From positions 1,240,001 to 1,304,000 of the forward strand of contig AP019005.1 in NCBI GenBank assembly GCA_003945285.1: 64,000 nt of DNA, given 5' to 3'. Of the stretch, positions 1 through 64,000 are shown one piece after another; positions within the stretch are counted from its first letter, which is position 1; the number at the start of each line of letters is the position of its first letter. A program made the translations under genes and the position numbers. The notes below the pieces were generated by a model. It searched no databases. It was not told where the DNA came from and saw only the letters and a list, made by a program, of their open reading frames with translations. The stretch is from Hydrogenimonas sp. GTDB lineage: Bacteria; Campylobacterota; Campylobacteria; Campylobacterales; Hydrogenimonadaceae.

Positions 1-1
1 C

Positions 2-205
2 AAGCCGGGATTCGATCTCAATGCTGCACTGACATACCGCCGCTCCCGCAACCTCTCCCTCTTCCTGAAAGGGTCAAATATTCTTGGAAAGGCACTTAAA
101 AGCGAATATTACGGAATAGATCCGTTTACCGGAGAGAAGAGCGAAATCGGGAATGTCGATGTTATAGACAAACGGCTATGGGTCGGAGTGGAGTATCAGT
201 TTTGA
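2..205 (+). CDS. TonB-dependent outer membrane receptor, C-terminal end (partial)
   Basis: The reading frame is open from the window edge and encodes 67 residues before TGA. The end reads as alternating polar and aromatic residues typical of the last beta strands of an outer membrane barrel, and it finishes in EYQF, a C-terminal phenylalanine as recognised by the BAM machinery. A phrase resembling 'KGSNILGK...YYGIDPFTGE' is typical of TonB-dependent receptors (ligand-gated porins), where turns near the C-terminus are written this way. The next gene, a secreted YfiR-like protein, starts inside the stop codon of this one, a common arrangement for receptor/YfiR pairs. The 5' part lies outside the window, so substrate cannot be judged. 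Confidence 0.7.
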   Translation, partial: KPGFDLNAALTYRRSRNLSLFLKGSNILGKALKSEYYGIDPFTGEKSEIGNVDVIDKRLWVGVEYQF

Positions 206-633
206 AAAGGTTGTTGATTCTACTCATTACCGTTTCAGCCATACTCTTTGCGGATACACCGGAGAGGATAAAGGCGAAAATAATCGGAAAAGTAACCACC
301 TCTCTTCTGGGGGTAGGTGTCGTTTTCATATATACCGACGATCCTTCATATAAAAAAATTTTCGTAAATGAAGAGAATATAGTAGAGACCGGGTTCTGCA
401 ACGATGCGGACCTGATACTCTCCTCCCGCCTGGAGAGATACAGGTCAAAATGCCCTCCCACCCCTCTAAGACTCTATTTCGCCACCGACTACAGCGACTA
501 CATGAAAAACAGGGATGTAGCCGTAGGTGCATTCTTCTGGCAGAAGGGGCGTCCCAACCTGATATTGAACGAAAAGGTGTTGAAGCGGTTGAGGATAGAG
601 CTGCCGGCTGAATTCGACAGCTATATCGAATGA
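202..633 (+). CDS. Secreted YfiR-like (DUF4154-like) small protein
   Basis: The protein is about 143 residues if translation begins at TTG 202, which overlaps the upstream stop (TTGA) and places a signal peptide (KRLLILLITVSAILFA-D) exactly at the N-terminus; an ATG at 178 gives an eight-residue extension without better support. GGAGTGGA at 184-191 could act as ribosome binding site. The mature part has two cysteines (in TGFCND and SKCPP) and ends with a stretch (GAFFWQKGRPNLILNEKVL) resembling the 'G.v.F.id...a...gL.is' end of periplasmic YfiR/DUF4154 proteins. YfiR proteins repress a membrane diguanylate cyclase; no cyclase follows here, so a role as periplasmic partner of the upstream receptor is inferred only. 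The family call is tentative. Confidence 0.55.
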   Translation: MKRLLILLITVSAILFADTPERIKAKIIGKVTTSLLGVGVVFIYTDDPSYKKIFVNEENIVETGFCNDADLILSSRLERYRSKCPPTPLRLYFATDYSDYMKNRDVAVGAFFWQKGRPNLILNEKVLKRLRIELPAEFDSYIE

Positions 634-650
634 AGAGAGGAGTGTGCACA

Positions 651-1112
651 ATGAAGATACCGGGATACGGTGATCTGGATATAGAAGATATCGTCTGCGA
701 CTTCAACGGAACAGTAGCCAAAGAGGGAATACTGCTTGCGGATGCGGCAGAGGTGATTGAAGAGCTGACAGGAAAATACAGGGTTCACATAATAACGGCG
801 GATACTTTCGGCAGTGTGGCGGCGCAGGTCGACAGACTCGGCGTGGAGTTGAAGATTCTTGAAACCGGCGATCACACGACGGAGAAAAGAGAGTATATTG
901 AGACTCTGGGGTCAACAAAGTGTGCAGCGATAGGAAACGGCAACAACGATCTGCAGATGCTTCAAGCCGCGGCCCTCGGCATCGCGGTGATCGCCGACGA
1001 AGGGTGCAGTGTGAAGACTCTTATGAGCGCGGATATCGTCTGCAGGAGCGGCTACGAAGCGCTGGCCCTGTTTGCCGCTCCCAAACGCCTCATAGCCACC
1101 CTCAGAAAGTAG
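651..1112 (+). CDS. HAD-superfamily phosphatase, soluble P-type-ATPase-like
   Basis: Translation probably starts at ATG 651, about 9 nt behind GAGAGGAG; an earlier ATG at 630 overlaps the previous stop (ATGA) but has no ribosome binding site. The roughly 153-residue protein has HAD motif I as DFNGT (nucleophile Asp, Asn in place of the usual second Asp), motif II near ITADT, and motif IV as GNGNND. It lacks a cap domain, like the small 'soluble P-type ATPase' HAD proteins that resemble the P domain of metal pumps. The substrate is unknown. It follows the receptor/YfiR-like pair directly, so the three may be one transcription unit. Confidence 0.75.
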   Translation: MKIPGYGDLDIEDIVCDFNGTVAKEGILLADAAEVIEELTGKYRVHIITADTFGSVAAQVDRLGVELKILETGDHTTEKREYIETLGSTKCAAIGNGNNDLQMLQAAALGIAVIADEGCSVKTLMSADIVCRSGYEALALFAAPKRLIATLRK

Positions 1113-1165
1113 CCGGAAACAGACCTTTCGGCCCGCAAGGATCAAGACAGTCCCAAATTGGACAC

Positions 1166-2749
1166 TCACATACGTGGACCGGGCTCAACCCCGTTCCTCT
1201 CTTCGATCTCCTCGACCTCCCATGCCAGCTCTCTTTTATCGATTTTATGTTTCCTATTTTCAAAAAGGTTCTCCTCCAGTTTGTGAACCGCCGACTCGAT
1301 GAGTTCGCTCTGTTTCATATATGGGAGCAGAAGCTCCAGAAGCTCCTTGTCGCTTTTCGCACCCATTATCTTTCTATATGCGGCTTTCGCACCTCCCTCT
1401 CTTCGCGCGGGGAAGGAGCCGAAACGGTTGTATGCGAAGACCGCACCGGAACCGGCAAGGAATGCCAGTGCGAGATAGAGCCAGAAAAGGGCTCCTTCAT
1501 CTTCATTCGTTCCCGGCTTCTCCGGCTGTTCCGGACTCTTTTTCACACTCTGCGGCCCGCTTTCCGAGCGGTTCAGACCCTCTTCATCACTCTTGGTAAC
1601 GGCCGGACTCCCTCCTTTAACCCGTATCTTTACGGGGTCCGTTCTCTTCTCTACCACTCTTCCGCTTTCGGCATCCATATAGCGAAGAGTGAATGCCGGA
1701 ACGGTATAGTTTCGGTCCGCAACCACCGTTATCTTCTGAACCGAGATGCCGCCGTACCTGCCGTTTTCCATCCCGGCCTCTATCTTCGGCTCGTCGGCGT
1801 AGACGACCGCATCCGGTATATCGGGCTCATATTTGGGCACATCGTCGATATTCCCGTAACCTTCGATGCGAATCTGAATATGCAGAGGCTTTCCGGCATC
1901 GACCTCCCTTCTATCTACCGAAGCCGTGATATTGAAATCTCCGTAGAGCTCTACACCGGAGGGCAGCGGATCCACATGCAGGTCGACACTGTTTGAAGCG
2001 ACCCTCTTCCACTCCAGACGTGCGAACATGGTGTTGAAAAAGTCGTCGTCGAAGAAGGGGTCGTTTGCGAAAGGTCTCTCTATCCTCACACGTCTCGCAA
2101 GCTTCGCAAAAAGCGGCCCAAGCCTGTACTCTCCCGGTTTCTGCGCGAAAATCAGATATCTGAAGGTTTTGAACCTGAAGCCGCCGCGTCTATACTCCTG
2201 CGCCTCACCGAGCTGCTTTATCCAGAAGTTGGCGAACTCCGGTTTCTTAATCCGCACCTCCACATAGTCTCTGTTTGCCGGGTACTTTAGAGTCACTTCG
2301 ACTTCTACCGGTTCACCCACATGTACATCGCTTTTATCGACGGAGAGATCCAGCGACACCTCAGCGGAGGAGGATGCAGCCGGCGGAGCATCTGTAACCT
2401 CAATCTTTAGAGGCTCGGTTTTATAGATTTTGGAGTCTATCTTCACTTCGACCGGGGGAACGGTAACATCGCTCATCGGGGCGAAAGTGTAGCTCTTGCT
2501 GAATACCCGGCTGACCTTCCCGTTTATAATCGATATACTATTCTTCCGCGCCGTTGCGAGGACAGGGTAGCCCCCTATCGACTTCAACACCGGAAATTCG
2601 ACATCTTCACCCTCCGCCGTTATCGTGAGTGTGACCGTATCACCCTTTACTATACTCTTACGGTCCACATCGACATGAAGTTTGGCCGCCATGAGCAGCA
2701 GAGGTGACAATAGCAGTAGAAAAAGGAGTTTACCAGGGATTTTTCTCAT
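1166..2749 (-). CDS. batD: BatD family protein
   Basis: A 527-residue exported membrane protein. Residues 1-22 are a signal peptide (hydrophobic core ending MAA-K), followed by about 390 residues of beta-rich periplasmic domains with the BatD phrasing 'vd...iv.GDtvtlti...g' near the N-terminus and 'vd.s.v.vGepv.v...l' around residue 135. One membrane segment lies near residues 418-440, and a charged helical cytoplasmic tail of about 85 residues follows. It is the last gene of the moxR-bat operon, and its start overlaps the end of the TPR gene by 20 nt. BatD is thought to be the periplasmic partner of the VWA proteins BatA and BatB. The 'aerotolerance' function comes from Bacteroides and is not universally supported. 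Confidence 0.85.
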   Translation of the reverse strand: MRKIPGKLLFLLLLSPLLLMAAKLHVDVDRKSIVKGDTVTLTITAEGEDVEFPVLKSIGGYPVLATARKNSISIINGKVSRVFSKSYTFAPMSDVTVPPVEVKIDSKIYKTEPLKIEVTDAPPAASSSAEVSLDLSVDKSDVHVGEPVEVEVTLKYPANRDYVEVRIKKPEFANFWIKQLGEAQEYRRGGFRFKTFRYLIFAQKPGEYRLGPLFAKLARRVRIERPFANDPFFDDDFFNTMFARLEWKRVASNSVDLHVDPLPSGVELYGDFNITASVDRREVDAGKPLHIQIRIEGYGNIDDVPKYEPDIPDAVVYADEPKIEAGMENGRYGGISVQKITVVADRNYTVPAFTLRYMDAESGRVVEKRTDPVKIRVKGGSPAVTKSDEEGLNRSESGPQSVKKSPEQPEKPGTNEDEGALFWLYLALAFLAGSGAVFAYNRFGSFPARREGGAKAAYRKIMGAKSDKELLELLLPYMKQSELIESAVHKLEENLFENRKHKIDKRELAWEVEEIEERNGVEPGPRM

Positions 2750-3584
2750 TCTCTCCCCCTTTCGTCTCTTTTGTCTCCAGCGGCAGCATCAGTGTCTGTA
2801 TTCTGCGCCGGTTCAGCTCTTTGTTCCATTTTCTAAGCTCCATATCGCTAATAGGCTCCTTTCTCATTTCGGCTTCTCCCGGCCGGGCACTCCTCTTTTC
2901 CCTCTTCTGCCCGTTTTCGGTGCTCTTCTTCTCTCCATTCTGCGATTTTCTCTCCTCTTTTCCGTTTTTGCCGTTACGGTCGCTCTCTTTTTTCTCTCTT
3001 TCACCCTTTTGCCCCTCTTTGCGCTCCTCCTCTCCTTTTCCGCTCTTTTGCTCCTCTTTGCGCTCTTTTGCGCCGCTTCGGAAGCTCTCTTTTCTCTCTT
3101 TGCCGGCGGAGCCGCCGTTCTGCTTCTGTCGGCCGTTTTTTTGCTCACTTCTACCCTTTTTTTCCCTCTCTCTCCTCTCCTTCTGACGCTTCATCTTTTC
3201 AAGAAGTTCGAGGTTGAACCGGGTATCGCTATCCTCTCTTATTTTCAGCGCCTCTTTGTAGGCTTCTATCCCCTTCCCGATCTCTCCCAGCTTCGCATAG
3301 CAGTTTCCCATGTTGTGAAGCTTTTCAAATTTCAGTTCCGGAGAAGTCACACTTTCGTACATCTTGAGTGCGCCCCTGTAGTCTCCCGCCTTGTAAAGGG
3401 CGTCACCCGCGTTGAATCTCGCTTCGTCGCTGCCCTCCTTCGCAATCTTCGAATAGAGCTTCGCCGCCTCTTTGTACTTCCCTCCGGCATACGCCTCTTC
3501 AGCCTTTTTCAGAGTCATAAAATCGAAGATGCCGGCATACAGGAGTATGGGCAAAACAAGAGATACGGATACCTTTTTAAACAT
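2730..3584 (-). CDS. TPR protein of the bat operon (BatC/BatE-like)
   Basis: A 284-residue protein with a short N-terminal signal or anchor (residues 1-18). Two to three tetratricopeptide repeats follow at about residues 27-125, with recognisable 'A...G.Y..A...Y' and 'a..n.G.cy..lG....ai..Y..AL' patterns. From about residue 130 the sequence becomes extremely rich in Lys, Glu, Arg and Gly (runs such as KERREREKKG) and is probably disordered. The stretch has strong strand bias and makes long false reading frames on the opposite strand. It overlaps batB upstream by 8 nt and batD downstream by 20 nt, so translation is probably coupled. TPR proteins in bat operons are presumed to scaffold the VWA complex. 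Confidence 0.85.
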   Translation of the reverse strand: MFKKVSVSLVLPILLYAGIFDFMTLKKAEEAYAGGKYKEAAKLYSKIAKEGSDEARFNAGDALYKAGDYRGALKMYESVTSPELKFEKLHNMGNCYAKLGEIGKGIEAYKEALKIREDSDTRFNLELLEKMKRQKERREREKKGRSEQKNGRQKQNGGSAGKERKESFRSGAKERKEEQKSGKGEEERKEGQKGEREKKESDRNGKNGKEERKSQNGEKKSTENGQKREKRSARPGEAEMRKEPISDMELRKWNKELNRRRIQTLMLPLETKETKGGENEKNPW

Positions 3585-4581
3585 CTTTCACCCCCGTAAA
3601 TCCTCCTCCCGCCGCTGCTCTTCCAGCTCTCGGCAGAGATGTAGAGGCCGTCAGAAAGAGTAGGACGGCGAGAGCCAGCGGATAGTAGAAGAGCTCCAGC
3701 CTGTTTCGCAACGTACGCTCTTCGGTCCGTGCCGCACCGAGTGCGCTCTCGATCCTTGCGGCAAGCCTCTTCATGTCGGAGGAGCTCGAAGAGTAGGTGA
3801 GGTAGACCCCTCCGGTTGCCTCGGCAAGCTCTCTGACCGAAGGGTTGAGGCGTGTAATCACGACATCGCCGTTTCCATCCCGCACCACACCGCCATTCGG
3901 AAGTCTCATCACTCCGCCCTTTTTCGTACCCAGAGCGTAAATGAAAACTTTTATACCGTGCTTTTCGGCGTAATCTATCTCCTTTGAAAAGTCTCTATCG
4001 TCACCACCGTCCGTAAAGATGAGAAGCCCCTTTTCGGCTCTGTTGCCCAGAAGCTTTCCCGTCACTTCCAGCGGTGCCATCATATCGGTACCCTTGAGAG
4101 AGACGTAGTCTGCCCCCATATGCCCGACAAGATACTTCAGCGATTCGTAATCGGCCGTAAGAGGAGCCACCAGGAAAGCCCTGGAGCTGAAGCCGATAAC
4201 GGCCACACGTGTATCTTTAAGCGAGTCGAGAAGGTCGCGGAACTTCCTCTTCGCCATCTCCAGTCTGTTTGGATAGATGTCATCTGCAAACATCGAGCGC
4301 GAAATATCGAAGGCGACCGCCAGATCTCTGACACTGCCGGCGATCTTTATCTCACCCCGGTCTATCACCGGACGTGCAAGTGCTATGATGGCGAAAGCCG
4401 CCGAAAAGAGCATGAGAGCCCTCCGTTTTTCGCGGCTCAATCCTCCACCCCCGGCGACCATCTTTCTGTAGAGCTCGGGTGCGAACCTTCTTCCAAGCGA
4501 ATCCCCGCCCCCTTTTGCAACAAACCAAAGAGGGGGCAGTAGAAGAAGAAGTGCAAGAAGATAGGGATACTCGAAACTCAT
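3577..4581 (-). CDS. batB: BatB-like VWA-domain membrane protein
   Basis: A 334-residue protein with membrane segments near residues 7-22 and 55-70, a von Willebrand factor A domain from about 85 to 275, and a C-terminal membrane segment near 297-315. The metal ion-dependent adhesion site is intact: DISRS at 92-96, a threonine in SLKGTDM, and an acidic residue in LIFTDGGDD. The domain probably faces the periplasm. It overlaps batA upstream by 4 nt (ATGA-type junction at 4578-4581) and the TPR gene downstream by 8 nt. BatA and BatB are paralogous, and the order batA, batB is conserved in many phyla. The partner that binds the MIDAS is not known. Confidence 0.88.
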   Translation of the reverse strand: MSFEYPYLLALLLLLPPLWFVAKGGGDSLGRRFAPELYRKMVAGGGGLSREKRRALMLFSAAFAIIALARPVIDRGEIKIAGSVRDLAVAFDISRSMFADDIYPNRLEMAKRKFRDLLDSLKDTRVAVIGFSSRAFLVAPLTADYESLKYLVGHMGADYVSLKGTDMMAPLEVTGKLLGNRAEKGLLIFTDGGDDRDFSKEIDYAEKHGIKVFIYALGTKKGGVMRLPNGGVVRDGNGDVVITRLNPSVRELAEATGGVYLTYSSSSSDMKRLAARIESALGAARTEERTLRNRLELFYYPLALAVLLFLTASTSLPRAGRAAAGGGFTGVKDV

Positions 4582-5465
4582 CTACGCCTCCATACCAGAA
4601 GTAGTGCTATCAAAAGAGTGCCGATACCCAGAGGCCATGCGTAGTAGTACTCTTTTTTCAGATACTTTCGCCCCTTGATCTCACTCTTTTCAAGCCTGTC
4701 TATCGTCCTGTAGACCTCTTTCAGCCTCTTGACGCTGTCGGCATCGAAGTATCTGCCTCCAGTCTCACCGGCAATCTTTTCGAGTACATAGGGGTTGAAG
4801 TCGCCCGGCTGGCCCACACCTATCGTATATACCTTTATCCCGTACTTTTTCGCCGTATTAATCGCCACCTCCAGGGGTACCGTCCCGGCATTGTCCATAC
4901 CGTCGGTCAGCAAAATGGCAATCTTGTTTTTGGCACTGGAGTTCTTGAAGAGCTTGGTGCTCATGAAGAGCGCTTCATAGAGTGCTGTCCTGCTTGTTCC
5001 GGCTATTCCTACCTCCACTCTATCCAGAAGGCGCAGAAGCGACTCTTTGTCGTAAGTCAACGGCACCGCGACATAGGCGAAATCCGCAAATATCGTAAGA
5101 CCGATCTTGTCGTGTCTTCGCTCTTTGACGAACTCCTCCACAATTCCCTTCACTATGTCGAACTTTCCGCCCTCCGCCATGGAGCCGCTCGCATCGAGTA
5201 TCAAAGATATCTCGTACCCCTTGTCGTTCTCCACCTCGAACTCGTTTTCGACAACCGGCGAAGCCAGTGCGGTAACAAGCATCGCGAAAGCGGCGAACTT
5301 CGCGATTTTCGAGAGTGTGGAGACTCTGCGCCCCGCCCTTTTGAGCCAAACGGTCCCGGGAAAGATGATACTCTCGAAACGCGGTTTGCAGAACCTCATA
5401 CATACGATATAAAGAAGCAGCAGCAAAAATGCGGCAGGATACTCGAAGAGGAAGGTTCCGTTCAT
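4578..5465 (-). CDS. batA: BatA-like VWA-domain membrane protein
   Basis: A 295-residue protein with the same architecture as the following gene: membrane segments at about 10-24 and 55-70, a VWA domain at about 85-265, and a C-terminal membrane segment ending in WRRR. The MIDAS motif DASGS is at 91-95, with the other ligands in GTSRTA and LLTDGMDN. The short Arg-rich end places the C-terminus in the cytoplasm. The start overlaps the preceding DUF4381-like gene by 4 nt. In the generally accepted model, BatA and BatB cooperate with the MoxR ATPase encoded at the head of this operon. Confidence 0.88.
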   Translation of the reverse strand: MNGTFLFEYPAAFLLLLLYIVCMRFCKPRFESIIFPGTVWLKRAGRRVSTLSKIAKFAAFAMLVTALASPVVENEFEVENDKGYEISLILDASGSMAEGGKFDIVKGIVEEFVKERRHDKIGLTIFADFAYVAVPLTYDKESLLRLLDRVEVGIAGTSRTALYEALFMSTKLFKNSSAKNKIAILLTDGMDNAGTVPLEVAINTAKKYGIKVYTIGVGQPGDFNPYVLEKIAGETGGRYFDADSVKRLKEVYRTIDRLEKSEIKGRKYLKKEYYYAWPLGIGTLLIALLLVWRRR

Positions 5466-5869
5466 TTCGATGCCCTTTTTATGATATCTCTCATTCTCTT
5501 AATATCGCTCTTTTCAAGAGGGGGAACCTCTCTTTTGTACTTGTACCTCTCGAGTCTCTCCTGAAGCTCTCTGAACTCCTTCATGATATCTTCATCCCCC
5601 GCGGCCAGGACCGGAATATACTCGTCGAATGTATAGACCGCACTTTTGGCATCTTTGAAGTCTAACTTTCCGAGTACCCTTTCGGCCTCTTCTATCGGAT
5701 CGACCGCCCCTCTTCTCCTTCTGCGTTTCTCTCTTCCAAGGAGCCATACGACCAGGGCGGCGGCAACTGCTACCGTAGCGGCCGCAAGGAGCAGAAATAG
5801 CCACAAAGAGCTGTCCGGGACCTCTACAGGCGGCTTTATATCTTTGAGCTTTTGCAGCGTTTCGTTCAT
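5462..5869 (-). CDS. DUF4381-like small membrane protein of the bat operon
   Basis: A 135-residue protein with a proline-rich N-terminus (IKPPVEVPDSS), one membrane segment at about 22-45, a basic stop-transfer patch (REKRRRRRG), and a cytoplasmic helical domain of about 80 residues. Position between the DUF58 gene and batA, size and topology match the small DUF4381-type protein that regularly lies there in MoxR/Bat operons. Overlaps of 4 nt on both sides indicate a tightly coupled operon. The molecular role is unknown; bridging the ATPase or DUF58 protein to the membrane VWA proteins is an inference. Confidence 0.7.
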   Translation of the reverse strand: MNETLQKLKDIKPPVEVPDSSLWLFLLLAAATVAVAAALVVWLLGREKRRRRRGAVDPIEEAERVLGKLDFKDAKSAVYTFDEYIPVLAAGDEDIMKEFRELQERLERYKYKREVPPLEKSDIKRMRDIIKRASK

Positions 5870-6693
5870 TTCAGTAGCTCCACGAGTTTGATGAACGGAT
5901 CTTCGTCGGTATATATCTTGGTATGTGCTATCCGGTTCGCGGCAAACTCCTCATAGAGCGCTTCGTCGTGGCTTTCAAGCACCTTCCTATACTCCGAAAG
6001 GAGATCCCTGTCTATATCTATCACGCTATGCTCGCCGCTTACGGGATCTACCAGGTCATACTCCCCGTCGAAGGAGGGCCTCTCCTCGAACGGATCGCGT
6101 ACGATAATCGCATAGAGCTCGTGCTTTGCGGCCAGAAACGAGAGATCGGCCTTTTCGTAGAAGTCTCCTATAAGCAGAACGACGGAGCGTGCCCTTACAC
6201 TTTTCAGGAGATAGTCCGCAAGTGCCTGCAGGTCGGTCTTTCGTCCAAGCACGTCGACATCCAGCGCATGCTCCATCGTCGCGAAGATGCTCTTCGGGTT
6301 TTTGGTGGGCTTGAAGTAACGCTCTACCCCGCTGTCGAAAAAGAGTGTAGTGACCCGGTCCGAATTGTTTATCGCAGAGAAGGAGAGGAGCCCCAGAATC
6401 TCGGCCATAACCTCCTTTTTCTGCCGGACAGACCCGAAGTGGATCGTCCCGCCGAGAATGAAGGCTATGACTATATTGAGCTCCCGCTCCTCGTTGAAAA
6501 CGTTTATGTAGGGTTTCTGCTCTCTTGCGGTGACATTCCAGTTTATCTTGCGGACATCATCGCCGTAGCTGTACTCTTTCAGTTCGGCGAAGTCGAGCCC
6601 GTTGCCTCTGAAAGCCGATATGTTGTTTCCGATATTCTGCCCGAAAAGCCGTCTTCTGGTCTTTATGAGCAGCTCTCTCGTTTTTCTGTTCAT
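5866..6693 (-). CDS. DUF58 domain-containing protein
   Basis: A 275-residue soluble protein that contains the DUF58 signature 'fRG.G.dF.e.r.Y..GDdvR.I.W.vtAR' at about residues 28-58 (visible as FAELKEYSYGDDVRKINWN). A degenerate VWA fold follows. DUF58 proteins are almost always encoded directly after moxR, as here, and are presumed partners of the AAA+ ATPase. There is no membrane segment, unlike many longer DUF58 proteins. It overlaps moxR by 4 nt and the DUF4381-like gene by 4 nt. Confidence 0.85.
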   Translation of the reverse strand: MNRKTRELLIKTRRRLFGQNIGNNISAFRGNGLDFAELKEYSYGDDVRKINWNVTAREQKPYINVFNEERELNIVIAFILGGTIHFGSVRQKKEVMAEILGLLSFSAINNSDRVTTLFFDSGVERYFKPTKNPKSIFATMEHALDVDVLGRKTDLQALADYLLKSVRARSVVLLIGDFYEKADLSFLAAKHELYAIIVRDPFEERPSFDGEYDLVDPVSGEHSVIDIDRDLLSEYRKVLESHDEALYEEFAANRIAHTKIYTDEDPFIKLVELLK

Positions 6694-7637
6694 GGGAGGG
6701 GAACGGCCTTTTGTATCTCTCTAATCACATCGTCACCGGTCACTCCCGCCGCTTCGGCCCTGTAGCCTAGAACTATTCTGTGCCGAAGCACATCGTGAAG
6801 CACTTCGCCTATATCGACCGGGCTTACATAATCTTTGCCTCTGATGAGCGCAACGGCGCGGCTCGCACGGAAGAGGTCGATGGAGGCGCGCGGACTTGCA
6901 CCGAACTCTATATACTCCCTGAGGCTCTCCAGCCCGTACTGTTCCGGGTAGCGAGAGGCGAATATGAGCTTGAGCATATATCTTTGAACCGCATCATCCA
7001 CATGAATATCGGCAAGTTCGCTCTGCATCCGCTCTATATCCTCTTTGCCGGCCACCTGCGAAACCGGCTCGAAACCTTTTGCCGCGACTCGGCTGACAAC
7101 CTCGAACTCCTCCTCTATCGTGTTGTAACCCACATCGACTTTGAGCATGAAACGGTCCAGCTGAGCCTCTGGCAGTCGATAGGTTCCCTCCTGCTCCACA
7201 GGGTTCTGTGTCGCCATTACCAGGAAGGGGCGGTCAACCCTGTAGGTCTCCTCCGCAATGGTTACCTGCTTCTCCTGCATAACCTCCAGCAGTGCGGACT
7301 GAACCTTGGCGGGAGCCCTGTTTATCTCGTCGGCAAGCAGCAGGTTGGTGAAGACCGGACCGTGTTTTATCTTAAACTCCCCGCTCTTTTGATCGTAGAT
7401 CTCCGTACCGGTTATATCGCTCGGGAGCAGGTCGGGTGTAAACTGTACCCGTTTGAACTCCAGCCCCAAAGAGCGGGCCAGAGCGTTTACGGCTGTGGTT
7501 TTGGCGAGGCCGGGCACACCCTCTACGAGGAGATGCCCTTCGCACAGAAGCGCTATAAGCATGGAGTCGACAAGATGTTCATGCCCCACTATCACTTTCG
7601 CTACCTCTTTTTTTATCGCTTCGACACTGTTGTTCAT
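6690..7637 (-). CDS. MoxR family AAA+ ATPase
   Basis: A 315-residue AAA+ ATPase. Walker A is GVPGLAKT at 40-47, Walker B is LLLADEINRAP at about 99-109, sensor 1 is in MATQNP, and the arginine-finger region 'LPEAQLDRFM' follows. All are characteristic of the MoxR subfamily. It heads the operon moxR, DUF58, DUF4381-like, batA, batB, TPR, batD. MoxR ATPases act as chaperones for metal insertion or for remodelling VWA-domain proteins, and two such VWA proteins are encoded downstream. Translation starts behind CGGAGTG. Confidence 0.9.
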   Translation of the reverse strand: MNNSVEAIKKEVAKVIVGHEHLVDSMLIALLCEGHLLVEGVPGLAKTTAVNALARSLGLEFKRVQFTPDLLPSDITGTEIYDQKSGEFKIKHGPVFTNLLLADEINRAPAKVQSALLEVMQEKQVTIAEETYRVDRPFLVMATQNPVEQEGTYRLPEAQLDRFMLKVDVGYNTIEEEFEVVSRVAAKGFEPVSQVAGKEDIERMQSELADIHVDDAVQRYMLKLIFASRYPEQYGLESLREYIEFGASPRASIDLFRASRAVALIRGKDYVSPVDIGEVLHDVLRHRIVLGYRAEAAGVTGDDVIREIQKAVPLP

Positions 7638-7666
7638 ATATCACTCCGGTATTATTGTTTACAGCC

Positions 7667-7672
7667 ATTATA
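7667..7672 (-). promoter_or_regulatory. -10 box of the moxR-bat operon
   Basis: Read on the minus strand the bases are TATAAT, followed about 30 nt later by the start codon of moxR. No convincing -35 hexamer is present, as is usual in Campylobacterota. Only position and consensus support this. Confidence 0.5.
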
Positions 7673-7732
7673 GTCACTGCCGACTAACGAAAACAAATTG
7701 ATGGTAAATGAAGGGTAAACACCTCTTCCTCC

Positions 7733-7829
7733 AAGGCCTTACACAAAGCTTGAGCCAAGCCCGGCTTTGGCGGAAAAGGCACTCCCCTGTACCCCCTAAA
7801 GCTTCGAAAACAAGCGAAGCGCAGTTTCT
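7733..7829 (+). repeat. Family B element, degenerate copy
   Basis: This stretch reads TTACACAAAGCTTGAGCC, then GGCTTTGGCGG and CCCTGTACCCCCTAAAGC, matching in order the left half and centre of family B copies at 21630 and 35380. The right end is not recognisable: the sequence diverges and runs into the target duplication of the adjacent family A copy. It is probably an old B insertion next to which an A element landed. Confidence 0.55.
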
Positions 7830-7836
7830 TTAGTAA

Positions 7837-8024
7837 CTGACCTTACGCAAAATTTGTCAGTCCCGGGATTTGAGCTGAAAAATATCGTTCAAAAAACCGC
7901 GCTTGCCCGTCAGGGCGCCAAAGGCGTCAGCGGTTTTCAGGGGGCCTTAAGAGGTGCCCTATAGATATTTTGCAGCGTCCCGCAGGGCAAATCCGCTAGG
8001 CGTGTGGATTATGCGTAAGATGGG
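7837..8024 (-). mobile_element. Family A non-autonomous element, copy 1
   Basis: This 188-bp element runs from CTGACCTTACGCAAAAT to a partly decayed right end, ATTATGCGTAAGATGGG. It is flanked by an exact 7-bp direct repeat TTAGTAA (7830-7836 and 8025-8031), the footprint of transposition. It is inverted relative to the copies at 19496 and 51516. The core matches them, including CTGCGGGACGCTGCAAAATATC on the reverse strand. A central palindrome pairs AAAACCGC with GCGGTTTT-type sequence. It contains no open reading frame and lies between the divergent moxR and sensor kinase genes. Confidence 0.85.
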
Positions 8025-8176
8025 TTAGTAAATTGCAGATTTCGAGTTTTGGGGGTTATCCCTTTTATATAACGTCCGTTGATATTTTAAACTATAAAAA
8101 GTTAACCGTTTACATTTTTCCAAAAATGACGATTTAGATTCCAGCAATATTTTTTTTGAAAGAAACGGCATCATTT

Positions 8177-10057
8177 ATGAAAAGACTCCTGAAGATCGTA
8201 AAAAGCAGCAAGATTATCATACCTGTTTTCATAACTTCCCTGCTTCTTGGAGCGTTTCTCTTCTACTATATCCCCTACATCATGGAAGAGGGATTGATAA
8301 AAAATATAGTACGCCACTCCAAAAATGCCGTCGAGCGACTTCAGATGGAGAGGGAGTACTACACTCTCTCGGTGGTCAGGGATGTTAAGAAGTTCGCTCC
8401 TCAGCTCAGTTTCGATTACAATCACGAAGGTGTAAACGGCAAACTCCCTTTCCCTACGACGACGATTCACGACCTCAGCCGTATGTACTCCAAACGAAGC
8501 GATGTAAAATTCTCCCTCTACAGCGAGTATCCGTTTCTAAACCGCAAAGATAGAGTCCTTACACCGTTTCAGAAAGAGGCTCTCAAAAAGGTGAAAGAGA
8601 ACGGCGGGCTCTATTACAAAAAGGATATAGTCGACGGCAAACCTGTACTTCGTGTAGCGGTGGCCGACTACATGGTACATCAGGCGTGTGTCGACTGCCA
8701 CAACAGCCACAAACTGAAAAACTGGCCCTCGAACAAGTGGAAACTGGGAGACATGAGAGGAGTCCTCGAGATCATGACTCCAATGGGTGCAGCAATGAAT
8801 GAGATGTACCAGTCGAGAAACAGGGTTTTGATGGCTTCACTGGCCATAATGTTTCTGCTTTTCATCTACTATACATACGTGCTGATCAGAAGAGAGAACC
8901 AGCTCAACACCGAAAAGGAGGAGTTGAGCGAAGATCTTAAAGATCTCTCCGAATCTTTCGACCGCTACGTTATAGCTTCAAAGACCGACTTGGACGGAAA
9001 GATAATATACGCGAGCCACAGATTCTGCAAAATAACCGGTTATACACAGGAGGAGCTGATAGGGAAGGACCACAGTATTATCCGCCACCCGGACACCCCT
9101 GATGAGGTCTACAAAAAGATGTGGGAGAGAATATCCAGCGACAAAACATGGGCAGGAGAGCTCAAAAACCTGAAAAAGAACGGAGGTTACTACTGGGTAA
9201 AAGCTGTCGTAATGCCTCTTTACAACCATCGTGGAAAGAAGATAGGCTACACCTCTATAAGACAGGATATAACCGACAAGAAGAAGATTGAAGAGCTCAA
9301 CAGGAATCTGGAAAAACGTGTTTCGGAAGAGGTCAAAAAGAACAGGGAGAAGGAGAAGCAGCTTCTCCATCAATCGAGGCTAGCACAGATGGGAGAGATG
9401 ATAAGCATGATAGCCCACCAGTGGCGCCAGCCTCTGGCCGCAATAAGTTCGAGCTCCTTGGCGATAAACATAAAGGCCAAACTCGGTAAACTGGACAAAG
9501 ATACCGCTATTGAGCTCTCCGACAAAATCTCGGAGTACTCCCAGCATCTCAGCAGTACCATTGATGACTTCAGGGAGTTTTTCAAACCAAATCGAGGCAG
9601 GGAGGAGACTACGTACGAAGCACTTGTAGAGTCCGCTCTATCGATCGTGGAGATATCCCTTAAAAACAAAAATATAGATACCAGGCTCGATCTGAAGTGT
9701 AAGGCAACACTGCTCACCTACCCCAATGAGCTGAAACAGGTGATACTCAATCTTGTAAAAAATGCCGAAGATGCGCTTCAGGAGCGTAAAATCGACGAAC
9801 CGTGCATAGAGATAAAAACCTATATGGAAGACGGTAAAGCCGTACTGGAGGTGTGCGACAACGCAGGCGGTGTTCCCGACAATATAATAGATAAGATTTT
9901 CGACCCTTATTTTTCGACAAAGCCGGAAAAAAACGGTACCGGTCTCGGGCTCTATATGTCAAAAACGATCATAGAAGAGCACTGTGAAGGGAGGCTGGAG
10001 GTTCTAAACGGAACGGAAGGGGCGATTTTCAGAGTGGTATTGGAGGTCGAAAAATGA
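8177..10057 (+). CDS. Sensor histidine kinase with periplasmic c-type haem (DUF3365) domain and PAS domain
   Basis: A membrane kinase of 626 residues from ATG 8177; a TTG at 8156 adds seven residues and neither start has a good Shine-Dalgarno. Residues about 12-34 form a membrane segment, followed by a DUF3365 periplasmic domain with the c-type haem motif CVDCH at 171-175. A second membrane segment lies near 216-236, then a PAS domain at about 255-365 with the Aer-type phrase IIRHPDTP. The HisKA helix has its phosphoacceptor in MIAHQWRQP (about residue 415), followed by an HATPase domain with N (LNLVKNAEDAL), G1 (DNAGG) and G2 (GTGLGL) boxes. The haem domain suggests sensing of redox state or small gas ligands. 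The next gene overlaps by 4 nt and encodes the likely partner regulator. Confidence 0.88.
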   Translation: MKRLLKIVKSSKIIIPVFITSLLLGAFLFYYIPYIMEEGLIKNIVRHSKNAVERLQMEREYYTLSVVRDVKKFAPQLSFDYNHEGVNGKLPFPTTTIHDLSRMYSKRSDVKFSLYSEYPFLNRKDRVLTPFQKEALKKVKENGGLYYKKDIVDGKPVLRVAVADYMVHQACVDCHNSHKLKNWPSNKWKLGDMRGVLEIMTPMGAAMNEMYQSRNRVLMASLAIMFLLFIYYTYVLIRRENQLNTEKEELSEDLKDLSESFDRYVIASKTDLDGKIIYASHRFCKITGYTQEELIGKDHSIIRHPDTPDEVYKKMWERISSDKTWAGELKNLKKNGGYYWVKAVVMPLYNHRGKKIGYTSIRQDITDKKKIEELNRNLEKRVSEEVKKNREKEKQLLHQSRLAQMGEMISMIAHQWRQPLAAISSSSLAINIKAKLGKLDKDTAIELSDKISEYSQHLSSTIDDFREFFKPNRGREETTYEALVESALSIVEISLKNKNIDTRLDLKCKATLLTYPNELKQVILNLVKNAEDALQERKIDEPCIEIKTYMEDGKAVLEVCDNAGGVPDNIIDKIFDPYFSTKPEKNGTGLGLYMSKTIIEEHCEGRLEVLNGTEGAIFRVVLEVEK

Positions 10058-12027
10058 CGGATAATATAGAAAAGATAATCTCCTACAGCCGCGGCCTCAA
10101 GCTTTTGTATGTCGAAGACAACCGGGATGCCATGGATTCGACAATGGCGATTTTCTCTGAATTTTTCGACGAAATTCTGCCCGCATCGGACGGTATGGAG
10201 GGGTTGGAGGTTTTTAAAAAGAGTGAAATAGACCTCATCATCACAGATATAAATATGCCGCGCATGAACGGCCTGCAGATGATAAAAGAGATTCGAGATA
10301 TAGACAGGGAAATCCCCATTCTCGTTCTCTCTGCACATAATGAACCGGAGTATTTCATAAACAGCATAAAACTCGGAGTCGAAGGATACCTGCTCAAACC
10401 CATAGAGCTTGAGCAGTTTCTCGGGGTCCTCGACAATATCGTCGAAAAGCTCTATCTGAAGGAGGAGGCGTCAAGAAACCTGAACCTTTTGCGCCAATAC
10501 CAGGAGGTTACCGATGCCGGAAACATCGTTTCCAAAACGGATCCGAGGGGGATAATCACCTACGTCAACGACGCTTTTTGTGAAATTTCCGAATACTCCA
10601 GGGAGGAGCTCATCGGAAAGCCTCACAACATCGTAAGACACCCCGACAACCCGCCCGAACTCTTCAGGGAGATGTGGAATACGATAAAGAGGAGAAAAGA
10701 GATTTGGCACGGTGTTTTGAAGAACAGGAAAAAGGGCGGAAACTTCTACTACGTAAATACTACTATAAAACCTATTCTGGACCAAAACGGAGAAGTACTC
10801 GAGTATATAGCCCTAAGAAGCGACATTACCGATATAATGAACCCCCAAAGGCAGCTTCACGACCTTGTGGATTCGTGCACGGAAACTATTATAGTACTTG
10901 TGAAAATAGAGGGGTTCGACGACATAGAGAAGTTTTACGGACACAAAATCATACAGACAGTAGAAGAGAAATTTGCCGGTAAACTCTTCGAGTATATCCC
11001 GAAGGAGTGCGAATTCGAGAGAGTGTACGCCCTCGGAAACGGGGAATACGCATTTGCCAAAGATAAAAAAATATGTAAATTCAAAGCCGACTTCATAACC
11101 AAACGGCTGAAAGAGTTCCAAAAAAGAGTCAACGAGACAGGTATAAGCCTGGATGAGATAGACTTCCCTGTTTCGGTGCTTGTCAGCTTCTCGTACGGTA
11201 AAAACGCCCTCGAAAACGCAAAATACGGCCTGAAAGAGCTTCTGGAGAAGAAACAGGACTTCATAGTGGCCAACAACCTGGTCCAAAAAGAGCATGAGCA
11301 GGCCCAGAGAAATCTCCATACACTGAAAATGATCAAAAGAGCTATAGAGTCCGAGAAGATCATATGCCACTTCCAACCCATTATAGACAACGAAACCCTG
11401 CAGGTAGAGAAGTATGAGTCTCTCGTCAGACTGATCGACGAAGATGATAAAGTGCTATCTCCGTACTTCTTTATAGAGACCGCCAAAAAGAGTAAATACT
11501 ACCCGATGATCACCTCTATGGTTATCAGAAACGCATTCGAAGCTCTCGAGAGGACAGATTGCAAAATCTCCATCAACCTCTCGGCACTCGATATAGAAAA
11601 ACGTGCAAGCCGTGAAGAGATATACAGGCTGCTGGAGATACACTACGGCAAGGCTCACAGGGTTGTTTTCGAGCTGCTGGAGGATGAAAACGTAAAAGAT
11701 TTCGAACAGATAAAATCTTTTATACAGGATGTAAAAAACATAGGTGTACAGATAGCAATAGACGACTTCGGAACCGGCTACTCGAACTTCGAAAGGCTGC
11801 TCGACTACCGCCCCGATATTCTGAAGATAGACGGAAGCCTGATAAAAAACATAGAGAGAAGCGCACTTTCACGCTCAGTCGTCAAGGCTGTCGTCTCCTT
11901 CGCGAAGGAGCAGAATATTTTGACCGTGGCGGAGTACGTGGAGAACGAAAATATTTTTAAAATCATAAAAGAGTTCGGCATCGACTACTCACAGGGCTAC
12001 TACTTCGGAAAACCTGAAACTCTATAG
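10054..12027 (+). CDS. Response regulator with PAS, degenerate GGDEF and EAL domains
   Basis: A 657-residue protein. The receiver domain (residues 12-130) has acidic pocket YVEDN, phosphoacceptor Asp65 in LIITD, and Lys in LLKP. A PAS domain (about 145-265) closely resembles the PAS of the upstream kinase (VRHPDNP, LKNRKKGG). A degenerate GGDEF domain follows (GNGEYAF in place of GG[DE]EF) and then an EAL domain from about 395. The EAL domain keeps ESLVR, INLS, IDDFGTGYS, LKIDG, AEYVE and QGYYFGKP, so c-di-GMP phosphodiesterase activity is likely. It overlaps the kinase gene by 4 nt, supporting a two-component pair that converts a haem-domain signal into c-di-GMP breakdown. Confidence 0.87.
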   Translation: MTDNIEKIISYSRGLKLLYVEDNRDAMDSTMAIFSEFFDEILPASDGMEGLEVFKKSEIDLIITDINMPRMNGLQMIKEIRDIDREIPILVLSAHNEPEYFINSIKLGVEGYLLKPIELEQFLGVLDNIVEKLYLKEEASRNLNLLRQYQEVTDAGNIVSKTDPRGIITYVNDAFCEISEYSREELIGKPHNIVRHPDNPPELFREMWNTIKRRKEIWHGVLKNRKKGGNFYYVNTTIKPILDQNGEVLEYIALRSDITDIMNPQRQLHDLVDSCTETIIVLVKIEGFDDIEKFYGHKIIQTVEEKFAGKLFEYIPKECEFERVYALGNGEYAFAKDKKICKFKADFITKRLKEFQKRVNETGISLDEIDFPVSVLVSFSYGKNALENAKYGLKELLEKKQDFIVANNLVQKEHEQAQRNLHTLKMIKRAIESEKIICHFQPIIDNETLQVEKYESLVRLIDEDDKVLSPYFFIETAKKSKYYPMITSMVIRNAFEALERTDCKISINLSALDIEKRASREEIYRLLEIHYGKAHRVVFELLEDENVKDFEQIKSFIQDVKNIGVQIAIDDFGTGYSNFERLLDYRPDILKIDGSLIKNIERSALSRSVVKAVVSFAKEQNILTVAEYVENENIFKIIKEFGIDYSQGYYFGKPETL

Positions 12028-12060
12028 AGCGGCTCCTCCTTGCAAAAACGGAGCACCCCT

Positions 12061-13503
12061 CTAGAACTTTCTCCAGAAAGCCGCACTCAAAAGCACGAAG
12101 ACCGTATAACACTCCAACCTTCCTACAATCATCCCTATCGAGAGAACGATTTTGTCCATATCGCTGAAAAAAGCGAAGTTCTCGGACGGCCCCACCAGTG
12201 AGAACCCGGGCCCGATGTTCCCGACCATCGCCAATGCACCGGAGAGTGCCGTCATCGCGTCGAAACCCCGGGCATATATATATACACAGAGTGCGGCTAC
12301 GGTAAGAATGTAGAGAAAGAAAAAACCGAAGGTAGCGGATAGAATACGCTCTTTCATTTTGTTACCGTCAACGAAAACCGAGATCATCGCATTCGGGTGA
12401 AGTATCCGCTTGAACTCGGAAAAGAGGGTTTTGTATATGATGACGTAGCGGATCACCTTGACTCCCCCGGCCGTTGAGCCGGCATTTCCGCCGATCAGCA
12501 TCGCGACGAAAATGACGGCTACGGCCAGGTTGCTCCACGCACCGTAATCGACGGTCGCGAATCCGGTTGTAGTCATAACAGATGCGATTGTAAAGAAGGA
12601 GTGCTTTATCGTATAGTAGAGCGTATCCGATCCCAGATCTTCGTGGACGGCCGTCAGGGTCAGGGCGAGAATGAAAAATATCGTCAGGTACCACTTTACC
12701 TCTTCGCTTCCATATCCGCTGAAGTCACGGAAATAGAGCTTCAGGTGGGCAAGAAAGTTTATTCCGGAGAGTAGCATGAAAATTGTCGTAGTCCATACGA
12801 TACCGTCACTTTCAAAGGCTCCCAGGGAGCTGTTTTTCGTAGAGAAGCCGCCTGTCGAAACGGTCGAAAAGGCGTGGTTTACGGCATCGAACCACCCCAT
12901 ACCGAACATTTTGAGCAGCAGTATGTCGGCCAGTGTGAGCACCACATAGACTACCCACAGGCTGAGTGCCGTATTTTTTATCTTCGGGGTAAGCTTCTCC
13001 ATCCTTATCCCGGTCGACTCCGATTTGAAAAGTGCCAGGCTCCCGGTCGGGTTGATGACCGAAAGCAGACCGACACCCAGGACTATTATTCCCATTCCCC
13101 CGAGCCAGTGCATCAGGCTCCGGTGGAAAAGGATCAGTTTCGGAAGCGACTCTATATCGGAATAGACTGTCGCTCCGGTCGTGGTGAATCCGCTGATGGC
13201 TTCAAAAAATGCCGAAGATGCGGACACCGGTGTATAGAGCAGAAGAGGAATCGCCCCTGCGACCCCCAGCAGAAGCCAGAGTATATTAACACTCAGTATA
13301 CTCTCCCGGATGCCGAGATTAAGCTCATGTTTTTTAAGCAGAAACCAGGTAACGAAGTTGATCAGGAAAAATATAGTCACAAATAGTAAAAAGGGTAGAT
13401 ACTCCTCCCCGTATACCAACGCCACAACCAGATCGAGCAGAAAAAAGAGTGCCAGGGTCATCCCTATCAGGCTCTGCAGTTTCAGGATGCTCTTAAAGTC
13501 CAT
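12061..13503 (-). CDS. trkH: Trk-type potassium uptake protein TrkH
   Basis: A 480-residue polytopic membrane protein with about ten hydrophobic segments. Four pore-loop signatures of the Trk/Ktr/HKT family are visible: 'FEAISGFTTTGATV' (about 93-106), 'FSTVSTGGFST' (about 212), 'MTTTGFATVDYG' (about 312) and 'GNIGPGFS' (about 431). These form the selectivity filter. It overlaps trkA upstream by 11 nt, so channel and regulatory subunit are co-translated. It ends convergent with the EAL regulator gene, with a 33-nt gap that holds a weak GCTCC/GGAGC hairpin. Confidence 0.93.
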   Translation of the reverse strand: MDFKSILKLQSLIGMTLALFFLLDLVVALVYGEEYLPFLLFVTIFFLINFVTWFLLKKHELNLGIRESILSVNILWLLLGVAGAIPLLLYTPVSASSAFFEAISGFTTTGATVYSDIESLPKLILFHRSLMHWLGGMGIIVLGVGLLSVINPTGSLALFKSESTGIRMEKLTPKIKNTALSLWVVYVVLTLADILLLKMFGMGWFDAVNHAFSTVSTGGFSTKNSSLGAFESDGIVWTTTIFMLLSGINFLAHLKLYFRDFSGYGSEEVKWYLTIFFILALTLTAVHEDLGSDTLYYTIKHSFFTIASVMTTTGFATVDYGAWSNLAVAVIFVAMLIGGNAGSTAGGVKVIRYVIIYKTLFSEFKRILHPNAMISVFVDGNKMKERILSATFGFFFLYILTVAALCVYIYARGFDAMTALSGALAMVGNIGPGFSLVGPSENFAFFSDMDKIVLSIGMIVGRLECYTVFVLLSAAFWRKF

Positions 13504-14809
13504 ATATCCACTCTTTTATATACTTCTGCGATTCGAGCGTACAAAAGATAGTGACGACATCACCCTCTTCGATCTCCATCTTTCCGGTAAACGGCAGAAG
13601 ATGGCCGCTCCTGATTATGAACCCTTTGGCCCCTTTCATCTTTTTCGGAGGTTTTACGGTTCTGCCTATGAGTTCAGAGTTTGGAAAAATTTTACGTAGA
13701 AAGACACTCCCCTTGCCGCCGCAGAAGTGGCGCTCCGTAACTACTCCGCCGGAGTATATACTCTCTATTATCGCGTTGTAGGCGCTCATTTTCGGTCCTC
13801 TGACCACGACGATTCCGAGAGAGTGCATAAGGTTGTAGTACTCCATCTCGTTGTTGACCGCTACCACTCTCTTGATACCGTGTTCTCTGGCCTCCAGTGA
13901 TTTGATTATGTTGTACTCGTCATTGTCGGTAGCGGCGACCATCATATCTGCATAACCGAGCCCCTCCTCTTCAAAGAGCCCGCCGGTGCCGTATTTGCAG
14001 CTTATGGTCATCGCTTCCCCCTCCAGGCTCTCTTCGGCGATCCGGCAGAGCCGTATATCTTTCTCGACGAGCTTTACATCCTTTCCGCGCTCCACGAGAG
14101 CCTTCGCAATCGAAACCCCCAGATCTCCCCCGCCGAAAACGACACAGCGCTCGATATTTGCCGGAGCGTCAGTTTCCAGTTTTGAGCAGAGCTCCTTTAT
14201 AGGTCTCTCGTCTCCGAAAAGATAGACCAGGTCGTTGGCCTTTACAGGTTCGTTATCCTCGGGAATAAAGAAGCTCTTTTCACGCTCTATCCCGACCAAC
14301 GCAAAACCGTCGGGCTCTATGAGACGCTCTTTCTCATCGGCCCCTACGCGCACCGACAGAAGTTTAAAATCGGTATATTTGAAATGTTTGACATTGTTCG
14401 CTTTCGGATAGTCGAGCAGAGTCGCAACCGTCCGGGAAGTTATTTGCATCGGAAAGACCGCATCGTCTATTCCCAGCTTCTGCCTTATCGAACTCTTCGC
14501 GAAAAACTCGTTGCGCAGCCTGATTATCTTGCGGTCCACCTCTATCACGTCATCCGCAATGAGGGTGGAGATTAGATTCGCCTCATCCAGATCGGTAACG
14601 GCTATGAAGAGATCACTCTTTTTATCTACCAGCTTCCTGTATGTTTCTGGGTTCTCTATATCGCCGTGAACCGGAAGTATGTCAAGGCTCTCCTGAAGGC
14701 GCTGCAGCGCCTCTTCATTGCGGTCTATCACAGTGACGTTGTTCGCAACACACAATGTGCGTGCAAGGTTGAACCCCACCCTTCCGGCACCTGCTATTAT
14801 GATATCCAC
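13493..14809 (-). CDS. trkA: Trk system potassium uptake regulatory protein TrkA
   Basis: A 438-residue cytoplasmic protein with two RCK units, each a Rossmann RCK_N (TrkA-N) domain and a RCK_C (TrkA-C) domain. The first NAD-binding motif is GAGRVG at about 7-12, the second is GGGDLG near 230. The start is GTG 14809, preceded by AAGGAG at 7-nt spacing. A longer frame reaching 14902 exists, but its 31 extra residues are translated from the transposable element at 14825-14987 and have no family counterpart. TrkA binds NAD(H) or nucleotides and gates TrkH, encoded next. With the ClC gene upstream this looks like an ion-homeostasis operon. Confidence 0.93.
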   Translation of the reverse strand: MDIIIAGAGRVGFNLARTLCVANNVTVIDRNEEALQRLQESLDILPVHGDIENPETYRKLVDKKSDLFIAVTDLDEANLISTLIADDVIEVDRKIIRLRNEFFAKSSIRQKLGIDDAVFPMQITSRTVATLLDYPKANNVKHFKYTDFKLLSVRVGADEKERLIEPDGFALVGIEREKSFFIPEDNEPVKANDLVYLFGDERPIKELCSKLETDAPANIERCVVFGGGDLGVSIAKALVERGKDVKLVEKDIRLCRIAEESLEGEAMTISCKYGTGGLFEEEGLGYADMMVAATDNDEYNIIKSLEAREHGIKRVVAVNNEMEYYNLMHSLGIVVVRGPKMSAYNAIIESIYSGGVVTERHFCGGKGSVFLRKIFPNSELIGRTVKPPKKMKGAKGFIIRSGHLLPFTGKMEIEEGDVVTIFCTLESQKYIKEWIYGL

Positions 14810-14824
14810 GCTATTTCTCCTTTT

Positions 14825-14987
14825 CCCAAATCTCGAAATAGAATAGTTTGAAATCGTTGCGATGCTTGTAGTCAGGCGGTTTCGGGAAAATTTGAGGCGC
14901 ACCCGTCAGGTGCGTCGACGGTTTTCCCGGAAGTGCATGGCTGCAATGATCGTGACGAGTTCTTCTATCTCTATTTCGGGATTTGGG
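14825..14987 (+). mobile_element. Family C non-autonomous element, copy 1 (between clcA and trkA)
   Basis: A 163-bp element from CCCAAATCTCGAAATAGA to TCTATTTCGGGATTTGGG, giving terminal inverted repeats of 18 bp with one mismatch. The interior (TTGCGATGCTTG, CAGGCGGTTTCGGG, GCGCACCCGTCAGG, GCATGGCTGCAATGATCG) matches the copies at 28124, 33463 and 60077. Only TTTT is shared by the two flanks, so the target duplication is not clear here. The element separates clcA from trkA, supplies the clcA stop codon and lies just upstream of the trkA ribosome binding site. Confidence 0.85.
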
Positions 14988-16395
14988 TTTTCTTCGAGAG
15001 AAGTTTCCCCGCCCTCTTCTCTTTCAGTTTTTCCCTTCTGCGCCTGATCCGCTCTTTCACATCTCTAATGCGTCCTATTTCCGTCTCTTCCAGATCGACT
15101 TCGGCATTTTCGATCACCTCCCCCACCTTGACTTCAAGCATTTCCGACTTTTTCATCGCAAGTATCTGGGAAGTGAATACACTTCTGTGCCCGGTGATAA
15201 GGAAGCTTATGACGGCGCTCAAAGCGGCGTAATGGGCTATCTCCAGACCGAAAAGCTCGACAGCCATGATAGTAGCGGCTATGGGTGTGTTCGTAGAGCC
15301 CGCAAGTACGCTTACAAAACCGAGAGCCGCGAACAGTGCCAGATGCTCCCCTCCGGTAAGCTGGCCGAAGAGGTGGCCGCTGGTGGCCCCAATATAGAAT
15401 ATCGGCGTTATTATCCCGCCGCTGCCGCCTACACCTAGAGTTATGGATGTGAAAACCGTCTTCAGCAAAAAAGCGTACCACGGCAGATCCTTGCTGAAAT
15501 AGGGGTCGGGGTTTAGAGTATCTTTGATCGTTTCGAGCCCGAGCCCGAGGTATCTGTCGGTGAACAGAAGTGCGAGAGCGACCAGAACCGCACCTCCTAA
15601 GAAGGCGATAACGTAAGGGTGTGCCGGAATCTTTTTTATATATTTGTGCCCCAGACTTACGACGGTTACAACCAGGTCGGAGATAAAGCCGAAAAAGAGT
15701 CCGGCAGCGACAACCTGCAGGATAAGAGGGATATCCAGTGCCACACTCTGGTAGAAACGGATATCGAAATATGTATATTCGATACCCAGAAACTGCGCCG
15801 TGGTGAATGCGGCGAAACCGGCTATGAAAGATGGAAGAAGCACGTCATACAGAATGACGCCGATTATAAGCACCTCGACACCGAAGATGGCACCCGCTAT
15901 CGGTGTGCCGAACACGGATGCGAAGCCCGCGCTTATACCGCAGATGACGAGCTTTTTCCTATCCTCTTTTGAAAATTTGAGCATATCGGATAGCCACGAT
16001 GCCGCGCCGGCGCCTATCTGGGCCCCGGGACCCTCTTTCCCGACCGAACCTCCGGCAAATATGGTCATTACAGTCGCAAGCAGCTTTACCGGTATTACCG
16101 CTATATCAATTTTTCCGTGCCTTTTGTGTACCGCATCTATCACCCTCTCCGTTCCGTGCCCCTCCGCACTCGGTGCGAAGGTCCGAACGAGCCAGACCGT
16201 CAGAAGAAGAGCGAACGGCAGAAGATAATAGTAGTGAAACGGAAGGTCCGACCGGCTGTTCTCCGCGATCTGGAGAGTTTTGAGAAAAAGGGTGACTATA
16301 GCCCCTATCATCACTCCCACAACAGAGGAGAGAACAACCCACTTGGTAACAGAGAAAAATATAGCTGTCTGTTCGGTAACGTGCTTACGTATCAT
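14971..16395 (-). CDS. ClC-family chloride channel or H+/Cl- antiporter
   Basis: A 474-residue membrane protein with the ClC signatures GGSVGKEGP at about 115-123 (gating glutamate Glu121 present) and GSGGIITPIFYIGATSG near 330. A conserved Tyr/Ser environment for the ion is not fully resolvable by eye. The gating glutamate is common to antiporters and gated channels, so transport mode is open. The basic tail ends KKTQIPK. These last residues and the stop codon are read from the inverted terminus of the family C element, so the original C-terminus has been replaced. The gene is first of a clcA-trkA-trkH unit, with a TATAAT box at 16426-16431. Confidence 0.88.
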   Translation of the reverse strand: MIRKHVTEQTAIFFSVTKWVVLSSVVGVMIGAIVTLFLKTLQIAENSRSDLPFHYYYLLPFALLLTVWLVRTFAPSAEGHGTERVIDAVHKRHGKIDIAVIPVKLLATVMTIFAGGSVGKEGPGAQIGAGAASWLSDMLKFSKEDRKKLVICGISAGFASVFGTPIAGAIFGVEVLIIGVILYDVLLPSFIAGFAAFTTAQFLGIEYTYFDIRFYQSVALDIPLILQVVAAGLFFGFISDLVVTVVSLGHKYIKKIPAHPYVIAFLGGAVLVALALLFTDRYLGLGLETIKDTLNPDPYFSKDLPWYAFLLKTVFTSITLGVGGSGGIITPIFYIGATSGHLFGQLTGGEHLALFAALGFVSVLAGSTNTPIAATIMAVELFGLEIAHYAALSAVISFLITGHRSVFTSQILAMKKSEMLEVKVGEVIENAEVDLEETEIGRIRDVKERIRRRREKLKEKRAGKLLSKKTQIPK

Positions 16396-16425
16396 GAGGG
16401 ATTTCCAAGCTTTCTGTATGGTACG

Positions 16426-16431
16426 ATTATA
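16426..16431 (-). promoter_or_regulatory. -10 box of the ClC-trkA-trkH operon
   Basis: The minus strand reads TATAAT about 31 nt before the ClC start codon. There is no clear -35 box. The gap 16396-16678 otherwise holds only a decayed repeat. Confidence 0.45.
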
Positions 16432-16560
16432 GCGCGATTTTTATAAAGATTTCAGAAAAATTTTCAGATTCACTATAAAGAGCACTAATGTTTTCTACAA
16501 AAAGAGTCTATATTTGCGCTTCATGGCGAGTCAGATTTCAAAAATGTTCCGCAATGTTTT

Positions 16561-16660
16561 AGCGGAGCCCCCGGCTTTGAAGATGACTTGCACTTATCTG
16601 TACCCCTGAAGCTTCAAAGAGGGGCGAAGCGGGATTTTAGAGATGACTTAAGCTTGTACC
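16561..16660 (+). repeat. Decayed family B-like repeat
   Basis: Short matches to family B occur in the right order (CCCCGGCTTTG, TGTACCCCTGAAGCTTC, GCGAAGCGGGATTT, GAGATGAC), but both termini are unrecognisable. This is probably an ancient copy lying between the convergently flanked ClC and MscS genes. Boundaries are approximate. Confidence 0.35.
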
Positions 16661-16678
16661 TTAATATAGATATGCCGC

Positions 16679-18628
16679 TTAGCTTTGGATTTCCGTACTA
16701 TTTCCGGCCTTTTCGGCAATATTTTTGAAACTCTTCTCGATATTTTCCGGATCGAAATAGAGCGACTCGGAGGGGAAAGCGAATTCGAGCCCGTTACGAT
16801 CCAGAATCTCCCATATTTTAAGAAGCACATCCTGCTTGATCTCCAACCACTCCTCCCATTTCACCGTTTTTGTAAAGGAGTATATCAGTATATTCACCGA
16901 AGAGTCGGCGAATTCGTCGAGATAGACCAGCAGCGTCGTTTTGACACCGTACTTGTCCTCTGCGGAGATCAGTTTCTTCTCCCTCTTGGAGCGTCTCTTT
17001 ATAACTCCGGTATCGATCTTTTGCGGGGTGGCTATACCGGGGTGAGCGATGAGCATCTCCTTTATCTCTTCAAGCGCTTTTGTGAGGTTTTCACGCTTCG
17101 ATCCGTATGTGACTCCTATATACATCTTGATACGGCGGCCTACCGTACGTTTGCTCCAGTTCTTCAGGGGAGTATTCGCGAGGGTTGCGTTAGGAACGGT
17201 AATGAGCGCATTGTCGAATGTCCTGATAAAGGTACTTATAAAGCCTATCTCCACTACCGTACCTTCGATATCTTTGGTCTCAATCCAGTCACCCTGCGAA
17301 AAGGAGTTGTCGAAGATGATCTTCAAAAGTCCGAAAAAATTGCTCAATGTGTTCTGTGCGGCTAGCGCTATTGCGAGACCGCCGATACCCAAAGAAGCGA
17401 GCAGACCGGTTATGTTGACTCCCATCTTCACAAGGAGCATGAATATCGCTATCATTACAACGGTTATCTTCAGAACAGAAAGCACCAGGTTTATAAGCTC
17501 CTGACGCATCTGTCTGTTTTTCAGCTCTCCATGTTTTACAAGGTAGTCGAAAAAGAGGCTGTCTATCACCACTATCGATATATAGGCGCCTATCGAGAGG
17601 TAGAAGGCGTAAAAGAGGAGCCCGACGCTTTCTGCCATAGGCTTTGGGTAGAGCAGAACTTCGAGGCCCAGCTCGAAACCGAACGCGAGCACAAGCAGGT
17701 ATAGAGGCTTCCTTATCCCATCCAGATTCGCCAGCAGAAGCTCGTCTATTCGGTCTCTCTTCTTCAATATCTGCATCTTGAGAAAGGAATAGAGCCTGTA
17801 GTAGATAACGAAGCTTGCACCCCACGCAAACAGCATTATAAGGAAGAAGATGATAATTCGACCCATATCCAGGTGTATATACCTCAGATAGGTGTTGAGC
17901 TTCGCGAAGAGCTCTATGCCGTTGAGCTTCTCTATTATCTCGTCCAACTTGAACATCGCCGTCAAAGATCTGTAGTGAAGCAGAGAGGGGTTGGAGCGGA
18001 GATAGTTTAGGAAATCGCCGTAGAACGAAGTGTGCATTTCGAGCTCCAGATAGTTGCGGACTATCTCTGCCGAAATTTTGTCCTTCGAAGCGGAGGCCTT
18101 TTCGTATGCTATTTTGAATTTCCCCGTTTCAACGCTTTTTAGATATATCAACTCCTCTTCAATGGCGCTCTTTAGAGATTTGTCGTCCATCGAGGTCCAC
18201 TCGCGGGCGAGCCGGACGAAAAAGCGGTAGATATGCTCTTTGGTCTCGAGTACCTTGAGGGCTATTTTGTCTCTTGTAACCGCAGCATCGTATCCATACT
18301 CCCTGTTCACACCTATGCGTGCGACCAGTTTCGCATGCTCTCTTCCGGCTTCGGACGGGTTGAAAAAGGGGTTGTCCGGTCTATTCACATCGTAAGGCTT
18401 CTCTTTCAACGACGATATCAGCTGATTGAACATCGAGACCCGCTCGTCTACCATCGACGCGGCGTCGAGCTTCTCAAGCTCTTTAGTAGCGTTTACCTCT
18501 TTGGTGAGTGCCGGTTTCTGCCCTTTGGGTTGGTAAAACCTCTTTTCTATCTCTATAACAGTCTCCCAGAAGCCTGAAGCCGCAAAGAGGAGGGTAAGAG
18601 TCAGGAGATAGAGAAGAAACCGCTTCAT
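16679..18628 (-). CDS. MscS-family mechanosensitive ion channel
   Basis: A 649-residue protein, longer than MscS (286 residues) and comparable to extended members of the family. A signal peptide (1-17) and a periplasmic helical domain of about 220 residues precede five membrane segments. The pore helix and following beta domain are conserved: LLASLGIGGLAIALAAQNTLSNFFG (Gly/Ala-packed TM3), then 'DWIE..DIEGTVVEIGFISTFIRTFDN..ITVPN' and 'NWSKR'. It releases solutes on hypo-osmotic shock. It precedes the ClC/Trk operon on the same strand and follows purU by 7 nt. The long N-terminal domain is of unknown function. Confidence 0.9.
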   Translation of the reverse strand: MKRFLLYLLTLTLLFAASGFWETVIEIEKRFYQPKGQKPALTKEVNATKELEKLDAASMVDERVSMFNQLISSLKEKPYDVNRPDNPFFNPSEAGREHAKLVARIGVNREYGYDAAVTRDKIALKVLETKEHIYRFFVRLAREWTSMDDKSLKSAIEEELIYLKSVETGKFKIAYEKASASKDKISAEIVRNYLELEMHTSFYGDFLNYLRSNPSLLHYRSLTAMFKLDEIIEKLNGIELFAKLNTYLRYIHLDMGRIIIFFLIMLFAWGASFVIYYRLYSFLKMQILKKRDRIDELLLANLDGIRKPLYLLVLAFGFELGLEVLLYPKPMAESVGLLFYAFYLSIGAYISIVVIDSLFFDYLVKHGELKNRQMRQELINLVLSVLKITVVMIAIFMLLVKMGVNITGLLASLGIGGLAIALAAQNTLSNFFGLLKIIFDNSFSQGDWIETKDIEGTVVEIGFISTFIRTFDNALITVPNATLANTPLKNWSKRTVGRRIKMYIGVTYGSKRENLTKALEEIKEMLIAHPGIATPQKIDTGVIKRRSKREKKLISAEDKYGVKTTLLVYLDEFADSSVNILIYSFTKTVKWEEWLEIKQDVLLKIWEILDRNGLEFAFPSESLYFDPENIEKSFKNIAEKAGNSTEIQS

Positions 18629-18635
18629 CGTAATC

Positions 18636-19478
18636 TCAATCGAAGATGACCGTCTTGTTGGCGTATACGAATATCTTGTCTTCGAGTGCCAGTTTCAGGG
18701 CCTTGGCCAGTACGATCTTCTCGACATCACGCCCCGCACTCTGCATCTGCCTCCAGTCCATCGCATGATCTACCGGTATAGTACCCTGGGCTATTATCGG
18801 CCCTTCGTCCAGATTGTTGTTGACGAAGTGGGCGGTCGCCCCTATTATCTTCACACCGCGGTCGTAAGCCTGCTTGTAGGGGTTCGCTCCGATAAAGGCG
18901 GGGAGGAAAGAGTGGTGAATGTTGATTATTCTCTCTTCGTAACAGCTTACGAACTCGGGGGTCAGGATTCGCATATATTTGGCGAGCACTATGTAGTCTA
19001 TCTCTCCGAACGACTCCAATACGCTCAGGATGCGCTCTTCGTGTTCGGTGCGCTGAAGCCCTTCATGGCTTACACAGACATAAGGAATCTCGAACTTTGC
19101 AACCAGATTTTCCAGCAGATCGTAGTTGGATACGACTCCGACGATCTCGGCCTCCAGCTCACCGGCTTCATGGCGGATAAGGATATCACCGAGACAGTGG
19201 CTCTCTTTTGTAACCATCAGTACAATCCGCTTTGGGCGCGGCTCCACCAGCTTAATGGCCGCTTTCTGCGGCAGAACCAGCTTCAGTTCCGCTTCAAGTG
19301 CGGCAGGGTCGAATTTTCCACTCACCTCGCTGCGCATGAAAAACTTTCCGTTCTGCGCATCGACGAACTCCCGGTTCTTCTCTACGTTCAGGCCGAAATC
19401 GAAAAATGTTTTGCTGACTTTGTAGACGAGCCCTTTTTCATCCCTGCAGTCGATCAGGACACGGTAGTACCTTGTCAT
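18636..19478 (-). CDS. purU: Formyltetrahydrofolate deformylase
   Basis: A 280-residue protein with an N-terminal ACT domain (about 1-80, RVLIDCRDEKGLVYKVS) and a C-terminal formyltransferase fold. Catalytic residues are visible: Asn and His in INIHHSFLPAF, and the Asp in FVNNNLDEGPIIAQ. It hydrolyses 10-formyl-THF to formate and THF, balancing one-carbon units; folD lies elsewhere in this window. The ribosome binding site AAAGGG precedes ATG. A family A element (19496-19656) lies 17 nt upstream of the start codon, so the promoter must lie in or beyond it. Confidence 0.92.
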   Translation of the reverse strand: MTRYYRVLIDCRDEKGLVYKVSKTFFDFGLNVEKNREFVDAQNGKFFMRSEVSGKFDPAALEAELKLVLPQKAAIKLVEPRPKRIVLMVTKESHCLGDILIRHEAGELEAEIVGVVSNYDLLENLVAKFEIPYVCVSHEGLQRTEHEERILSVLESFGEIDYIVLAKYMRILTPEFVSCYEERIINIHHSFLPAFIGANPYKQAYDRGVKIIGATAHFVNNNLDEGPIIAQGTIPVDHAMDWRQMQSAGRDVEKIVLAKALKLALEDKIFVYANKTVIFD

Positions 19479-19495
19479 TCAAACCCTTTTAATAG

Positions 19496-19656
19496 CTGAC
19501 CTTACGCAAAATCCGCACGCCGGGCGGGATTTACCCTGCGGGACGCCGCAAAATATCTATAGGGTACCTCTAAAGGTCCCTGACGGGTAAGCGCGGTTTT
19601 TTGAACGATATTTTTCCGCTCAAATCCCGGGGCTGACAAATTTTGCGTAAGGTCAG
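19496..19656 (+). mobile_element. Family A non-autonomous element, copy 2
   Basis: A 161-bp element beginning CTGACCTTACGCAAAAT and ending ATTTTGCGTAAGGTCAG, a perfect 17-bp terminal inverted repeat. It is flanked by the exact 7-bp direct repeat TTAATAG at 19489-19495 and 19657-19663. The interior is nearly identical to the copy at 51516 apart from a shorter central palindrome. It contains no open reading frame. It occupies most of the space between purU and the upstream PAS-GGDEF-EAL gene. Confidence 0.92.
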
Positions 19657-19745
19657 TTAATAGTTTACGTGATTATCCCCGATTTTGCATTAGAATCGCT
19701 TGAAATCCGCCAAACGCCTGTTCCGCATGTAGTTGACGGCCGGAC

Positions 19746-21434
19746 TCATTCTGCAGGATTTTTCAGCATCTTCGTCGCATCTTCGGCATCCATAGGCTTG
19801 CCGTAAAAGTAGCCCTGAATGGTGTTGAGGCCGAGATTTTCGAAGAACTCCTTCTGCTCCAACCTCTCCACACCCTCCACCACACACCCCAGCCTGAATG
19901 TATCCACGATGCTCTTTATTATCGTAACCAGCGCCTCATCCTTGCTGTTTCCGGGTATGTTCTCCACGAAAGCCCTGTCTATCTTGATCTCGTCGATCGG
20001 CAGCATATGGATGTAGCGCAGCGAAGAGTATCCGGTTCCGAAATCATCGAGTGATATTTTAAGCCCCAGTCTCTTTAGATCCTCTATGAAGTCGAGCTCT
20101 TTCCGGGTGCACGCCATTAGTTCGCTCTCCGTAATCTCAACCGTTACATAGGATAGAAGCGGGGAGCTTTTAACCAGCTCCGGAATCTTCTCATCTTCGA
20201 AATCGCCGATATTGAAATTTACGGAGAGCGAAACTTTGAAACCTTCGGAGTGCCACTCCTCCAACTGCTTCAAAGCCTTTTTCAAAACGATGTAGTCGAT
20301 CCTGTTCATCATGCCGTACTCGCGGGCGATCGGAAGAAAAAGGGCCGGAGAGACCAGTGAGCCCTCTTCGTTTTTCCATCTGACCAGGGCTTCGAAACCG
20401 AGTACTTTACCCTCCCTGCAGTCGACCTTCGGCTGATAGTGGACTATAAACCTCTCCTCGTTCACGGCCCCGCTCAGCGCATCCAGAACGGAGCGTTTCC
20501 TGGCTATATGGTCACCCATATGCTCTTCATAGAAGAGCACCCTGCTTTTGCCGCCGCTCTTTGCCAACGATAGCGCGGAGTTTGCGTTTTTGACAAGATC
20601 TCTTGCGCCGGAAGCGCGTTTGGGAAAGGTGCACACACCCATGCTCATAGTCAAAAGCAGGCTTCTTCCCATGATGGAGATATTTTTCTCGAAAAAGGAG
20701 TCTATCTTTCCTACAAGCCTCTTTACCTCCTCTTCGTCTCCGTCGTGAAGTATGACGAACTCATCTCCGCCGTAGCGGTATATCTCCGACGGAAAAGCGA
20801 TCTTCCGGAGCCTCTCTGCGACCGTTCTTATCACTATATCACCGAAAAGGTGCCCGAAGGTGTTGTTGATAGTCTTGAAGTTGTCGATATCGAGAAATAT
20901 CAGGGCGAACTCTTTTTTTGACCCAACCCTCCTCTCTATGTCCGAAAGCAGGCTCTCCTTGTTCTGCAGTGAGGTCAACTGGTCGTGAGTCTTGAGGTAG
21001 TCGCTCTGCTCCCGTGCACTCCTGAGCTCATTGAGTATGACCATTCTGTCGGTAATGTCGTAAACTATCCCGACCATTTTGAGAGGATTGCCTTCGGAGT
21101 CCCTTACTACGAAACCCTTCTCATGGACCCAGGCAATTTTCCCCGACTTGAGTCTTATCTCATGCTGAAGGTTGTAGTACTCTTTTCGGTTTGAGAGTAC
21201 GCTCTCTATCTCCCTCAGAACCTTCGACTTTGTATCTTCATCAATGACATTCAGAAACTTTTCGAAACTCGGCTCATAGTCAGCTGAGTCCTCCCCGTAT
21301 ATCTCGATCTTGCGCGGACTCCAAAGCACCTCGCCGGTCGAAATATCCCACTCCCAGTAGCCGATATTGGCCACATCTTCAGCTATCTCAAAAAGTTTTA
21401 AAAGCTCTTTCGAATCTATCTTCCGCTTAATCAT
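19746..21434 (-). CDS. PAS-GGDEF-EAL c-di-GMP signalling protein
   Basis: A 562-residue soluble protein. A PAS domain of the PAS_3 type (residues about 12-130: NIGYWEWDISTGEVLWS...DITDR) is followed by a GGDEF domain with intact active site RYGGDEFVIL (about 225) and an EAL domain from about 310. The EAL domain has FEALVRW, SVNFNIGDF, TESEL, LDDFGTGYSS, KIDRAF, EGVERLEQ and QGYFYGKP. Both synthesis and hydrolysis of c-di-GMP are possible from the motifs. There are no membrane segments. It is transcribed alone, downstream of an AT-rich leader. Confidence 0.9.
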   Translation of the reverse strand: MIKRKIDSKELLKLFEIAEDVANIGYWEWDISTGEVLWSPRKIEIYGEDSADYEPSFEKFLNVIDEDTKSKVLREIESVLSNRKEYYNLQHEIRLKSGKIAWVHEKGFVVRDSEGNPLKMVGIVYDITDRMVILNELRSAREQSDYLKTHDQLTSLQNKESLLSDIERRVGSKKEFALIFLDIDNFKTINNTFGHLFGDIVIRTVAERLRKIAFPSEIYRYGGDEFVILHDGDEEEVKRLVGKIDSFFEKNISIMGRSLLLTMSMGVCTFPKRASGARDLVKNANSALSLAKSGGKSRVLFYEEHMGDHIARKRSVLDALSGAVNEERFIVHYQPKVDCREGKVLGFEALVRWKNEEGSLVSPALFLPIAREYGMMNRIDYIVLKKALKQLEEWHSEGFKVSLSVNFNIGDFEDEKIPELVKSSPLLSYVTVEITESELMACTRKELDFIEDLKRLGLKISLDDFGTGYSSLRYIHMLPIDEIKIDRAFVENIPGNSKDEALVTIIKSIVDTFRLGCVVEGVERLEQKEFFENLGLNTIQGYFYGKPMDAEDATKMLKNPAE

Positions 21435-21629
21435 AATAAATTATTATACCAGATAGTTCATTGCAATCGCACATATTTCCGTGCCTCCTCCCGGTAGAGT
21501 GATAGGTTGGTTCAAAAGCGTGCCGAAAGAGGGAGCGTTAATGAAAAAAATTGATTGAAGCGTTCAAGATTGATGCACATCTATCGGGCAGGCAGTGTGA
21601 CATCGTCTCTCAAGTTCCGTATTTACCAA

Positions 21630-21752
21630 CTGATGTTACGCAAAGCTTGAGCAAAGCCCAAGCTTTGGCGGGGAATGTCCGTCCCCTGCACCCCCCTAAA
21701 GCTACGAAATCGTAGATTTCGAGATGACGTTACGCTTTTTGCGTAACGTCAA
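21630..21752 (+). mobile_element. Family B non-autonomous element, copy 2
   Basis: A 123-bp element beginning CTGATGTTACGCAAAGCTTG and ending TTTTTGCGTAACGTCA(A). The right end forms the perfect hairpin TGACGTTACGC-TTTTT-GCGTAACGTCA. The core GGCGGGGAATGTCCGTCCCC matches the copies at 35380 and 48312. No matching direct repeats flank this copy (TTACCAA versus ACGGTAT). It lies in a 369-nt gap between the PAS-GGDEF-EAL and patatin genes; the rest of that gap shows nothing recognisable. Confidence 0.8.
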
Positions 21753-21803
21753 ACGGTATTTTCCCTGCAGAAAACGGCAGAAGCATAAAACAGGGCTTCT
21801 ATT

Positions 21804-22562
21804 TCAGCGCAAACCCAGGGTGCGCTTGAGTAAACCTATTGAACTCTCAGCTGCCTTTAGACCCTCTTCGTACGCCTTAAAACCCTTTTTCAGATCAAAT
21901 ATATTTATATCGCCGCAACCTTCCGGCTCAATGTAGAAATCGGCCGAAAGCATAGATGACTTTATATTTGCGGCCATCATAAGCGTCAAAACACGGAGAG
22001 TGGAGTCTACAACCCCGGATGGATCGGCTAGATGAATCGGGTTGACGTTTATGCCTATTACCGGATATCCTCTTTTTCTCAGCGGTTTCGTAGGCATATT
22101 GTCCATAAATCCGCCATCCGCAAGAAGCATATCTTCGTAACCGACGGGAGAGAATATAGGAACGAGAGATGATGACGCTATGGAGAGTCTGCCTACAGGC
22201 CCCCTCTCGAAATAGCGTATAGACCCGGCTCGCAGATCGGTACAGGCTACCGTGAAAGGTATACGCAACCTTTCAATCGTTTGGGACTCAAGGCTTTCCT
22301 GCATCAGCGACTCAATACGTTCCAAAGAGAAAAAACCGCCTTTTGCGGGCCTGCCTGCGAGGTCCCGAAGGCGCAGATCCTTCATTATCGAGAGTACATC
22401 TTCTGGACTTTTGCCGTCGCAAAGCAGCGCACCGATCAGTGCTCCTCCGCTGCTGCCGCTTACCGCACCGATCTCAAAACCGTGATCCAGCAAAACTTTC
22501 ACAACACCGAGATGGGCGAAAGCGCGTACTCCGCCCCCCGATAGAGCCAGAGAGAGTTTCAT
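21804..22562 (-). CDS. Patatin-like phospholipase family protein (RssA-like)
   Basis: A 252-residue protein with the patatin fold signatures. The oxyanion motif is GGGVRAFAHLG at 9-19, the nucleophile elbow is GSSGG at 36-40 (Ser38), and the catalytic Asp is in ADGGFMDNMP. It is predicted to be a lipid acyl hydrolase of the small bacterial RssA type. It lacks a signal peptide. Its start codon overlaps the end of the cca gene by 4 nt, so it is the last gene of the leuD-leuB operon. Its substrate and link to tRNA maturation are unknown. Confidence 0.88.
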   Translation of the reverse strand: MKLSLALSGGGVRAFAHLGVVKVLLDHGFEIGAVSGSSGGALIGALLCDGKSPEDVLSIMKDLRLRDLAGRPAKGGFFSLERIESLMQESLESQTIERLRIPFTVACTDLRAGSIRYFERGPVGRLSIASSSLVPIFSPVGYEDMLLADGGFMDNMPTKPLRKRGYPVIGINVNPIHLADPSGVVDSTLRVLTLMMAANIKSSMLSADFYIEPEGCGDINIFDLKKGFKAYEEGLKAAESSIGLLKRTLGLR

Positions 22563-23716
22563 GACTCCGCTTTTGCGGAAAATCTGCCGCGTATCACTGC
22601 AAGCGTACGGCGCCTCAGCTCCAGGCCCAGCTCTTTTCCGGCATACCCCTCCTCAAGCAGGTCGGCAGGACGGATTCCGGGGTCAAAACGCTTATCGTAC
22701 ACTCCGAGAGCGGATGCTCTCTTTTTCAGTTCGTCGGCATATATCCCGATCCACTGCTTCAGAGCATAACGAAGAGCCAGAGAGCCCAAAAAGCGGTCTG
22801 TTACATTCGAGGGAACGCACTTTTGGAACCTGAGAACTTTTCTGTATATACCGGGAGTGTGAATTTTTTCGCAGAGCTTTTCAGGGTTTTTGTGAAGGTC
22901 ACAGGCCAGGATGTACAAAAATACATAGGGACGCATATGGATGTCGGCCGATTCGGCGGCACGGACCATATGGCGGGCTGTTCTGAAAAAATCTCTCCTG
23001 CCCAGCGAGAAGCCGAAAATCTTTTCGTCGATTCCGAGTCTCGACATCTCGAAGAGTCCGTAATGCAGGTTCGGGGAGTTGAACATCTTTTCGAACTCCC
23101 AGAATATTCTCTCTCCGCTGAGATCGTCGAAAGAGATGGTGCACATCAGGGCCCTGCTGCGCTCTTCAACCCTGAATTTCAGACGTGCGGCAAACTGCAT
23201 GGCACGCAGAACCCTCAGAGAGTCCTCGGTGAATCTCTCAGGATCCACAACGCGTATTATGCGCTTTTTTATATCTTCGACCCCTCCCCAGTGGTCTACC
23301 AGTTCACCGCTTTCAAGGTCGAGCATAAGCGCATTCATCGTGAAGTCGCGCCGTCTCGACGCCTCTTCGGTATCCTTCGCGAGAGAGACCTTGAAACCCC
23401 TGTGGCCTGCGGCCACCTTCTTCTCCGTTCTCGGCAGGGCTATGTCTATATCGCCGTACTTGTAGACGAAAAAGCTCTTTCCCACACCCTTCGCCCCGAG
23501 CCTGGCCATCGCCTCTTCGAATCTTTCGGTATCGATACCGAAACATTCGATATCGAGGTCGTAGACGGGACGCTTCATAATCATATCCCTTACGGCACCC
23601 CCCACCAGGAAAAGGCGTACACCCGGATACTCTTTCTTGAAAAAAGATTCAACCCTATCTAGTTGCTTCCCAAGCTTCGGCGGGAGATTGCGTTCGACCT
23701 GAAGTCTCTTTTTCAT
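22559..23716 (-). CDS. CCA tRNA nucleotidyltransferase / poly(A) polymerase family
   Basis: A 385-residue class II nucleotidyltransferase. The catalytic site is LVGGAVRD followed by YDLDIECFG (metal-binding DxD) at about 38-60. The RRDFTMNA motif and the neck motif 'DP..RF.EDSLRVLRAMQFAARL' are present. It completes or repairs the 3' CCA end of tRNA; some relatives add only A or only CC, which cannot be told here. The C-terminal half is divergent. It lies between the CiaD-like gene and the patatin gene in one operon. Confidence 0.88.
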   Translation of the reverse strand: MKKRLQVERNLPPKLGKQLDRVESFFKKEYPGVRLFLVGGAVRDMIMKRPVYDLDIECFGIDTERFEEAMARLGAKGVGKSFFVYKYGDIDIALPRTEKKVAAGHRGFKVSLAKDTEEASRRRDFTMNALMLDLESGELVDHWGGVEDIKKRIIRVVDPERFTEDSLRVLRAMQFAARLKFRVEERSRALMCTISFDDLSGERIFWEFEKMFNSPNLHYGLFEMSRLGIDEKIFGFSLGRRDFFRTARHMVRAAESADIHMRPYVFLYILACDLHKNPEKLCEKIHTPGIYRKVLRFQKCVPSNVTDRFLGSLALRYALKQWIGIYADELKKRASALGVYDKRFDPGIRPADLLEEGYAGKELGLELRRRTLAVIRGRFSAKAES

Positions 23717-23736
23717 ATACCGGCGATTGATTCGCT

Positions 23737-24108
23737 CTACCGTTTTTTAAGAGTATCTATGCGCTCGTCGAGCAGAGCAAGCAGGTACTCCAGAAAGTTG
23801 AGTGTAAGATCGATCTTGGCTTCAACACGTCTGTTGTTCGGTGACTGGAAGCCTTCGAAAAGGACAAGTAGCCGCTCTCTCAGGTTTTCAAGGAACTCTC
23901 TCTCCCCCGCCTCGCGGTCGCAAGCGTCATCGGGCTCTGTACCGTTTTCGGAACCTTCGATGCGCTCGGAGCTTTCCGGCTCCCCGGAAACAGGTTCCAT
24001 CTCCCGGGCCGCCTCACCTTCCGCAGCGCGGACGCTCATCTTTTCGGAAGTTTCAGGCTCCTCTCCGAGCTCGGCTATTGTGGAGAGAATGACATCTTTA
24101 AGCTCCAT
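23737..24108 (-). CDS. CiaD-like domain protein
   Basis: About 123 residues if read from ATG 24108, which follows GGAAGG at 7-nt spacing and overlaps the preceding TPR gene by 11 nt. The middle (residues about 20-70) is acidic and low in complexity. The C-terminal 60 residues (FLENLRERLLVLFEGFQSP, then KIDLTLNFLEYLLALLDERI) form the helical domain shared by Campylobacterota proteins annotated as CiaD-like. In Campylobacter jejuni CiaD is a secreted invasion factor, but this domain occurs in free-living relatives, so the virulence name is probably misleading. The function here is unknown. Confidence 0.75.
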   Translation of the reverse strand: MELKDVILSTIAELGEEPETSEKMSVRAAEGEAAREMEPVSGEPESSERIEGSENGTEPDDACDREAGEREFLENLRERLLVLFEGFQSPNNRRVEAKIDLTLNFLEYLLALLDERIDTLKKR

Positions 24109-24361
24109 GGGTAGATCCTTCCAGTTTGGAAAGCCAGCGCTCGAACTCGGCGAACTCGGCGTCACTCTCCATCTCGATAAAGAATTTTTTCATATCTTCG
24201 TTTACACCGCCGAAGTGTCGTCTTATCCCCGAAAGCCGCCTTATCGCCACTCTCGCCTGATGATTCCCGGGATCTCTCTTCAAAATCTCCTTGTATATCT
24301 CGAGTGCGTCGCTTTTGAGCCCCTGCAACTCGTATATCTGGGCAAGAGTGAGTGTCTTCAC
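24098..24361 (-). CDS. Small TPR-repeat protein
   Basis: An 87-residue protein. The first 40 residues form one tetratricopeptide unit (TLAQIYELQGLKSDALEIYK, then 'ILKRDPGNHQAR'), followed by a helical acidic tail. It lies between leuB and the CiaD-like gene with 4-nt spacing and an 11-nt overlap. This order (leuB, TPR, CiaD-like) recurs in Campylobacterota by my recollection. The function is unknown. Confidence 0.75.
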   Translation of the reverse strand: MKTLTLAQIYELQGLKSDALEIYKEILKRDPGNHQARVAIRRLSGIRRHFGGVNEDMKKFFIEMESDAEFAEFERWLSKLEGSTHGA

Positions 24362-24365
24362 GCCG

Positions 24366-25433
24366 CTATTTGGATGCGTAGTTGGCTATGATGGAGCCCA
24401 TCTCGCTGGTAGAGCAGACCTCTTTCGCGTCGTAAGCGCTCAGATCCTGCGTCCTGTACCCTTCGTGAAGAGCCTGTTTTATCGCCCGCTCTATACGGTC
24501 AGCGGCCGCCTCCTCGTTCAGTGCGAACCTCAACATCATGGCCGCACTCGCTATCGTAGCGATGGGATTGGAGATCCCCTGTCCCGCTATATCTGGAGCT
24601 GAGCCGTGTATCGGTTCGTAGAGCCCGTACTTCTCCCCTATGGATGCGGAGGGGAGAAGTCCTATCGATCCGCTCAGCATACTCGCTTCATCGCTGAGAA
24701 TATCGCCGAATATGTTGCCGGTAAGAATAACGTCGAACTGCTTGGGGTCTCTGACGAGCTGCATTGCCGCATTGTCCACATACATATGGCTCAGAGTCAC
24801 CTCCGGGTACTCTTTGGAGACCTCCTCGACCGTATCTCTCCAGAGCTGGCTTACATCCAGAACATTGGCCTTGTCGACGGAGCAGACACGTTTGTTCCTT
24901 TTCATCGCTATCTCGAATGCGACTTTGGCTATGCGTACTATCTCGCTCTTCGTGTAGACCATAGTATTAAAAGCCTTCTCCCCGTCGTTGCCGCGAGGCT
25001 CACCGAAATAGATGCCGCCGATGAGTTCGCGTACAACCATCAGGTCTACCCCCTCTATGACAGAGGGCTTCAGCGTGGAGGCGTTGACTAGTTCGTCATA
25101 TACGGTAACAGGCCTCAGGTTGGCGAAAACCTGCAGCTCCTTTCTGAGTTTCAAAAGGCCTGTTTCGGGGCGCTTCTCTCTGGGAAGAGAGTCCCACTTC
25201 TCGCCGCCTATGGCACCGAACAGGACCGCATCGGCCTTCTTCACCCCCTCGAGAGTCTCCTTCGGGGCCGGATCTCCCGTAGCATCTATCGCCGCTCCCC
25301 CGAGAAGGTACTCTTCGTACTTGAGCTCGAATCCTTCGGAAAAGCTTACCGCATCCAGGACCTTTACGGCTTCTTCGATAATCTCCGGCCCTATTCCGTC
25401 ACCCTTTATAAGAGCTATTTTGTAGCTTCTCAT
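24366..25433 (-). CDS. leuB: 3-isopropylmalate dehydrogenase
   Basis: A 355-residue protein of standard family length. The NAD-dependent decarboxylating dehydrogenase signature is present as '[25 protein letters not shown]' (about 242-267), with the adenine-binding end '[23 protein letters not shown]' (about 272-294). It oxidises 3-isopropylmalate in leucine biosynthesis. It starts one base inside the leuD stop codon. leuA and leuC are not in the window. Confidence 0.96.
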
Positions 25434-25942
25434 TACGCACGCTCCTGCTGCTTGAGCATCTCTGCCTTGGCGTAGTTCATCAGACCGCCGCAGGCCAGAA
25501 GCTCCTGCATGAATTCCGGTATGGGCCGGAAGCTGTAGGTGACCTCCCTGTTGAGATCCACTATATTCCCTTTATCCATCTCTATCGATATGAGATCTCC
25601 CGCTTCGATTTTGTCCGTTTCGGCCAGTTCGAAAATGGGAAGTCCCATATTGAACGCGTTCCTGTAGAAAATACGTGCGAAACTCTTGGCGACCACCGCC
25701 GCAACTCCCGCGGCTTTGAGCGCTATCGGCGCATGTTCCCGGCTGCTTCCGCAACCGAAGTTCTCGCCCGCTACGATGATATCGCCAGGCTGCATTCTGT
25801 GTACAAAATCGGGGTCCGCATCCTCCATCACATGCCTGGCCAGCTCATGCGGATCGGAGGTGTTCAGATACCTTGCGGCGATTATAAGGTCGGTGTCGAT
25901 ATTGTCACCGAACTTCCATACTTTACCGGTAATTACGTTCAT
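25433..25942 (-). CDS. leuD: 3-isopropylmalate dehydratase small subunit
   Basis: A 169-residue protein with the small-subunit swivel domain: '[23 protein letters not shown]' at the start and the signature [14 protein letters not shown] near 58-71. ATG 25942 is preferred over an upstream TTG because it follows AAAGGA at 6-nt spacing. It works with LeuC, which is not seen here. It heads the leuD-leuB-TPR-CiaD-like-cca-patatin operon. Confidence 0.95.
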
Positions 25943-25989
25943 CAAATTCCTTTGAATCGAAAGGGTCCAGACCCTTGAATTTTAGGCGG

Positions 25990-25995
25990 ATTATA
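25990..25995 (-). promoter_or_regulatory. -10 box of the leuD-leuB operon
   Basis: The minus strand reads TATAAT about 47 nt before the leuD start, preceded by a T-rich stretch (CTCTTTTTGA) typical of Campylobacterota promoters that lack a -35 box. Confidence 0.5.
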
Positions 25996-26074
25996 TCAAA
26001 AAGAGAGGTTGTGTTAGATTAAAGTAGCGATTTAGTCCCCCCGCAGAGAGCACCGGGGGAGTTTACGGATCCAA

Positions 26075-26863
26075 TCAGCGCTTCAGGTTGTTGACTATCT
26101 GGAGCATCTCATCGCTGGTGGTTATCGCTTTCGAGTTCGCTTCGTATGCACGCTGTCCGGTTATCAGATCCGTCATCTCCTCGACAAGTTGAACGTTGCT
26201 CATCTCGACAAACCCCTGCCTGATCTGACCAAGCCCGTCGAGGCCGGGCACACCCTCTACGGGGTCGCCGGATGCGGAGGTGTTGATGTACAGGTTGTCT
26301 CCGAGAGAGTGGAGGCCTGCCGGATTGATGAAGTTGGTCAACTGTATCTGGGCAATATCCGTAGCCTCCTGCTGACCCGCCTGCAGTACCGAAACAGTAC
26401 CGTCCGCTCCTATGGAGATCGAAACCGCATCCTGCGGTATTACCACCTCCGGGGAGAGCGCATATCCGTCGGAGTTGACGATTGTTCCGGCAGCATCGAG
26501 TTTGAATGCCCCGTTTCTGGTATATGCCTGCGTACCGTCCGGCAGAAGAACCTTGAAGAAACCGTTGCCGGTGATCGCAAGGTCTAGGTTGTTACCGGTC
26601 TCTTTGAAGTTGCCCTGCGTGAACTGCTTCGCGATCGCCGTTGGACGCACTCCGAGGCCTATCGATATACCGGTAGGCGACTTCGTCTGTTCACTCGTCG
26701 ATGTTCCGGCATACTCCATGGTCTGGTACATTAGGTCGGCAAACTCCGCCCTCTGTTTTTTGTACCCTATTGTATTTACGTTGGCGATATTGTTCGATGT
26801 CGTGTCTATCTGGATCTGCTGCGCCATCATTCCTGTTGCGGACGTGTAGAGTGATCGTATCAT
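26075..26863 (-). CDS. flgG: Flagellar basal-body rod protein FlgG
   Basis: A 262-residue distal rod protein, close to the family length. The N-terminal rod signature 'SLYTSATGMMAQQIQIDTTSNNIANVNTIGYKK' and the C-terminal coiled region 'NVQLVEEMTDLITGQRAYEANSKAI' are both present. The internal 'GNNLDLAITGNGFFKV' motif is typical of FlgG/FlgE-type hook-rod proteins. It follows the FlgF-like gene by 21 nt and shares its sigma-54 promoter. It indicates a flagellated organism, in line with the chemoreceptor gene further on. Confidence 0.94.
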   Translation of the reverse strand: MIRSLYTSATGMMAQQIQIDTTSNNIANVNTIGYKKQRAEFADLMYQTMEYAGTSTSEQTKSPTGISIGLGVRPTAIAKQFTQGNFKETGNNLDLAITGNGFFKVLLPDGTQAYTRNGAFKLDAAGTIVNSDGYALSPEVVIPQDAVSISIGADGTVSVLQAGQQEATDIAQIQLTNFINPAGLHSLGDNLYINTSASGDPVEGVPGLDGLGQIRQGFVEMSNVQLVEEMTDLITGQRAYEANSKAITTSDEMLQIVNNLKR

Positions 26864-26884
26864 TCTTCATTCTCTCCTATCATC

Positions 26885-27721
26885 TTAAGCACGTATGGAT
26901 GCAAGTTTGTTGATCGCGTCGTTATTGAGATCGTCCATCTGCGCGTTCATGGCCTTCTGATACATCTCCACAAGACGGTTGGTCTCTATCAACTCGGTCA
27001 TCTGCCGCACGGGGTTTACATTGCTCTTCTCTATCATCCCCTGCCTGACGGCCGAAACATTGCGGGCTATATTCAGGTCGGACTCCTTCAACCCATCTCT
27101 CATGGTGAACAGATTTCCACCTTCAGGCACAAGCTCCTGCAAATCGTCTATTCGCACGACCATGATTGAGTCAACGTAGACAGGGGTATCCGGCGCCGTC
27201 CGGTCCATATACTCGACTCTGCCGCTACTGTCTATCTTTATGTTGTGAGCCTCGCCCGGGATAAAAAGAGGCTGACGGTTCTTGAAGTATCCGGAGGGGA
27301 GCAGAGGGTACCCCTCTTTCGTCACCATACGCCCCTTTTCGTCGAGTTGGAACGTACCGTCTCTCGTAAGCCTGATTCCGGCGGGGGTCTCGACCGCGAA
27401 GAAGAGATCGTTCTCGCCTAAGGCCAGGTCGAGAGGATTTCCCGTAGCCTCCATAGGTCCGGCCGAGAAGTCGGTGAACTCCTCCGTTATGTGCGGAACC
27501 CTGTTTATGGAGCGGTTGAGAAATGCCGCAGCCTCTTTTGTGTTGTTCTTAAGCGGAAGCTCATCTCTTCTCTCCTGATAGATACGCATAAAATCGCCTA
27601 TTATCTGATCTCTCTGTTTATAGCCGTTCGTATTGAGGTTCGCCAGGTTGTTGCTTATCTGGTCGAGCCTGTTGAACTGCGTAACCATCCCTCCGGTTAC
27701 GGAATAAAAACCGTTCTGCAT
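26885..27721 (-). CDS. flgF: Flagellar hook-basal body rod protein, FlgF-like
   Basis: A 278-residue protein homologous to the following FlgG: N-terminal 'FYSVTGGMVTQFNRLDQISNNLANLNTNGYKQ', central 'GNPLDLALGENDLFFAVETPAG', C-terminal 'SNVNPVRQMTELIETNRLVEMYQKAM'. FlgF is the proximal rod subunit; Campylobacterota often carry two FlgG-like genes in tandem, so the alternative name flgG2 is possible. Its start lies about 64 nt behind a sigma-54 promoter. Confidence 0.85.
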   Translation of the reverse strand: MQNGFYSVTGGMVTQFNRLDQISNNLANLNTNGYKQRDQIIGDFMRIYQERRDELPLKNNTKEAAAFLNRSINRVPHITEEFTDFSAGPMEATGNPLDLALGENDLFFAVETPAGIRLTRDGTFQLDEKGRMVTKEGYPLLPSGYFKNRQPLFIPGEAHNIKIDSSGRVEYMDRTAPDTPVYVDSIMVVRIDDLQELVPEGGNLFTMRDGLKESDLNIARNVSAVRQGMIEKSNVNPVRQMTELIETNRLVEMYQKAMNAQMDDLNNDAINKLASIRA

Positions 27722-27784
27722 TGATTAATCCTTTGCCGCCCGATCTATGGGTGAACCGGGCCTATGAGCAATCTACAACCGATC

Positions 27785-27801
27785 AAGCAAAATATGTTCC
27801 A
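27785..27801 (-). promoter_or_regulatory. Sigma-54 (RpoN) promoter of flgF-flgG
   Basis: The minus strand reads TGGAAC-ATATT-TTGCTT, with GG and GC exactly 10 nt apart, the -24/-12 arrangement of RpoN promoters. The start codon of flgF follows about 64 nt downstream of the -12 element. Rod and hook genes of Campylobacter and Helicobacter are known to depend on RpoN with the FlgSR system, which fits. Confidence 0.75.
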
Positions 27802-28118
27802 TATAGAATTTACCGACCATCGGACCCGAGTCGGCATCGAGGTCAGTAGATCGCCATACTGGTTATGTATGAACTCAATGATATAAAAAATTTTCCGACC
27901 GGGCTAAACAATACTTCTTATTGGCCGATTATACTTTCGGTGGCACTGACCGGGAGGTTTGATTCGATTTTGGAAAGTCCCCCCTTTTTCATCGATTCAG
28001 TTCCCTTTCTTTATTTTGTAATGTACAAACCTGCCCGGTCGGTGCCGATCCATGGAGCATCATATGCAAAAACCGCTTTTCCCCGACACCGGACCCTTGT
28101 CCCGTACCGCTCTTTTCA
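27802..28118. other. Intergenic stretch without recognisable content
   Basis: Between the sigma-54 promoter and the family C element no reading frame with a ribosome binding site, RNA gene or repeat was recognised on either strand. Confidence 0.5.
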
Positions 28119-28123
28119 TAAAA

Positions 28124-28286
28124 TCCAAATCTCGAAATAGAGATAGAAGAGCTCGTCACGACCGTTGCAGCCGTGCACTTTGGGGAAAACAGTCGACGCA
28201 GCTGACGGGTGCGCCTCAAATTTTCCCGAAACCGCCTGAGTACAAGCATCGCAATGATCTCAACACTGTTCTTTCCGGGATTTGGG
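28124..28286 (-). mobile_element. Family C non-autonomous element, copy 2
   Basis: A 163-bp element from TCCAAATCTCGAAATAGA to GGGATTTGGG, inverted relative to the copy at 14825. It is flanked by the exact 5-bp direct repeat TAAAA (28119-28123 and 28287-28291). Interior landmarks CGTCACGACCGTTGCAGCC, GGGTGCGCCTC and CGAAACCGCCTGA match the other copies on the opposite strand. It lies in the leader region upstream of rpoD, about 55 nt before its -10 box. Confidence 0.9.
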
Positions 28287-28340
28287 TAAAAGAGTACTGC
28301 GTATCCCAAGAGGTTAATCTATATTTTACGTTTCATTGGA

Positions 28341-28346
28341 TATAAT
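28341..28346 (+). promoter_or_regulatory. -10 box of rpoD
   Basis: TATAAT, preceded by a T-rich run (ATATTTTACGTTTC) and lying 34 nt before the rpoD start codon. A family C element ends about 55 nt upstream. Confidence 0.55.
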
Positions 28347-28380
28347 CGCCCTTACTCTCACGCAAGGAGTTTACCTCACT

Positions 28381-30207
28381 ATGACTGCCAAAGAGCTCAA
28401 TCAAGCACTTGAAAAGCTGTTCGAAGAACACAAAAACGAAAAATATATCACCTACGAAAAAATTGTCCAGATTTTTGAAAAACAGCCGACCCTGGCCCAG
28501 GCCAGGAATGTGCTTAAGCTTTCCAAAAAGTACGGCATCAAGATCATCACTTCAAGCGAACGGGCCATGCTTCTCAATATCGAAGAGGCCGAAAAGCGTG
28601 AGTCTGACAGACAGAAGCTGAGTGACGACACCCTCGAAGACGAGTTCGACTTCACGAGGGAGAAGGAGCTTCTTGAATGGTCCAGAAGCGACTCACCGGT
28701 AAGAATGTACCTCAGAGAGATGGGGCAGATTCCGCTTCTTACGAAAGAGGAGGAGATCGAGATCAGCAAGAAGATCGAGATGGGTGAAGATATCATACTC
28801 GACGCCATCTGCTCGGTACCCTATCTCATCGACTTCATTCTCGACTACAAAGAGCCTCTCATAAACCGGGAACGCCGTGTCAAAGAGCTCTTCAAAAGTT
28901 TTGAAGAGAGTGACTCGGACGACTCCGAGGAGGAGAGCGAAACTGCCAGAAAATCTTCGAAGGACAACAAGCGCGTTGCCAAAGTGGTGGAGACCTTCAA
29001 GGCGCTCGAAAAGGCGAAAAAGGATTGGATGAAGACCCTCGCGAAGAGTCCCGCCGAAGATGCCTCCGAAGAGGAGAAGTTTCACTACGAGCTGGTTCTC
29101 TCTTTCAAAAAGAAGGTGCTCAAAGAGCGTCTTCTGGATCTCGGACCCACCTCGAAACTGATAAACGAATTGGTCAAGGCGATGGAGACGGCTCTCAAAA
29201 GCGACGAAGGTTTCGACAAGGAGCTGAAGCGGCTTGAGTACCGACTGCCTCTTTTTAACGAGCAGCTCAGAGAGAACCACCGCAAAATTCTGGAAAACAT
29301 CGTCAATATGAGCAAAGAGGATATCGCGGCGGCCGTTCCGGAAGCTACGATGGTAAGCACATATCTGCAGATAAAGAAACTTTTCCAGACGAAAGAGGCG
29401 AGCAAAGACAGCTTCAACCTCGACCCGGAGAAGCTGCAGGAGATTCTGGAGCAGATAAAGCGCGGAAAGAAGATCTCCGAAGAGGCGAAAACGAGAATGG
29501 CCAAATCGAACCTCAGGCTGGTCGTCTCCATAGCCAAAAGATACACCAACCGCGGTCTCCCTTTCCTTGACCTGATACAGGAGGGGAACATCGGACTGAT
29601 GAAGGCTGTGGACAAGTTCGAGTACAAGAAGGGCTACAAGTTTTCGACATACGCTACATGGTGGATCAGGCAGACAATCAGCCGCGCCATAGCTGACCAG
29701 GCCAGAACTATCAGGATACCGATCCACATGATCGAGACTATAAACCGCATAAACAAGATCATGCGCAAACATCTGCAGGAGACAGGTAAAGAACCGGATG
29801 TCGAAACGATAGCAAAAGATGTGGGACTCAGCGTCGACAAGGTAAAAAACGTCATAAAGATCACGAAAGAGCCTGTAAGCCTGGAGGCCCCCGTAGGGAG
29901 CGAAGAGGATGGCCGGTTCGGCGACTTCATCGAGGACAAGAGTTCGGCAAGCCCTATGGAGTCGGTTCTGAAGGAGGACCTGAAGCACCAGATAGACGAT
30001 GTTCTGGATCAGCTCAACGAGAGGGAGAAGGCGGTGATCTGTATGCGTTTCGGACTTATGAAAGATGAGAGCGACCGCACACTGGAAGAGATAGGCAAAG
30101 AGCTCAATGTTACACGCGAAAGGGTGCGGCAGATAGAGAGCAGCGCCATAAAGAAACTCAAACATCCGAAAGTCGGACGGAAACTTAAGAACTATATCGA
30201 AGAGTGA
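28381..30207 (+). CDS. rpoD: RNA polymerase primary sigma factor RpoD
   Basis: A 608-residue sigma-70. ATG 28381 follows AAGGAG; an in-frame ATG at 28336 lies upstream of the -10 box and is excluded. Region 1.2 is at '[17 protein letters not shown]', followed by a long charged non-conserved region. Regions 2.1-2.4 are '[27 protein letters not shown]' through '[16 protein letters not shown]', region 3 includes '[13 protein letters not shown]', and region 4.2 is '[19 protein letters not shown]'. It directs housekeeping transcription. The downstream gene starts within its stop codon. Confidence 0.97.
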
Positions 30208-30896
30208 TGGAATTTCTAGAGAAGTGGATCGAGTATGATTACAATCCTTGGATCCTTTTCGACAGTAACGGAAGGGTAAAGACACTCAACCAGGAGGCCC
30301 AGTTTCTCCTGGCTGAGGTGACCGTAAAGGAGATTTTCGACCTCGCCGTAGCTTACGCCAATGTCTCATACGGCTTCAAAACCACTATGCTCGACCTCTC
30401 TTACGGAAGATATGAATTTTTCGGCATAATGGTCGGATACGAGGATAACGACAACATAGCCATACGACTCTACCAGAAACCCCCTGAAAGAATTAGCGAT
30501 CCCCATCTGGGCGACATGAGCCTTCACAACATCTACACTCTGATAGATCTGGCAATCAGCACGAGCTCCATCAGCCGCCGTCACGGTTTTACCACATCTT
30601 TCGACCCGACCTTTCCCGACATGAAGATACATCCGGAAGAGTTCGTTAAACTCCTGACAGAAATTTTCCGATGCTTCAGGGACAGTGAGCCGGTAGAGAT
30701 CAAGATGACACTCAAAACAGGTGAAACCCTGAAGTTCGAAAAGAGGCGCTACCCGATATTCCAGATATCGGTAAAGGGTGATCTAGACGAGTCGTGCAAC
30801 ATATCTTCGCTGAGCGGACCGGCGAAGAGGCTAAACGGTTACATAGCCAGGAAAGAGAACCGTATACTGCTGGAGGCACCTCTCATTTCGGAGTGA
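30207..30896 (+). CDS. PAS-like protein of unknown function, co-transcribed with rpoD
   Basis: A 229-residue protein that starts at ATG 30207, overlapping the rpoD stop codon (TGATG). Residues about 8-95 look PAS-like (YNPWILFDSNGRVKTLNQEA...LLAEVT...). The C-terminal half could be a degenerate kinase-type dimer domain with no ATPase. It has no membrane segment or catalytic motif I recognise. I believe this gene is conserved behind rpoD in several Campylobacterota, but that is recollection. The tight coupling to rpoD suggests a role linked to sigma factor or stress control. Confidence 0.65.
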   Translation: MEFLEKWIEYDYNPWILFDSNGRVKTLNQEAQFLLAEVTVKEIFDLAVAYANVSYGFKTTMLDLSYGRYEFFGIMVGYEDNDNIAIRLYQKPPERISDPHLGDMSLHNIYTLIDLAISTSSISRRHGFTTSFDPTFPDMKIHPEEFVKLLTEIFRCFRDSEPVEIKMTLKTGETLKFEKRRYPIFQISVKGDLDESCNISSLSGPAKRLNGYIARKENRILLEAPLISE

Positions 30897-30901
30897 ATGG
30901 G

Positions 30902-31011
30902 CTTACCCAAAACCGTTCCAGCCGTCACAGCGCCCAACACCCCTGCGGTTTTTGGATATTTTCCGGCGTCCCGCGCGGCAGATCGCGTTCGGCGTGCCGA
31001 TTTTGGGTAAG
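30902..31011 (-). repeat. Diverged family A-related element
   Basis: A 110-bp stretch bounded by perfect inverted repeats CTTACCCAAAA (30902-30912) and TTTTGGGTAAG (31001-31011). Its right part (GATATTTTCCGGCGTCCCGC, then CGGCGTGCCGA) aligns with the core of family A copy 1 (GATATTTTGCAGCGTCCCGC). Both termini carry the same change (CCC for CGC), so this may be a sub-family rather than simple decay. No clear target duplication was found. It begins six bases after the stop of the preceding gene. Confidence 0.65.
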
Positions 31012-31066
31012 GGTAACGGAGCAGAACTCACCGGCAGATGTTCCATATTCGCGTTATATCGGCCGG

Positions 31067-31591
31067 TCACCTACGGTTCATGAACCACAAAACGGCAGCT
31101 GCCGTCAAAGGGGCCGCCCCTGCTCCAAAGAGATAACTCACAGGCTCGAAAATATCCGAAGAGATAAGTGTGAAAACCGCGTAGACCAAAACGGCATAGG
31201 CTCCAAACCTGTAGAGCGACAGTGCCGGTCTGGCTGTTTTCAAAAAAGTTTTGAAGTCGACTCCTCTCTTTTTGAGCTTTCTCTTCTCATCTTTGAAGAG
31301 ACTGGCCGCATCTTCGGTCACCTCTTCAGGCAGATCCTCCTCCCATAGGCCGAAGCGGTCGTCTATACGATCGGTCTCATCCTGCAGATCGTGGTGCGGC
31401 CTGCTCTGTGCACTCCCCTGAACCATCTGCCAGTAACCGAAACTGCTTGCCGCAAGAACCAGAGCGGCACTGAAGAGGCCTGTTTCGAAGTTTGTAAATG
31501 AGCTTTCACCGAACATCGTGAAGGTGACCGCACCGCCTGCAAGCGCGATCAGGGCCAAAGCGGCCGCAACCGCTCTAATCTTCGTCCTCAT
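31067..31591 (-). CDS. Uncharacterised membrane protein
   Basis: A 174-residue protein with two hydrophobic segments near the N-terminus (about 7-25 and 38-58), a charged cytoplasmic-type middle (DETDRIDDRFGLWEEDLPEE...KKRGVDFKTF), and two more near the C-terminus (about 130-148 and 152-170). No family is recognised. It overlaps the AtpZ-like gene by 17 nt and is the last gene of a hemL operon. Confidence 0.75.
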   Translation of the reverse strand: MRTKIRAVAAALALIALAGGAVTFTMFGESSFTNFETGLFSAALVLAASSFGYWQMVQGSAQSRPHHDLQDETDRIDDRFGLWEEDLPEEVTEDAASLFKDEKRKLKKRGVDFKTFLKTARPALSLYRFGAYAVLVYAVFTLISSDIFEPVSYLFGAGAAPLTAAAVLWFMNRR

Positions 31592-31862
31592 CCCGGCTTC
31601 TATAGTCCCTGTACCTTGGATCTTTTTTCAGCTCCTCGAGGGACTTCATCTGCTTTTTGTACGCCTTGTAGACGTTGAGAACGGCTGCGGCAACTCCCCA
31701 GAACACCCCGAGCCAGAAGAGCCACTCGTAACCGAAAAGCTTCTTCATCCCTATTCCGAGGCCCACGCCTATCACTACGGCAACAACCATGGAGATGCCG
31801 AGTGACAGGTCGCTTGCCCCCTCTATAACCTTTTTGACTTTTGGCTTCTCCTCTTCGGCCAT
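31575..31862 (-). CDS. AtpZ/AtpI-family small membrane protein
   Basis: A 95-residue protein with two membrane hairpin segments (about 20-38 and 46-64), a lysine-rich N-terminus (EEKPKVKKV) and a charged tail (DPRYRDYRSRDEDED). Size and layout match the AtpZ/AtpI family, which in other bacteria is encoded beside ATP synthase genes and linked to magnesium transport or c-ring assembly. Here it overlaps hemL by one base and no atp genes are present, so the assignment is by topology and short motifs only. Confidence 0.65.
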   Translation of the reverse strand: MAEEEKPKVKKVIEGASDLSLGISMVVAVVIGVGLGIGMKKLFGYEWLFWLGVFWGVAAAVLNVYKAYKKQMKSLEELKKDPRYRDYRSRDEDED

Positions 31863-33145
31863 CAGAGAGCACCCATCACTTCATGCGCGTTGCGGATAGT
31901 CTCGTCTATCATCGCTTCCGTGATTTTGGTAGATATGAAACCGGTTTCGAACTGGCTGCATGCGAAGTAGAACCCTCTGTCGAGCATCGCCCCGTGGAAC
32001 TTCGCGAAGCGCTCCGTATCGCTCGCGAGAGCGTCGTCGAAGTTTTTTACCGGTTTGTCGTTGAAGAAGAAGCCGAACATACTCCCTCTCACATCGACCT
32101 GGAGCGGTATATCGTGTGCCTCCGCCGCCGATTTGAAACCGTTCATCAATCTTTCGGCACGCATCTGGAGAATCTCATAGATCGCCAGGTCGGCTTTGAG
32201 CTGCCTTATCTGTGCAAGGCCGGCAGCCATTGCGACGGGGTTTCCGCTCAGTGTTCCCGCCTGGTAGACCGGCCCCTCGGGACTGAGCATCGCCATAATA
32301 TCCGCCCGTCCGCCGAAAGCTCCTACAGGCATACCTCCGCCGATCACTTTTCCAAGTGTAACGAGGTCCGGCTTGACGCTGCTGATTCCCTGTGCTCCGG
32401 TGAGCGAAGCCCTGAAGCCGCTCATGACCTCATCGAATAGCAGAAGGGCACCGTGCTCGTCGCACAGCTCTCTCAGCTGCTGAAGGAAACTCTCCTCGGC
32501 CGGTACGAGCCCCATATTTCCGGCGATGGGCTCTATGACTACACAGGCGATATCCGAACTGGCTTCAAAGCAGGCCTTTACACTTTCGATATCGTTGTAG
32601 TCGGCAAGCAGAGTATGTTTCGCAAAGTCCGCCGGAACGCCGGGTGAGTTTGGAGAGCCGAAGGTTACGGCGCCGCTGCCCGCCTGAACCAACAGGGAAT
32701 CGCTGTGTCCGTGATAGCAGCCCTTGAACTTCACGATGTCGTCCCGTCCGGTAAAGCCCCGCGCAAGGCGTATGGCGCTCATAACCGCTTCAGTACCGCT
32801 GTTTACGAAACGAACCTTGTCGATAGCGGGAAAGAGGGATACGATCTCCTCCGCAAGCTCGGTCTCCAGCACCGTAGGCGCACCGAAGCTGAGCCCCTTT
32901 CTCGCAGTCTCTATGACGGCCGCCTCTACCTCCGGATCACAGTGGCCGAAGATGAGCGGCCCCCAGCTCTGAACATAGTCCACATACCTGTTTCCGTCGA
33001 TATCGACCAGGTAGGCCCCTTCGCCGCAATCTATGAAGGGCGGTGTACCTCCTACGCTTCCGAATGCCCTGACGGGTGAGTCAACCCCGCCGGGAATAAC
33101 CTTTTTTGCCTCTTCGTATGCCGCAATGCTTCTTGTATGCTTCAT
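31862..33145 (-). CDS. hemL: Glutamate-1-semialdehyde 2,1-aminomutase
   Basis: A 427-residue PLP enzyme. Translation from ATG 33145 follows GCGAGGA at suitable spacing; up to six residues more are possible upstream. The N-terminal '[22 protein letters not shown]' is characteristic of the family, as are '[17 protein letters not shown]' and the PLP lysine in '[19 protein letters not shown]'. It makes 5-aminolevulinate in the C5 haem pathway, consistent with the many c-type cytochromes in this window. The operon continues with the AtpZ-like and membrane protein genes. Confidence 0.96.
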
Positions 33146-33174
33146 CATCAATCCTCGCATCAAATTTTGGGCCT

Positions 33175-33180
33175 ATTATA
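33175..33180 (-). promoter_or_regulatory. -10 box of the hemL operon
   Basis: The minus strand reads TATAAT, 30 nt before the hemL start codon. There is no usable -35 box at the right distance. Confidence 0.45.
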
Positions 33181-33457
33181 GGTCAACAACGGTTAAGATG
33201 AAATTATGGGCACCTCTAAAAACCCTTCTCCGCTATAGCTCTGCAAGCTTTTGCAGACCAAGTACCGCGACTCGGTACCGGCGGGGAAAATTGTAAAATT
33301 ATGCCATTCAGAGTTCAAAACGCGGCGGCGGAGACCTAAAAACCGCAGATTTCTGCGTAACTACGATACCGGCTGTTTTCCCTGCTTTCCGTTTTCGTTC
33401 AGATCGCAATGAGAAATAATTTCCACTATCCTCTTTTCATATGTTTCAAGTATGAAA
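33181..33457. other. Intergenic stretch without clear content
   Basis: No gene was recognised. A few short phrases (CACCTCTAAAAACCC, CGCAGATTTCTGCG) resemble fragments of the repeats elsewhere in the window or small palindromes, but no termini are visible. Confidence 0.45.
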
Positions 33458-33462
33458 TTACA

Positions 33463-33626
33463 CTCAAATCTCGAAATAGAGTAGTTTGAAATCGTTGCGA
33501 TACTTGCGGTCAGGCGGTTTCGGGAAAATTTGAGGTACACCCGTCAGATACGTCGGCGGTTTTCCTCAAAGTGCACGGCTGCAATGATCGTATCGGGTTC
33601 TTCTATACTCTATTTCGAGATTTGGA
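33463..33626 (+). mobile_element. Family C non-autonomous element, copy 3
   Basis: A 164-bp element from CTCAAATCTCGAAATAGA to TCTATTTCGAGATTTGGA, in the same orientation as the copy at 14825. It is flanked by the exact 5-bp direct repeat TTACA (33458-33462 and 33627-33631). The interior TTGAAATCGTTGCGAT, GGCGGTTTCGGGAAAATTTG and GGCTGCAATGATCG is nearly identical to copy 1. It lies between hemL and the TonB gene, ending 72 nt before the latter. Confidence 0.92.
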
Positions 33627-33698
33627 TTACAGTGAATTTATCGGGTAAATTTCGATTTATGTCATAATTCCCGTTTTAGAGAGACTTACTGGAGACGA

Positions 33699-34628
33699 AT
33701 GAACAGGCGAAAAAGTGTAACACTTCTTATTTCCATCTCTATACATACTCTTATCTTTGCCCTTACGTGGTATCTTCTGCATAAAACTGAAGAGAAAGTA
33801 CTCACCTCTAGCGCCGCCAAAAGGGTGGAGCTCTCACTCCAGGAGTTCGTAACAGACCCGGGCGCACGGGCGTTACCTGAAAAGAGTCCGCCTACACCTG
33901 CGGCCAAAGCTTCGGTTCCGAGCAAAATTAAAGAACCGAAAAGAGCCGAAAAACCAAAGCCAAAACCAAAACCAAAGAGTGCAGAAAAGGCCGAGACTGT
34001 AAAAAAGAGTACCGAAAAACCGGTAGAAAAAGAGAGGAGTGGGGAGTTTCCTACGGCTGAAAAGAGAGTGCCAGAGAAGATAAAAAAGAGTACTCAGCCA
34101 AAACCGCAAGAGGTTCCAAAAGAGAAAATAGCCGCAAAAGAGAGGAGAAAAGATGAGGAAAAAACAGAAGAGATGAAGAGCTCTCCGCTCTCCAGGCTGG
34201 CCGGTTCACTCGGAACCCCATCCATGCCGGCCTCCGCACCTCAACCGCCGTCTATCGCAGATATATCCGACGCCCTCTCCGATCGTGAGTTCAAAGCGCT
34301 CTACAAAGATGACTTCGACCGCTTCACTCCCGAGCAGAAGAGGTTCATAAAGGACAATCTATCGAGGATACAGGGTATAACCCAGCACTACCTGACGATC
34401 AGAGGCTACCCGTATGTGGCCGCAAGATTGGGACAGCAGGGGATGAACATCGTCGAATTCGATCTTCATCCCAACGGAGATATAAGCGGGCTGAAGGTAC
34501 TGAAAGGTGCGGGATTCGAGGAGTTGGACAAAAACTCACTCGATACGATCAAGACGGCGTACAAAGACTACCCGCGCCCCCGGGAGACGACGAAGATACG
34601 CTTCTACATCTACTACCGTCTCTATTGA
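33699..34628 (+). CDS. TonB-family energy transducer
   Basis: A 309-residue protein. One N-terminal membrane anchor (residues about 8-26, VTLLISISIHTLIFALTW, with the SxxxH pattern of TonB) is followed by a long Lys/Pro/Glu-rich spacer (about 65-165, including KPKPKPKPK). The C-terminal domain (about 240-309) has TonB phrasing 'YP..A...G..G...V.F.l..nG.i..l.v...SGf..LD..al..i'. It couples the proton motive force to outer membrane receptors such as the one at the window start. No exbB or exbD is adjacent, so it must use a complex encoded elsewhere. Confidence 0.85.
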   Translation: MNRRKSVTLLISISIHTLIFALTWYLLHKTEEKVLTSSAAKRVELSLQEFVTDPGARALPEKSPPTPAAKASVPSKIKEPKRAEKPKPKPKPKSAEKAETVKKSTEKPVEKERSGEFPTAEKRVPEKIKKSTQPKPQEVPKEKIAAKERRKDEEKTEEMKSSPLSRLAGSLGTPSMPASAPQPPSIADISDALSDREFKALYKDDFDRFTPEQKRFIKDNLSRIQGITQHYLTIRGYPYVAARLGQQGMNIVEFDLHPNGDISGLKVLKGAGFEELDKNSLDTIKTAYKDYPRPRETTKIRFYIYYRLY

Positions 34629-34636
34629 TGCCGGCT

Positions 34637-35353
34637 CTATATACAGACATCCACCACTCTATCTTCACTCGGGTAGAGATATATCTCCACTCTTCTGTTG
34701 ATAGCCATATTTTCCGGCGAATCGTTGGGCACCAGGGGCTTGCTGAACGAACACCCCCTGGCATATATTCTGTTTGTGACACCGAGGTTCTTCAGCATCT
34801 CTGCAACGTTGAACGCCCTTTTCTGTGAGAGCTTCAGGTTGTAGTCGTAGGAGCCGCGGCTATCTGTATGGCCGACAACCTGGACGATTGTGTCAGGATA
34901 GTTTTTCAGCACATCGACCAGCTTCAATATCTTCTCTCTCGCCTCGGCTGTAGGCTGTGCGGAGTCTGTGGCGAACATCATCCTGCTCTTGAAAGTTATC
35001 TTCACATAGTTGTCCTGTTTCGTGACGACTATATCGCTCGTTTTGGCTGCCTCCGCTTCGTTACCGCTCACTTCAGTCTGCATCGAGTCGGCCACCTCCT
35101 GCGCCTGCTTGTCCAGACTGTAGCCTATGGCCCCTCCTGCGGCGGCACCGACCGCGGCGCCGATAGCCGCATTTTTACCCTTGTGATGTTTGCTCGTAAG
35201 AGCTCCGAGCGCCGCTCCGACAAGTGTACCTATCAATATACCGCTCTTTGTCTTGTTTGCGTCGTTGGGTGCGGCGCCGTTTTTCGCGGCACAACCTCCA
35301 AGCAGCATTATCGCCGCGACCGAGAGTGTGAAACTTCTAAATACGGTTCTCAT
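34637..35353 (-). CDS. OmpA-family outer membrane lipoprotein
   Basis: About 238 residues from ATG 35353, which follows GGAGAT. A longer frame to 35404 would translate the family B element and is rejected. The lipoprotein signal ends in LLGGC (Cys about 21). A glycine-zipper segment (about 38-80, GTLVGAALGAL...AIGAAVGAAAGGAIGYSLD) precedes the OmpA C-terminal peptidoglycan-binding domain, with 'VQVVGHTDSRGSYDYNLKLSQKRAFNVAEML' and 'NRRVEIYL'. It probably tethers the outer membrane to peptidoglycan. It is convergent with the TonB gene (8-nt gap). Confidence 0.9.
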   Translation of the reverse strand: MRTVFRSFTLSVAAIMLLGGCAAKNGAAPNDANKTKSGILIGTLVGAALGALTSKHHKGKNAAIGAAVGAAAGGAIGYSLDKQAQEVADSMQTEVSGNEAEAAKTSDIVVTKQDNYVKITFKSRMMFATDSAQPTAEAREKILKLVDVLKNYPDTIVQVVGHTDSRGSYDYNLKLSQKRAFNVAEMLKNLGVTNRIYARGCSFSKPLVPNDSPENMAINRRVEIYLYPSEDRVVDVCI

Positions 35354-35379
35354 TTTGAATCTCCTTTTCAAACTTTTCA

Positions 35380-35502
35380 TTAATGTTATGCAAAGCTTGA
35401 GCAAAGCCCAAGCTTTGGCGGGGACTGTCCGTCCCCTGCACCCCCCTAAAGCTACGAAATCGTAGATTTCGAGATGACGTTACTCTTTTTGCGTAACGTC
35501 AG
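35380..35502 (+). mobile_element. Family B non-autonomous element, copy 3
   Basis: A 123-bp copy nearly identical to that at 21630 (shared GCAAAGCTTGAGCAAAGCCC, GTCCGTCCCCTGCACCCCCC, GCTACGAAATCGTAGATTTC). The left terminus is mutated (TTAATGTTATGC) and the right terminus is intact (GCGTAACGTCAG). Flanks CTTTTCA and ATAATTG do not match, so no target duplication is visible. It lies directly upstream of the OmpA-like lipoprotein gene. Confidence 0.8.
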
Positions 35503-35506
35503 ATAA

Positions 35507-35609
35507 TTGATGTTACGCAAAGCCTGGGTAAAACCAAAGCTTTGGCGGGTAACCGGCCCTCCTATGAGCTTCAGTTTGGCGGAGGGTGGTGCACACTGCT
35601 CAATATCGG
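35507..35609 (+). mobile_element. Hybrid B/D element, degenerate
   Basis: The left end TTGATGTTACGCAAAGCCTG is of family B. The right end, CGGAGGGTGGTGCACACTGC followed by TCAATATCGG, matches the right end of family D at 40217-40485 (CGGAGGATGGTGTATACTGC then GTAACATCAG). It is therefore either a recombinant between two elements or a B insertion into a D remnant. The last codons and stop of the CitE-like gene are read from this element (stop at 35600-35602). Confidence 0.6.
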
Positions 35610-36541
35610 ATACCGAACTTCTCCAGCATACTCTTCGCACTCTTGTATATCGGTTCGTCAACGAAACCGAGCTCCTCGTCCGCGAAACCGCTCTTTTCAG
35701 GGCCCGACTCGAAGAGTTCGACGACTCTGCGCGCCCACTCCAACTCCTCCCCATCCGGTGTGAAGATAGTATTGGCAATCTCCACCTGTGCGGGAGATAT
35801 GCACCCTTTGGCGTGATACCCCATCCTCCTCTCGAGAAGGCACCAGTTTTCAAACCCTTCGGTATCCGCATACTCCTGGTATACAAACGAAACCGGCAAA
35901 ACACCGAGAGAGGATGTTTTTGCAAGAAACCTGGCCAGTATGTAGTGCATCGTCGGATTGTGGAGCTGGACTATGCGCTGCGGCAGTCCCATAGAGGCCA
36001 GAAGGTCCAGCACTCCCAGATAGAAAGCCTCCACCCTGTTGTCGACCCGCAGGGTGGAGAGGGCTTCGAAAGCCTCCTTCGTCTCTATCGAGAGATGGAG
36101 TCCCACCCTACCGTCAAGAAGATCGAGCGCCTCCTCGACATCGGCGGCGCTTCTGATCTTCGGCACCCTCACGGCGTCGGGCAATACGCCGTTGAGATAG
36201 GCTATCTCCTCCCTTCCGCCCTCATCGAGCGGGTTGACACGTACAACTGTTTTGGAGCGGATACTCTTCGCTTCGGCCAGAAAGAGGGCCGTCAGACGGA
36301 GTGCAATCTGTTTCAGCGGGGGCGCTACGCCGTCTTCGAGGTTTAGAACGACGATATCGGCATCGAGTTCGTCGAGCCGGTTCAGATGCCTCAGACGGTG
36401 GCCCGAAAGCATAAGAGCGCTGCGTACATAGGGAGGCTCGTATCTCGCAGACTGTGAGCGTCCAGCCCTCATCTTCTCTACCGCGTCCAGATCTCTCCGC
36501 TCCAGAATCTCTTCGAGCCGCTCCAGATTTTCGAATATCAC
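35600..36541 (-). CDS. HpcH/HpaI aldolase / citrate lyase beta-like (CitE-like) protein
   Basis: About 313 residues starting at GTG 36541, which has the strong site AGGAGG and overlaps the preceding cytochrome stop (GTGA). A longer frame would run through the cytochrome gene in another phase and is rejected. Family landmarks are 'ALMLSGHRLRHLNR' at the start, 'DIVVLNLEDGVAP' (metal-binding Asp/Glu), 'VRVNPLD', 'LHLSIETKEAFEAL' and 'GCISPAQVEIAN'. CitE-like enzymes cleave or form C-C bonds of CoA-thioesters such as malyl-CoA. The C-terminal end FGIRY is encoded within a transposable element. The substrate is unknown. Confidence 0.82.
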   Translation of the reverse strand: MIFENLERLEEILERRDLDAVEKMRAGRSQSARYEPPYVRSALMLSGHRLRHLNRLDELDADIVVLNLEDGVAPPLKQIALRLTALFLAEAKSIRSKTVVRVNPLDEGGREEIAYLNGVLPDAVRVPKIRSAADVEEALDLLDGRVGLHLSIETKEAFEALSTLRVDNRVEAFYLGVLDLLASMGLPQRIVQLHNPTMHYILARFLAKTSSLGVLPVSFVYQEYADTEGFENWCLLERRMGYHAKGCISPAQVEIANTIFTPDGEELEWARRVVELFESGPEKSGFADEELGFVDEPIYKSAKSMLEKFGIRY

Positions 36542-36870
36542 GTCCCCTCCTCCTGATGCAGGTAATGGAAAATCGCCCTTATCTCCTTGTCGGTCAGAAA
36601 ATAGGTGGGCATCACCCTGTGCCGTTTGACCAGACTCCTCTTCAGCTTTCTGAGCGGAACTTCTCTTATATCCGGGCCTCTTAGCTCTATCCTCTTTCCG
36701 TTCTCTTTGTAGGTTGCGATAAGCGCCCCCTTCCCGCCTCTGCCGTGGCAGTGTATGCACCCTATGCCTCTGGGGTTTTTGTAGAGCATCTCGCCATACT
36801 CACCCTCGGTAATGAACGACTCCTCGGCAAAAAGAGCCAGACTTAGAAGCAGAACGACCAAACCCTTCAC
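36538..36870 (-). CDS. Small monohaem cytochrome c
   Basis: A 110-residue protein with a signal peptide (1-15, ending FAEES). A single haem motif CIHCH lies at about 38-42, and the probable sixth ligand Met is in RVMPTYFLTDKEI near the C-terminus, the class I pattern. It is periplasmic and probably an electron carrier. Its stop overlaps the GTG start of the CitE-like gene, so the two are translationally coupled, which is an unusual pairing. A 47-bp inverted repeat lies between it and the divergent folD. Confidence 0.85.
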   Translation of the reverse strand: MKGLVVLLLSLALFAEESFITEGEYGEMLYKNPRGIGCIHCHGRGGKGALIATYKENGKRIELRGPDIREVPLRKLKRSLVKRHRVMPTYFLTDKEIRAIFHYLHQEEGT

Positions 36871-36884
36871 TCAACGCCTTTTAG

Positions 36885-36931
36885 CCCCGATTTTGCGATA
36901 GACTTCAAGGGACTCTATTACAAAATCGGGG
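36885..36931. repeat. 47-bp inverted-repeat unit in the cytochrome/folD divergent promoter
   Basis: Perfect 11-bp arms CCCCGATTTTG (36885-36895) and CAAAATCGGGG (36921-36931) are separated by 25 bp. The unit is flanked by TTTAG and TTTAA, a 4/5 match that could be a 5-bp target duplication. A single arm-like sequence (CCCCGATTTTGC) also occurs near 19678. It could be a very small mobile unit or an operator between two divergent genes. Confidence 0.5.
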
Positions 36932-36984
36932 TTTAATCAATATTTCGGTAATATTCTATCCAATATTGTCATAAGGACAGCTAG

Positions 36985-37833
36985 ATGCAGATAATCGACG
37001 GCAAAAAGCTGGCGGGCGAGATCCGCTCTCAGGTTGCCAAAGAGGTGGAGATTCTCAAAGAGAGCAAGGGTGTCACACCGGGACTTGCGGTAATTCTCGT
37101 AGGTGACGACCCGGCGAGCCACGCCTATGTAAAGATGAAGGCGAAAGCCTGCAAAGAGGCGGGAATATACTCGATAACCCATGAAATGCCCTCCTCCATA
37201 AGCCAGAGCGAGATCGAAGAGACGATCATGATGATGAACCAAAACCCCAATATAGACGGGATACTGGTTCAGCTTCCGCTACCGAAACACATAGATACCA
37301 CCAAGATTCTCGAACTCATAGACCCGAACAAGGATGTAGACGGTTTTCACCCCTACAACTTCGGACGGCTGATGACCGGCCTCGACTCCTTCGTTCCGTG
37401 TACACCGCTTGGAGTCATGAAGATGCTTGAAGCGTACGGCATCGACCCGAAAGGGAAAAACGCATGTGTTGTCGGAGCGAGCAACATTGTCGGGAAGCCA
37501 ATGGCGGCACTTCTGCTCAATGCCTTCGCGACCGTGGATATCTGCCATATCTATACGGAGGATCTCGCCTCACACACCAGGCGTGCCGATATTCTCATAG
37601 TAGGTGTGGGGAAAGCGGGCCTCATAACCGAAGATATGGTAAAAGAGGGTGCGGTCGTAATAGATATAGGCATCAACCGGCTTGAAGACGGAACTCTGAC
37701 CGGTGATGTAGATTATGAAGAGGTCGCTCCAAAATGCAGCTACATAACTCCGGTACCGGGCGGCGTCGGCCCAATGACGATCGCTATGCTCCTTGACAAT
37801 ACGATAAAAGCGGCAAAGGGGCGCCGCCGATGA
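36985..37833 (+). CDS. folD: Bifunctional methylenetetrahydrofolate dehydrogenase/cyclohydrolase
   Basis: A 282-residue protein of standard length. Landmarks: 'GLAVILVGDDPASHAYVKMKAKACKEAGI' with catalytic Lys near 56, 'DGILVQLPLPKHID', the NADP site 'CVVGASNIVGKPMAALLL', and the C-terminal 'TPVPGGVGPMTIAMLLDNT'. It interconverts methylene-, methenyl- and formyl-THF. It starts a run of closely spaced genes on the plus strand, and lepB begins within its stop codon. Confidence 0.97.
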   Translation: MQIIDGKKLAGEIRSQVAKEVEILKESKGVTPGLAVILVGDDPASHAYVKMKAKACKEAGIYSITHEMPSSISQSEIEETIMMMNQNPNIDGILVQLPLPKHIDTTKILELIDPNKDVDGFHPYNFGRLMTGLDSFVPCTPLGVMKMLEAYGIDPKGKNACVVGASNIVGKPMAALLLNAFATVDICHIYTEDLASHTRRADILIVGVGKAGLITEDMVKEGAVVIDIGINRLEDGTLTGDVDYEEVAPKCSYITPVPGGVGPMTIAMLLDNTIKAAKGRRR

Positions 37834-38645
37834 GCCCGAATGAAACAGTAGAAAACGGGACGGAGCCGGAAGAGAAAAAACCGCACTGGCTGATACGCCT
37901 CTACCACTTCTCGAACACATGGACCGGAACCGTCATCATCGTCCTGATGGTGATATTTTTCGTCGCACAGGCCTTTGTAATACCGAGCGGCTCCATGAAG
38001 AACACCCTGCTCATAGGAGACCATCTCTTCGTCAAGAAGTTCGCTTACGGGGTGCCTGTCCCGCACATCCCCTGGCTTGAAATACCGGTCTGGTTCGACA
38101 GCGACGGTGACGGACACATAATAGACTCCGAGGGGCCGAAAAGGGGAGATATAGTTATCTTCCGCTACCCCAGAAACGAGAAGATACACTACGTAAAACG
38201 GTGTGTAGCGGTGGGTGGCGATATTCTCTTCCTCCACGACAAGTCTCTCTACCTCCGCCCACACGAAGGTGACGACTACATAGTTGCCAACTACCCGAAA
38301 GAGAAGATCGTCAAGATCGAGGGGGCGCTCTTCGTAAAAGACCCATACAGGGATGAGTTTCCCGGAATTCATAACGACCCGAAGGTCGTAATGGACGGTA
38401 TGCAGCCTATGGAGATATTTGAATTCGGCCCGGTCAGAGTCGAGCCGAACCACTGGTTCATGCTGGGAGACAACCGTGACCACTCCAACGACAGCCGCTT
38501 CTGGGGGACGGTCCCATACAGGCTGATAGTGGGCAAACCCTGGTTCATCTACTTCAGCTGGGATGACAACTATATTGTAAGATGGGACCGCATCGGACGG
38601 AACGTAGAGACTCTGGAGAGAGAGAAGCCGCGCTATGTTGAGTGA
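37830..38645 (+). CDS. lepB: Signal peptidase I
   Basis: A 271-residue inner membrane protease. One membrane segment (about 32-50) precedes the catalytic Ser55 in IPSGSM. The general base lysine is in 'KIHYVKRCVAVGGD' (box D, about residue 128), and box E is 'FMLGDNRDHSNDSRFWG'. It removes signal peptides of exported proteins. It overlaps folD by 4 nt and the M50 protease gene by 11 nt. The folD-lepB-M50 order implies co-transcription. Confidence 0.95.
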   Translation: MSPNETVENGTEPEEKKPHWLIRLYHFSNTWTGTVIIVLMVIFFVAQAFVIPSGSMKNTLLIGDHLFVKKFAYGVPVPHIPWLEIPVWFDSDGDGHIIDSEGPKRGDIVIFRYPRNEKIHYVKRCVAVGGDILFLHDKSLYLRPHEGDDYIVANYPKEKIVKIEGALFVKDPYRDEFPGIHNDPKVVMDGMQPMEIFEFGPVRVEPNHWFMLGDNRDHSNDSRFWGTVPYRLIVGKPWFIYFSWDDNYIVRWDRIGRNVETLEREKPRYVE

Positions 38646-39285
38646 GGTGGACATTCTCAAAATCTCGGCTATAGTACTCTCTCTTGCTGTGGCTATAATC
38701 GGACATGAGATCATGCACGGTTATGTCGCTTACAGATTCGGCGATTCGACCGCGAAAGATGCGGGACGTCTAAGTATAAACCCGATAGTCCATGTCGACC
38801 CCATAGGGACAGTCGTAGTCCCTCTGCTTCTTTATGTAAGCGGCGCTCCGTTTCTCTTCGGCTGGGCCAAACCGGTTCCGGTGAATATAAGAACCGTAAT
38901 ATACAACGGTGGATATATGGCTGCGGTAGCCGTCGCACTGGCCGGTGTCACGTTCAACTTCGCACTGGCTGTCGGGGCCTCCCTGCTCTATGGCTTTTTC
39001 GACCGGCCCGAATCTATGATAGGTGCGTTTGTAGCTCTGTTTCTGATGTATTCGGTCATATACAACGTCGTTCTGGGTGTCTTCAACCTCTGGCCCTTCC
39101 CGCCTCTCGACGGTGCGAACGCTCTGCGCTATATATCCATGCAGTTCAGGTGGCAGCCGGTAATCGATCTGCTGAACAAAATAGAGCCGATAGGCATGGT
39201 GCTGCTGATAATCGTAATAGCCACTCCGCTAAGCCAGTGGTTTTTCATGCCGGCCGTCTGGCTTATAGATCTTCTGCTCAGGTAA
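38635..39285 (+). CDS. Site-2 protease family (M50) membrane metalloprotease
   Basis: A 216-residue polytopic protein with the zinc motif HEIMH (about 23-27, in AIIGHEIMHGYVAYRFGD) in the first membrane segment. The third ligand lies in 'NLWPFPPLDGANAL', matching the NPxPPLDG motif. It belongs to the short, PDZ-less M50 group. Substrates are unknown; coupling with lepB suggests handling of signal peptides or membrane regulators, which is an inference. Confidence 0.88.
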   Translation: MLSEVDILKISAIVLSLAVAIIGHEIMHGYVAYRFGDSTAKDAGRLSINPIVHVDPIGTVVVPLLLYVSGAPFLFGWAKPVPVNIRTVIYNGGYMAAVAVALAGVTFNFALAVGASLLYGFFDRPESMIGAFVALFLMYSVIYNVVLGVFNLWPFPPLDGANALRYISMQFRWQPVIDLLNKIEPIGMVLLIIVIATPLSQWFFMPAVWLIDLLLR

Positions 39286-39342
39286 CGAAGACCGGTTCGA
39301 AACTCCTGACAAACGAAGAGACGGGTCGGTATTTTCTTTACG

Positions 39343-39396
39343 CTCAAAATTTTGAGTTACCGAGCCTGCAACAGGTGTTGAGCTCTTTTTGAGCTC
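39343..39396. terminator. Palindromes downstream of the folD-lepB-M50 operon
   Basis: A perfect 14-bp palindrome CTCAAAATTTTGAG (39343-39356) is followed by GAGCTC-TTTTT-GAGCTC (39380-39396). Neither is followed by a long T run, so termination is only possible. They lie between the M50 gene and the rpiB promoter. Confidence 0.35.
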
Positions 39397-39404
39397 TATT
39401 TAAG

Positions 39405-39410
39405 TATAAT
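39405..39410 (+). promoter_or_regulatory. -10 box of rpiB
   Basis: TATAAT preceded by TTTAAG, 28 nt before the rpiB start codon. There is no clear -35 box. Confidence 0.5.
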
Positions 39411-39438
39411 AACCGAAATTACGGCAAAGGGGATTGAG

Positions 39439-39882
39439 ATGAAGTTCTATATCGGAAGCGACCACGCCGGTTTCGCCGTCAAGGGTCCCGTAATCGAAAT
39501 GCTCAAAAAGAGAGGCCATGAAGTCGTGGATATGGGGCCAGAAAATAGTGAGAGGGTCGACTACCCGGACTATGCGGAGAAGGTCTCCCGCGCCGTCGCG
39601 GCGGATGAGGGCTCCTTCGGAATACTCATCTGCGGTACCGGCATAGGAATGAGTATAGCGGCCAACAAGATCGACGGTATCCGCGCGGCCCACTGCCACG
39701 ACTACTACACGGCACAGATGGCACGCGCCCACAACGACGCCAACATTCTCTGCTTCGGCGAAAGAGTCTCCGGTCCCGGTGTGATAGAGTCGATGATAGA
39801 AGCTTTCACCACTACGGCGTTCGAGGGGGGACGCCACGAAGGGCGCGTCGAAAAGATTATGGCGCTGCAAAAGAGTCACTGA
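39439..39882 (+). CDS. rpiB: Ribose-5-phosphate isomerase B
   Basis: A 147-residue protein of family length. N-terminal 'YIGSDHAGFAVKG', catalytic-loop 'GILICGTGIGMSIAANKIDGIRAA' (base Cys about 67) and 'ARAHNDANILCFGERV' identify the RpiB/LacAB family. It interconverts ribose 5-phosphate and ribulose 5-phosphate. The next gene starts one base inside its stop codon (TGATG). Confidence 0.96.
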   Translation: MKFYIGSDHAGFAVKGPVIEMLKKRGHEVVDMGPENSERVDYPDYAEKVSRAVAADEGSFGILICGTGIGMSIAANKIDGIRAAHCHDYYTAQMARAHNDANILCFGERVSGPGVIESMIEAFTTTAFEGGRHEGRVEKIMALQKSH

Positions 39883-40214
39883 TGTTTCTGGAGTGGTCGG
39901 TCGTAACGGTATCTCTCGTTCTGGTAGTCATTCTGCTTATCAAAATGTTCTACTTCCAGAACCTGACGATAAAGGAGCAGAAGAACAACGACGTTATGAA
40001 ACTGACGCTCAAAGAGGCGGAGGTACTGATAAGAAAATATCAGATTCAGCTGCAGCGTGCTCTTGGGAACATCGACATTCTGAATGAGCAGATGATGAAG
40101 CTGCGAAGAGAGATAAAGACCGTAAAACAGCGCAACAGCCAGTACCGGATCGAAAACGAGAAGCTTCGCTCCAGAATCAAAGATCTGGAATCCAGGATAG
40201 AAGCACTACTTTAA
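39882..40214 (+). CDS. Small membrane-anchored coiled-coil protein
   Basis: A 110-residue protein. Residues about 5-24 are a membrane segment (VVTVSLVLVVILLIKMFYF). From about 50 to 110 heptads are evident (ILNEQMMKLRREIKTVKQR...KLRSRIKDLESRIEALL), a coiled coil that would face the cytoplasm. No family is recognised; size and layout resemble divisome-type or envelope scaffold proteins, which is not enough for a name. It is translationally coupled to rpiB. Its stop codon lies inside the target duplication of the family D element. Confidence 0.72.
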   Translation: MFLEWSVVTVSLVLVVILLIKMFYFQNLTIKEQKNNDVMKLTLKEAEVLIRKYQIQLQRALGNIDILNEQMMKLRREIKTVKQRNSQYRIENEKLRSRIKDLESRIEALL

Positions 40215-40216
40215 AA

Positions 40217-40485
40217 CTGATGTTACGCAGTATACACCACCCTCCGTCAAACGAGAACGTATAGTCTGCGAGGCGAAAAGATCCGGGCATAGCCGAAGCT
40301 ACGTTCGGATCTTTTCAACGAAGTCAGAGTGTGCGTTATCGTTTGACCCCGAAGGGGCGATACCATCGCCGCACGATTACTTCGTTGCGACGGCATCGGC
40401 GTAGCTACGGCTACGCCTCACCGCCGCGCCTTGTACTCATACGACGCTGATACCGCGGAGGATGGTGTATACTGCGTAACATCAG
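40217..40485 (+). mobile_element. Family D non-autonomous element
   Basis: A 269-bp element with terminal inverted repeats of about 30 bp: CTGATGTTACGCAGTATACA at the left and its reverse complement at the right, continuing ACCACCCTCCG / ACCATCCTCCG. It is flanked by the exact 7-bp repeat TTTAAAA (40210-40216 and 40486-40492). The interior has palindromes AAAAGATCCG...CGGATCTTTT, GGCGTAGC-TAC-GGCTACGCC and CCCCGAAGGGG, so a strongly folded transcript is expected. No reading frame is convincing. It separates the coiled-coil gene from apt. The first 13 bases of the terminus are shared with families A and B. Confidence 0.9.
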
Positions 40486-40506
40486 TTTAAAAGAAGGAAA
40501 ATCGCA

Positions 40507-41058
40507 ATGAAGAGTTTGAGCAACGTCGAAAAATCTTTCCTGCTGGAGTCCATAAGAGATGTTCCGGACTTTCCCAAACCGGGGATAGTTTTCAAAGATA
40601 TCACGACACTTCTGAACGACCCGGAGGCCTATTCGCTGCTCATGGATCACCTGGAAGCCAGATACAGAGAGTTCGATCTCGACTATATCGCCGGAATAGA
40701 GAGCCGCGGCTTCATATTCGGAGCGGCACTGGCGGCGAAACTGGGAACCGGTTTCGTGCCTGTACGCAAAAAGGGCAAACTCCCTTCAGCCACCATAGCC
40801 GAAAAGTATGCCCTTGAGTACGGTTTCGACGAAATGGAGATCCATATAGACGCTTTCAGGGGGACAAAAGGTGCACGTGTTCTTCTGATCGACGATCTTA
40901 TCGCCACGGGCGGAACGGCCGCAGCCGCCGTAAAGCTCATCAAAGATGCAGGAGCCGAGTGTGTAGAGGCCTGTTTCGTCATAAACCTCACATTTCTCAA
41001 CGGTACCGAAAAGCTGCCCGATTCGACCGCCCACTACTCCGTACTGGAGGTAGGTTGA
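40507..41058 (+). CDS. apt: Adenine phosphoribosyltransferase
   Basis: A 183-residue protein with the type I phosphoribosyltransferase PRPP-binding motif [17 protein letters not shown] (about 120-136), '[14 protein letters not shown]' and the N-terminal '[18 protein letters not shown]'. It salvages adenine to AMP. The ribosome binding site AAGAAGGA lies between the family D element and the start. The trpB start overlaps its stop codon. Confidence 0.95.
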
Positions 41059-42263
41059 TGTATATACCCAAACCCCTTAAGTTCGACCCGGACGAATTGG
41101 GACACTTCGGTATTTTCGGCGGACGCTACGTTCCCGAAACCCTGATGCCGGTTCTCAAAGAGCTCGATGAAGCTTATGCGAAGATACGTTTCGACGAAAC
41201 CTTCTGGGAGGAGGCGCACTACTATCTCGAGCACTACGTGGGAAGACCCAGCCCGCTTTATTACGCGAAAAATATATCGGACGAGATCGGTGCAACCGTC
41301 TATCTGAAACGGGAAGATCTCAACCATACCGGTGCCCACAAGGTAAACAACACCGTTTTACAGGCTCTCATTGCCAAGCGGCTGGGAAAGAGGAAGGTGA
41401 TAGCCGAAACCGGTGCCGGTCAGCACGGCGTAGCGACGGCGACGGTCGCCGCACTTTTGGGACTTGAGTGCGAAATATTCATGGGGGCAAAAGATGTCGC
41501 TAGACAGGAGCTGAACGTCTTCCGCATGAAGCTGCTCGGGGCGAAAGTACATGCCGTGGAGAGCGGCAGCAAAACCCTCAAAGACGCCATGAACGATGCG
41601 ATCCGCCACTGGGTAACAAACGCCCGTGATACATTCTACATCATCGGTACGGTGGCCGGGCCACACCCCTACCCAATGATGGTAAGAGACTTTCAGGCGA
41701 TCATCGGTTACGAAGCTAAAGCGCAGATCCTCAAAGCTCAGAACCGCCTGCCCGACTATGTATTAGCCTGCATTGGCGGCGGCAGCAACGCCATCGGTAT
41801 ATTCGCACACTTTCTGGAGGAGAGCGAAACGACCTGCATAGGCATAGAGGCGGGAGGACTCGGGCTCGATACGGACAAACACGGTGCAAGCCTGGCAAAG
41901 GGGAGTCCCGGCGTTCTCCACGGCCAGATGAGCTACCTGCTTCAGGACGATGACGGACAGATACTGGAAGCGCACTCCATCTCCGCGGGTCTCGACTACC
42001 CGGGCATAGGTCCGGAACACGCCTACCTCAAAGAGATCGGAGCGGCGGAGTATGACTCCATAACGGATGAAGAGGCCCTCGACGCTTTCGTATGGCTGAG
42101 CCGAAAAGAGGGCATAATCCCAGCTTTCGAGAGTTCACACGCCATAGCCTATCTCAAAAAGATGGACCCGGAACGTGTGAAAAACTCTCTGATAATAGTA
42201 AACCTCTCGGGCCGTGGTGACAAGGATATGATTCAGGCCAAAGATCTGCTCCATTTTGACTAA
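41058..42263 (+). CDS. trpB: Tryptophan synthase beta chain
   Basis: A 401-residue PLP enzyme that starts at ATG 41058 within the apt stop (TGATG); GGAGGTAGG just upstream serves as ribosome binding site. Landmarks: '[21 protein letters not shown]', '[17 protein letters not shown]' with the PLP lysine near 95, '[13 protein letters not shown]', '[10 protein letters not shown]' (phosphate loop) and 'LSGRGDKD'. It condenses indole and serine. It stands apart from other trp genes; trpA is not in the window. The sequence is of the TrpB1 type that normally pairs with TrpA. Confidence 0.96.
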
Positions 42264-42272
42264 AGAGGGATA

Positions 42273-42890
42273 ATGGAACAGTTTCTCATAGAGGCGCTGC
42301 AGCAGTACGGATATATAATACTCTTTCTCTGGAGTGTACTGGAGGGGGAGCTTGGGCTTGTAATGGCCGGTACGATGGTACATACAGGCCATATGAATAT
42401 GGGGTTGGCCATATTCATAGCGGGTCTGGGAGGTTTCACCGGGGACCAGATATACTTCTACATCGGACGCTACAACAAAAGATTCATTCACAAATATATG
42501 CACAGACACCGAAGAAAGTTCGCGATAGCCCACCTTCTGCTGAAAAAGTACGGCTGGCCCATCATATTCATACAGCGATACCTTTACGGCTTCAGAACTA
42601 TTATTCCGATGAGTATCGGATTGACCCGCTACGATGCGAAAAAGTTCGCACTTATAAACTTCATAAGCGCACAGGTCTGGGCCGCGATAACGATAGTTCT
42701 GGCCTATATTTTCGGTGAGCAGATCATCGCGCTTCTGGAGTATGCGAAGGAGCACTGGTATCTGGCGATACCGTTTGCGATACTGCTCTTTTTAGGTATG
42801 AGCTACCTCTTCAGGAGCATCGAAAAGAGTATAATCAAAAAAAGAGAGGAGAGATATGCAAGTAGAAGTTTCAAAAAAGAAGAGGAGTGA
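42273..42890 (+). CDS. DedA-family membrane protein
   Basis: A 205-residue protein with a re-entrant N-terminal region and the VTT/DedA motifs 'SVLEGELGLVMAGTMVHTGHMNMG', 'GGFTGDQIYFYIGRY' and 'FIQRYLYGFRTIIPMSIGLTRYDAKKFALIN', which contains the conserved F/G-x-R-x-x-x-P of DedA proteins. DedA proteins are proposed lipid scramblases or flippases, some for undecaprenyl phosphate. The gene is between trpB and pepA, overlapping pepA by 35 nt. Confidence 0.88.
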   Translation: MEQFLIEALQQYGYIILFLWSVLEGELGLVMAGTMVHTGHMNMGLAIFIAGLGGFTGDQIYFYIGRYNKRFIHKYMHRHRRKFAIAHLLLKKYGWPIIFIQRYLYGFRTIIPMSIGLTRYDAKKFALINFISAQVWAAITIVLAYIFGEQIIALLEYAKEHWYLAIPFAILLFLGMSYLFRSIEKSIIKKREERYASRSFKKEEE

Positions 42891-44343
42891 AATCTCCGCC
42901 GATATCGAGATCGTCTGTGTCGTCGAAAAGAGCCTCGACCATCCGTGGGTAGAGGATAGAGAGCTTCTGCAGATGGCGGGATTTGAAGGGTCCCAGGACG
43001 AAGTGTGCCTACTTCCCGAGAAAAAACGGATCTATGTAGGCTCGGAATCTCTCCACCACGACGATATAAGAAGCGCGTTCGCCGCGGCGCTTAGAGCGAT
43101 AAGAAAGACAAAAACCGAACATGTAAAAACGGGGCTCTACCTCGGGAAATGCTCTGCACAAAACGTCAAAGCGATTGTTGAGGGGCTCATATTCGGCGAC
43201 TATGAGTATGACGAATACAAAACGGAAAAGGCCAAACACCCTGTCAGGAAGGTAACAATTAGTCTTGAAGATTTCAGATCTAAGAGTATCGACCCCGACA
43301 AAGCCGCCTCATATGTAGAGTCCGCGGCTACCGTGGCCCGTGCCGCGAACTATGTCAAAAACCTGGTCAACACTCCACCTGACGACATGACTCCGGAGAT
43401 GCTCGCACTAAAAGCCGTTTCTCTGGCCGAGGAGAACGGCCTCGACTGCATAGTACTCGACGAAAAGGGGATAGAAGAGGAGAGAATGGGCGCATTTTTG
43501 GCTGTGAGCCGCGCCAGTGACCATCCGCCGCGTCTGGTACACCTTGTACACAAACCCCGGGATCCGCTCTGTAAAATAGCCCTCGTAGGGAAAGGTCTCA
43601 CATATGACAGCGGCGGACTAAGCCTAAAACCGGCCGAATATATGGTGACGATGAAATCGGACAAGGCCGGAGCGTGTGCGGTGCTGGGAATCATGAAGGC
43701 GGTCAGCGAACTGAACCTGCCGGTGGAGGTACACGGTATCATCGGTGCCACCGAGAATATGATAGGGGGTAACGCATACAAACCGGACGACGTTTTGAAG
43801 GCGAAAAACGGGAAGACCATCGAGATACGCAATACCGACGCCGAAGGCCGTCTTGTACTTGCCGACTGCCTCTGCTATGCGCAGGAGAAGGTGAAACCGG
43901 ACTACCTTCTGGACTACGCCACACTGACCGGTGCCTGTGTGGTTGCCCTCGGTGAATACACAACCGGTCTGATGGGGCATGACAGGGCTCTGAAGCACAG
44001 CTTCTCCAAAGCCGCCTCCAACGCCGGAGAACTGACGGCTACACTCCCCTTCAACCGCTACCTCAAAAAGCTTATAAAAAGCGATATAGCGGATGTCTGC
44101 AACATATCATCCACAAGATACGGCGGAGCGATCACGGCGGCACTCTTTCTGGACAATTTCATAGAAAAAGAGTACAAGCAGAAGTGGCTCCACCTCGATA
44201 TCGCCGGTCCGGCATATGTGGAGAAGGCGTGGGGTTACAATCCGGCCGGTGCGAGCGGTGCCGGGGTACGTATGACTCTAAAGTGGTTCGAGCAGATCAT
44301 CAAACAGGCTGATAAGCACAAAAGAGAGGGTTCGACAGATTGA
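42856..44343 (+). CDS. pepA: Leucyl aminopeptidase (M17)
   Basis: A 495-residue protein. The M17 signature NTDAEGRLVLAD lies near 324-335, and other metal and active-site residues are in 'ALVGKGLTYDSGGLSLKP' and 'KSDKAGACAVLG'. The C-terminal 'WLHLDIAGPA' is also typical. It removes N-terminal residues from peptides and may bind DNA as in E. coli. Its start lies within dedA, 35 nt before the dedA stop, behind AGAGAGGAGAG. Confidence 0.95.
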   Translation: MQVEVSKKKRSEISADIEIVCVVEKSLDHPWVEDRELLQMAGFEGSQDEVCLLPEKKRIYVGSESLHHDDIRSAFAAALRAIRKTKTEHVKTGLYLGKCSAQNVKAIVEGLIFGDYEYDEYKTEKAKHPVRKVTISLEDFRSKSIDPDKAASYVESAATVARAANYVKNLVNTPPDDMTPEMLALKAVSLAEENGLDCIVLDEKGIEEERMGAFLAVSRASDHPPRLVHLVHKPRDPLCKIALVGKGLTYDSGGLSLKPAEYMVTMKSDKAGACAVLGIMKAVSELNLPVEVHGIIGATENMIGGNAYKPDDVLKAKNGKTIEIRNTDAEGRLVLADCLCYAQEKVKPDYLLDYATLTGACVVALGEYTTGLMGHDRALKHSFSKAASNAGELTATLPFNRYLKKLIKSDIADVCNISSTRYGGAITAALFLDNFIEKEYKQKWLHLDIAGPAYVEKAWGYNPAGASGAGVRMTLKWFEQIIKQADKHKREGSTD

Positions 44344-44377
44344 TAAACGGATGCGGGAGCCGACTCGGCGCTCCCCG

Positions 44378-44485
44378 TCACCTATCGTCATCTCCCCTGT
44401 CCCCCTTTTTGGGATATTTCAAAACAGCTATCATCACGACGACCAGAGTCGCCAAAAGCCCCATCCTGATCCATTCGTCAGACAC
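44378..44485 (-). CDS. Possible 35-residue single-span membrane protein
   Basis: On the minus strand a GTG preceded by AGGAG (5-nt spacing) opens a 36-codon frame ending TGA. The translation begins MSDEWIRMG, continues with a hydrophobic span (LLATLVVVMIAVL) and ends in a charged tail, KYPKKGDRGDDDR. The order (short acidic start, about 18-residue span, positive then acidic tail) is what a genuine small inner membrane protein looks like. The gap 44344-44667 holds no other gene. There is no support beyond sequence character, and it is not named. Confidence 0.45.
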   Translation of the reverse strand: MSDEWIRMGLLATLVVVMIAVLKYPKKGDRGDDDR

Positions 44486-44667
44486 ATTCACTCCTGAAAG
44501 TAGATTTTCGATACGAAGCCCGGGTTTTGTCGGTGAGCGGCTCCCCCGCAACACCCCGGCAAAGAAGAGGATACCGCGTTACCTGAGCCACAATTGTACC
44601 GTATTAAAGGGAGGCTGAAGCCCGCCTCTTTCAAAAAATAGTATATTGCCGATAATTTCCCAGACAG

Positions 44668-45723
44668 ATGATGAGGATCGGAATGAGCGGATACAGAGAA
44701 TTTTTTATATCGATAGTACTTCTTTCTCTATTGACTGGTTGCAGCAAAAATGCGGTAATGGAGAAAGAGCGGTTCACTGCACCGGTAAAAAGAGTTCACC
44801 ACGAAGCCCCCAAACCTCTACCTTCTCCTGAAACTCATAGAAACGGAGAGAGCGTACTCTACGCAAAAGCGGAAGGTAAAAGCGAAGAGGAGGCCAAAAA
44901 GAGAGCCGTTTCGATTCTAAACCGGCAGATATGGTCTGAATTTTACGCGAAGATAGACTCCGGTGAGTATGGGAGCAGAAGGGTATTGAGATATATCTCT
45001 AAGGAGGAGTTGAAGAGTGCAAAAAGGCTTTTTAAAAAGATTCCGCTCTCCAGATATAGAGTAAAGAGTTCAAAGAGCCTTGACAACGGCATGGTTGCGG
45101 TCACCGTGGAGATAGAGCGCAAAGATATGGCCGCAACTCTGAAAAAGAGCACGATTTCGAAACTGGTTTCCATCGAGGAGAGGTGGCACTCCGCCAGAGA
45201 GAGCAGCATTACCGAGCGCTTCGCTCTCTCAAAAGAGTCGTTCGGGAAAATGCGCTCTCTTTTACCCGAGTATCTTCTGGCCGGATATATAAGCCCTTTC
45301 CCCTCCGCGATTGTCGGCAGAGTCGAAAAATCGCTTCCCTACTTCCGTAAAACTGCAAAAAGACTAAAAAAAAGGCTGAAATTCAGCGTAGAACCTGTTT
45401 CCAGTCCTGCTATGAGACTCTTCGCCGATGCGATGGAGAGGGTACTGAAAAGAGAGCGGCTAATCTCGACCGGAGAGGCTGGGGCCGACGGCAGAACCCT
45501 CTGCATAACCCTCGAAGGGAACCTTATGCATAAACTGGACTCCCAAAAACATATTTTCGAAGCGACTCTGAAAATAACGGTTCATGAAAGATTCAAAGCA
45601 CCCCTTTCGACACAACTCTACAGAGTCCGCGGAGTATCGGAAGAGAGCGGCACGAAAGCCCTGGAGAGAGCGGCGGTGAAGCTGCAAAAAGAGCTTGAAA
45701 AAAGGTTTTTTGAAAATGTATGA
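44668..45723 (+). CDS. LPP20-like lipoprotein
   Basis: A 351-residue protein with a lipoprotein signal: hydrophobic FFISIVLLSLLTG followed by Cys (about residue 25, lipobox LTGC). An ATG at 44683 would give a signal of better length. A domain at about 60-165 ('VLYAKAEGKSEEEAKKRAVSILNRQIWSEFYA...V..EIERKDM') resembles LPP20-type lipoproteins found in Campylobacterota and elsewhere, which contain a 'sG.A......A...A...L...i' segment. The C-terminal 180 residues (basic, helical) are not recognised. It probably sits on the inner face of the outer membrane. Confidence 0.7.
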   Translation: MMRIGMSGYREFFISIVLLSLLTGCSKNAVMEKERFTAPVKRVHHEAPKPLPSPETHRNGESVLYAKAEGKSEEEAKKRAVSILNRQIWSEFYAKIDSGEYGSRRVLRYISKEELKSAKRLFKKIPLSRYRVKSSKSLDNGMVAVTVEIERKDMAATLKKSTISKLVSIEERWHSARESSITERFALSKESFGKMRSLLPEYLLAGYISPFPSAIVGRVEKSLPYFRKTAKRLKKRLKFSVEPVSSPAMRLFADAMERVLKRERLISTGEAGADGRTLCITLEGNLMHKLDSQKHIFEATLKITVHERFKAPLSTQLYRVRGVSEESGTKALERAAVKLQKELEKRFFENV

Positions 45724-45737
45724 GACCGGCCGCCGCT

Positions 45738-46184
45738 TTACAGTGCTACCATGCTGGCCAAAAGCAGAAGCCCTATGAAAGCTACGAACACCGAGAGCAG
45801 GAAGTATATCTTTTTATCCGTATCGATCTCTCCGCGCTCCAGGTGTTCGATCCACCTGGTGTAGTACCTGTATGTGAAAAGGGCAAGTATGATGCCGGCA
45901 GCCACTATGGCGATTCCAAGATAGTTGTAAAAAGCTATATGGGCCAGTTGAGGCACCCTCTCGCCGCCCCTGCCTTCCAGTTCAAAAGAGACAATATTCA
46001 AAAAGAGTTCGAACTTCTCTACGACGAACCCGAGTACTATGAGCGATATCGATGTACCTATCAAAGCGGTAGTGGCGCGCTCGACCGCCATCAGGTTTTT
46101 CGGATCTATCTTATGTTTTCCACTCTTTTTCAAGACAGCCTCTCTATCAATTGACTCATTTACGAAGTTGTTACAATGTCTCAC
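45738..46184 (-). CDS. DUF202 / YidH-family membrane protein
   Basis: A 148-residue protein with three membrane segments (about 38-55, 85-105 and 125-145) and the DUF202 phrasing 'LMAVERATTALIGTSISLIVLGFVVEKFELF'. The conserved 'ER....W/A' element precedes the first span. DUF202 proteins are small inner membrane proteins of unknown role; in eukaryotes the domain occurs at the end of VTC proteins. It is transcribed divergently from ychF and convergently with the LPP20-like gene. Confidence 0.8.
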   Translation of the reverse strand: MRHCNNFVNESIDREAVLKKSGKHKIDPKNLMAVERATTALIGTSISLIVLGFVVEKFELFLNIVSFELEGRGGERVPQLAHIAFYNYLGIAIVAAGIILALFTYRYYTRWIEHLERGEIDTDKKIYFLLSVFVAFIGLLLLASMVAL

Positions 46185-46297
46185 TCGATTATACTATACA
46201 TATTCGATCTTCGCATTTGACCCACAGCACAAAGACAACGGCAAGAGAGGTCACAGGCCCGTCACCGCTTTTGTTGATTTTACTACACTATCTTTGA

Positions 46298-46303
46298 TAT
46301 ACT
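46298..46303 (+). promoter_or_regulatory. -10 box of ychF
   Basis: TATACT preceded by TTTGA, 71 nt before the ychF start. AAGGAG at 46361-46366 is the ribosome binding site. Confidence 0.45.
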
Positions 46304-46374
46304 CCCACAAAACAATAAACTGCATAAATTCCCCTTGCACAAGAGAGTTTACAACCATTCAAGGAGTCAAAATC

Positions 46375-47478
46375 ATGGGTCTTCCCGTAGGGATCGTCGG
46401 TCTGCCGAATGTCGGTAAATCGACAACATTCAACGCACTTACAAAAGCTCAAAACGCGGAGTCGGCAAACTACCCGTTCTGTACCATAGAACCCAACAAA
46501 GCCGTTGTTCCCGTACCGGACGAGAGGCTCGAAGAGCTGGCAAAAATCGTCAACCCGGAGCGCATCCAGCACAGTACGATCGATTTTGTCGATATCGCCG
46601 GGCTCGTAAAAGGGGCCAGCAAAGGCGAAGGTCTCGGCAACCAGTTTCTGAGCAACATCCGCGAAACCGAGATGATTCTACATATGGTACGCTGCTTCGA
46701 CGACGGCAACATAACACACGTAGAGGGCTCTATTGATCCGCTCAGGGATATAGAAATCATAGAGAGCGAGCTTATATTCGCCGATATCCAGCAGCTCGAA
46801 AAGAAGATTGAGCGCCTCGCCCGCCAGGCTAAAACCGGGGACAAGAAGATACGCGCGCAGCTCGAGATCGCCGAGAAACTGATGAAGCATCTCGAAGAGA
46901 TAAAGCCGGTAAGCACCTTCGGAGAGAGGGAGAACGAAGATTTTATCAGGCTAGACAAAGAGCTGCGCTTTCTTAGCAACAAGCCGGTAATATACGGAGC
47001 CAATGTAGACGAAGATGGACTACTCGAAGATAACGAATATGTAGAGGCTGTCAGGAAACATGCCGAAGAGGTGGGTGCGGATGTCATAAAACTGTGCGCC
47101 AAGATAGAGGAGGAGCTCGTGCAGCTGGAGGAGGAAGAGGCGGCAGAGTTTCTCGAAGAGCTTGGCATAAAAGAGTCCGGGCTCGACAAGATCATCAAAA
47201 CGGCATTCGGGAGGCTCGGTCTCATCAGCTACTTCACAGCCGGCGTTAAAGAGGTCCGCGCATGGACGATCCACAAAGGGTGGAAGGCTCCGAAAGCGGC
47301 AAGTGTCATCCATAACGATTTCGAAAAAGGCTTCATCCGTGCCGAAGTTATAGCCTACGAGGATTTCGTCAAATACGGCGGGGAGCAGGGAGCCAAAGAG
47401 GCTGGAAAGATGCGCCTCGAAGGGAAAGATTACGTCGTACAGGACGGGGACGTCATGCACTTCAGATTCAACGTCTGA
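46375..47478 (+). CDS. ychF: Redox-regulated ATPase YchF
   Basis: A 367-residue Obg-family P-loop protein; ATG 46375 follows AAGGAG at 8-nt spacing, and the in-frame extension upstream is excluded. The G1 motif GLPNVGKST is at about 8-16, G3 is DIAGLVKGASKGEGLGN, and NVDE stands in place of NKxD (binding of ATP rather than GTP in this subfamily). The C-terminal TGS domain ends 'DYVVQDGDVMHFRFNV'. It is linked to ribosomes and the oxidative stress response. Confidence 0.97.
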   Translation: MGLPVGIVGLPNVGKSTTFNALTKAQNAESANYPFCTIEPNKAVVPVPDERLEELAKIVNPERIQHSTIDFVDIAGLVKGASKGEGLGNQFLSNIRETEMILHMVRCFDDGNITHVEGSIDPLRDIEIIESELIFADIQQLEKKIERLARQAKTGDKKIRAQLEIAEKLMKHLEEIKPVSTFGERENEDFIRLDKELRFLSNKPVIYGANVDEDGLLEDNEYVEAVRKHAEEVGADVIKLCAKIEEELVQLEEEEAAEFLEELGIKESGLDKIIKTAFGRLGLISYFTAGVKEVRAWTIHKGWKAPKAASVIHNDFEKGFIRAEVIAYEDFVKYGGEQGAKEAGKMRLEGKDYVVQDGDVMHFRFNV

Positions 47479-47567
47479 TCGAGGGGCTTCAAGCCTCTTC
47501 CTCTTCAATCCCACCGGAAATTCACACTACCATGACATAGGTCACAGAATCTCTTTACTCTATTCGA

Positions 47568-47573
47568 TATAAT
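47568..47573 (+). promoter_or_regulatory. -10 box of the acidic unknown gene
   Basis: TATAAT preceded by TATTCGA, 34 nt before the ATG at 47607. AAAGGAG at 47594-47600 is the ribosome binding site. Confidence 0.5.
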
Positions 47574-47606
47574 CAACAATAAATATCAATATAAAGGAGC
47601 TGTATT

Positions 47607-48308
47607 ATGGAATTCAAGCTGCATATAGAAGCCGAAGGCAGAAAGATAGGTTTTTACAAACTCAATCGCCTCGAGATTGAAGGTATAGAAATCGATGCGG
47701 ATACAGACTTCGACGAACTGAACATGAGAGAGCTTTTCGAAAATATCAACGCTTTCATAGAGAGCGGCGAACTCGATGCACTTGGCTCCTCCTCCGTTAT
47801 GACCGCCATGGATCCAGAGAGTGCAAAAATAGTTCTGGATGCCGACGGGCTAGAAGAGGTGGAGGTATCGCTTGACGATATCACCCTTGATAACATCGAT
47901 GTGGACAAAAGGCTGGAGCTTCTCGAAAAGTCGAAAATCGGCGACATCTTTTTCGTACGCACCGAGGTGGGAGAGGCTTACTGGGACTTGAGCGGAGAGT
48001 GTGAAGCGTCGTTTGCCCTTCAAAACGTGAAACTGGGATATCTCGACTGCACCGAATCGCACGATCAGTACGACCTGCTGAGGGAAAGCTACTACGACTT
48101 TCTGTGCGACCTCGTTGTTCCGGAGGAGGCATACTACAAAGATGAGAAGCTGGAGCTCGACGAGCACGTTTTAAGAACACAGCAGGTTTACGGAGAGCTC
48201 TACATCGTAAGACAGGAGCTGCCGGGACGTGAGAAGATATTCCAGTCGGTCGTACTGGAAGAGAAGATGAGACTCGACGGCTTCGACGACACCGTCGAAC
48301 CTATTTAA
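47607..48308 (+). CDS. Acidic protein of unknown function
   Basis: A 233-residue soluble protein, strongly acidic (for example DADTDFDELNMRELFENI and DLVVPEEAYYKDEKLELDEH). It has its own promoter and a good ribosome binding site, so it is certainly expressed as one cistron. I do not recognise a family. A segment with two short regularly spaced repeats of 'DADGLEEVEVSLDDITLDNIDV' type is beta-rich, and only two cysteines occur. Its stop codon lies inside the target duplication of a family B element, and the neighbouring genes (ychF and a porin) give no functional hint. Confidence 0.75.
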   Translation: MEFKLHIEAEGRKIGFYKLNRLEIEGIEIDADTDFDELNMRELFENINAFIESGELDALGSSSVMTAMDPESAKIVLDADGLEEVEVSLDDITLDNIDVDKRLELLEKSKIGDIFFVRTEVGEAYWDLSGECEASFALQNVKLGYLDCTESHDQYDLLRESYYDFLCDLVVPEEAYYKDEKLELDEHVLRTQQVYGELYIVRQELPGREKIFQSVVLEEKMRLDGFDDTVEPI

Positions 48309-48311
48309 TAA

Positions 48312-48432
48312 CCGGCGTTACGCAAAAGGCGTAACGTCATCTCGAAATCTGCGATTTCGAAGCTTTAGGGGGTGCAGGGGCGGCCGCTCCCCGCCAAAGC
48401 TTGGGCTTGGCTCAAGCTTTGCGCAACATCAG
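48312..48432 (-). mobile_element. Family B non-autonomous element, copy 5
   Basis: A 121-bp copy inverted relative to 21630. It begins CCGGCGTTACGCAAAAGGCG, runs through GGTGCAGGGGCGGCCGCTCC and ends TTTGCGCAACATCAG. The flanks TTAATAA (48305-48311) and TTAAGAA (48433-48439) agree at 6 of 7 positions, a slightly decayed target duplication. The left flank contains the stop codon of the preceding gene. The hairpin end (GTTACGC-AAAAG-GCGTAAC) may also act as a terminator. Confidence 0.85.
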
Positions 48433-48467
48433 TTAAGAAGCCTCCTCCACTTTCGGGGAGAGGTTTT

Positions 48468-49826
48468 TCAGAATTTGTAGTCGGCTATGATTCTATACTG
48501 ATGAAGTATGGGAAGCTGTGAAACGGTCCCGTCAGCAGTAGCACTTGCACCGTTTCTGACCCATATACCTTTAAGAGCCACAGAGAGGGCACCGCTCTTG
48601 TAGGCAAGCACCGCATTGAGGTCGTTCTGGGTCTTGTCGAAGCGGTCGTTGTCGAACCAGGCCGAGCTTAGAGTCATACTGTATCCGCTGAAACCGAACT
48701 TGCCGAAATCCTGCTTGTACGCCACTTTCACGCCGTCGGTTCCGCCTATGTAAGCAGTGTCAGCTCCCAGCCCCTTGCCATAGTTGGAGAGGAAGAGGTT
48801 GTTTGCCGTAATCATGTTGGTATAAAGAGGGGTTCCGTCCCACGGAAGCACCAGGGAGTCGTGGTAAGCATCATCTTTAAGCACCTTCGAGTAAGCCGCC
48901 ATAAAAGTCATACCTGAGTAGTTTACAGCCAGTTTGGCCGCACCGGCGCGGGACTTTATCGCTTTGCCGCCTGTGACTGAACCAGGTTTGGCAAGATTTT
49001 CATCGGCATTGCCCACAGAGTCCTGGATTATCGCCTGCAGTGCAAAAGCGTAAGAGAGTTCATCGTTATGCTTGTGGCGGTAGTTCCAGTCCGCATATAT
49101 CGAGTTCATGAAGTCTGGCGAGTAGTAGTCGACCACTTTCAGAGCATTCTTACTCCCATTCCATGAGAAGCAGACCGGAATGACCGATCCGCTATCACTG
49201 CCGATTATCTCTTTGGTATTGTCGCCCAGGGCATGCCTGACTATATTATCAAACTCCGAAGAGGTTCTCTGTTTGAAAGCATCCAGATAGGCGATGCCGA
49301 CTTTGTACCCTCCTTCAAACTTCAGGCTCGCATAGGCACCCTTTACAGCCGAAGGAAGCATTCTTACAACTTTCGCGTTGATGAGAGGAGTTTTAATCAC
49401 CTTGCGGCCGCCCCAGAAGTCGAAATTATCACGGCTGTAGCTTATATATGCTTCGCCGAGTACCGAAAAGCCTTTCTGCCCGATAACGTCTCCAGGCGCA
49501 TAACCTGCTTTCACCGCATTGTCACGGCCTATGATGGAGGTGTCTACATTGTCCGGAAGTGCGAACGGCTGTGTAGTCATGAAAGTAACCGTAGCATCCA
49601 TTCCGAGATATTTGTCTGTTTTGTAGCTTAACTGACCGCCGACAGAGTTCGCAAAAGCGGTTGAACTCACATCATTGGAGCTCTCCTTGTGCGTATTTAT
49701 GTAATAGTACTTTATATTTCCGGAGACTTTTCCGTTTTTCACCGCTTCGGCAAGACTACTCTCCGCCTGAAGTCCAGCGGCCAACAACGCCGCACCGCAG
49801 ATCGGGTAGATTACAACTTTTCTCAT
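48468..49826 (-). CDS. OprD-family outer membrane porin
   Basis: A 452-residue protein with a signal peptide (1-21, ending GLQA-E). An OprD-type start follows: 'SLAEAVKNGKVSGNIKYYYINTHKE', the usual 'f..a...G.v.G..r.yy' opening of these 16- to 18-strand porins. Alternating strands run to the C-terminal phenylalanine (IIADYKF). In Campylobacterota such Opr porins are major outer membrane proteins that admit small ionic substrates. It is divergent from the cytochrome c peroxidase gene. Only two cysteines occur, in the signal region and around 'VIPVCFSWNG'. Confidence 0.85.
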   Translation of the reverse strand: MRKVVIYPICGAALLAAGLQAESSLAEAVKNGKVSGNIKYYYINTHKESSNDVSSTAFANSVGGQLSYKTDKYLGMDATVTFMTTQPFALPDNVDTSIIGRDNAVKAGYAPGDVIGQKGFSVLGEAYISYSRDNFDFWGGRKVIKTPLINAKVVRMLPSAVKGAYASLKFEGGYKVGIAYLDAFKQRTSSEFDNIVRHALGDNTKEIIGSDSGSVIPVCFSWNGSKNALKVVDYYSPDFMNSIYADWNYRHKHNDELSYAFALQAIIQDSVGNADENLAKPGSVTGGKAIKSRAGAAKLAVNYSGMTFMAAYSKVLKDDAYHDSLVLPWDGTPLYTNMITANNLFLSNYGKGLGADTAYIGGTDGVKVAYKQDFGKFGFSGYSMTLSSAWFDNDRFDKTQNDLNAVLAYKSGALSVALKGIWVRNGASATADGTVSQLPILHQYRIIADYKF

Positions 49827-49975
49827 ATCACTCCTTTATCAAATTTTCTTTTAGACGATTTTACCATGTAGATCCCGAAGGTAACATCGAATTCACTACA
49901 CAAGATCATAAATTTTTATGAACTGTTTCGATTTTTACCATCGTGAAAATATATCTATACATATAAGGAGATTGC

Positions 49976-50989
49976 ATGAGAAGTTTCAGCCTTTTCGGCG
50001 CAGTTCTAACCGGGAGTCTTATGGCTGTGACGCTCGCCACGCCCGCGGCAGCAAAAGAGGATTTGAGCAAATGGATCAGGCCGGATACCGTACCGGCACC
50101 TAAGAACAACCGGATAACGCCCGAGAGAATCGAGCTCGGCAAGTTTCTATATTTCGATACACGCCTTTCACGTGACAATACGATCTCGTGTGCGACATGT
50201 CACAACCCGGCACTGGGCTGGAGCGACGGAGAGCCCAAGGCGGTCGGTATCGAAGGTAGAAGAGGCCCGAGAAACTCTCCTACCGTACTGAATACCGCGT
50301 ACCAGCGCCATCAGTTCTGGGACGGTCGCGCGAAGTCTCTTGAAGAGCAGGCATTGGGACCGATTCAGGCAGATGTCGAGATGGATATGGATCTGGACAA
50401 GCTCGTAGAGCGTCTAAACGGAATCAAGGGTTACAGAGAGCTGTTCGAAAAGGCCTATCCGGGTGAAGGGATAACCAAAGATACGATAGCCAAAGCGATA
50501 GCGACGTTCGAAAGAACGGTCGTCTCTACCGAAGCTCCGTTCGACAGGTATGTAAAAGGTGACGAAAACGCGATAAGCGAAAATGCCAAAAAAGGTTTCG
50601 CCCTCTTTACCGGCAAAGGAAAGTGCAACAACTGTCACGACGGCTTCAACTTCACCGACGGCAGTTTTCACAACCTCGGCCTCGGTGACAGCGACATAGG
50701 ACGCTACAAGCTCAAAAAACGGGCCGCATGGTTTCACGCATTCAAAACACCGACACTTCGGGACGTAACCCTGACAGCACCCTATTTCCACGACGGTTCC
50801 ATCAAGACACTCGAAGAGGCGACGGCGGTCTGCGGAAACGGCGGACGCTTCTATTACAGCAAGAACCTATCACCTCTGATAGTGGACAGGGGTCTTACAC
50901 CGGATGAGATCAGCCTGATTGTCGATTTCCTGAAGACACTTGAAGGCAAGCCTATGAATCTGGAGATTCCGACAAGCTTTCCCCAGTAG
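49976..50989 (+). CDS. Di-haem cytochrome c peroxidase / MauG-family protein
   Basis: A 337-residue periplasmic protein; the signal peptide is residues 1-26 (PAAAK). The first haem motif CATCH is at 72-76 and the second CNNCH is near 217-221, the two-domain CcpA/MauG arrangement. 'RRGPRNSPTVLNTAYQRHQFWDGRAKSLEEQALGPI' is a signature of the family. The Met in the second domain near the C-terminus is consistent with a high-potential haem ligand. It reduces hydrogen peroxide with electrons from cytochrome c or cupredoxin. The next gene encodes a small cupredoxin, a possible electron donor. Confidence 0.93.
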   Translation: MRSFSLFGAVLTGSLMAVTLATPAAAKEDLSKWIRPDTVPAPKNNRITPERIELGKFLYFDTRLSRDNTISCATCHNPALGWSDGEPKAVGIEGRRGPRNSPTVLNTAYQRHQFWDGRAKSLEEQALGPIQADVEMDMDLDKLVERLNGIKGYRELFEKAYPGEGITKDTIAKAIATFERTVVSTEAPFDRYVKGDENAISENAKKGFALFTGKGKCNNCHDGFNFTDGSFHNLGLGDSDIGRYKLKKRAAWFHAFKTPTLRDVTLTAPYFHDGSIKTLEEATAVCGNGGRFYYSKNLSPLIVDRGLTPDEISLIVDFLKTLEGKPMNLEIPTSFPQ

Positions 50990-51075
50990 CGGGGAGGCTT
51001 TCTAAAAACCGTCAGGTAAAGCTTTCATCGCAGAGTTTACCGGAGATATATTTGAATCAAGAAGGAGAATAGTAA

Positions 51076-51393
51076 ATGAAAAAAAGAGTCTCATTGTTGT
51101 TGGCTACAGCTGCTATAGCGGCATCTGTCTATGCCAAAGATTATGTAGTAGTACAGAAAAACAAAAGTTTTAACCCGAACCATCTCAAGGTAAAAGTGGG
51201 TGACAGAATCATCTTCAAAAACGATGACGGTTTCGCCCACAACGCCTTCAGCGACAGTGAAGCAGACGAGTTCGACATAGGTATGCAAAAACCGGGCCAG
51301 GATGTCGCCGTTACCATGAAGAAGCCCGGAAAAGTTGAGGTCGAGTGTGCTATCCACCCAAATATGCACCTAACCATAGAGGTGGAAAAGTAA
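51076..51393 (+). CDS. Plastocyanin-like cupredoxin
   Basis: A 105-residue secreted protein with a signal peptide (1-20, VYA-K). Type 1 copper ligands are all present: His55 (FAHNAF), Cys91, His94 and Met97 (CAIHPNM). It lies 86 nt behind the peroxidase gene with its own ribosome binding site AAGGAG, and could donate electrons to it. An inverted repeat with 16-bp arms follows the gene. Confidence 0.9.
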   Translation: MKKRVSLLLATAAIAASVYAKDYVVVQKNKSFNPNHLKVKVGDRIIFKNDDGFAHNAFSDSEADEFDIGMQKPGQDVAVTMKKPGKVEVECAIHPNMHLTIEVEK

Positions 51394-51449
51394 CAATATT
51401 CCAGCCAGTAACCGCAGCGGGGCCGCCGCCGGCAGGCACCGCTGCCAAG

Positions 51450-51500
51450 TCGGACTGCAAAAAGCTTTTAATCTGCACCGAAAGGCTTTTTACAGTCCGA
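51450..51500. terminator. Long inverted repeat after the cupredoxin gene
   Basis: Arms TCGGACTGCAAAAAGC (51450-51465) and GCTTTTTACAGTCCGA (51485-51500) pair with one mismatch around a 19-nt loop. The downstream arm contains T5 rather than ending in a T run, so it is an atypical terminator or a small repeat unit. It lies 57 nt past the stop codon. Confidence 0.4.
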
Positions 51501-51515
51501 ATCGAAAATAAATAA

Positions 51516-51680
51516 CTGACCTTACGCAAAATACGCACGCCGAACGGGATTTGCCCTGCGGGACGCTGCAAAATATCTAAAAACCGCTGACGCCTTCGGC
51601 GCCCTGACGGGCAGGCGCGGTTTTTTGATCGATATTTTTCCGCTCAAATCCCGTGGCTTACAAATTTTGCGTAAAGTCAG
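51516..51680 (+). mobile_element. Family A non-autonomous element, copy 3
   Basis: A 165-bp element with termini CTGACCTTACGCAAAAT and ATTTTGCGTAAAGTCAG (one mismatch). It is flanked by TAAATAA (51509-51515) and TAAATGA (51681-51687), a 7-bp target duplication with one change. The centre holds AAAACCGC...GCGGTTTT around a GACGCCTTCGGCGCC palindrome. It ends 22 nt before the chemoreceptor start codon and so forms most of that gene's leader. Confidence 0.9.
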
Positions 51681-51702
51681 TAAATGAATGAGAGAAGAGA
51701 GT

Positions 51703-53655
51703 ATGCTGAAAAACATAACTATAAAAACGAAAATCTACACTCTGGCCATATTCATCATAATATTGATGCTCAGTTTTTACGGTGTATTTCAATACAAAAA
51801 CTCCATGATCGAAAAGATCGATGAACAGGCCTCTTTGGCTACTCTGATAAACAGGACGCTTTACGGAGATATCGAAAATATAAACAAGTTGCTGTGGCAG
51901 GAGGACTCCTCAAAAATTGATACGGTCGTAAATAGTGCATCCGTCATGGAGAGAATAAGCAAAGAGCTGGTCAACAGCCTTGGAGAGAGCCCTATAGCCA
52001 AAGAGGCCAGGAAGATCGGGGCGCTTGCCGGAAAGCTGCAAAAGGAGCTTATAAGATTCAAAGAGACTCTGGAGAGAACCAAAAAGGCCAAAAAAGAGCT
52101 AGAAAAAATCTCCTCAGATGTCAGCAGGAAGATAGAGATACTAAGCCAAACAAGTGACACCAAGACCGTAGAGCTGGTACAGAACAATGCGGAGATCAAA
52201 CAGATACGCGACAGCGTCGTTATCTCTTCAGCGGCCAACAACCTCAGAGATATGCTGAAGAGTCTGAGAGTAAAAGAGATGGATGACGCCTATCTGCTGA
52301 CCGACAAGGGTGAGAAACAGATATTTTCCGAGCTCGAAGAGCTCCTTAACTACACTCTCTATCTGAAGAGAAAGGTCAGGAAAGATCCCGAAAGCAAAAA
52401 ACTGGTTGCCGAAATATTCTCCGAACTTCAGAAGTATGACCTGGGCTTTAAAAACTACATTGCCCAGGTTCGGGAACTATATGAAGAAAGAAGCACCATC
52501 TTTTCACAACTATCGGAAATAACATCTCTTACACAAGCTCTCTCTTCCAATCTGAACAAAGAGGCGGCAAAGGTGCGTCAAGCCATGAAAATAGAGGTGA
52601 TAACACTCCTGTTTGTCATAATAGCTCTGGTTCTTATAGTTATGCCGATACTCGCGAAATCGATTCTGAGGCCGATAGGCAGACTCACCGAGACGACAAA
52701 GGAGCTTAGCAGCGGAGACGGTGATCTTACAAGACAGCTCAACATAGAGACAAACGACGAAATTGGTGTGGCCAGCCACTACATCAACAGGTTTTTACAG
52801 CTCGTTCATGAGGTCATATCGGAAGCCAAGGAGTCAGGTTCCGAAAACATGGCCATCTCGGAGCATCTTAACGAAGTGAGAAGACGCTTCGAAGCGATCA
52901 TGGAGCGTGAAGCGGCGATGCTCTCACAGATTACAGAGACTAGCTCGGAAGTGAAACGGAGTCTTGAAAGCAACGTGGAAGACGCCAACGACACCAGAAG
53001 AGATGTACAGAAGGTGAACAAAACCCTGCAGGATGTTCACAGACAGATAACAGGTATGGTTGATGAGATACAGGAGAATGCCCACAGAGAAGCAGAGCTT
53101 GCTGACCGTCTTAACACACTTCTCACCAGTGTCCAGGATGTCAAGTCGGTACTGCAGGTGATCGAAGATATAGCCGACCAGACAAATCTGCTGGCCCTGA
53201 ATGCGGCTATAGAGGCTGCAAGAGCCGGAGAACACGGACGTGGATTCGCGGTAGTCGCGGATGAGGTGAGAAAACTGGCTGAACGCACGCAAAAGAGCAT
53301 TCTGGAGATAAACACTACCGTCAACACAATTGTACAGGCGGTGGCCGATGCAAGCGGCGAAATAAACGCCAATGTCGAAAAAACCAGGCAACTGGCAGAT
53401 ATATCGAACGGTGTCCAGAAAAACATGGAAGGGATGGCTACGATCATGAATGAGACGACCGGATTCATAGAGAAGACCGTAGACGACTCCATAGAGGTTT
53501 CAAAACAGACAGGTGAAGTTATAGAGCGTATCGAGGTTCTCTCCAAAGAGTCCGTCAAATCCCAGGAGCTGCTGCATGAAATAAGCGATGTTTCGGACAA
53601 AATGCTCCGCGTCGTGAACGAACTGAACAACAAACTCAACCAATTCAAAACCTAA
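51703..53655 (+). CDS. Methyl-accepting chemotaxis protein
   Basis: About 650 residues from ATG 51703 (site AGAAGAGAG); an ATG at 51688 adds five residues and lies beside the element's target duplication. A membrane segment at about 10-28 is followed by a 260-residue all-helical periplasmic domain, a second membrane segment (about 300-318), a HAMP domain ('[24 protein letters not shown]'), and the signalling hairpin '[38 protein letters not shown]'. The helical sensor domain resembles four-helix or double-length bundles. There is no C-terminal CheR tether. The ligand is unknown. Confidence 0.9.
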
Positions 53656-53667
53656 AGGTAAATCGCT

Positions 53668-54348
53668 ATGAGAAAAATTTTAACGTCTCTAACCCTGTTT
53701 GCATCTATAGTAAGCGCCGTAAACGTCGACAAAAGCATGATGGAGAGAGGCAAAGAGATATTCGACCAGACCTGTGCCGGATGTCATGGTAAAGACGGAA
53801 CCGGTCTAAAACAGGGGGGCTTCAACGTCCAGCCGAGAAACTTTACCCGTTCCATTCTCGATGAAAACCAGATTTATCTAATCGCCAAAAAGGGTGCGTT
53901 TCACTGGGGAGCTGTTACAACCGGTATGCCGGCCTGGGAGAGTGTATATGACGACCGATCTTTAAAAGCGGTTGCGCATTATGTATACAACACTTTTGCA
54001 AAAGAGAGTCACAAAAAGGTGGAAGAGTACCGCTACGACTCCTCCAAACTGAGTGAAAAGGCGCTTAAAAGAGGGAAAAAGATCTTCAACAGAAACTGCG
54101 CATACTGCCACGGGAAAGAGGGAAAAGGGAACGGTGTTGCGACTTACAATCCGGAAAAATCGATCTTCCCGTATAACCTGACAAAGATTCTGCTTACAGA
54201 AAAACAGATATTCCTCTTCACAAAATACGGCGGAAAGCACTGGGGATCGCAAAAAGACGATATGCCGGGCTGGGGAGTGAAGTATGACGACGAGACGCTT
54301 ATGGGCGTCGCCAGATATGTCGAGACAAATCTTAAACAGAAGCGCTGA
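53668..54348 (+). CDS. Di-haem cytochrome c
   Basis: A 226-residue periplasmic protein with a signal peptide (1-17). Two class I domains follow: CAGCHGKDGTG at 36-46 and CAYCHGKEGKG near 148-158, each with a Met ligand in 'TTGMPAWESVYDD' and 'DDMPGWGVKYDDE'. The two halves are clearly duplicated. It resembles the cytochrome subunits of c-type oxidases or soluble electron shuttles. It starts 12 nt after the chemoreceptor, possibly co-transcribed. The 279-nt gap that follows (54349-54627) holds nothing recognisable. Confidence 0.9.
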   Translation: MRKILTSLTLFASIVSAVNVDKSMMERGKEIFDQTCAGCHGKDGTGLKQGGFNVQPRNFTRSILDENQIYLIAKKGAFHWGAVTTGMPAWESVYDDRSLKAVAHYVYNTFAKESHKKVEEYRYDSSKLSEKALKRGKKIFNRNCAYCHGKEGKGNGVATYNPEKSIFPYNLTKILLTEKQIFLFTKYGGKHWGSQKDDMPGWGVKYDDETLMGVARYVETNLKQKR

Positions 54349-54627
54349 GACTTACGCCGTTACACTTAACGGCTATCTCATTTGAAAAACTTCCACAACT
54401 CCTAGACAGCCTCTATTTCATGATTCTGTTTTACGAAGCAGTATTCTAAGTGGCCCGGGAGCACAATATCAACCATGAAGAAAGCGCGCCCGTTCCCTCA
54501 GTTCCGACGAAGTAGCCATATCACCCAAGTAATTTGGTCCGGATCAGGAGGATCTTCAGGTATCCTTTCTGTAGATCGGAGAGCAGCGCCGCTGCCGCTG
54601 AAACCTTTTTTGCCATATCCGCATTCT

Positions 54628-55455
54628 TTATTCGTTGATATGCGCTATCTTCTCCCCGAACCTGACATGAGTCCTGGCGTTAGTGCGCACATCCATGAGC
54701 CCCGGCTCCGCAAAAAGAAGCACCGTCGATCCCATCATGAACATACCGAGCAGATCGCCTTTGTAAATCCAGACAGGCTTTTTGTCGTAGCGGTAGAGTG
54801 TGGGTTCGTACCTGTCGGCGTTGGTCTGTATGCGGTGGTCGAAGGCTATTGTCATCCTGCCGACGTTCAAGGCTCCGACCAGCACTATGAAGATACGGCC
54901 GCCATTTTCGGTAAAGCACTCCAGAATCACCCTCTCATTCTCGACAAAAAGCTCCTTTTGACGCTTCAAAGAGGGGAAATTCACCGGGTAGAGCTTCCCG
55001 GGCCGGTGAAGAATGGAGGCTACCCGAAGCTTGTAGGGCATATGGTATCGGTGGTAATCTTTGGGGGAGAGATAGAGGTTTATGTATGTTCCGTCATACA
55101 GGGCTTTCGCCTCCTTGCCATACTGGAACGTCAGAAGGTCGTCTATGCTGTACTCCATACCCTTTATCTGCATCGAAACATCTTTTTTGAGCCTTCCGCA
55201 CTCGGTTACGAAGGCATCCACCGGAGAGATCAGCGCCCCCGCTCTCCGGTCGATCGGGCGCTCCTTTTTGAGCTCTCTCGTAAAAAGACTGTTGAGTGTA
55301 GGGTATGTAGACGGTGGGGCGAATTCGCTCATATCGAGCCCCAGCAGGTTTACGTAGGCATGGTTTATGAACGACTGGATTTTCGAAGGGAACTCATGGT
55401 CGGCGAACCTTCCGAAGAGTTGTGAAACGGTATTTGTAATATGCTTTCTGGCCAA
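54628..55455 (-). CDS. psd: Phosphatidylserine decarboxylase
   Basis: A 275-residue proenzyme. The self-cleavage motif GST is in 'LLGMFMMGSTVLLFAE' near residue 242, where the serine becomes the pyruvoyl group. 'SPKDYHRYHMPY' holds the conserved His, and 'LISPVDAFVTECGRL' holds the Asp of the catalytic triad. It makes phosphatidylethanolamine. It follows the ferritin-like gene by one base, on the same strand. Confidence 0.94.
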   Translation of the reverse strand: MARKHITNTVSQLFGRFADHEFPSKIQSFINHAYVNLLGLDMSEFAPPSTYPTLNSLFTRELKKERPIDRRAGALISPVDAFVTECGRLKKDVSMQIKGMEYSIDDLLTFQYGKEAKALYDGTYINLYLSPKDYHRYHMPYKLRVASILHRPGKLYPVNFPSLKRQKELFVENERVILECFTENGGRIFIVLVGALNVGRMTIAFDHRIQTNADRYEPTLYRYDKKPVWIYKGDLLGMFMMGSTVLLFAEPGLMDVRTNARTHVRFGEKIAHINE

Positions 55456-55456
55456 A

Positions 55457-56278
55457 TCAATCTATCCTCTCGAGCGCCTCTTTCATAAGCGCAATGTGGT
55501 AATCTTCCTGAAAATTTATAAAATCGAAAAAAGAGCTGAGCTCCTCATCTTTGACGGCCTCCGCAAGAGCCCTGCACTGCTCTTTAGCTCCGAGCTCCTC
55601 CTCTATTCCGTCCAAAAGGAACTTTTTGAGCGACTCGAATCGGTAGATCTCCTGCGTAACCATCCGCGGAACCGTCAAGATTCCCATCTTTGCCATCAGA
55701 CGTGCGAAAGAGTTGAGGTGAAACTTCGACTCGTCGATGAGTATCTGAAATATCTCCGCCACCCTCTTGTCGTCCACCTGCGTCTGGGCATACGAGTAGA
55801 TGATGATAAGCTCATACTCCTTGTAGCTCTCCTCGAAGAGAAACTTCACAAGAGCCTCCAGAGACTCTTTGTCGAGCTCCCTGCCTTCGAGTTTCAGCGA
55901 CTTGTCAAAGGCGTTCACTTCGCCCTCTCTTTCACTCTCGCGCGCCAAAACCGAACGTATGTAGCCGAGGTCGCTTATCATCCTCTCCGCCAGCGGATCG
56001 CCGCTTCTGCTCAACTGCGACTCTATGCGCCCAAGTGCTTCGTCGCAAAAGAGAGCCGCTTCACCTTCGGTTTTGAAACCGAGCTCTATACCGGGCCTCT
56101 CATAACTATACTCTATACCCTTCTTTACATAGACGGACTCTATGAAGCGCAGGTGCCTGTACAGAATCTCCGAAAAGTCGTAGAGCCTCTCCCCAAACTC
56201 TCTGTCGTTAACTGCAAACGACGAAAAGAGCAGCCTGAGCCACCCTTCGTGCACCGATGTAAAAAGCCTTTTAGCCAT
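55457..56278 (-). CDS. Ferritin-like (rubrerythrin-type) di-iron helical protein
   Basis: About 273 residues from ATG 56278 (site AAGGAGG), overlapping the scaffold gene by 8 nt. The C-terminal half (about 145-270) is a four-helix bundle with two ExxH motifs, ESKFH and EDYH, and further Glu residues in EESYKEYE. These are the ligands expected of a ferritin-like di-iron site. The N-terminal half (helical, about 1-140) is unrecognised. Its coupling to an IscU-like gene suggests iron storage or supply for cluster assembly, or repair of damaged clusters. The family is inferred from motif spacing alone. Confidence 0.65.
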   Translation of the reverse strand: MAKRLFTSVHEGWLRLLFSSFAVNDREFGERLYDFSEILYRHLRFIESVYVKKGIEYSYERPGIELGFKTEGEAALFCDEALGRIESQLSRSGDPLAERMISDLGYIRSVLARESEREGEVNAFDKSLKLEGRELDKESLEALVKFLFEESYKEYELIIIYSYAQTQVDDKRVAEIFQILIDESKFHLNSFARLMAKMGILTVPRMVTQEIYRFESLKKFLLDGIEEELGAKEQCRALAEAVKDEELSSFFDFINFQEDYHIALMKEALERID

Positions 56279-56732
56279 CTGTATCCCCCTCCTTTTCATC
56301 CTCTTGTACCGCACACGCCTTCGTTATCATCCTGGTCGGCACCGGAGCCTCCGGGTCGCTCTTTTTCGCTTCGAAGTGATCAAGAGCCGCCAAAAAGGCT
56401 TCGGCCACCATCTCCGAACAGGCCGCCTCTTCCGGCGGCATACGGTCGAGCTTCCCGAGCATGATGGAAGTAAGCTCCCTACCCTCCCCGATGGAGACAC
56501 CCTTTACCGTTTCCGTAAAGATGGAACCCGCTATCACGGTAGTCATACACGCTTTCGCCTGAAACTTTATATCTTCTATTTTACCGTCCGATATCTTCAG
56601 ATAGATTATGACCATCTCCCCGTTTTGCGGGTTTTTGCCTATACCTACAGCATCGGCATCTTCAAGCTTGCCGTAGTTTCGCGGGTTCATCATATGATCA
56701 AGGGTTGTATCGTAAAGCTCTTTTTCATCCAC
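56271..56732 (-). CDS. IscU/NifU-N-like Fe-S scaffold protein lacking the first cysteine
   Basis: A 153-residue protein with the IscU/NifU N-terminal fold: 'LYDTTLDHMMNPRNYGKLEDADAVG', a loop NPQNGE, then 'DIKFQAKACMTTVIAGSIFTE' and 'PPEEAACSEMVAEAFLAALDH'. Canonical IscU has three cluster cysteines. Here the first, normally in NPxCGD, is Asn and the following Asp is Glu, while the second and third are kept. The protein may be a carrier or a sulfur/selenium handling variant rather than a standard scaffold. There is no NifU C-terminal domain and no iscS nearby. Confidence 0.8.
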   Translation of the reverse strand: MDEKELYDTTLDHMMNPRNYGKLEDADAVGIGKNPQNGEMVIIYLKISDGKIEDIKFQAKACMTTVIAGSIFTETVKGVSIGEGRELTSIMLGKLDRMPPEEAACSEMVAEAFLAALDHFEAKKSDPEAPVPTRMITKACAVQEDEKEGDTDG

Positions 56733-56986
56733 CGTCGTACTCTCTTTTTAGATACGCCATTATATCGCTTTTGACGGGCCAAGGGAAATTGGGGGATTAG
56801 TGTACGCCAACTAAAGAAAAGAGATACCTGTTTTGACTTTAGGCAATCTAGAAGATATAATAATTCACTATTATAAAATCGTTTGAAGAGATGTCGCCTG
56901 TGCTACGTTTAGTGACCTGTAATGCCGCCTTAAGGTGTAGCAGATTTTTAAACTGCGGTTGAAAACCGGATTCGAAGGAACGTCGA

Positions 56987-57277
56987 ATGACACGAGAAAA
57001 AATCATTGATTTTTTACGAAAGAACAAACAAAACTTTCATGAGAAGTATCAGATTTCCAAAATCGCTCTTTTGGGATCGTACGCCAGAGGCGACAATCGA
57101 GAGGAGAGCGATATAGATATTGCCATAGAGACACCTTTGACAGACTATTTCAAACTATACGATTTCAAAGAGGAACTGGAGAGCTATTTTCACACAAGAG
57201 TGGATGTGGTCAGGTTGCGTGAAAAGATGAACCGGGCTTTAAAAAAAAGGATATCCAAGGAGGGTATCTATGTATGA
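56987..57277 (+). CDS. MNT-type nucleotidyltransferase antitoxin (MntA-like)
   Basis: A 96-residue minimal nucleotidyltransferase with the active-site motif GSYARGDNREESDIDIAI (about 30-47). Such proteins AMPylate and silence HepT RNase toxins, which are normally encoded next door. Here AGGAGG and a HepT-like start follow directly (TGTATGA overlap), but that gene is truncated. The catalytic Gly-Ser and both aspartates are intact, so this gene may still be functional. Confidence 0.85.
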   Translation: MTREKIIDFLRKNKQNFHEKYQISKIALLGSYARGDNREESDIDIAIETPLTDYFKLYDFKEELESYFHTRVDVVRLREKMNRALKKRISKEGIYV

Positions 57278-57365
57278 CAAAAGCCTGGTTATCGATATTT
57301 TCAATCAGGTGAAACTACAGATGCAATATTGGAGATACGTCAGAACAGTATCGATAAGCTCTTGA
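57270..57365 (+). pseudogene. Truncated HepT-like toxin gene
   Basis: The frame begins MYDKSLVIDIFNQV, as in HepT (DUF86) proteins, behind a good site AGGAGG and overlapping the antitoxin gene by 8 nt. It stops after 31 codons, against about 110-140 for the family. The RX4-6H RNase motif is missing. A following stretch in another frame, ending at 57408, reads IDKLLKVLKQIRDDLRK and seems to belong to a different protein. This points to a deletion that joined unrelated ends. Confidence 0.6.
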
Positions 57366-57436
57366 AGGTACTGAAACAGATAAGAGACGATTTAAGAAAG
57401 ATAAGATAGAAGGTTGGGGATCAAACCTCAACCTAT

Positions 57437-57586
57437 CTATTCCAACCTGCCTACAATATTCTTAAACCCATCCAATGCAGCCTCGATCTCTTCGATAATC
57501 TCCTGCGCCAAAAGATCCGGTTCGGGCAGGTTTTCCAGATCACCAAGGCTTTCGTCTTTGATATCTGGGAGATATCCGGACCGGTT
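57437..57586 (-). pseudogene. C-terminal remnant of a type I restriction-modification HsdM gene
   Basis: On the minus strand 49 codons remain open before TAG. They read GYLPDIKDESL, then DLENLPEPDLLAQEIIEEIE and a helical end (LDGFKNIVGRLE). This resembles the C-terminal helical tail of HsdM N6-adenine methylases, which end with a 'DLE.LP.P..LA.EI...l..al..f..i' pattern. There is no start codon, methylase core or hsdS/hsdR partner. It lies between the truncated toxin gene and copA, so this 400-nt gap is a graveyard of a defence island. Confidence 0.5.
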
Positions 57587-57685
57587 CTATCCCGTTGGTT
57601 GAGGCCTTACCCCACAATTCCACCCATTACACACTAACTACACGCTACACAGCTAATATTGTATAAATTATAAAGAGGAGCAGCC

Positions 57686-59407
57686 ATGAAAGCGGATCTA
57701 ATCGGTCGAAGAGGGTTTTTGCAGTCCGTTGCGGCGGCCACCCTGCTTCTGGGTTCACACAAAAGGCTCTTTGCCGAAGGTGTCAAAAGAAGTTTTGGGG
57801 CCAGAAAGCCGGAGGAGGTGCTGGAGGGTGAGGAGTTTCATCTTACTCTCGAAGAGACTGTCGTCAACATCACCGGTACGCCAAAGGTGGCCACCACCAT
57901 AAACGGTTCACTTCCCGGTCCTACACTGAAGTGGAGAGAAGGCGACGAGGTTACGATTCATGTAACCAACAAGATGCCCGAAAGCGCCTCGATCCACTGG
58001 CACGGTATCATTCTTCCATTCAACATGGACGGAGTACCGGGCATCAGCTACCCGGGTATCGCACCCGGTGAGACCTTTACATACCGCTTCAAGGTCAATC
58101 AGAGCGGGACATACTGGTACCATTCGCACACCCCTTTTCACGAGCAGACCGGTATGCACGGCTCCATTATAATAGAGCCTAGAGAGAGTGAGCCGTTCGA
58201 GTACGACCGGGACTATATCGTCTCGCTTTCCGACTGGAGCGACGAAAAACCGTCCGCTATTTTCAGAAAGCTGAAAATCTTCAGCGACTACTACAACTTC
58301 AACCAGCGAACCGTCGGCGACTTTTTCGAAGAGGTAAAAGAGAAAGGGTTTGTCGAAGCGTTCAAAGCGCGCAAAATGTGGAACGAAATGCGCATGAGCG
58401 ACCGCGATCTTTCGGATGTTACAGCCTACACATACACCTATCTGATGAACGGCATGACCGACTCCCAGGACTGGAGAGGGCTCTTTAAAAAAGGCGAAAA
58501 GGTGAGGCTGAGGCTCATTAACGAATCGGCCATGACGAACTTCGATATTCGCATACCCGGTCTCAAAATGGAGGTCGTCGCCGCCGACGGCAACTACGTC
58601 AAGCCGGTGGAGGTAGACGAGATACGAATCGGTGTGGCGGAGACCTACGACGTCATCGTAAAGCCCGACGACAGAGCCTACTGTATCTTCGCGCAGAGCA
58701 TAGAGCGCTCCGGTTTCGTAGGCGGCACGCTCGCACCGGATAGCACCTCGAAAGCGGTGCGTCCGCCGATGGACAAACCGCAGCCCCTGACGATGGCCGA
58801 CATGGGCATGGGAGCCTACAGCGAGAAACCGAAAAAGATGAATATGGCACATATGAAGATGACAACGGAACGAAGCGAGCCGAAATACCCGATAACCCCG
58901 CTTCCCATACGGCGGAGCGGACCGGCCGTGACGATGTGGGCGAAAGATCCGCGCTACAGGCTCGACGACCCGGGGGTGGGGCTCAGAGGCAACGGCCGAA
59001 AAGTGCTTACATACGCAGACCTGAGGAGCCTACGTTCGACCGCCGACGACCCGCAGCCTGACAGGGAGATAGTGCTTCACCTCACTGGTAACATGGAGCG
59101 CTATATCTGGTCCATCAACGGCATCACCTACGATGAGTCGGAACCTCTGAAGTTCAATTACGGAGAGAGACTGCGCATAACTTTCGTAAACGATACGATG
59201 ATGAACCACCCGATGCACCTGCACGGCATGTGGAGCGACCTGGAGACCGGAGACGATGCCCATCTTGTAAGAAAACATACGCTGCTGGTACAACCCGGCA
59301 GCAAACTGAGCTGCCGCGTAACCGTAGACGCAAAAGGAGCGTGGGCGTTTCACTGCCACCTGCTCTACCATATGCTCGGAATGTTCAGAAAAGTGGAGGT
59401 GGTATGA
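57686..59407 (+). CDS. copA: Multicopper oxidase CopA (copper resistance)
   Basis: A 573-residue protein. The Tat signal RRGFLQS (8-14) and hydrophobic stretch show export in folded form. Three cupredoxin domains carry the four copper motifs HWHG, HSH (WYHSHTPFHEQ), HPMHLHG and HCHLLYHMLGM. A Met-rich insert (MADMGMGAY, MNMAHMKM, about 370-395) before the last domain is typical of CopA/CueO copper-tolerance oxidases. It oxidises Cu(I) in the periplasm. The ribosome binding site AGAGGAG follows TATAAATTATAA at 57662-57673. copB follows with overlapping stop and start. Confidence 0.93.
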   Translation: MKADLIGRRGFLQSVAAATLLLGSHKRLFAEGVKRSFGARKPEEVLEGEEFHLTLEETVVNITGTPKVATTINGSLPGPTLKWREGDEVTIHVTNKMPESASIHWHGIILPFNMDGVPGISYPGIAPGETFTYRFKVNQSGTYWYHSHTPFHEQTGMHGSIIIEPRESEPFEYDRDYIVSLSDWSDEKPSAIFRKLKIFSDYYNFNQRTVGDFFEEVKEKGFVEAFKARKMWNEMRMSDRDLSDVTAYTYTYLMNGMTDSQDWRGLFKKGEKVRLRLINESAMTNFDIRIPGLKMEVVAADGNYVKPVEVDEIRIGVAETYDVIVKPDDRAYCIFAQSIERSGFVGGTLAPDSTSKAVRPPMDKPQPLTMADMGMGAYSEKPKKMNMAHMKMTTERSEPKYPITPLPIRRSGPAVTMWAKDPRYRLDDPGVGLRGNGRKVLTYADLRSLRSTADDPQPDREIVLHLTGNMERYIWSINGITYDESEPLKFNYGERLRITFVNDTMMNHPMHLHGMWSDLETGDDAHLVRKHTLLVQPGSKLSCRVTVDAKGAWAFHCHLLYHMLGMFRKVEVV

Positions 59408-60075
59408 TGAAAAAGTTATTGACAATCCTGCTTGCGGCAGGCTCTTTGATGGCATCCGGTGCGGGCGACCCGCTCAGGGCTACTCTGCTGATGGACAGAC
59501 TCGAAGTGCAGTCGTCGGACGGAAACCCGCTGGTGTGGGACACCTCCGGCTATATAGGAAAAGATTACGACAAGCTCTACTTCTACAGCGAGGGTTCAAG
59601 AACTTCCGATGAGAGCGAAAGCGAAAACGAACTGCTCTACAGTCGTGCGGTAACGCCTTTTTGGGATCTGCAGGCCGGTGTCGAGTATGACAGGGCCGGA
59701 AGCCTGAACAGAACGTGGGGTGTTGTGGCGCTGCAGGGGCTGGCCCCCTACTTCATAGATACGAGAGCACGCCTCAAAATCGGCAACGGAGCCGTCGGGG
59801 CAAATTTCGATTTCGAGTACGAAGCGCTAATAACCCAGAGGCTCATACTGACTCCCCGCGTAGAGATAGAGGCCTATAGCAAAGAGGTTCCGCAGCTGCA
59901 CAAAGGGGGAGGCATATCGTCCGCAGCGGTCGGACTGAGGCTGAGATACGAGATAAGAAGAGAGTTTGCACCATACATAGGGGTGACATACTCCAACAGC
60001 TTCGGAAAAACCGCCTCGAAATATGGCGGTACAGAAGATACAGCTTTTGTGGGAGGGGTGAGATTCTGGTTTTAA
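59407..60075 (+). CDS. copB: Copper resistance outer membrane protein CopB
   Basis: About 222 residues from ATG 59407; ATG 59404 is also possible, and GGAGG lies upstream of both. A signal peptide (1-17) is followed by a barrel domain with CopB phrasing: 'YIGKDYDKLYFYSEGS', 'ELLYSRAVTPFWDLQAGVEYD', 'GLAPYFIDTRA' and 'LTPRVEIEAY'. It ends in a barrel terminus (GGVRFWF). The Met-rich N-terminal region of Pseudomonas CopB is absent, so this is the short form. The stop codon lies within the target duplication of a family C element. Confidence 0.9.
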   Translation: MKKLLTILLAAGSLMASGAGDPLRATLLMDRLEVQSSDGNPLVWDTSGYIGKDYDKLYFYSEGSRTSDESESENELLYSRAVTPFWDLQAGVEYDRAGSLNRTWGVVALQGLAPYFIDTRARLKIGNGAVGANFDFEYEALITQRLILTPRVEIEAYSKEVPQLHKGGGISSAAVGLRLRYEIRREFAPYIGVTYSNSFGKTASKYGGTEDTAFVGGVRFWF

Positions 60076-60076
60076 A

Positions 60077-60239
60077 CCCAAATCCCGAAACAGAAATAGA
60101 AGAACTCGTCACGATCATTGCAGCCATGCACTTCCGGAAAAATCATCGACGCACCTGGCGGGTGCGCCTCAAATTTTTCCGAAACCGCCTGACCACAAGC
60201 ATCATAACGATTTCAATCTATTCTATTTTGAGATTTGGG
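60077..60239 (-). mobile_element. Family C non-autonomous element, copy 4
   Basis: A 163-bp element from CCCAAATCCCGAAACAGAAA to TTTTGAGATTTGGG, inverted relative to 14825. It is flanked by the exact 5-bp direct repeat TTAAA (60072-60076 and 60240-60244). The left duplication contains the TAA of copB. The interior CGTCACGATCATTGCAGCC, GGTGCGCCTCAAATTTTTCC and CCGCCTGACCACAAGCAT matches the other copies. Confidence 0.92.
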
Positions 60240-60446
60240 TTAAAATTGTGCCGGCAGTTAAGGTAAACTTGCAATGAACTGCCGCTTGCCGAATTAACGC
60301 TCCTGTTTTAGGGGACTCTACTTTTCCGATGAGGCTGTGTATACGGCTCCAAAGATTTTTTTCAGCAACGGGATATAGCCGCCTATATGGTCAAATATCT
60401 CGTCGGCCAGCGACGCAAGGCGCGCTAAAATCTGCGAGCTTTTAGG

Positions 60447-60719
60447 CTAATGCCATCTTACCCCCTCTTTTTCGACAACTTTTTTCAGATAGGGGGCTCT
60501 TCTCAAGTCGATCAGATCGACCTTGCACGGCAAAAGAGACTCCTCTATTTCAAAACGCACTTTCGCTAACTTTTGGCTCAAATCTTTAGGAGAGTCCAAA
60601 GCTATATCTATATCGGACCACTCAGTATCATCACCTCTTGCACGAGAGCCGAATAGATAGATGCGGGAATCGGGAAAAGCGGTAATCAGATAATCTCTAA
60701 GCTCTTCTATCGTTTTCAT
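60447..60719 (-). CDS. MNT-type nucleotidyltransferase domain protein (orphan antitoxin)
   Basis: A 90-residue protein with GSRARGDDTEWSDIDIAL at about 24-41, the minimal nucleotidyltransferase motif of MntA-type antitoxins, and 'PCKVDLIDLRRAP' near the end. A HEPN/HepT partner would be expected within a few bases downstream on the minus strand. The 60240-60446 space contains only a short open stretch without a start (LASLADEIFDHIGGYIPLLK) that is not HepT-like. It is a second, distinct member of the family in the window and is probably an orphan. Confidence 0.8.
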   Translation of the reverse strand: MKTIEELRDYLITAFPDSRIYLFGSRARGDDTEWSDIDIALDSPKDLSQKLAKVRFEIEESLLPCKVDLIDLRRAPYLKKVVEKEGVRWH

Positions 60720-60895
60720 GTAAACATTTTAGCATATCGGTGAAAAGGAGTTTTCAAGCAGCTAAATTGCGATCTTGCATCATTATTGTTGAAAAATAGA
60801 TCATGGTGTTTGTTTAGGTATAACAAAACCAATTAAAATCCATACTTGTATCAGGATAGAAAATTATAAAAACAGAGTAGTTTAATTGAAAGAAA

Positions 60896-62734
60896 TCAAA
60901 AACGGAAACCCAACTTCAGATACCATTTACCCAGCCCGTCAATATTACTATAATACAAAGACACATCTCTACGTTTTCCTATCTGTCCCCTGTATTCTAT
61001 CTCAAAAGCCGTCTGCCAAATACTTGCATTAAGTCTATTCTCTATACCACCTTCAACACGGATTTTTCCAATCTCGAAAGGAATAACTGCACCTATCTTC
61101 GGCATGATTCTATATCTTGGATAAAGAGTATGTAAAGATAAATCAGCCATTACGAAAACTTTACCTACACCCGCTCTTTTTGACAATCCAGCCCCGAAAA
61201 GTCCGCTATGATCATATTTACCCAAATAACCGAAACGAAAATCCTTGTTTGTACGAAGTTGTAAATTCCAGGAAGCAGCTTTAAAACCGCTATCCGGCAG
61301 AGCATTCACGGTAAATTTTCTAATAGACAGCCATTCAATTCTATCAATAAAGCAACCATGTTTAAACCCGACAGACGCATCAAAAATCTTTAGTTCGTCA
61401 CCATCCATAGAGTTTTGTCCGGTCGATTCTTGCGAATATAGTGTATATGAAACTGAAGGATAGAGATCTTTTGTACTATTATATCCTGTACCTACTGCTA
61501 TTATCATAGGAAGCTCACCGGAAGCCGGTGACGGCTTGGCAGGTATATCAACTTGTGCAGGAGCAGAAGCAGGCATTGATATTCTAGTGGACAAAGCTAT
61601 GCGTTCAAGCTCTCTGGTAGCATTAGAAGGATTGGGCATCTCCTTAATCTTTCTATACTCAGAATAAGACAATAGAAAGTTAGCCAACTTGATATCATGC
61701 AGATTTTTGATTTTTCCTGTTTTAATTATATGCCGTGCCTTATTTTTGGATGTTTTATCAAGTTTTTCATATTCAGCTACAAGCCTCCTCTCACTGGAAG
61801 GAATGTATTGTACATGTGAGACCAGCTTTTTCCCATATTCGCTACGACTCCGACAATCCAACTCTTCAAGACGATTAAACAGTTCAAGAGGTGCAAACCA
61901 TAGTCTTGACCTGGAAGTAAGATCATCTTTTATACCAACTTCTGCAACTCTTCCAATCTCATAAGCACAGTTTCTATTAAAAAAATAGTACCTCTTTTTT
62001 TTACCTACTATTTCCCAAATATGCAGAATGAGCATCTCCAGTTCATCCCGTCCAAGATTCAACCTGTAATCCCACATATCACGAAACTCGGTATGGGCAT
62101 AGGTCATATCCTGTACATAAAAGTACCTATCGGAATATCCTGCAGTATAGCCGCCTGTTATGCCATTAAATATATAAGCTGCTACCGATTCGTCTTTGGG
62201 AATCATAGCACCGTAATTAATACTTGTATCGAACAGGCCGTTTTGCTCACCGGTATTGATTTTCATATATGAATGCCCAAATGTTGATGCAGGATTACCC
62301 ATATAGCCGCTCACAAGTATTAGACTAACTGAGTCAGCCTTAGCATACAATCCCCATTTCTTTAGCTTTTCACAAGCTTGAGGTATCTTTTCGAAATCTG
62401 GAAGGCTTATATGTCTTGAGAGCCATAAGTAACGGGCAGGGAAACGGCATCTCGGTGAAGAATCCGGATCTTTCCCGAAAGGTTTGAAGTATGCTTTTAT
62501 TAAAGCATCAAGTTCTTTTTTCGGGTCATGTTTGCCTTCTGGAGAGAGAAAAAAATCATTGTCTATTACTTCACTTTTACCCTCTTTAAAGTGTAAAAGT
62601 CTGAGCCACTGAGGATTGTGTGAAAGTATGGAGGTATCAACTTCAGCACCCATCGAGTATGCGACAGATGCAAAAAATGAAACTGAAAAAATAAAAGTCC
62701 CCGCAAGACGGAGAAATCCGTCGCGGAGTATCAA
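60896..62734 (-). CDS. DUF4105-domain outer-membrane-associated protein
   Basis: A 612-residue protein with a signal peptide (about 1-28). The DUF4105 domain (about 85-300) has NlpC/P60-like landmarks: 'GNPASTFGHSYMKI', 'FVQDMTYAHTEFRDMWDYRLN' pattern (visible as YVQDMTYAHTEFRD) and 'YFFNRNCAYEIGRVAE' with a Cys/His pair. The C-terminal 200 residues look beta-rich and end LGFRF, an outer membrane barrel-like end. Function is unknown; a peptidase-like or lipid-modifying role is speculative. It follows the DUF3015 gene directly. The sequence is AT-richer than its surroundings. Confidence 0.8.
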   Translation of the reverse strand: MILRDGFLRLAGTFIFSVSFFASVAYSMGAEVDTSILSHNPQWLRLLHFKEGKSEVIDNDFFLSPEGKHDPKKELDALIKAYFKPFGKDPDSSPRCRFPARYLWLSRHISLPDFEKIPQACEKLKKWGLYAKADSVSLILVSGYMGNPASTFGHSYMKINTGEQNGLFDTSINYGAMIPKDESVAAYIFNGITGGYTAGYSDRYFYVQDMTYAHTEFRDMWDYRLNLGRDELEMLILHIWEIVGKKKRYYFFNRNCAYEIGRVAEVGIKDDLTSRSRLWFAPLELFNRLEELDCRSRSEYGKKLVSHVQYIPSSERRLVAEYEKLDKTSKNKARHIIKTGKIKNLHDIKLANFLLSYSEYRKIKEMPNPSNATRELERIALSTRISMPASAPAQVDIPAKPSPASGELPMIIAVGTGYNSTKDLYPSVSYTLYSQESTGQNSMDGDELKIFDASVGFKHGCFIDRIEWLSIRKFTVNALPDSGFKAASWNLQLRTNKDFRFGYLGKYDHSGLFGAGLSKRAGVGKVFVMADLSLHTLYPRYRIMPKIGAVIPFEIGKIRVEGGIENRLNASIWQTAFEIEYRGQIGKRRDVSLYYSNIDGLGKWYLKLGFRF

Positions 62735-63196
62735 TTAAACACCCTGGAAAACAATGTTGTAGAGTTTTTCAACCTTTTCCTTGCGATTCATGGATGTATA
62801 ATCTGGCTGTGCAACCAACCTACCAAACTCGGTACGGATTCTTTTTTTCTCAGATACTTCTGTAGCACCGGCCAGAGAAAGCATAGTGTCAAGATATTTT
62901 CCCTCTCCCATAGCAAGCTCTTTCGAGAGTTTGTCATAGCTTTTCATTATAAAAGCGGCTGTCTTCTCTTTTCCGCCCCTACATGTATCCGGAGAGGAAA
63001 CATTTGAACTAATTGCAGTGGTACCAAGATCCCATGTAACATTGGTCACAGCTGCAACGGCCTCATTATGCGGTGCAATCATAGCACCCAGTCCGCACTC
63101 GGTGTAGATATCTGCAAAATCTCTCGCTTGAGCACTGATTCCTGTTATCATCAGAATCGCGAGACCTACACCTGCTACTTTTACTTTTCCAACCAA
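62735..63196 (-). CDS. DUF3015 family periplasmic protein
   Basis: A 153-residue protein with a signal peptide (1-23, ISAQA-R). The conserved opening 'DIYTECGLGAMIAPHN' contains one of two cysteines; the second is in 'VSSPDTCRGGKEKTAAFI'. These two residues and length fit DUF3015, a family often encoded next to DUF4105 genes, as here (stop and next start abut). Function is unknown. Transcription probably starts in the AT-rich gap 63197-63474, which holds no other gene. Confidence 0.82.
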   Translation of the reverse strand: MVGKVKVAGVGLAILMITGISAQARDFADIYTECGLGAMIAPHNEAVAAVTNVTWDLGTTAISSNVSSPDTCRGGKEKTAAFIMKSYDKLSKELAMGEGKYLDTMLSLAGATEVSEKKRIRTEFGRLVAQPDYTSMNRKEKVEKLYNIVFQGV

Positions 63197-63474
63197 ACCT
63201 TTACTCCTTTTTACATCCCGCCGAAACAGGATTTATTAACGGCTAAACTTCAACCGTATCAAATTCTAATAAATTTATACTAAGACAAACTTTATTTTGC
63301 ATAGATTTAAATAATCAATTTTTCAGAACTTTAAACACTATTTCCAAACTTGGATTATCTCGAAGTAACTCAAAACTCTAGTTCACGAAAAATAGGGGAA
63401 GGCGTGTCTCAATAGTATAGGACATTCATATATCACTATAGCAGATATTATTGAAAAATTTTAAAATCTGATTC

Positions 63475-63996
63475 TTATACCATGTAAATTTTATGAAACA
63501 GGGCCAAAATAGCCTCTATCTGACGTCTGTGAACTATCTGGTGGACCATACCCATCACCATCCAACCCTTTACGTCGAGCTCTCCGAACCATGGATGGGC
63601 ATAGGTCGCAGGGGAGTCTATATCTGCAAGATTTTCAACAAGACTCTTTTTGAACCCCTCTATGAAACGGCTGTATCGCTCTACGATATCCTCCTCCATA
63701 TCCCCGTAGGGCTTGAAGTCCTCGATGTGTACCTCTTTTTCCGGCACCTCCTCTCTGCTCAGAGCCGGGATGCGGTTTTTCAGTGCCTCTCCTACGGTTA
63801 AAAGATGTTTCAGCACCATTGCGACACTGTAGTATCTGGAGTTCTCTTCAAGACCGAAAAGCGGAGGGACCATCACCCTTTCAAAGAGAGTCTCTTCAGA
63901 GAGAGGCTCGCTTAAAGATACGATTATACGCCCCTGTGATTCGAAAATATCTACCGCCTTTTGAAAGGATACGGTGCGTCTTAGCAGCGGAAACAT
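63475..63996 (-). CDS. DinB-like four-helix protein
   Basis: A 173-residue protein. A helical bundle with metal-ligand candidates His64 in 'VLKHLLTVGEALKNRI' and the late 'HQIVHRRQIEAI' gives the DinB/YfiT-type three-histidine arrangement. Many DinB-like proteins are thiol-dependent transferases or have no known role. ATG 63996 is close to the window edge, so an upstream start cannot be excluded. Confidence 0.65.
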   Translation of the reverse strand: MFPLLRRTVSFQKAVDIFESQGRIIVSLSEPLSEETLFERVMVPPLFGLEENSRYYSVAMVLKHLLTVGEALKNRIPALSREEVPEKEVHIEDFKPYGDMEEDIVERYSRFIEGFKKSLVENLADIDSPATYAHPWFGELDVKGWMVMGMVHQIVHRRQIEAILALFHKIYMV

Positions 63997-64000
63997 TATG

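Follow-up and report, generated by a model that had tools for sequence, protein, structure and literature searches.

A MITE family in a Hydrogenimonas chromosome that matches NF049921 IS701-like elements in ends, target duplications, and target sites

What are the short, geneless repeats scattered through this stretch of a Hydrogenimonas sp. chromosome (64,000 nucleotides; the window), and which enzyme moved them? An earlier note described three copies of a MITE-like element, here family A, with 17-bp termini and 7-bp target duplications, and held that a transposase encoded elsewhere must move them. On rereading the sequence, all three copies and the duplications at their edges were found as that note had given them (Table 1). 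Its description of the ends as a 17-mer and the reverse complement of that 17-mer holds for copy 2, the only one of the three window copies with two perfect 17-bp ends. The right ends of copies 1 (CCCATCTTACGCATAAT) and 3 (CTGACTTTACGCAAAAT) have four mismatches and one mismatch, respectively, to the reverse complement of the 17-bp end. With 3 or fewer mismatches allowed, the 17-mer matches seven sites in the window, compared to 0.24 expected by chance. Two features had been overlooked: a fourth, decayed copy of family A and the nesting of copy 1 within the relic of a second MITE family (family B). Two of the copies precede genes: copy 2 sits a short way upstream of one for a formyltransferase (purU-like), and copy 3 immediately upstream of one for a chemotaxis receptor.

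Table 1. Repeats of families A and B in the window (positions are those of the window)
Feature	Position	Strand	Remarks
Family A MITE copy 1	7837..8024	-	188 bp; extra hairpin-tip sequence variant; right terminus degenerate
Copy 1 left target duplication	7830..7836	.	TTAGTAA
Copy 1 right target duplication	8025..8031	.	TTAGTAA
Family A MITE copy 2	19496..19656	+	161 bp; both 17-bp ends perfect
Copy 2 left target duplication	19489..19495	.	TTAATAG
Copy 2 right target duplication	19657..19663	.	TTAATAG
Family A MITE copy 3	51516..51680	+	165 bp
Copy 3 left target duplication	51509..51515	.	TAAATAA
Copy 3 right target duplication	51681..51687	.	TAAATGA (6/7)
Family A, decayed, truncated copy	30909..31012	-	78% to consensus positions 5-109
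Family B MITE	21630..21752	+	123 bp; terminus CTGATGTTACGCA
Family B MITE	35383..35501	+	then second partial copy from 35507
Family B MITE	48316..48432	-	match G000:C1:1288316-1288432
Family B relic hosting nested copy 1	7720..7829	+	bounds approximate

Family A is dispersed throughout the single-contig host chromosome (2,193,435 bp). A BLAST search with the 161-bp copy, in which 40 of 96 candidates were scored, gave at least 42 matches, and a recount with the consensus on fetched DNA placed the family at 65 sites, a lower bound, of which 49 were full length. The 65 places divide into 33 on the plus strand and 32 on the minus strand, so that the occurrence of both orientations, previously claimed for the window, extends to the genome. 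The terminal inverted repeat (TIR) pattern was found at 171 sites in the host genome and at none in a reversed control. The consensus is 165 bp long; copies diverge from it by 5.3% on average, and the least diverged differ by 1.2%. Lengths range from 154 to 189 bp, mostly reflecting extra sequence at the hairpin tip, with two further copies of 435 bp, and the elements have no transposase gene inside. Both 435-bp forms (L035 397-831 and L037 339-772) carry a further inverted-repeat core at the hairpin tip, which had no other match among the fetched loci. They look like possible precursors of the short forms, and the simplest reading is that the 165-bp form arose from longer ones through loss of hairpin tips. 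An ORF-based survey of 30 copies showed almost all of them to be intergenic, with tandem, divergent, and convergent settings represented alike. Neither viral contigs nor a collection spanning 84,980 species, from which the host genome was excluded, contained a TIR pair spaced as in family A.

Exact 7-bp target site duplications (TSDs) flank 14 of the 35 delimited family A copies (13 identified by script plus window copy 1, whose scripted edge was 1 base off). Exact 8-bp TSDs flank another 3 of the 35, six copies have a 6/7 match, and one (L002), read by eye, is compatible with a 9-bp duplication containing a single mismatch. As a control, left flanks were paired with right flanks taken from other copies, and 0.3% of these pairs matched exactly. 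The earlier note had made transposition depend on 7-bp duplications at copies genome-wide and on orthologous empty sites in relatives; the former are present as described, and the latter were found at three loci in genomes of the same genus. When the flanks of window copy 2 are joined, they align element-free to two of these genomes, G010 and G001; in the latter, the alignment takes in both neighboring coding regions, with a junction approximately as long as the joined target. Two other insertions (L008 and L004) correspond to continuous or near-continuous element-free orthologous sites in G001, G003, and G010. The 15-bp end CTGACCTTACGCAAA occurs in none of the 17 same-genus genomes. Given these empty sites and the absence of the end, family A would therefore have spread after the split from the other species of the genus, or else have been lost from all of them. 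The proposal that the element is a MITE is borne out by its dispersed copies, target duplications, and empty sites: family A is short and geneless, is bounded by 17-bp TIRs, and has ends in common with an autonomous element.

That element was recognized through a relative (G035) in which the same 15-bp end stands directly before a transposase gene interrupted by the contig end. The encoded protein matches NCBIfam NF049921 (transpos_IS701_2), and complete IS copies with this transposase type turned up among the 200 relatives searched. The host has a C-terminal relic of such a transposase (G000:C1:1600119-1600427, minus strand), 103 amino acids long, 61% identical to the complete L065 transposase, and ~13 bp from a matching terminus, CTGACGTTACGCAAG. 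No intact NF049921 transposase was recovered in searches of the host genome, only this relic, and searches of the same genome for DDE_5 and DDE_Tnp_1 gave no match, as did a search of phages with the transposase. Candidates for an autonomous copy were defined as host TIR pairs 1 to 2 kb apart; the single candidate (856236 to 858163) was rejected since it encloses ordinary genes, e.g., acetylglutamate kinase (by eye from the translation). A putative Cas9-like reading frame, also recognized by eye, lies within ~0.3 kb of the relic (L245 1008-4001; G000:C1 about 1600707-1603700).

The NF049921 elements and family A agree in three respects. The 13-bp end CTGAYSTTACGCA is common to NF049921 IS elements in other phyla and on plasmids, and the MITE ends share 13 to 15 of 17 bp with the IS ends. 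Among 70 delimited copies of the IS, 34 have exact 7-bp TSDs, 9 have exact 8-bp TSDs, and 1 has a 4-bp TSD, with many of the exact-TSD copies coming from a single Polaromonas genome. Flanks read by eye at four plasmid copies gave three exact 7-bp TSDs and one of 8 bp. An intact Campylobacterales IS (L158, JAFGUB010000007.1) is flanked by an exact TTACTAA duplication. The symmetrized TSD consensus is nearly identical in the two sets, TTANTAA (T.89 T.79 A.75 N T.75 A.79 A.89 for the MITE and T.90 T.78 A.79 N T.79 A.78 A.90 for the IS). In contrast, the IS is ~1.1 kb long with a transposase gene, whereas the MITE is far shorter and geneless, and its interior has no similarity to the IS beyond the ends. 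With interiors that appear unrelated, an origin of family A by internal deletion of the IS seems unsupported.

Because ends, duplication length, and target consensus all agree, which is the main evidence, we consider it very likely that these MITEs are nonautonomous cut-and-paste transposons moved by an IS701-like NF049921 transposase. A DDE transposase of this family would have recognized the MITE ends (CTGACCTTACGCA), excised the elements, and placed them into TTANTAA-like targets cut with a stagger of 7 bp (sometimes 8 bp), which would account for the flanking duplications. The earlier expectation of a transposase encoded elsewhere stands insofar as there is an IS701-like family whose ends and TSD length agree with those of the MITE, but in the host that family was found only as a relic. 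The lack of an intact NF049921 transposase in the host, and the failure to find an intact autonomous element with exactly the 17-bp end, could indicate that some other transposase family, with a similar end and a 7-bp stagger by coincidence, moved the MITEs. We regard such a coincidence as improbable, since the end, the TSD length (mostly 7 bp, less often 8 bp), and the target consensus all agree with NF049921 elements and the NF049921 relic in the host adjoins such an end. As searches of the host genome turned up no intact copy of such a transposase, family A is probably stranded and would now be immobile unless the transposase re-enters, for example on a plasmid.

The whole family A element folds as an imperfect snapback hairpin (-74 kcal/mol; z = -6.7). 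Such a strong hairpin, the mostly intergenic positions, and a terminator-like stem in one copy might suggest functional dispersed elements (terminators or structured RNAs) under selection rather than transposons, but this reading is very improbable, being strongly disfavored by the exact target duplications and the empty orthologous sites, and also at odds with the end missing from same-genus genomes, the lack of preference in gene orientation, and the absence of any Rfam match in the window.

The two arms of the hairpin carry matching changes more often than expected by chance. When the 17-bp ends were compared across 33 copies, the identical change appeared in both arms at 6 positions, compared to 0.7 expected when arms were re-paired (reached in 0 of 10,000 shuffles). 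The excess persists (P = 0.0001) without copy L002, whose change is common to L018. Over 18 copies, 5 base pairs show a double change, compared to 0.6 in shuffles (0 of 500), and each of the five is confined to a single copy. Templated repair of one arm from the other is known as quasi-palindrome correction. The matched changes could reflect such repair or selection for matched ends, and the data fit either. Tentatively, and with more doubt than conviction, we raise the idea of a self-correcting MITE, in which one arm templates repair of the other so that the ends stay matched, and in which deletions at the hairpin tip turned the 435-bp form into the short one. L002 and L018 both have CCGACC at both ends; this common end variant suggests that a changed pair of ends is still able to transpose.

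Family B, a 123-bp unit with the same kind of terminus as family A, gave at least 49 hits in the host genome. Its copies often neighbor one another, and most of its duplications have decayed, with 2 of 22 exact. Family B probably depended on the same type of transposase as family A and is probably the older passenger. The nesting of copy 1 has a parallel elsewhere in the host, where family A copy L019 likewise lies within a family B relic-like stretch. In G021, a genome from another family of the order, a distinct small element (L061 about 4716-4850 and L062 about 67-196) has the CTGACCTTACGCAAA end together with an inner palindrome and is probably an independent MITE. A third repeat, 53 bp long, lies in the window at 14916-14968 (plus strand) and 60096-60148 (minus strand), with about 28 matching places in the host genome and one in G012. 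Both window copies of this repeat are preceded by a hairpin-like stretch, GCGCACCCG(T/C)CAGGTGCGTCGA.

MITEs as such are well known, and so are cases in which ends and duplication length tie a MITE to a parent IS. MITEAba12 of Acinetobacter is short and geneless, with ends and duplication length that match a resident IS, and its proposed parent, ISAba12, makes 9-bp duplications and has copies in the same strain (PMC6382973). The parent of MITEAba12 is thus resident, whereas that of family A was found as a relic only. A plasmid member of NF049921 (CP024913) is annotated "group ISAba11." ISAba11 has an IS701-family DDE transposase (PMC7326120) and is similar in length to the NF049921 IS (~1.1 kb), but its description sets it apart, with a duplication of 5 bp (PMC7885321) compared to the 7 to 8 bp of family A. 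Because the L065 transposase at 1e-20 matched 3 Acinetobacter plasmids and no more, ISAba11 is probably a more distant group than the NF049921 elements. In the literature searched, no printed IS had the family A ends. Family A is a new MITE family, well resolved and ordinary in kind, with minor surprises in its 7- to 8-bp TSD (compared to 5 bp for ISAba11), its matched arm mutations, and its 435-bp forms.

Ends, duplication length, and target consensus are three independent features by which an orphan MITE family is here tied to a specific transposase family. Since NF049921-type IS701-like elements make 7- to 8-bp duplications at TTANTAA, their MITEs should be recognizable in other genomes. 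The host represents a case of MITE families outlasting their own transposase. With at least 65 copies of family A and at least 49 hits of family B, mostly intergenic, these elements may be a substantial source of promoter alteration for a genome of 2.2 Mb.

Follow-up and report, generated by a model that had tools for sequence, protein, structure and literature searches.

The locus described here raises the question of what function is served by a protein with the fold of the iron–sulfur (Fe–S) cluster scaffold IscU, from which the first of the three ligand cysteines is missing, when its gene overlaps that of a helical protein resembling the di-iron ferritins. The two genes, referred to below as U and F, lie within a window of 64 000 nt, i.e. 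the whole stretch of DNA analysed (C1:1240001–1304000 of G000, a Hydrogenimonas-type genome assembled as a single contig of 2.19 Mb), and the coordinates of all features are collected in Table 1. An initial annotation, made from the DNA letters, had drawn attention to the motif NPQNGE in U where IscU has NPxCGD, to the retention of the other two cysteines (Cys62 and Cys105) and to an 8 nt overlap of the two genes (ATGGCTAA), and each of these was found as described. That annotation proved largely right, with the corrections given below. The overlap suggests that translation of the two genes is coupled. A −10-like element, GATATAAT, was recognized by eye upstream of U in 10 of the 14 distinct upstream sequences from the genus, and TATAAT in 13 of the 14. 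The psd gene next to F is probably a passenger. On the other side, the U–F locus is adjoined by a copper-resistance-type pair of genes encoding a multicopper oxidase and CopB, and a gene upstream of U on the opposite strand encodes an MntA-like nucleotidyltransferase (type VII antitoxin family), whose score was 57.7 bits where the cut-off is 60.

Table 1. Coordinates of the features of the U–F locus (numbered from the first letter of the window) and of IscU-fold paralogs (numbered within their own loci)
Feature	Coordinates	Strand	Remarks
U	56271–56732	−	IscU/NifU_N-fold protein, 153 aa, GTG start; Asn37 at the Cys1 position, Glu39 for Asp39; Cys62, Cys105 and Cys140 conserved
NPQNGE motif of U	56616–56633	−	Residues 34–39; replaces IscU NPxCGD
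U end/F start overlap	56271–56278	−	8 nt, ATGGCTAA, common to both genes
F	55457–56278	−	Tandem ferritin-like protein (predicted), 273 aa, ATG start (56278); C-terminal bundle residues E154, E183/S184/H187, E228, E258-x-x-H261, C235
psd	54628–55455	−	Phosphatidylserine decarboxylase; directly downstream of F
U upstream region	56733–56882	−	Holds GATATAAT, −10-like element
MntA-like nucleotidyltransferase	56987–57277	+	Upstream of U, opposite strand
Multicopper oxidase	57686–59407	+	Adjoins the U–F locus
CopB	59395–60075	+	Follows the multicopper oxidase gene
Lnb_N/DUF7843 protein	60896–62734	−	
DUF3015 protein	62735–63196	−	Directly before the Lnb_N/DUF7843 protein gene
Type B paralog, L022	6465–7058	−	G000:C1 about 1042464–1043057
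Type B paralog, L078	5668–6204		
Type B paralog, L079	5573–6115		
Type C paralog with adjoining nrd-like genes, L080	3222–6973		
Type C paralog with adjoining nrd-like genes, L077	4422–8392		

The only Pfam profile matched by U was NifU_N (PF01592; 77.4 bits, cut-off 22, with E values up to 1 considered), and U fell below the cut-offs of all four NCBIfam equivalogs (TIGR03419, TIGR01999, TIGR01994 and TIGR02000; 92.1, 58.7, 54.7 and 52.3 bits against 187.9, 192.4, 92.5 and 273.3). Its predicted model, built from a 28-row alignment (pLDDT 90.6, falling below 50 for residues 143–153), matched Thermus thermophilus IscU (2qq4; Z 17.0, rmsd 1.8, 118 aligned) and 4eb5 (Z 17.0). The active site of Escherichia coli IscU consists of C37, C63 and C106 together with D39, and H105 has been proposed as a competitor for the fourth position (PMC13423590, partial text). 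U shares with IscU the fold, the NifU_N match and cysteines equivalent to C63 and C106, but differs from it in having Asn, Thr or Ser in place of C37, Glu in place of D39, Ala, Ile, Val or Ser in place of H105 and an additional cysteine, Cys140, in the tail. Among 76 relatives from the named loci (gaps being left out of the denominators), position 37 was occupied by Asn in 58, Thr in 13 and Ser in two, with a gap in three, and never by Cys; E39 was present in 73/73 alignable relatives and C62, C105 and C140 each in 75/75; and the residue at the position of IscU His105 was Ala in 61, Ile in seven, Val in six and Ser in one, with one gap. The same four residues, E39, C62, C105 and C140, were among those invariant in the 28 aligned U members. 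Because they are invariant wherever they can be aligned, the site looks to have been remodelled under selection and not to be decaying, and their retention over large divergence led us to reject the idea that U is a decayed pseudogene. Conservation of Cys140 also means that U cannot be called a two-cysteine IscU, as had been proposed. In a short and weak alignment, C140 falls on VCECARV, a stretch of canonical campylobacterial NifU that comes after its N-terminal domain and which we take to open the [2Fe–2S] domain of that protein, so the tail of U may be a remnant of the NifU middle domain. A site that has been rebuilt and then kept suggests that U probably binds something.

F had been read as a di-iron ferritin-like protein on the basis of two ExxH motifs. 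Exactly one is present, E258DYH261, the other being E183SKFH187, i.e. ExxxH; moreover, at least one ExxH occurred in 46 % of shuffled versions of F, so that the motif alone is no evidence and was dropped as such, and conservation and fold were considered instead. The predicted model of F, built from a 37-row alignment (pLDDT 94.8, pTM 0.92), has eight main helices arranged as two four-helix bundles in tandem (residues 2–116 and 137–272); in the C-terminal bundle every helix carries invariant acids or histidines. Structure prediction, which had been suggested as a check, thus returned ferritin-like bundles of high model confidence. The C-terminal half matched the di-iron protein 2qqy (Z 14.6, rmsd 2.5, 133 aligned), nigerythrin (Z 14.2) and mini-bacterioferritin (Z 14.2), values of about 14–15 being reachable by chance among helical bundles, and a Foldseek search with F gave no match at E <0.001. 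The assignment of F to the ferritin-like bundles therefore rests also on 9viw (‘Bacterioferritin’, 306 aa), which among proteins of solved structure matches the sequence of F most strongly (E 5.7e-22 at profile positions 9–270) and has the motifs E-S-x-x-H and Q-E-x-Y-H of F in its own C-terminal half. Since the homology extends across nearly all of F, the tandem architecture is not unique to F. The two proteins differ in the N-terminal half, where 9viw has QEMRH and the matching Glu is found in seven of the 37 F members. In this half of F, H42, R99 and D103 are invariant, the Glu three residues before H42 is present in only 7/37, and we read the half as what may be a decaying copy.

Only the C-terminal bundle appears to keep a near-complete set of di-iron ligands. 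E154, S184, H187, E228, E258 and H261 are invariant in 37/37 members, position 183 is Glu in 31 and Asp in six, and position 235 is Cys in 35. In a weak profile alignment (probability 3.8 %, E 0.011) to a bacterioferritin encoded in locus L071, for which we assumed the ligand residues of bacterioferritins in general, E154, H187, E228, E258 and H261 align to E17, H54, E93, E126 and H129, and S184 aligns to the Glu of its ExxH motif, with E/D183 just before. As the helix-B Glu is thereby replaced by Ser184, the metal site of F may be atypical or mononuclear; the description of F as helical and ferritin-like is upheld by the predicted bundles. F resembles the ferritin-like superfamily (bacterioferritin, rubrerythrin/nigerythrin) in its four-helix bundle and in the five residues that are identical, in this weak alignment, at the ligand positions of bacterioferritin, but differs in the tandem bundles, the Ser at the helix-B Glu and the lack of rubredoxin-type cysteines. 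Its only cysteines are Cys78 and Cys235, so there is no rubredoxin-type FeCys4 site. F itself (P0002) fell below the Pfam cut-offs for Rubrerythrin (15.7 against 22.8) and Ferritin (14.6 against 24.5), which were matched at E 0.01 by 16 and seven of the 37 members, and below that of the NCBIfam encapsulin cargo ferritin EncB (24.5 bits against 90); no hemerythrin or ScdA_N match was found in F (E up to 1) or in the 37 members (E up to 0.01). The parts of the pair belong to known superfamilies. U lacks features that define the IscU scaffold family, and F falls short, in score or in defining domain, of each named ferritin-like subfamily with which it was compared. A tblastn search for F on plasmids gave no match at E 0.001.

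We surveyed 398 genomes of the order and found F in 146 and U-like proteins in at least 151 (E 1e-5). U lay directly upstream of F, on the same strand and contig, in at least 116 of the 146 F-bearing genomes, a count that includes partial matches (e.g. in G005, G257 and G306); the matched stretches were −14 to +188 nt apart, and within −15 to +20 nt in at least 97 genomes. The co-conservation on which the initial annotation had made its proposal depend was borne out, the linkage spanning ten family labels of the order. Among 80 named loci, picked by closeness to F, U adjoined F in 76 (73 scored by script, at −51 to +4 nt as measured from longest-ORF starts, and three recovered by eye from the script's misses); the remaining four were L088, L149, L161 and L163, and in two of these, L149 and L161, the locus is close to the start of its contig. 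The nearest named relative among the best 80 of 280 was a Hydrogenimonas metagenome-assembled genome (F 90 % identical), and 79 of these 80 were titled as Campylobacterota taxa and one as ‘bacterium’, the scan patterns having come from Campylobacterota.

Among the matches listed, 30 of the 146 F-bearing genomes had no neighbouring U. F was distant in 25 of them, namely 23 genomes of family labels f15 and f12 (31–37 % identical) and G052 and G110 (25–28 %); the other five, again among the matches listed, were G341, G331, G184, G325 and G240. Searching with a U profile located U in two of these five, as a fragment adjoining F in G184 and on a different contig in G331. When ten of the 25 distant genomes were searched in the same way, seven gave matches only in open frames of 322–333 residues, which were canonical NifU in the four that were read out, and three gave none; of the eight f15/f12 genomes among these, five yielded nothing beyond a match the size of canonical NifU, and the other three were those without any match. 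Judged from its gene content, f15 is probably Nautiliaceae-like. By eye, F in the f15 loci L067, L069, L070 and L074, where U is absent, stands tail to tail with an oorDABC-like 2-oxoglutarate:acceptor oxidoreductase operon and has pdxA-like and kdsB-like genes on its other side. U without F was found in G221, G329, G359 and four f9 genomes, and a search with an F profile of 13 genomes having U-like proteins but no F recovered only a 39-residue piece, at a contig edge in G275. The link between U and F is therefore strong and wide but not obligate: the linkage itself stands, whereas ‘dedicated’, the word used of F in the initial annotation, is too strong, as each gene also occurs without the other. 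Many free-living relatives of Campylobacter carry the pair.

Canonical NifU is encoded by a gene separate from U and was intact (match >150 bits) in 15/18 genomes of the genus, the others being G000, G006 and G007. In G000, the genome of the window, a 12 kb region (L021, G000:C1:48000–60000) contains ORFs, canonical nifS and nifU among them, that are broken into short frames; such fragmentation throughout the region points to poor sequence there. The suggestion that U might be the sole scaffold, as nifU of G000 reads as broken, was rejected in view of the 15 genomes with intact NifU. One member of the genus, G001, has equally scoring matches to canonical NifU at two places separated by about 111 kb (L179, C1:1196560; L184, C1:1307577), and these could reflect either a true gene duplication or an artefact of assembly. 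The coexistence of U with intact NifU, together with the loss of Cys37, the replacement of His105 and the change of Asp39 to Glu, supports the earlier view of U as something other than a standard assembly scaffold.

In a quick tree of 67 rows, with long branches and no outgroup from outside the phylum, nine canonical NifU rows were split from the 58 others, none of which has Cys37, by a branch with support of 100. Two rows of U without F and two further kinds of IscU-fold paralog, which we term type B (three rows) and type C (two rows), fell among the 51 rows of F-linked U, and a single clade of F-linked U was rejected (AU test, p 0.0201) because type B and U without F nest inside it. Type B proteins, of 178–197 aa, lack C37, C62 and C105 but retain a tail cysteine; NifU_N matches in their low score range (34–48 bits) were found in 8/18 genus genomes. 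The type B gene of the window's genome is convergent with a hemerythrin-PAS gene, and the notion that these constitute a second such pair is unsupported, given this orientation and the different neighbours in L078 and L079. Type C proteins also lack a Cys at position 37, and their genes are flanked by an nrdD-like gene and a small gene of 109–113 aa, with an nrdG-like radical SAM activase gene on the other side; these nrd names were assigned by eye from sequence, the surroundings having the look of, presumably, an anaerobic ribonucleotide reductase operon.

Our working hypothesis, to which we give somewhat less than an even chance, is that U and F form a pair for the maintenance of iron or Fe–S clusters and not a scaffold for their de novo assembly. 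The two proteins would be co-produced and would most probably act jointly, with U holding ferrous iron or a [2Fe–2S] cluster through E39, C62, C105 and C140 and F carrying a di-iron site in its C-terminal bundle. F would capture Fe(II), consuming O2 or peroxide in the process. It would then pass iron on to U or recover it from damaged clusters, allowing the ordinary NifS/NifU system to keep or rebuild clusters. What the sequences show are the genes, the predicted folds, the invariant residues, the linkage and the coexistence with NifU; metal binding, contact between U and F and the direction of iron flow are inferred. The considerations that weigh most in favour of such a pair are the rebuilt and retained site of U, the ferritin-like partner with what appears to be a near-complete set of di-iron ligands and the results of two profile searches across the genus: ScdA_N, the domain by which the repair protein RIC was sought, was found in none of the 18 genomes, a search that any RIC without ScdA_N would escape, and frataxin gave no match in the same 18, the E. 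coli controls being positive in both cases. Against the hypothesis count the genomes in which either gene stands apart from the other, the Ser at the helix-B Glu position of F and the lack of a Foldseek match for F at E <0.001.

Next in our ranking, and fairly unlikely, is the possibility that the specific task of U is to deliver electrons to F, in which case a [2Fe–2S] cluster on the three cysteines and the glutamate would reduce F, itself a rubrerythrin- or bacterioferritin-like oxidase or peroxidase, or an iron-releasing protein, without a rubredoxin domain. Rubredoxin reduces rubrerythrin and Bfd reduces bacterioferritin, and the absence from F of an FeCys4 site of its own, its structural matches to nigerythrin and other ferritin-like folds, the invariance of the three cysteines and the glutamate of U and the alignment, albeit short and weak, of the tail cysteine to VCECARV of NifU would all be in keeping with such a role. 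However, whole family labels, f15 and f12, have F with no U beside it, and IscU-type clusters are known for labile transfer and not as redox carriers, a property that also counts against this proposal. Nor was any redox partner seen by eye among the recurrent neighbours, where we noted psd and an HAD-phosphatase-like gene (named by eye; near F in 26/80 named loci). Bacterioferritin and Bfd are likewise a ferritin-like protein paired with a small Fe–S-type protein, but U differs from Bfd in having no Fer2_BFD match (E up to 1) and in having the IscU fold.

We consider it less probable again that the two proteins act separately, U being a sensor or regulatory paralog of IscU and F an independent protein, and that their operon with psd has been kept by inheritance and co-expression. 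The presence of psd, which has no obvious link to either protein, downstream of F in 47/80 named loci would fit this explanation, as would the occurrence of each gene without the other, but the association of U with F (76/80 named loci; at least 116 of the 146 genomes) extends over ten family labels of the order and is commoner than that of F with psd. Lowest in the ranking, and improbable in our judgement, is that U is a specialized assembly scaffold for one client or condition, with F supplying the iron for a cluster on C62, C105 and C140, the last replacing C37: its three cysteines and one acid equal the count in IscU, and both the fold and the equivalent of IscU C106 are intact, but NifU is already available in most of the genus, inspection by eye of the 16 neighbour clusters that recur most often turned up no additional cysteine desulfurase, the His preceding the third cysteine has been replaced and the type B paralogs nested among U lack three of the site cysteines.

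The iron and cluster maintenance function that we favour for U and F can be compared with two systems in which a di-iron protein is associated with an Fe–S scaffold. A precedent that favours it is YtfE of E. coli, for which donation of iron to an IscU by a di-iron protein is documented: YtfE interacts with both IscU and IscS and stimulates the formation of clusters on IscU, and the authors suggest that bacterioferritins might donate iron in a similar way (PMC8117158, partial text). As with RIC/YtfE, a helical protein of di-iron type is linked to an IscU-type protein in U–F, but F matches neither hemerythrin nor ScdA_N and U is not the canonical scaffold. In Campylobacter jejuni, according to the partial text of PMC4257069, there is no ytfE, the di-iron hemerythrin HerA is encoded upstream of iscS-nifU and transcribed separately from it, and the role of HerA towards the Fe–S enzymes Por and Oor is protection from oxygen and not repair. 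Here too, and within the same phylum, the gene for a di-iron protein adjoins that for an Fe–S scaffold; the differences are that HerA is a hemerythrin and not ferritin-like and that the scaffold is NifU. That HerA should protect and not repair may count against a maintenance function for U–F. In Helicobacter pylori the NIF system is the sole one relied upon (PMC8144621, partial text).

Among the papers listed by searches of open-access PMC full text, none was seen to report the U–F pair, as judged by title or the start of the abstract. More doubtful than maintenance as such, though not so unlikely as the electron-carrier alternative, is the broader proposal that U–F is an undescribed Fe–S maintenance module of free-living Campylobacterota, in which one ligand has moved from the C37 loop to the tail cysteine, Cys140, giving a stable rather than a transient metal centre, and the tandem ferritin-like partner, translationally coupled to U and with an unusual E-S-x-x-H site, trades iron or electrons with it, so that the pair would fill the niche of frataxin and RIC. 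Under the same proposal the type B and type C proteins, the one without C37, C62 and C105 and the other in an apparent anaerobic ribonucleotide reductase operon, would be further paralogs repurposed from the same group. The identity of the iron donor to Fe–S scaffolds is a long-standing question, and these bacteria would provide a compact test case for it: in a genus in whose 18 genomes neither frataxin nor a ScdA_N-type RIC was detected, a conserved two-gene unit joins an IscU-fold protein to a ferritin-like one that is likely to have a di-iron site. U may also represent an IscU fold in which the metal ligands were remade and have been strictly conserved since, seemingly freed from standard assembly.
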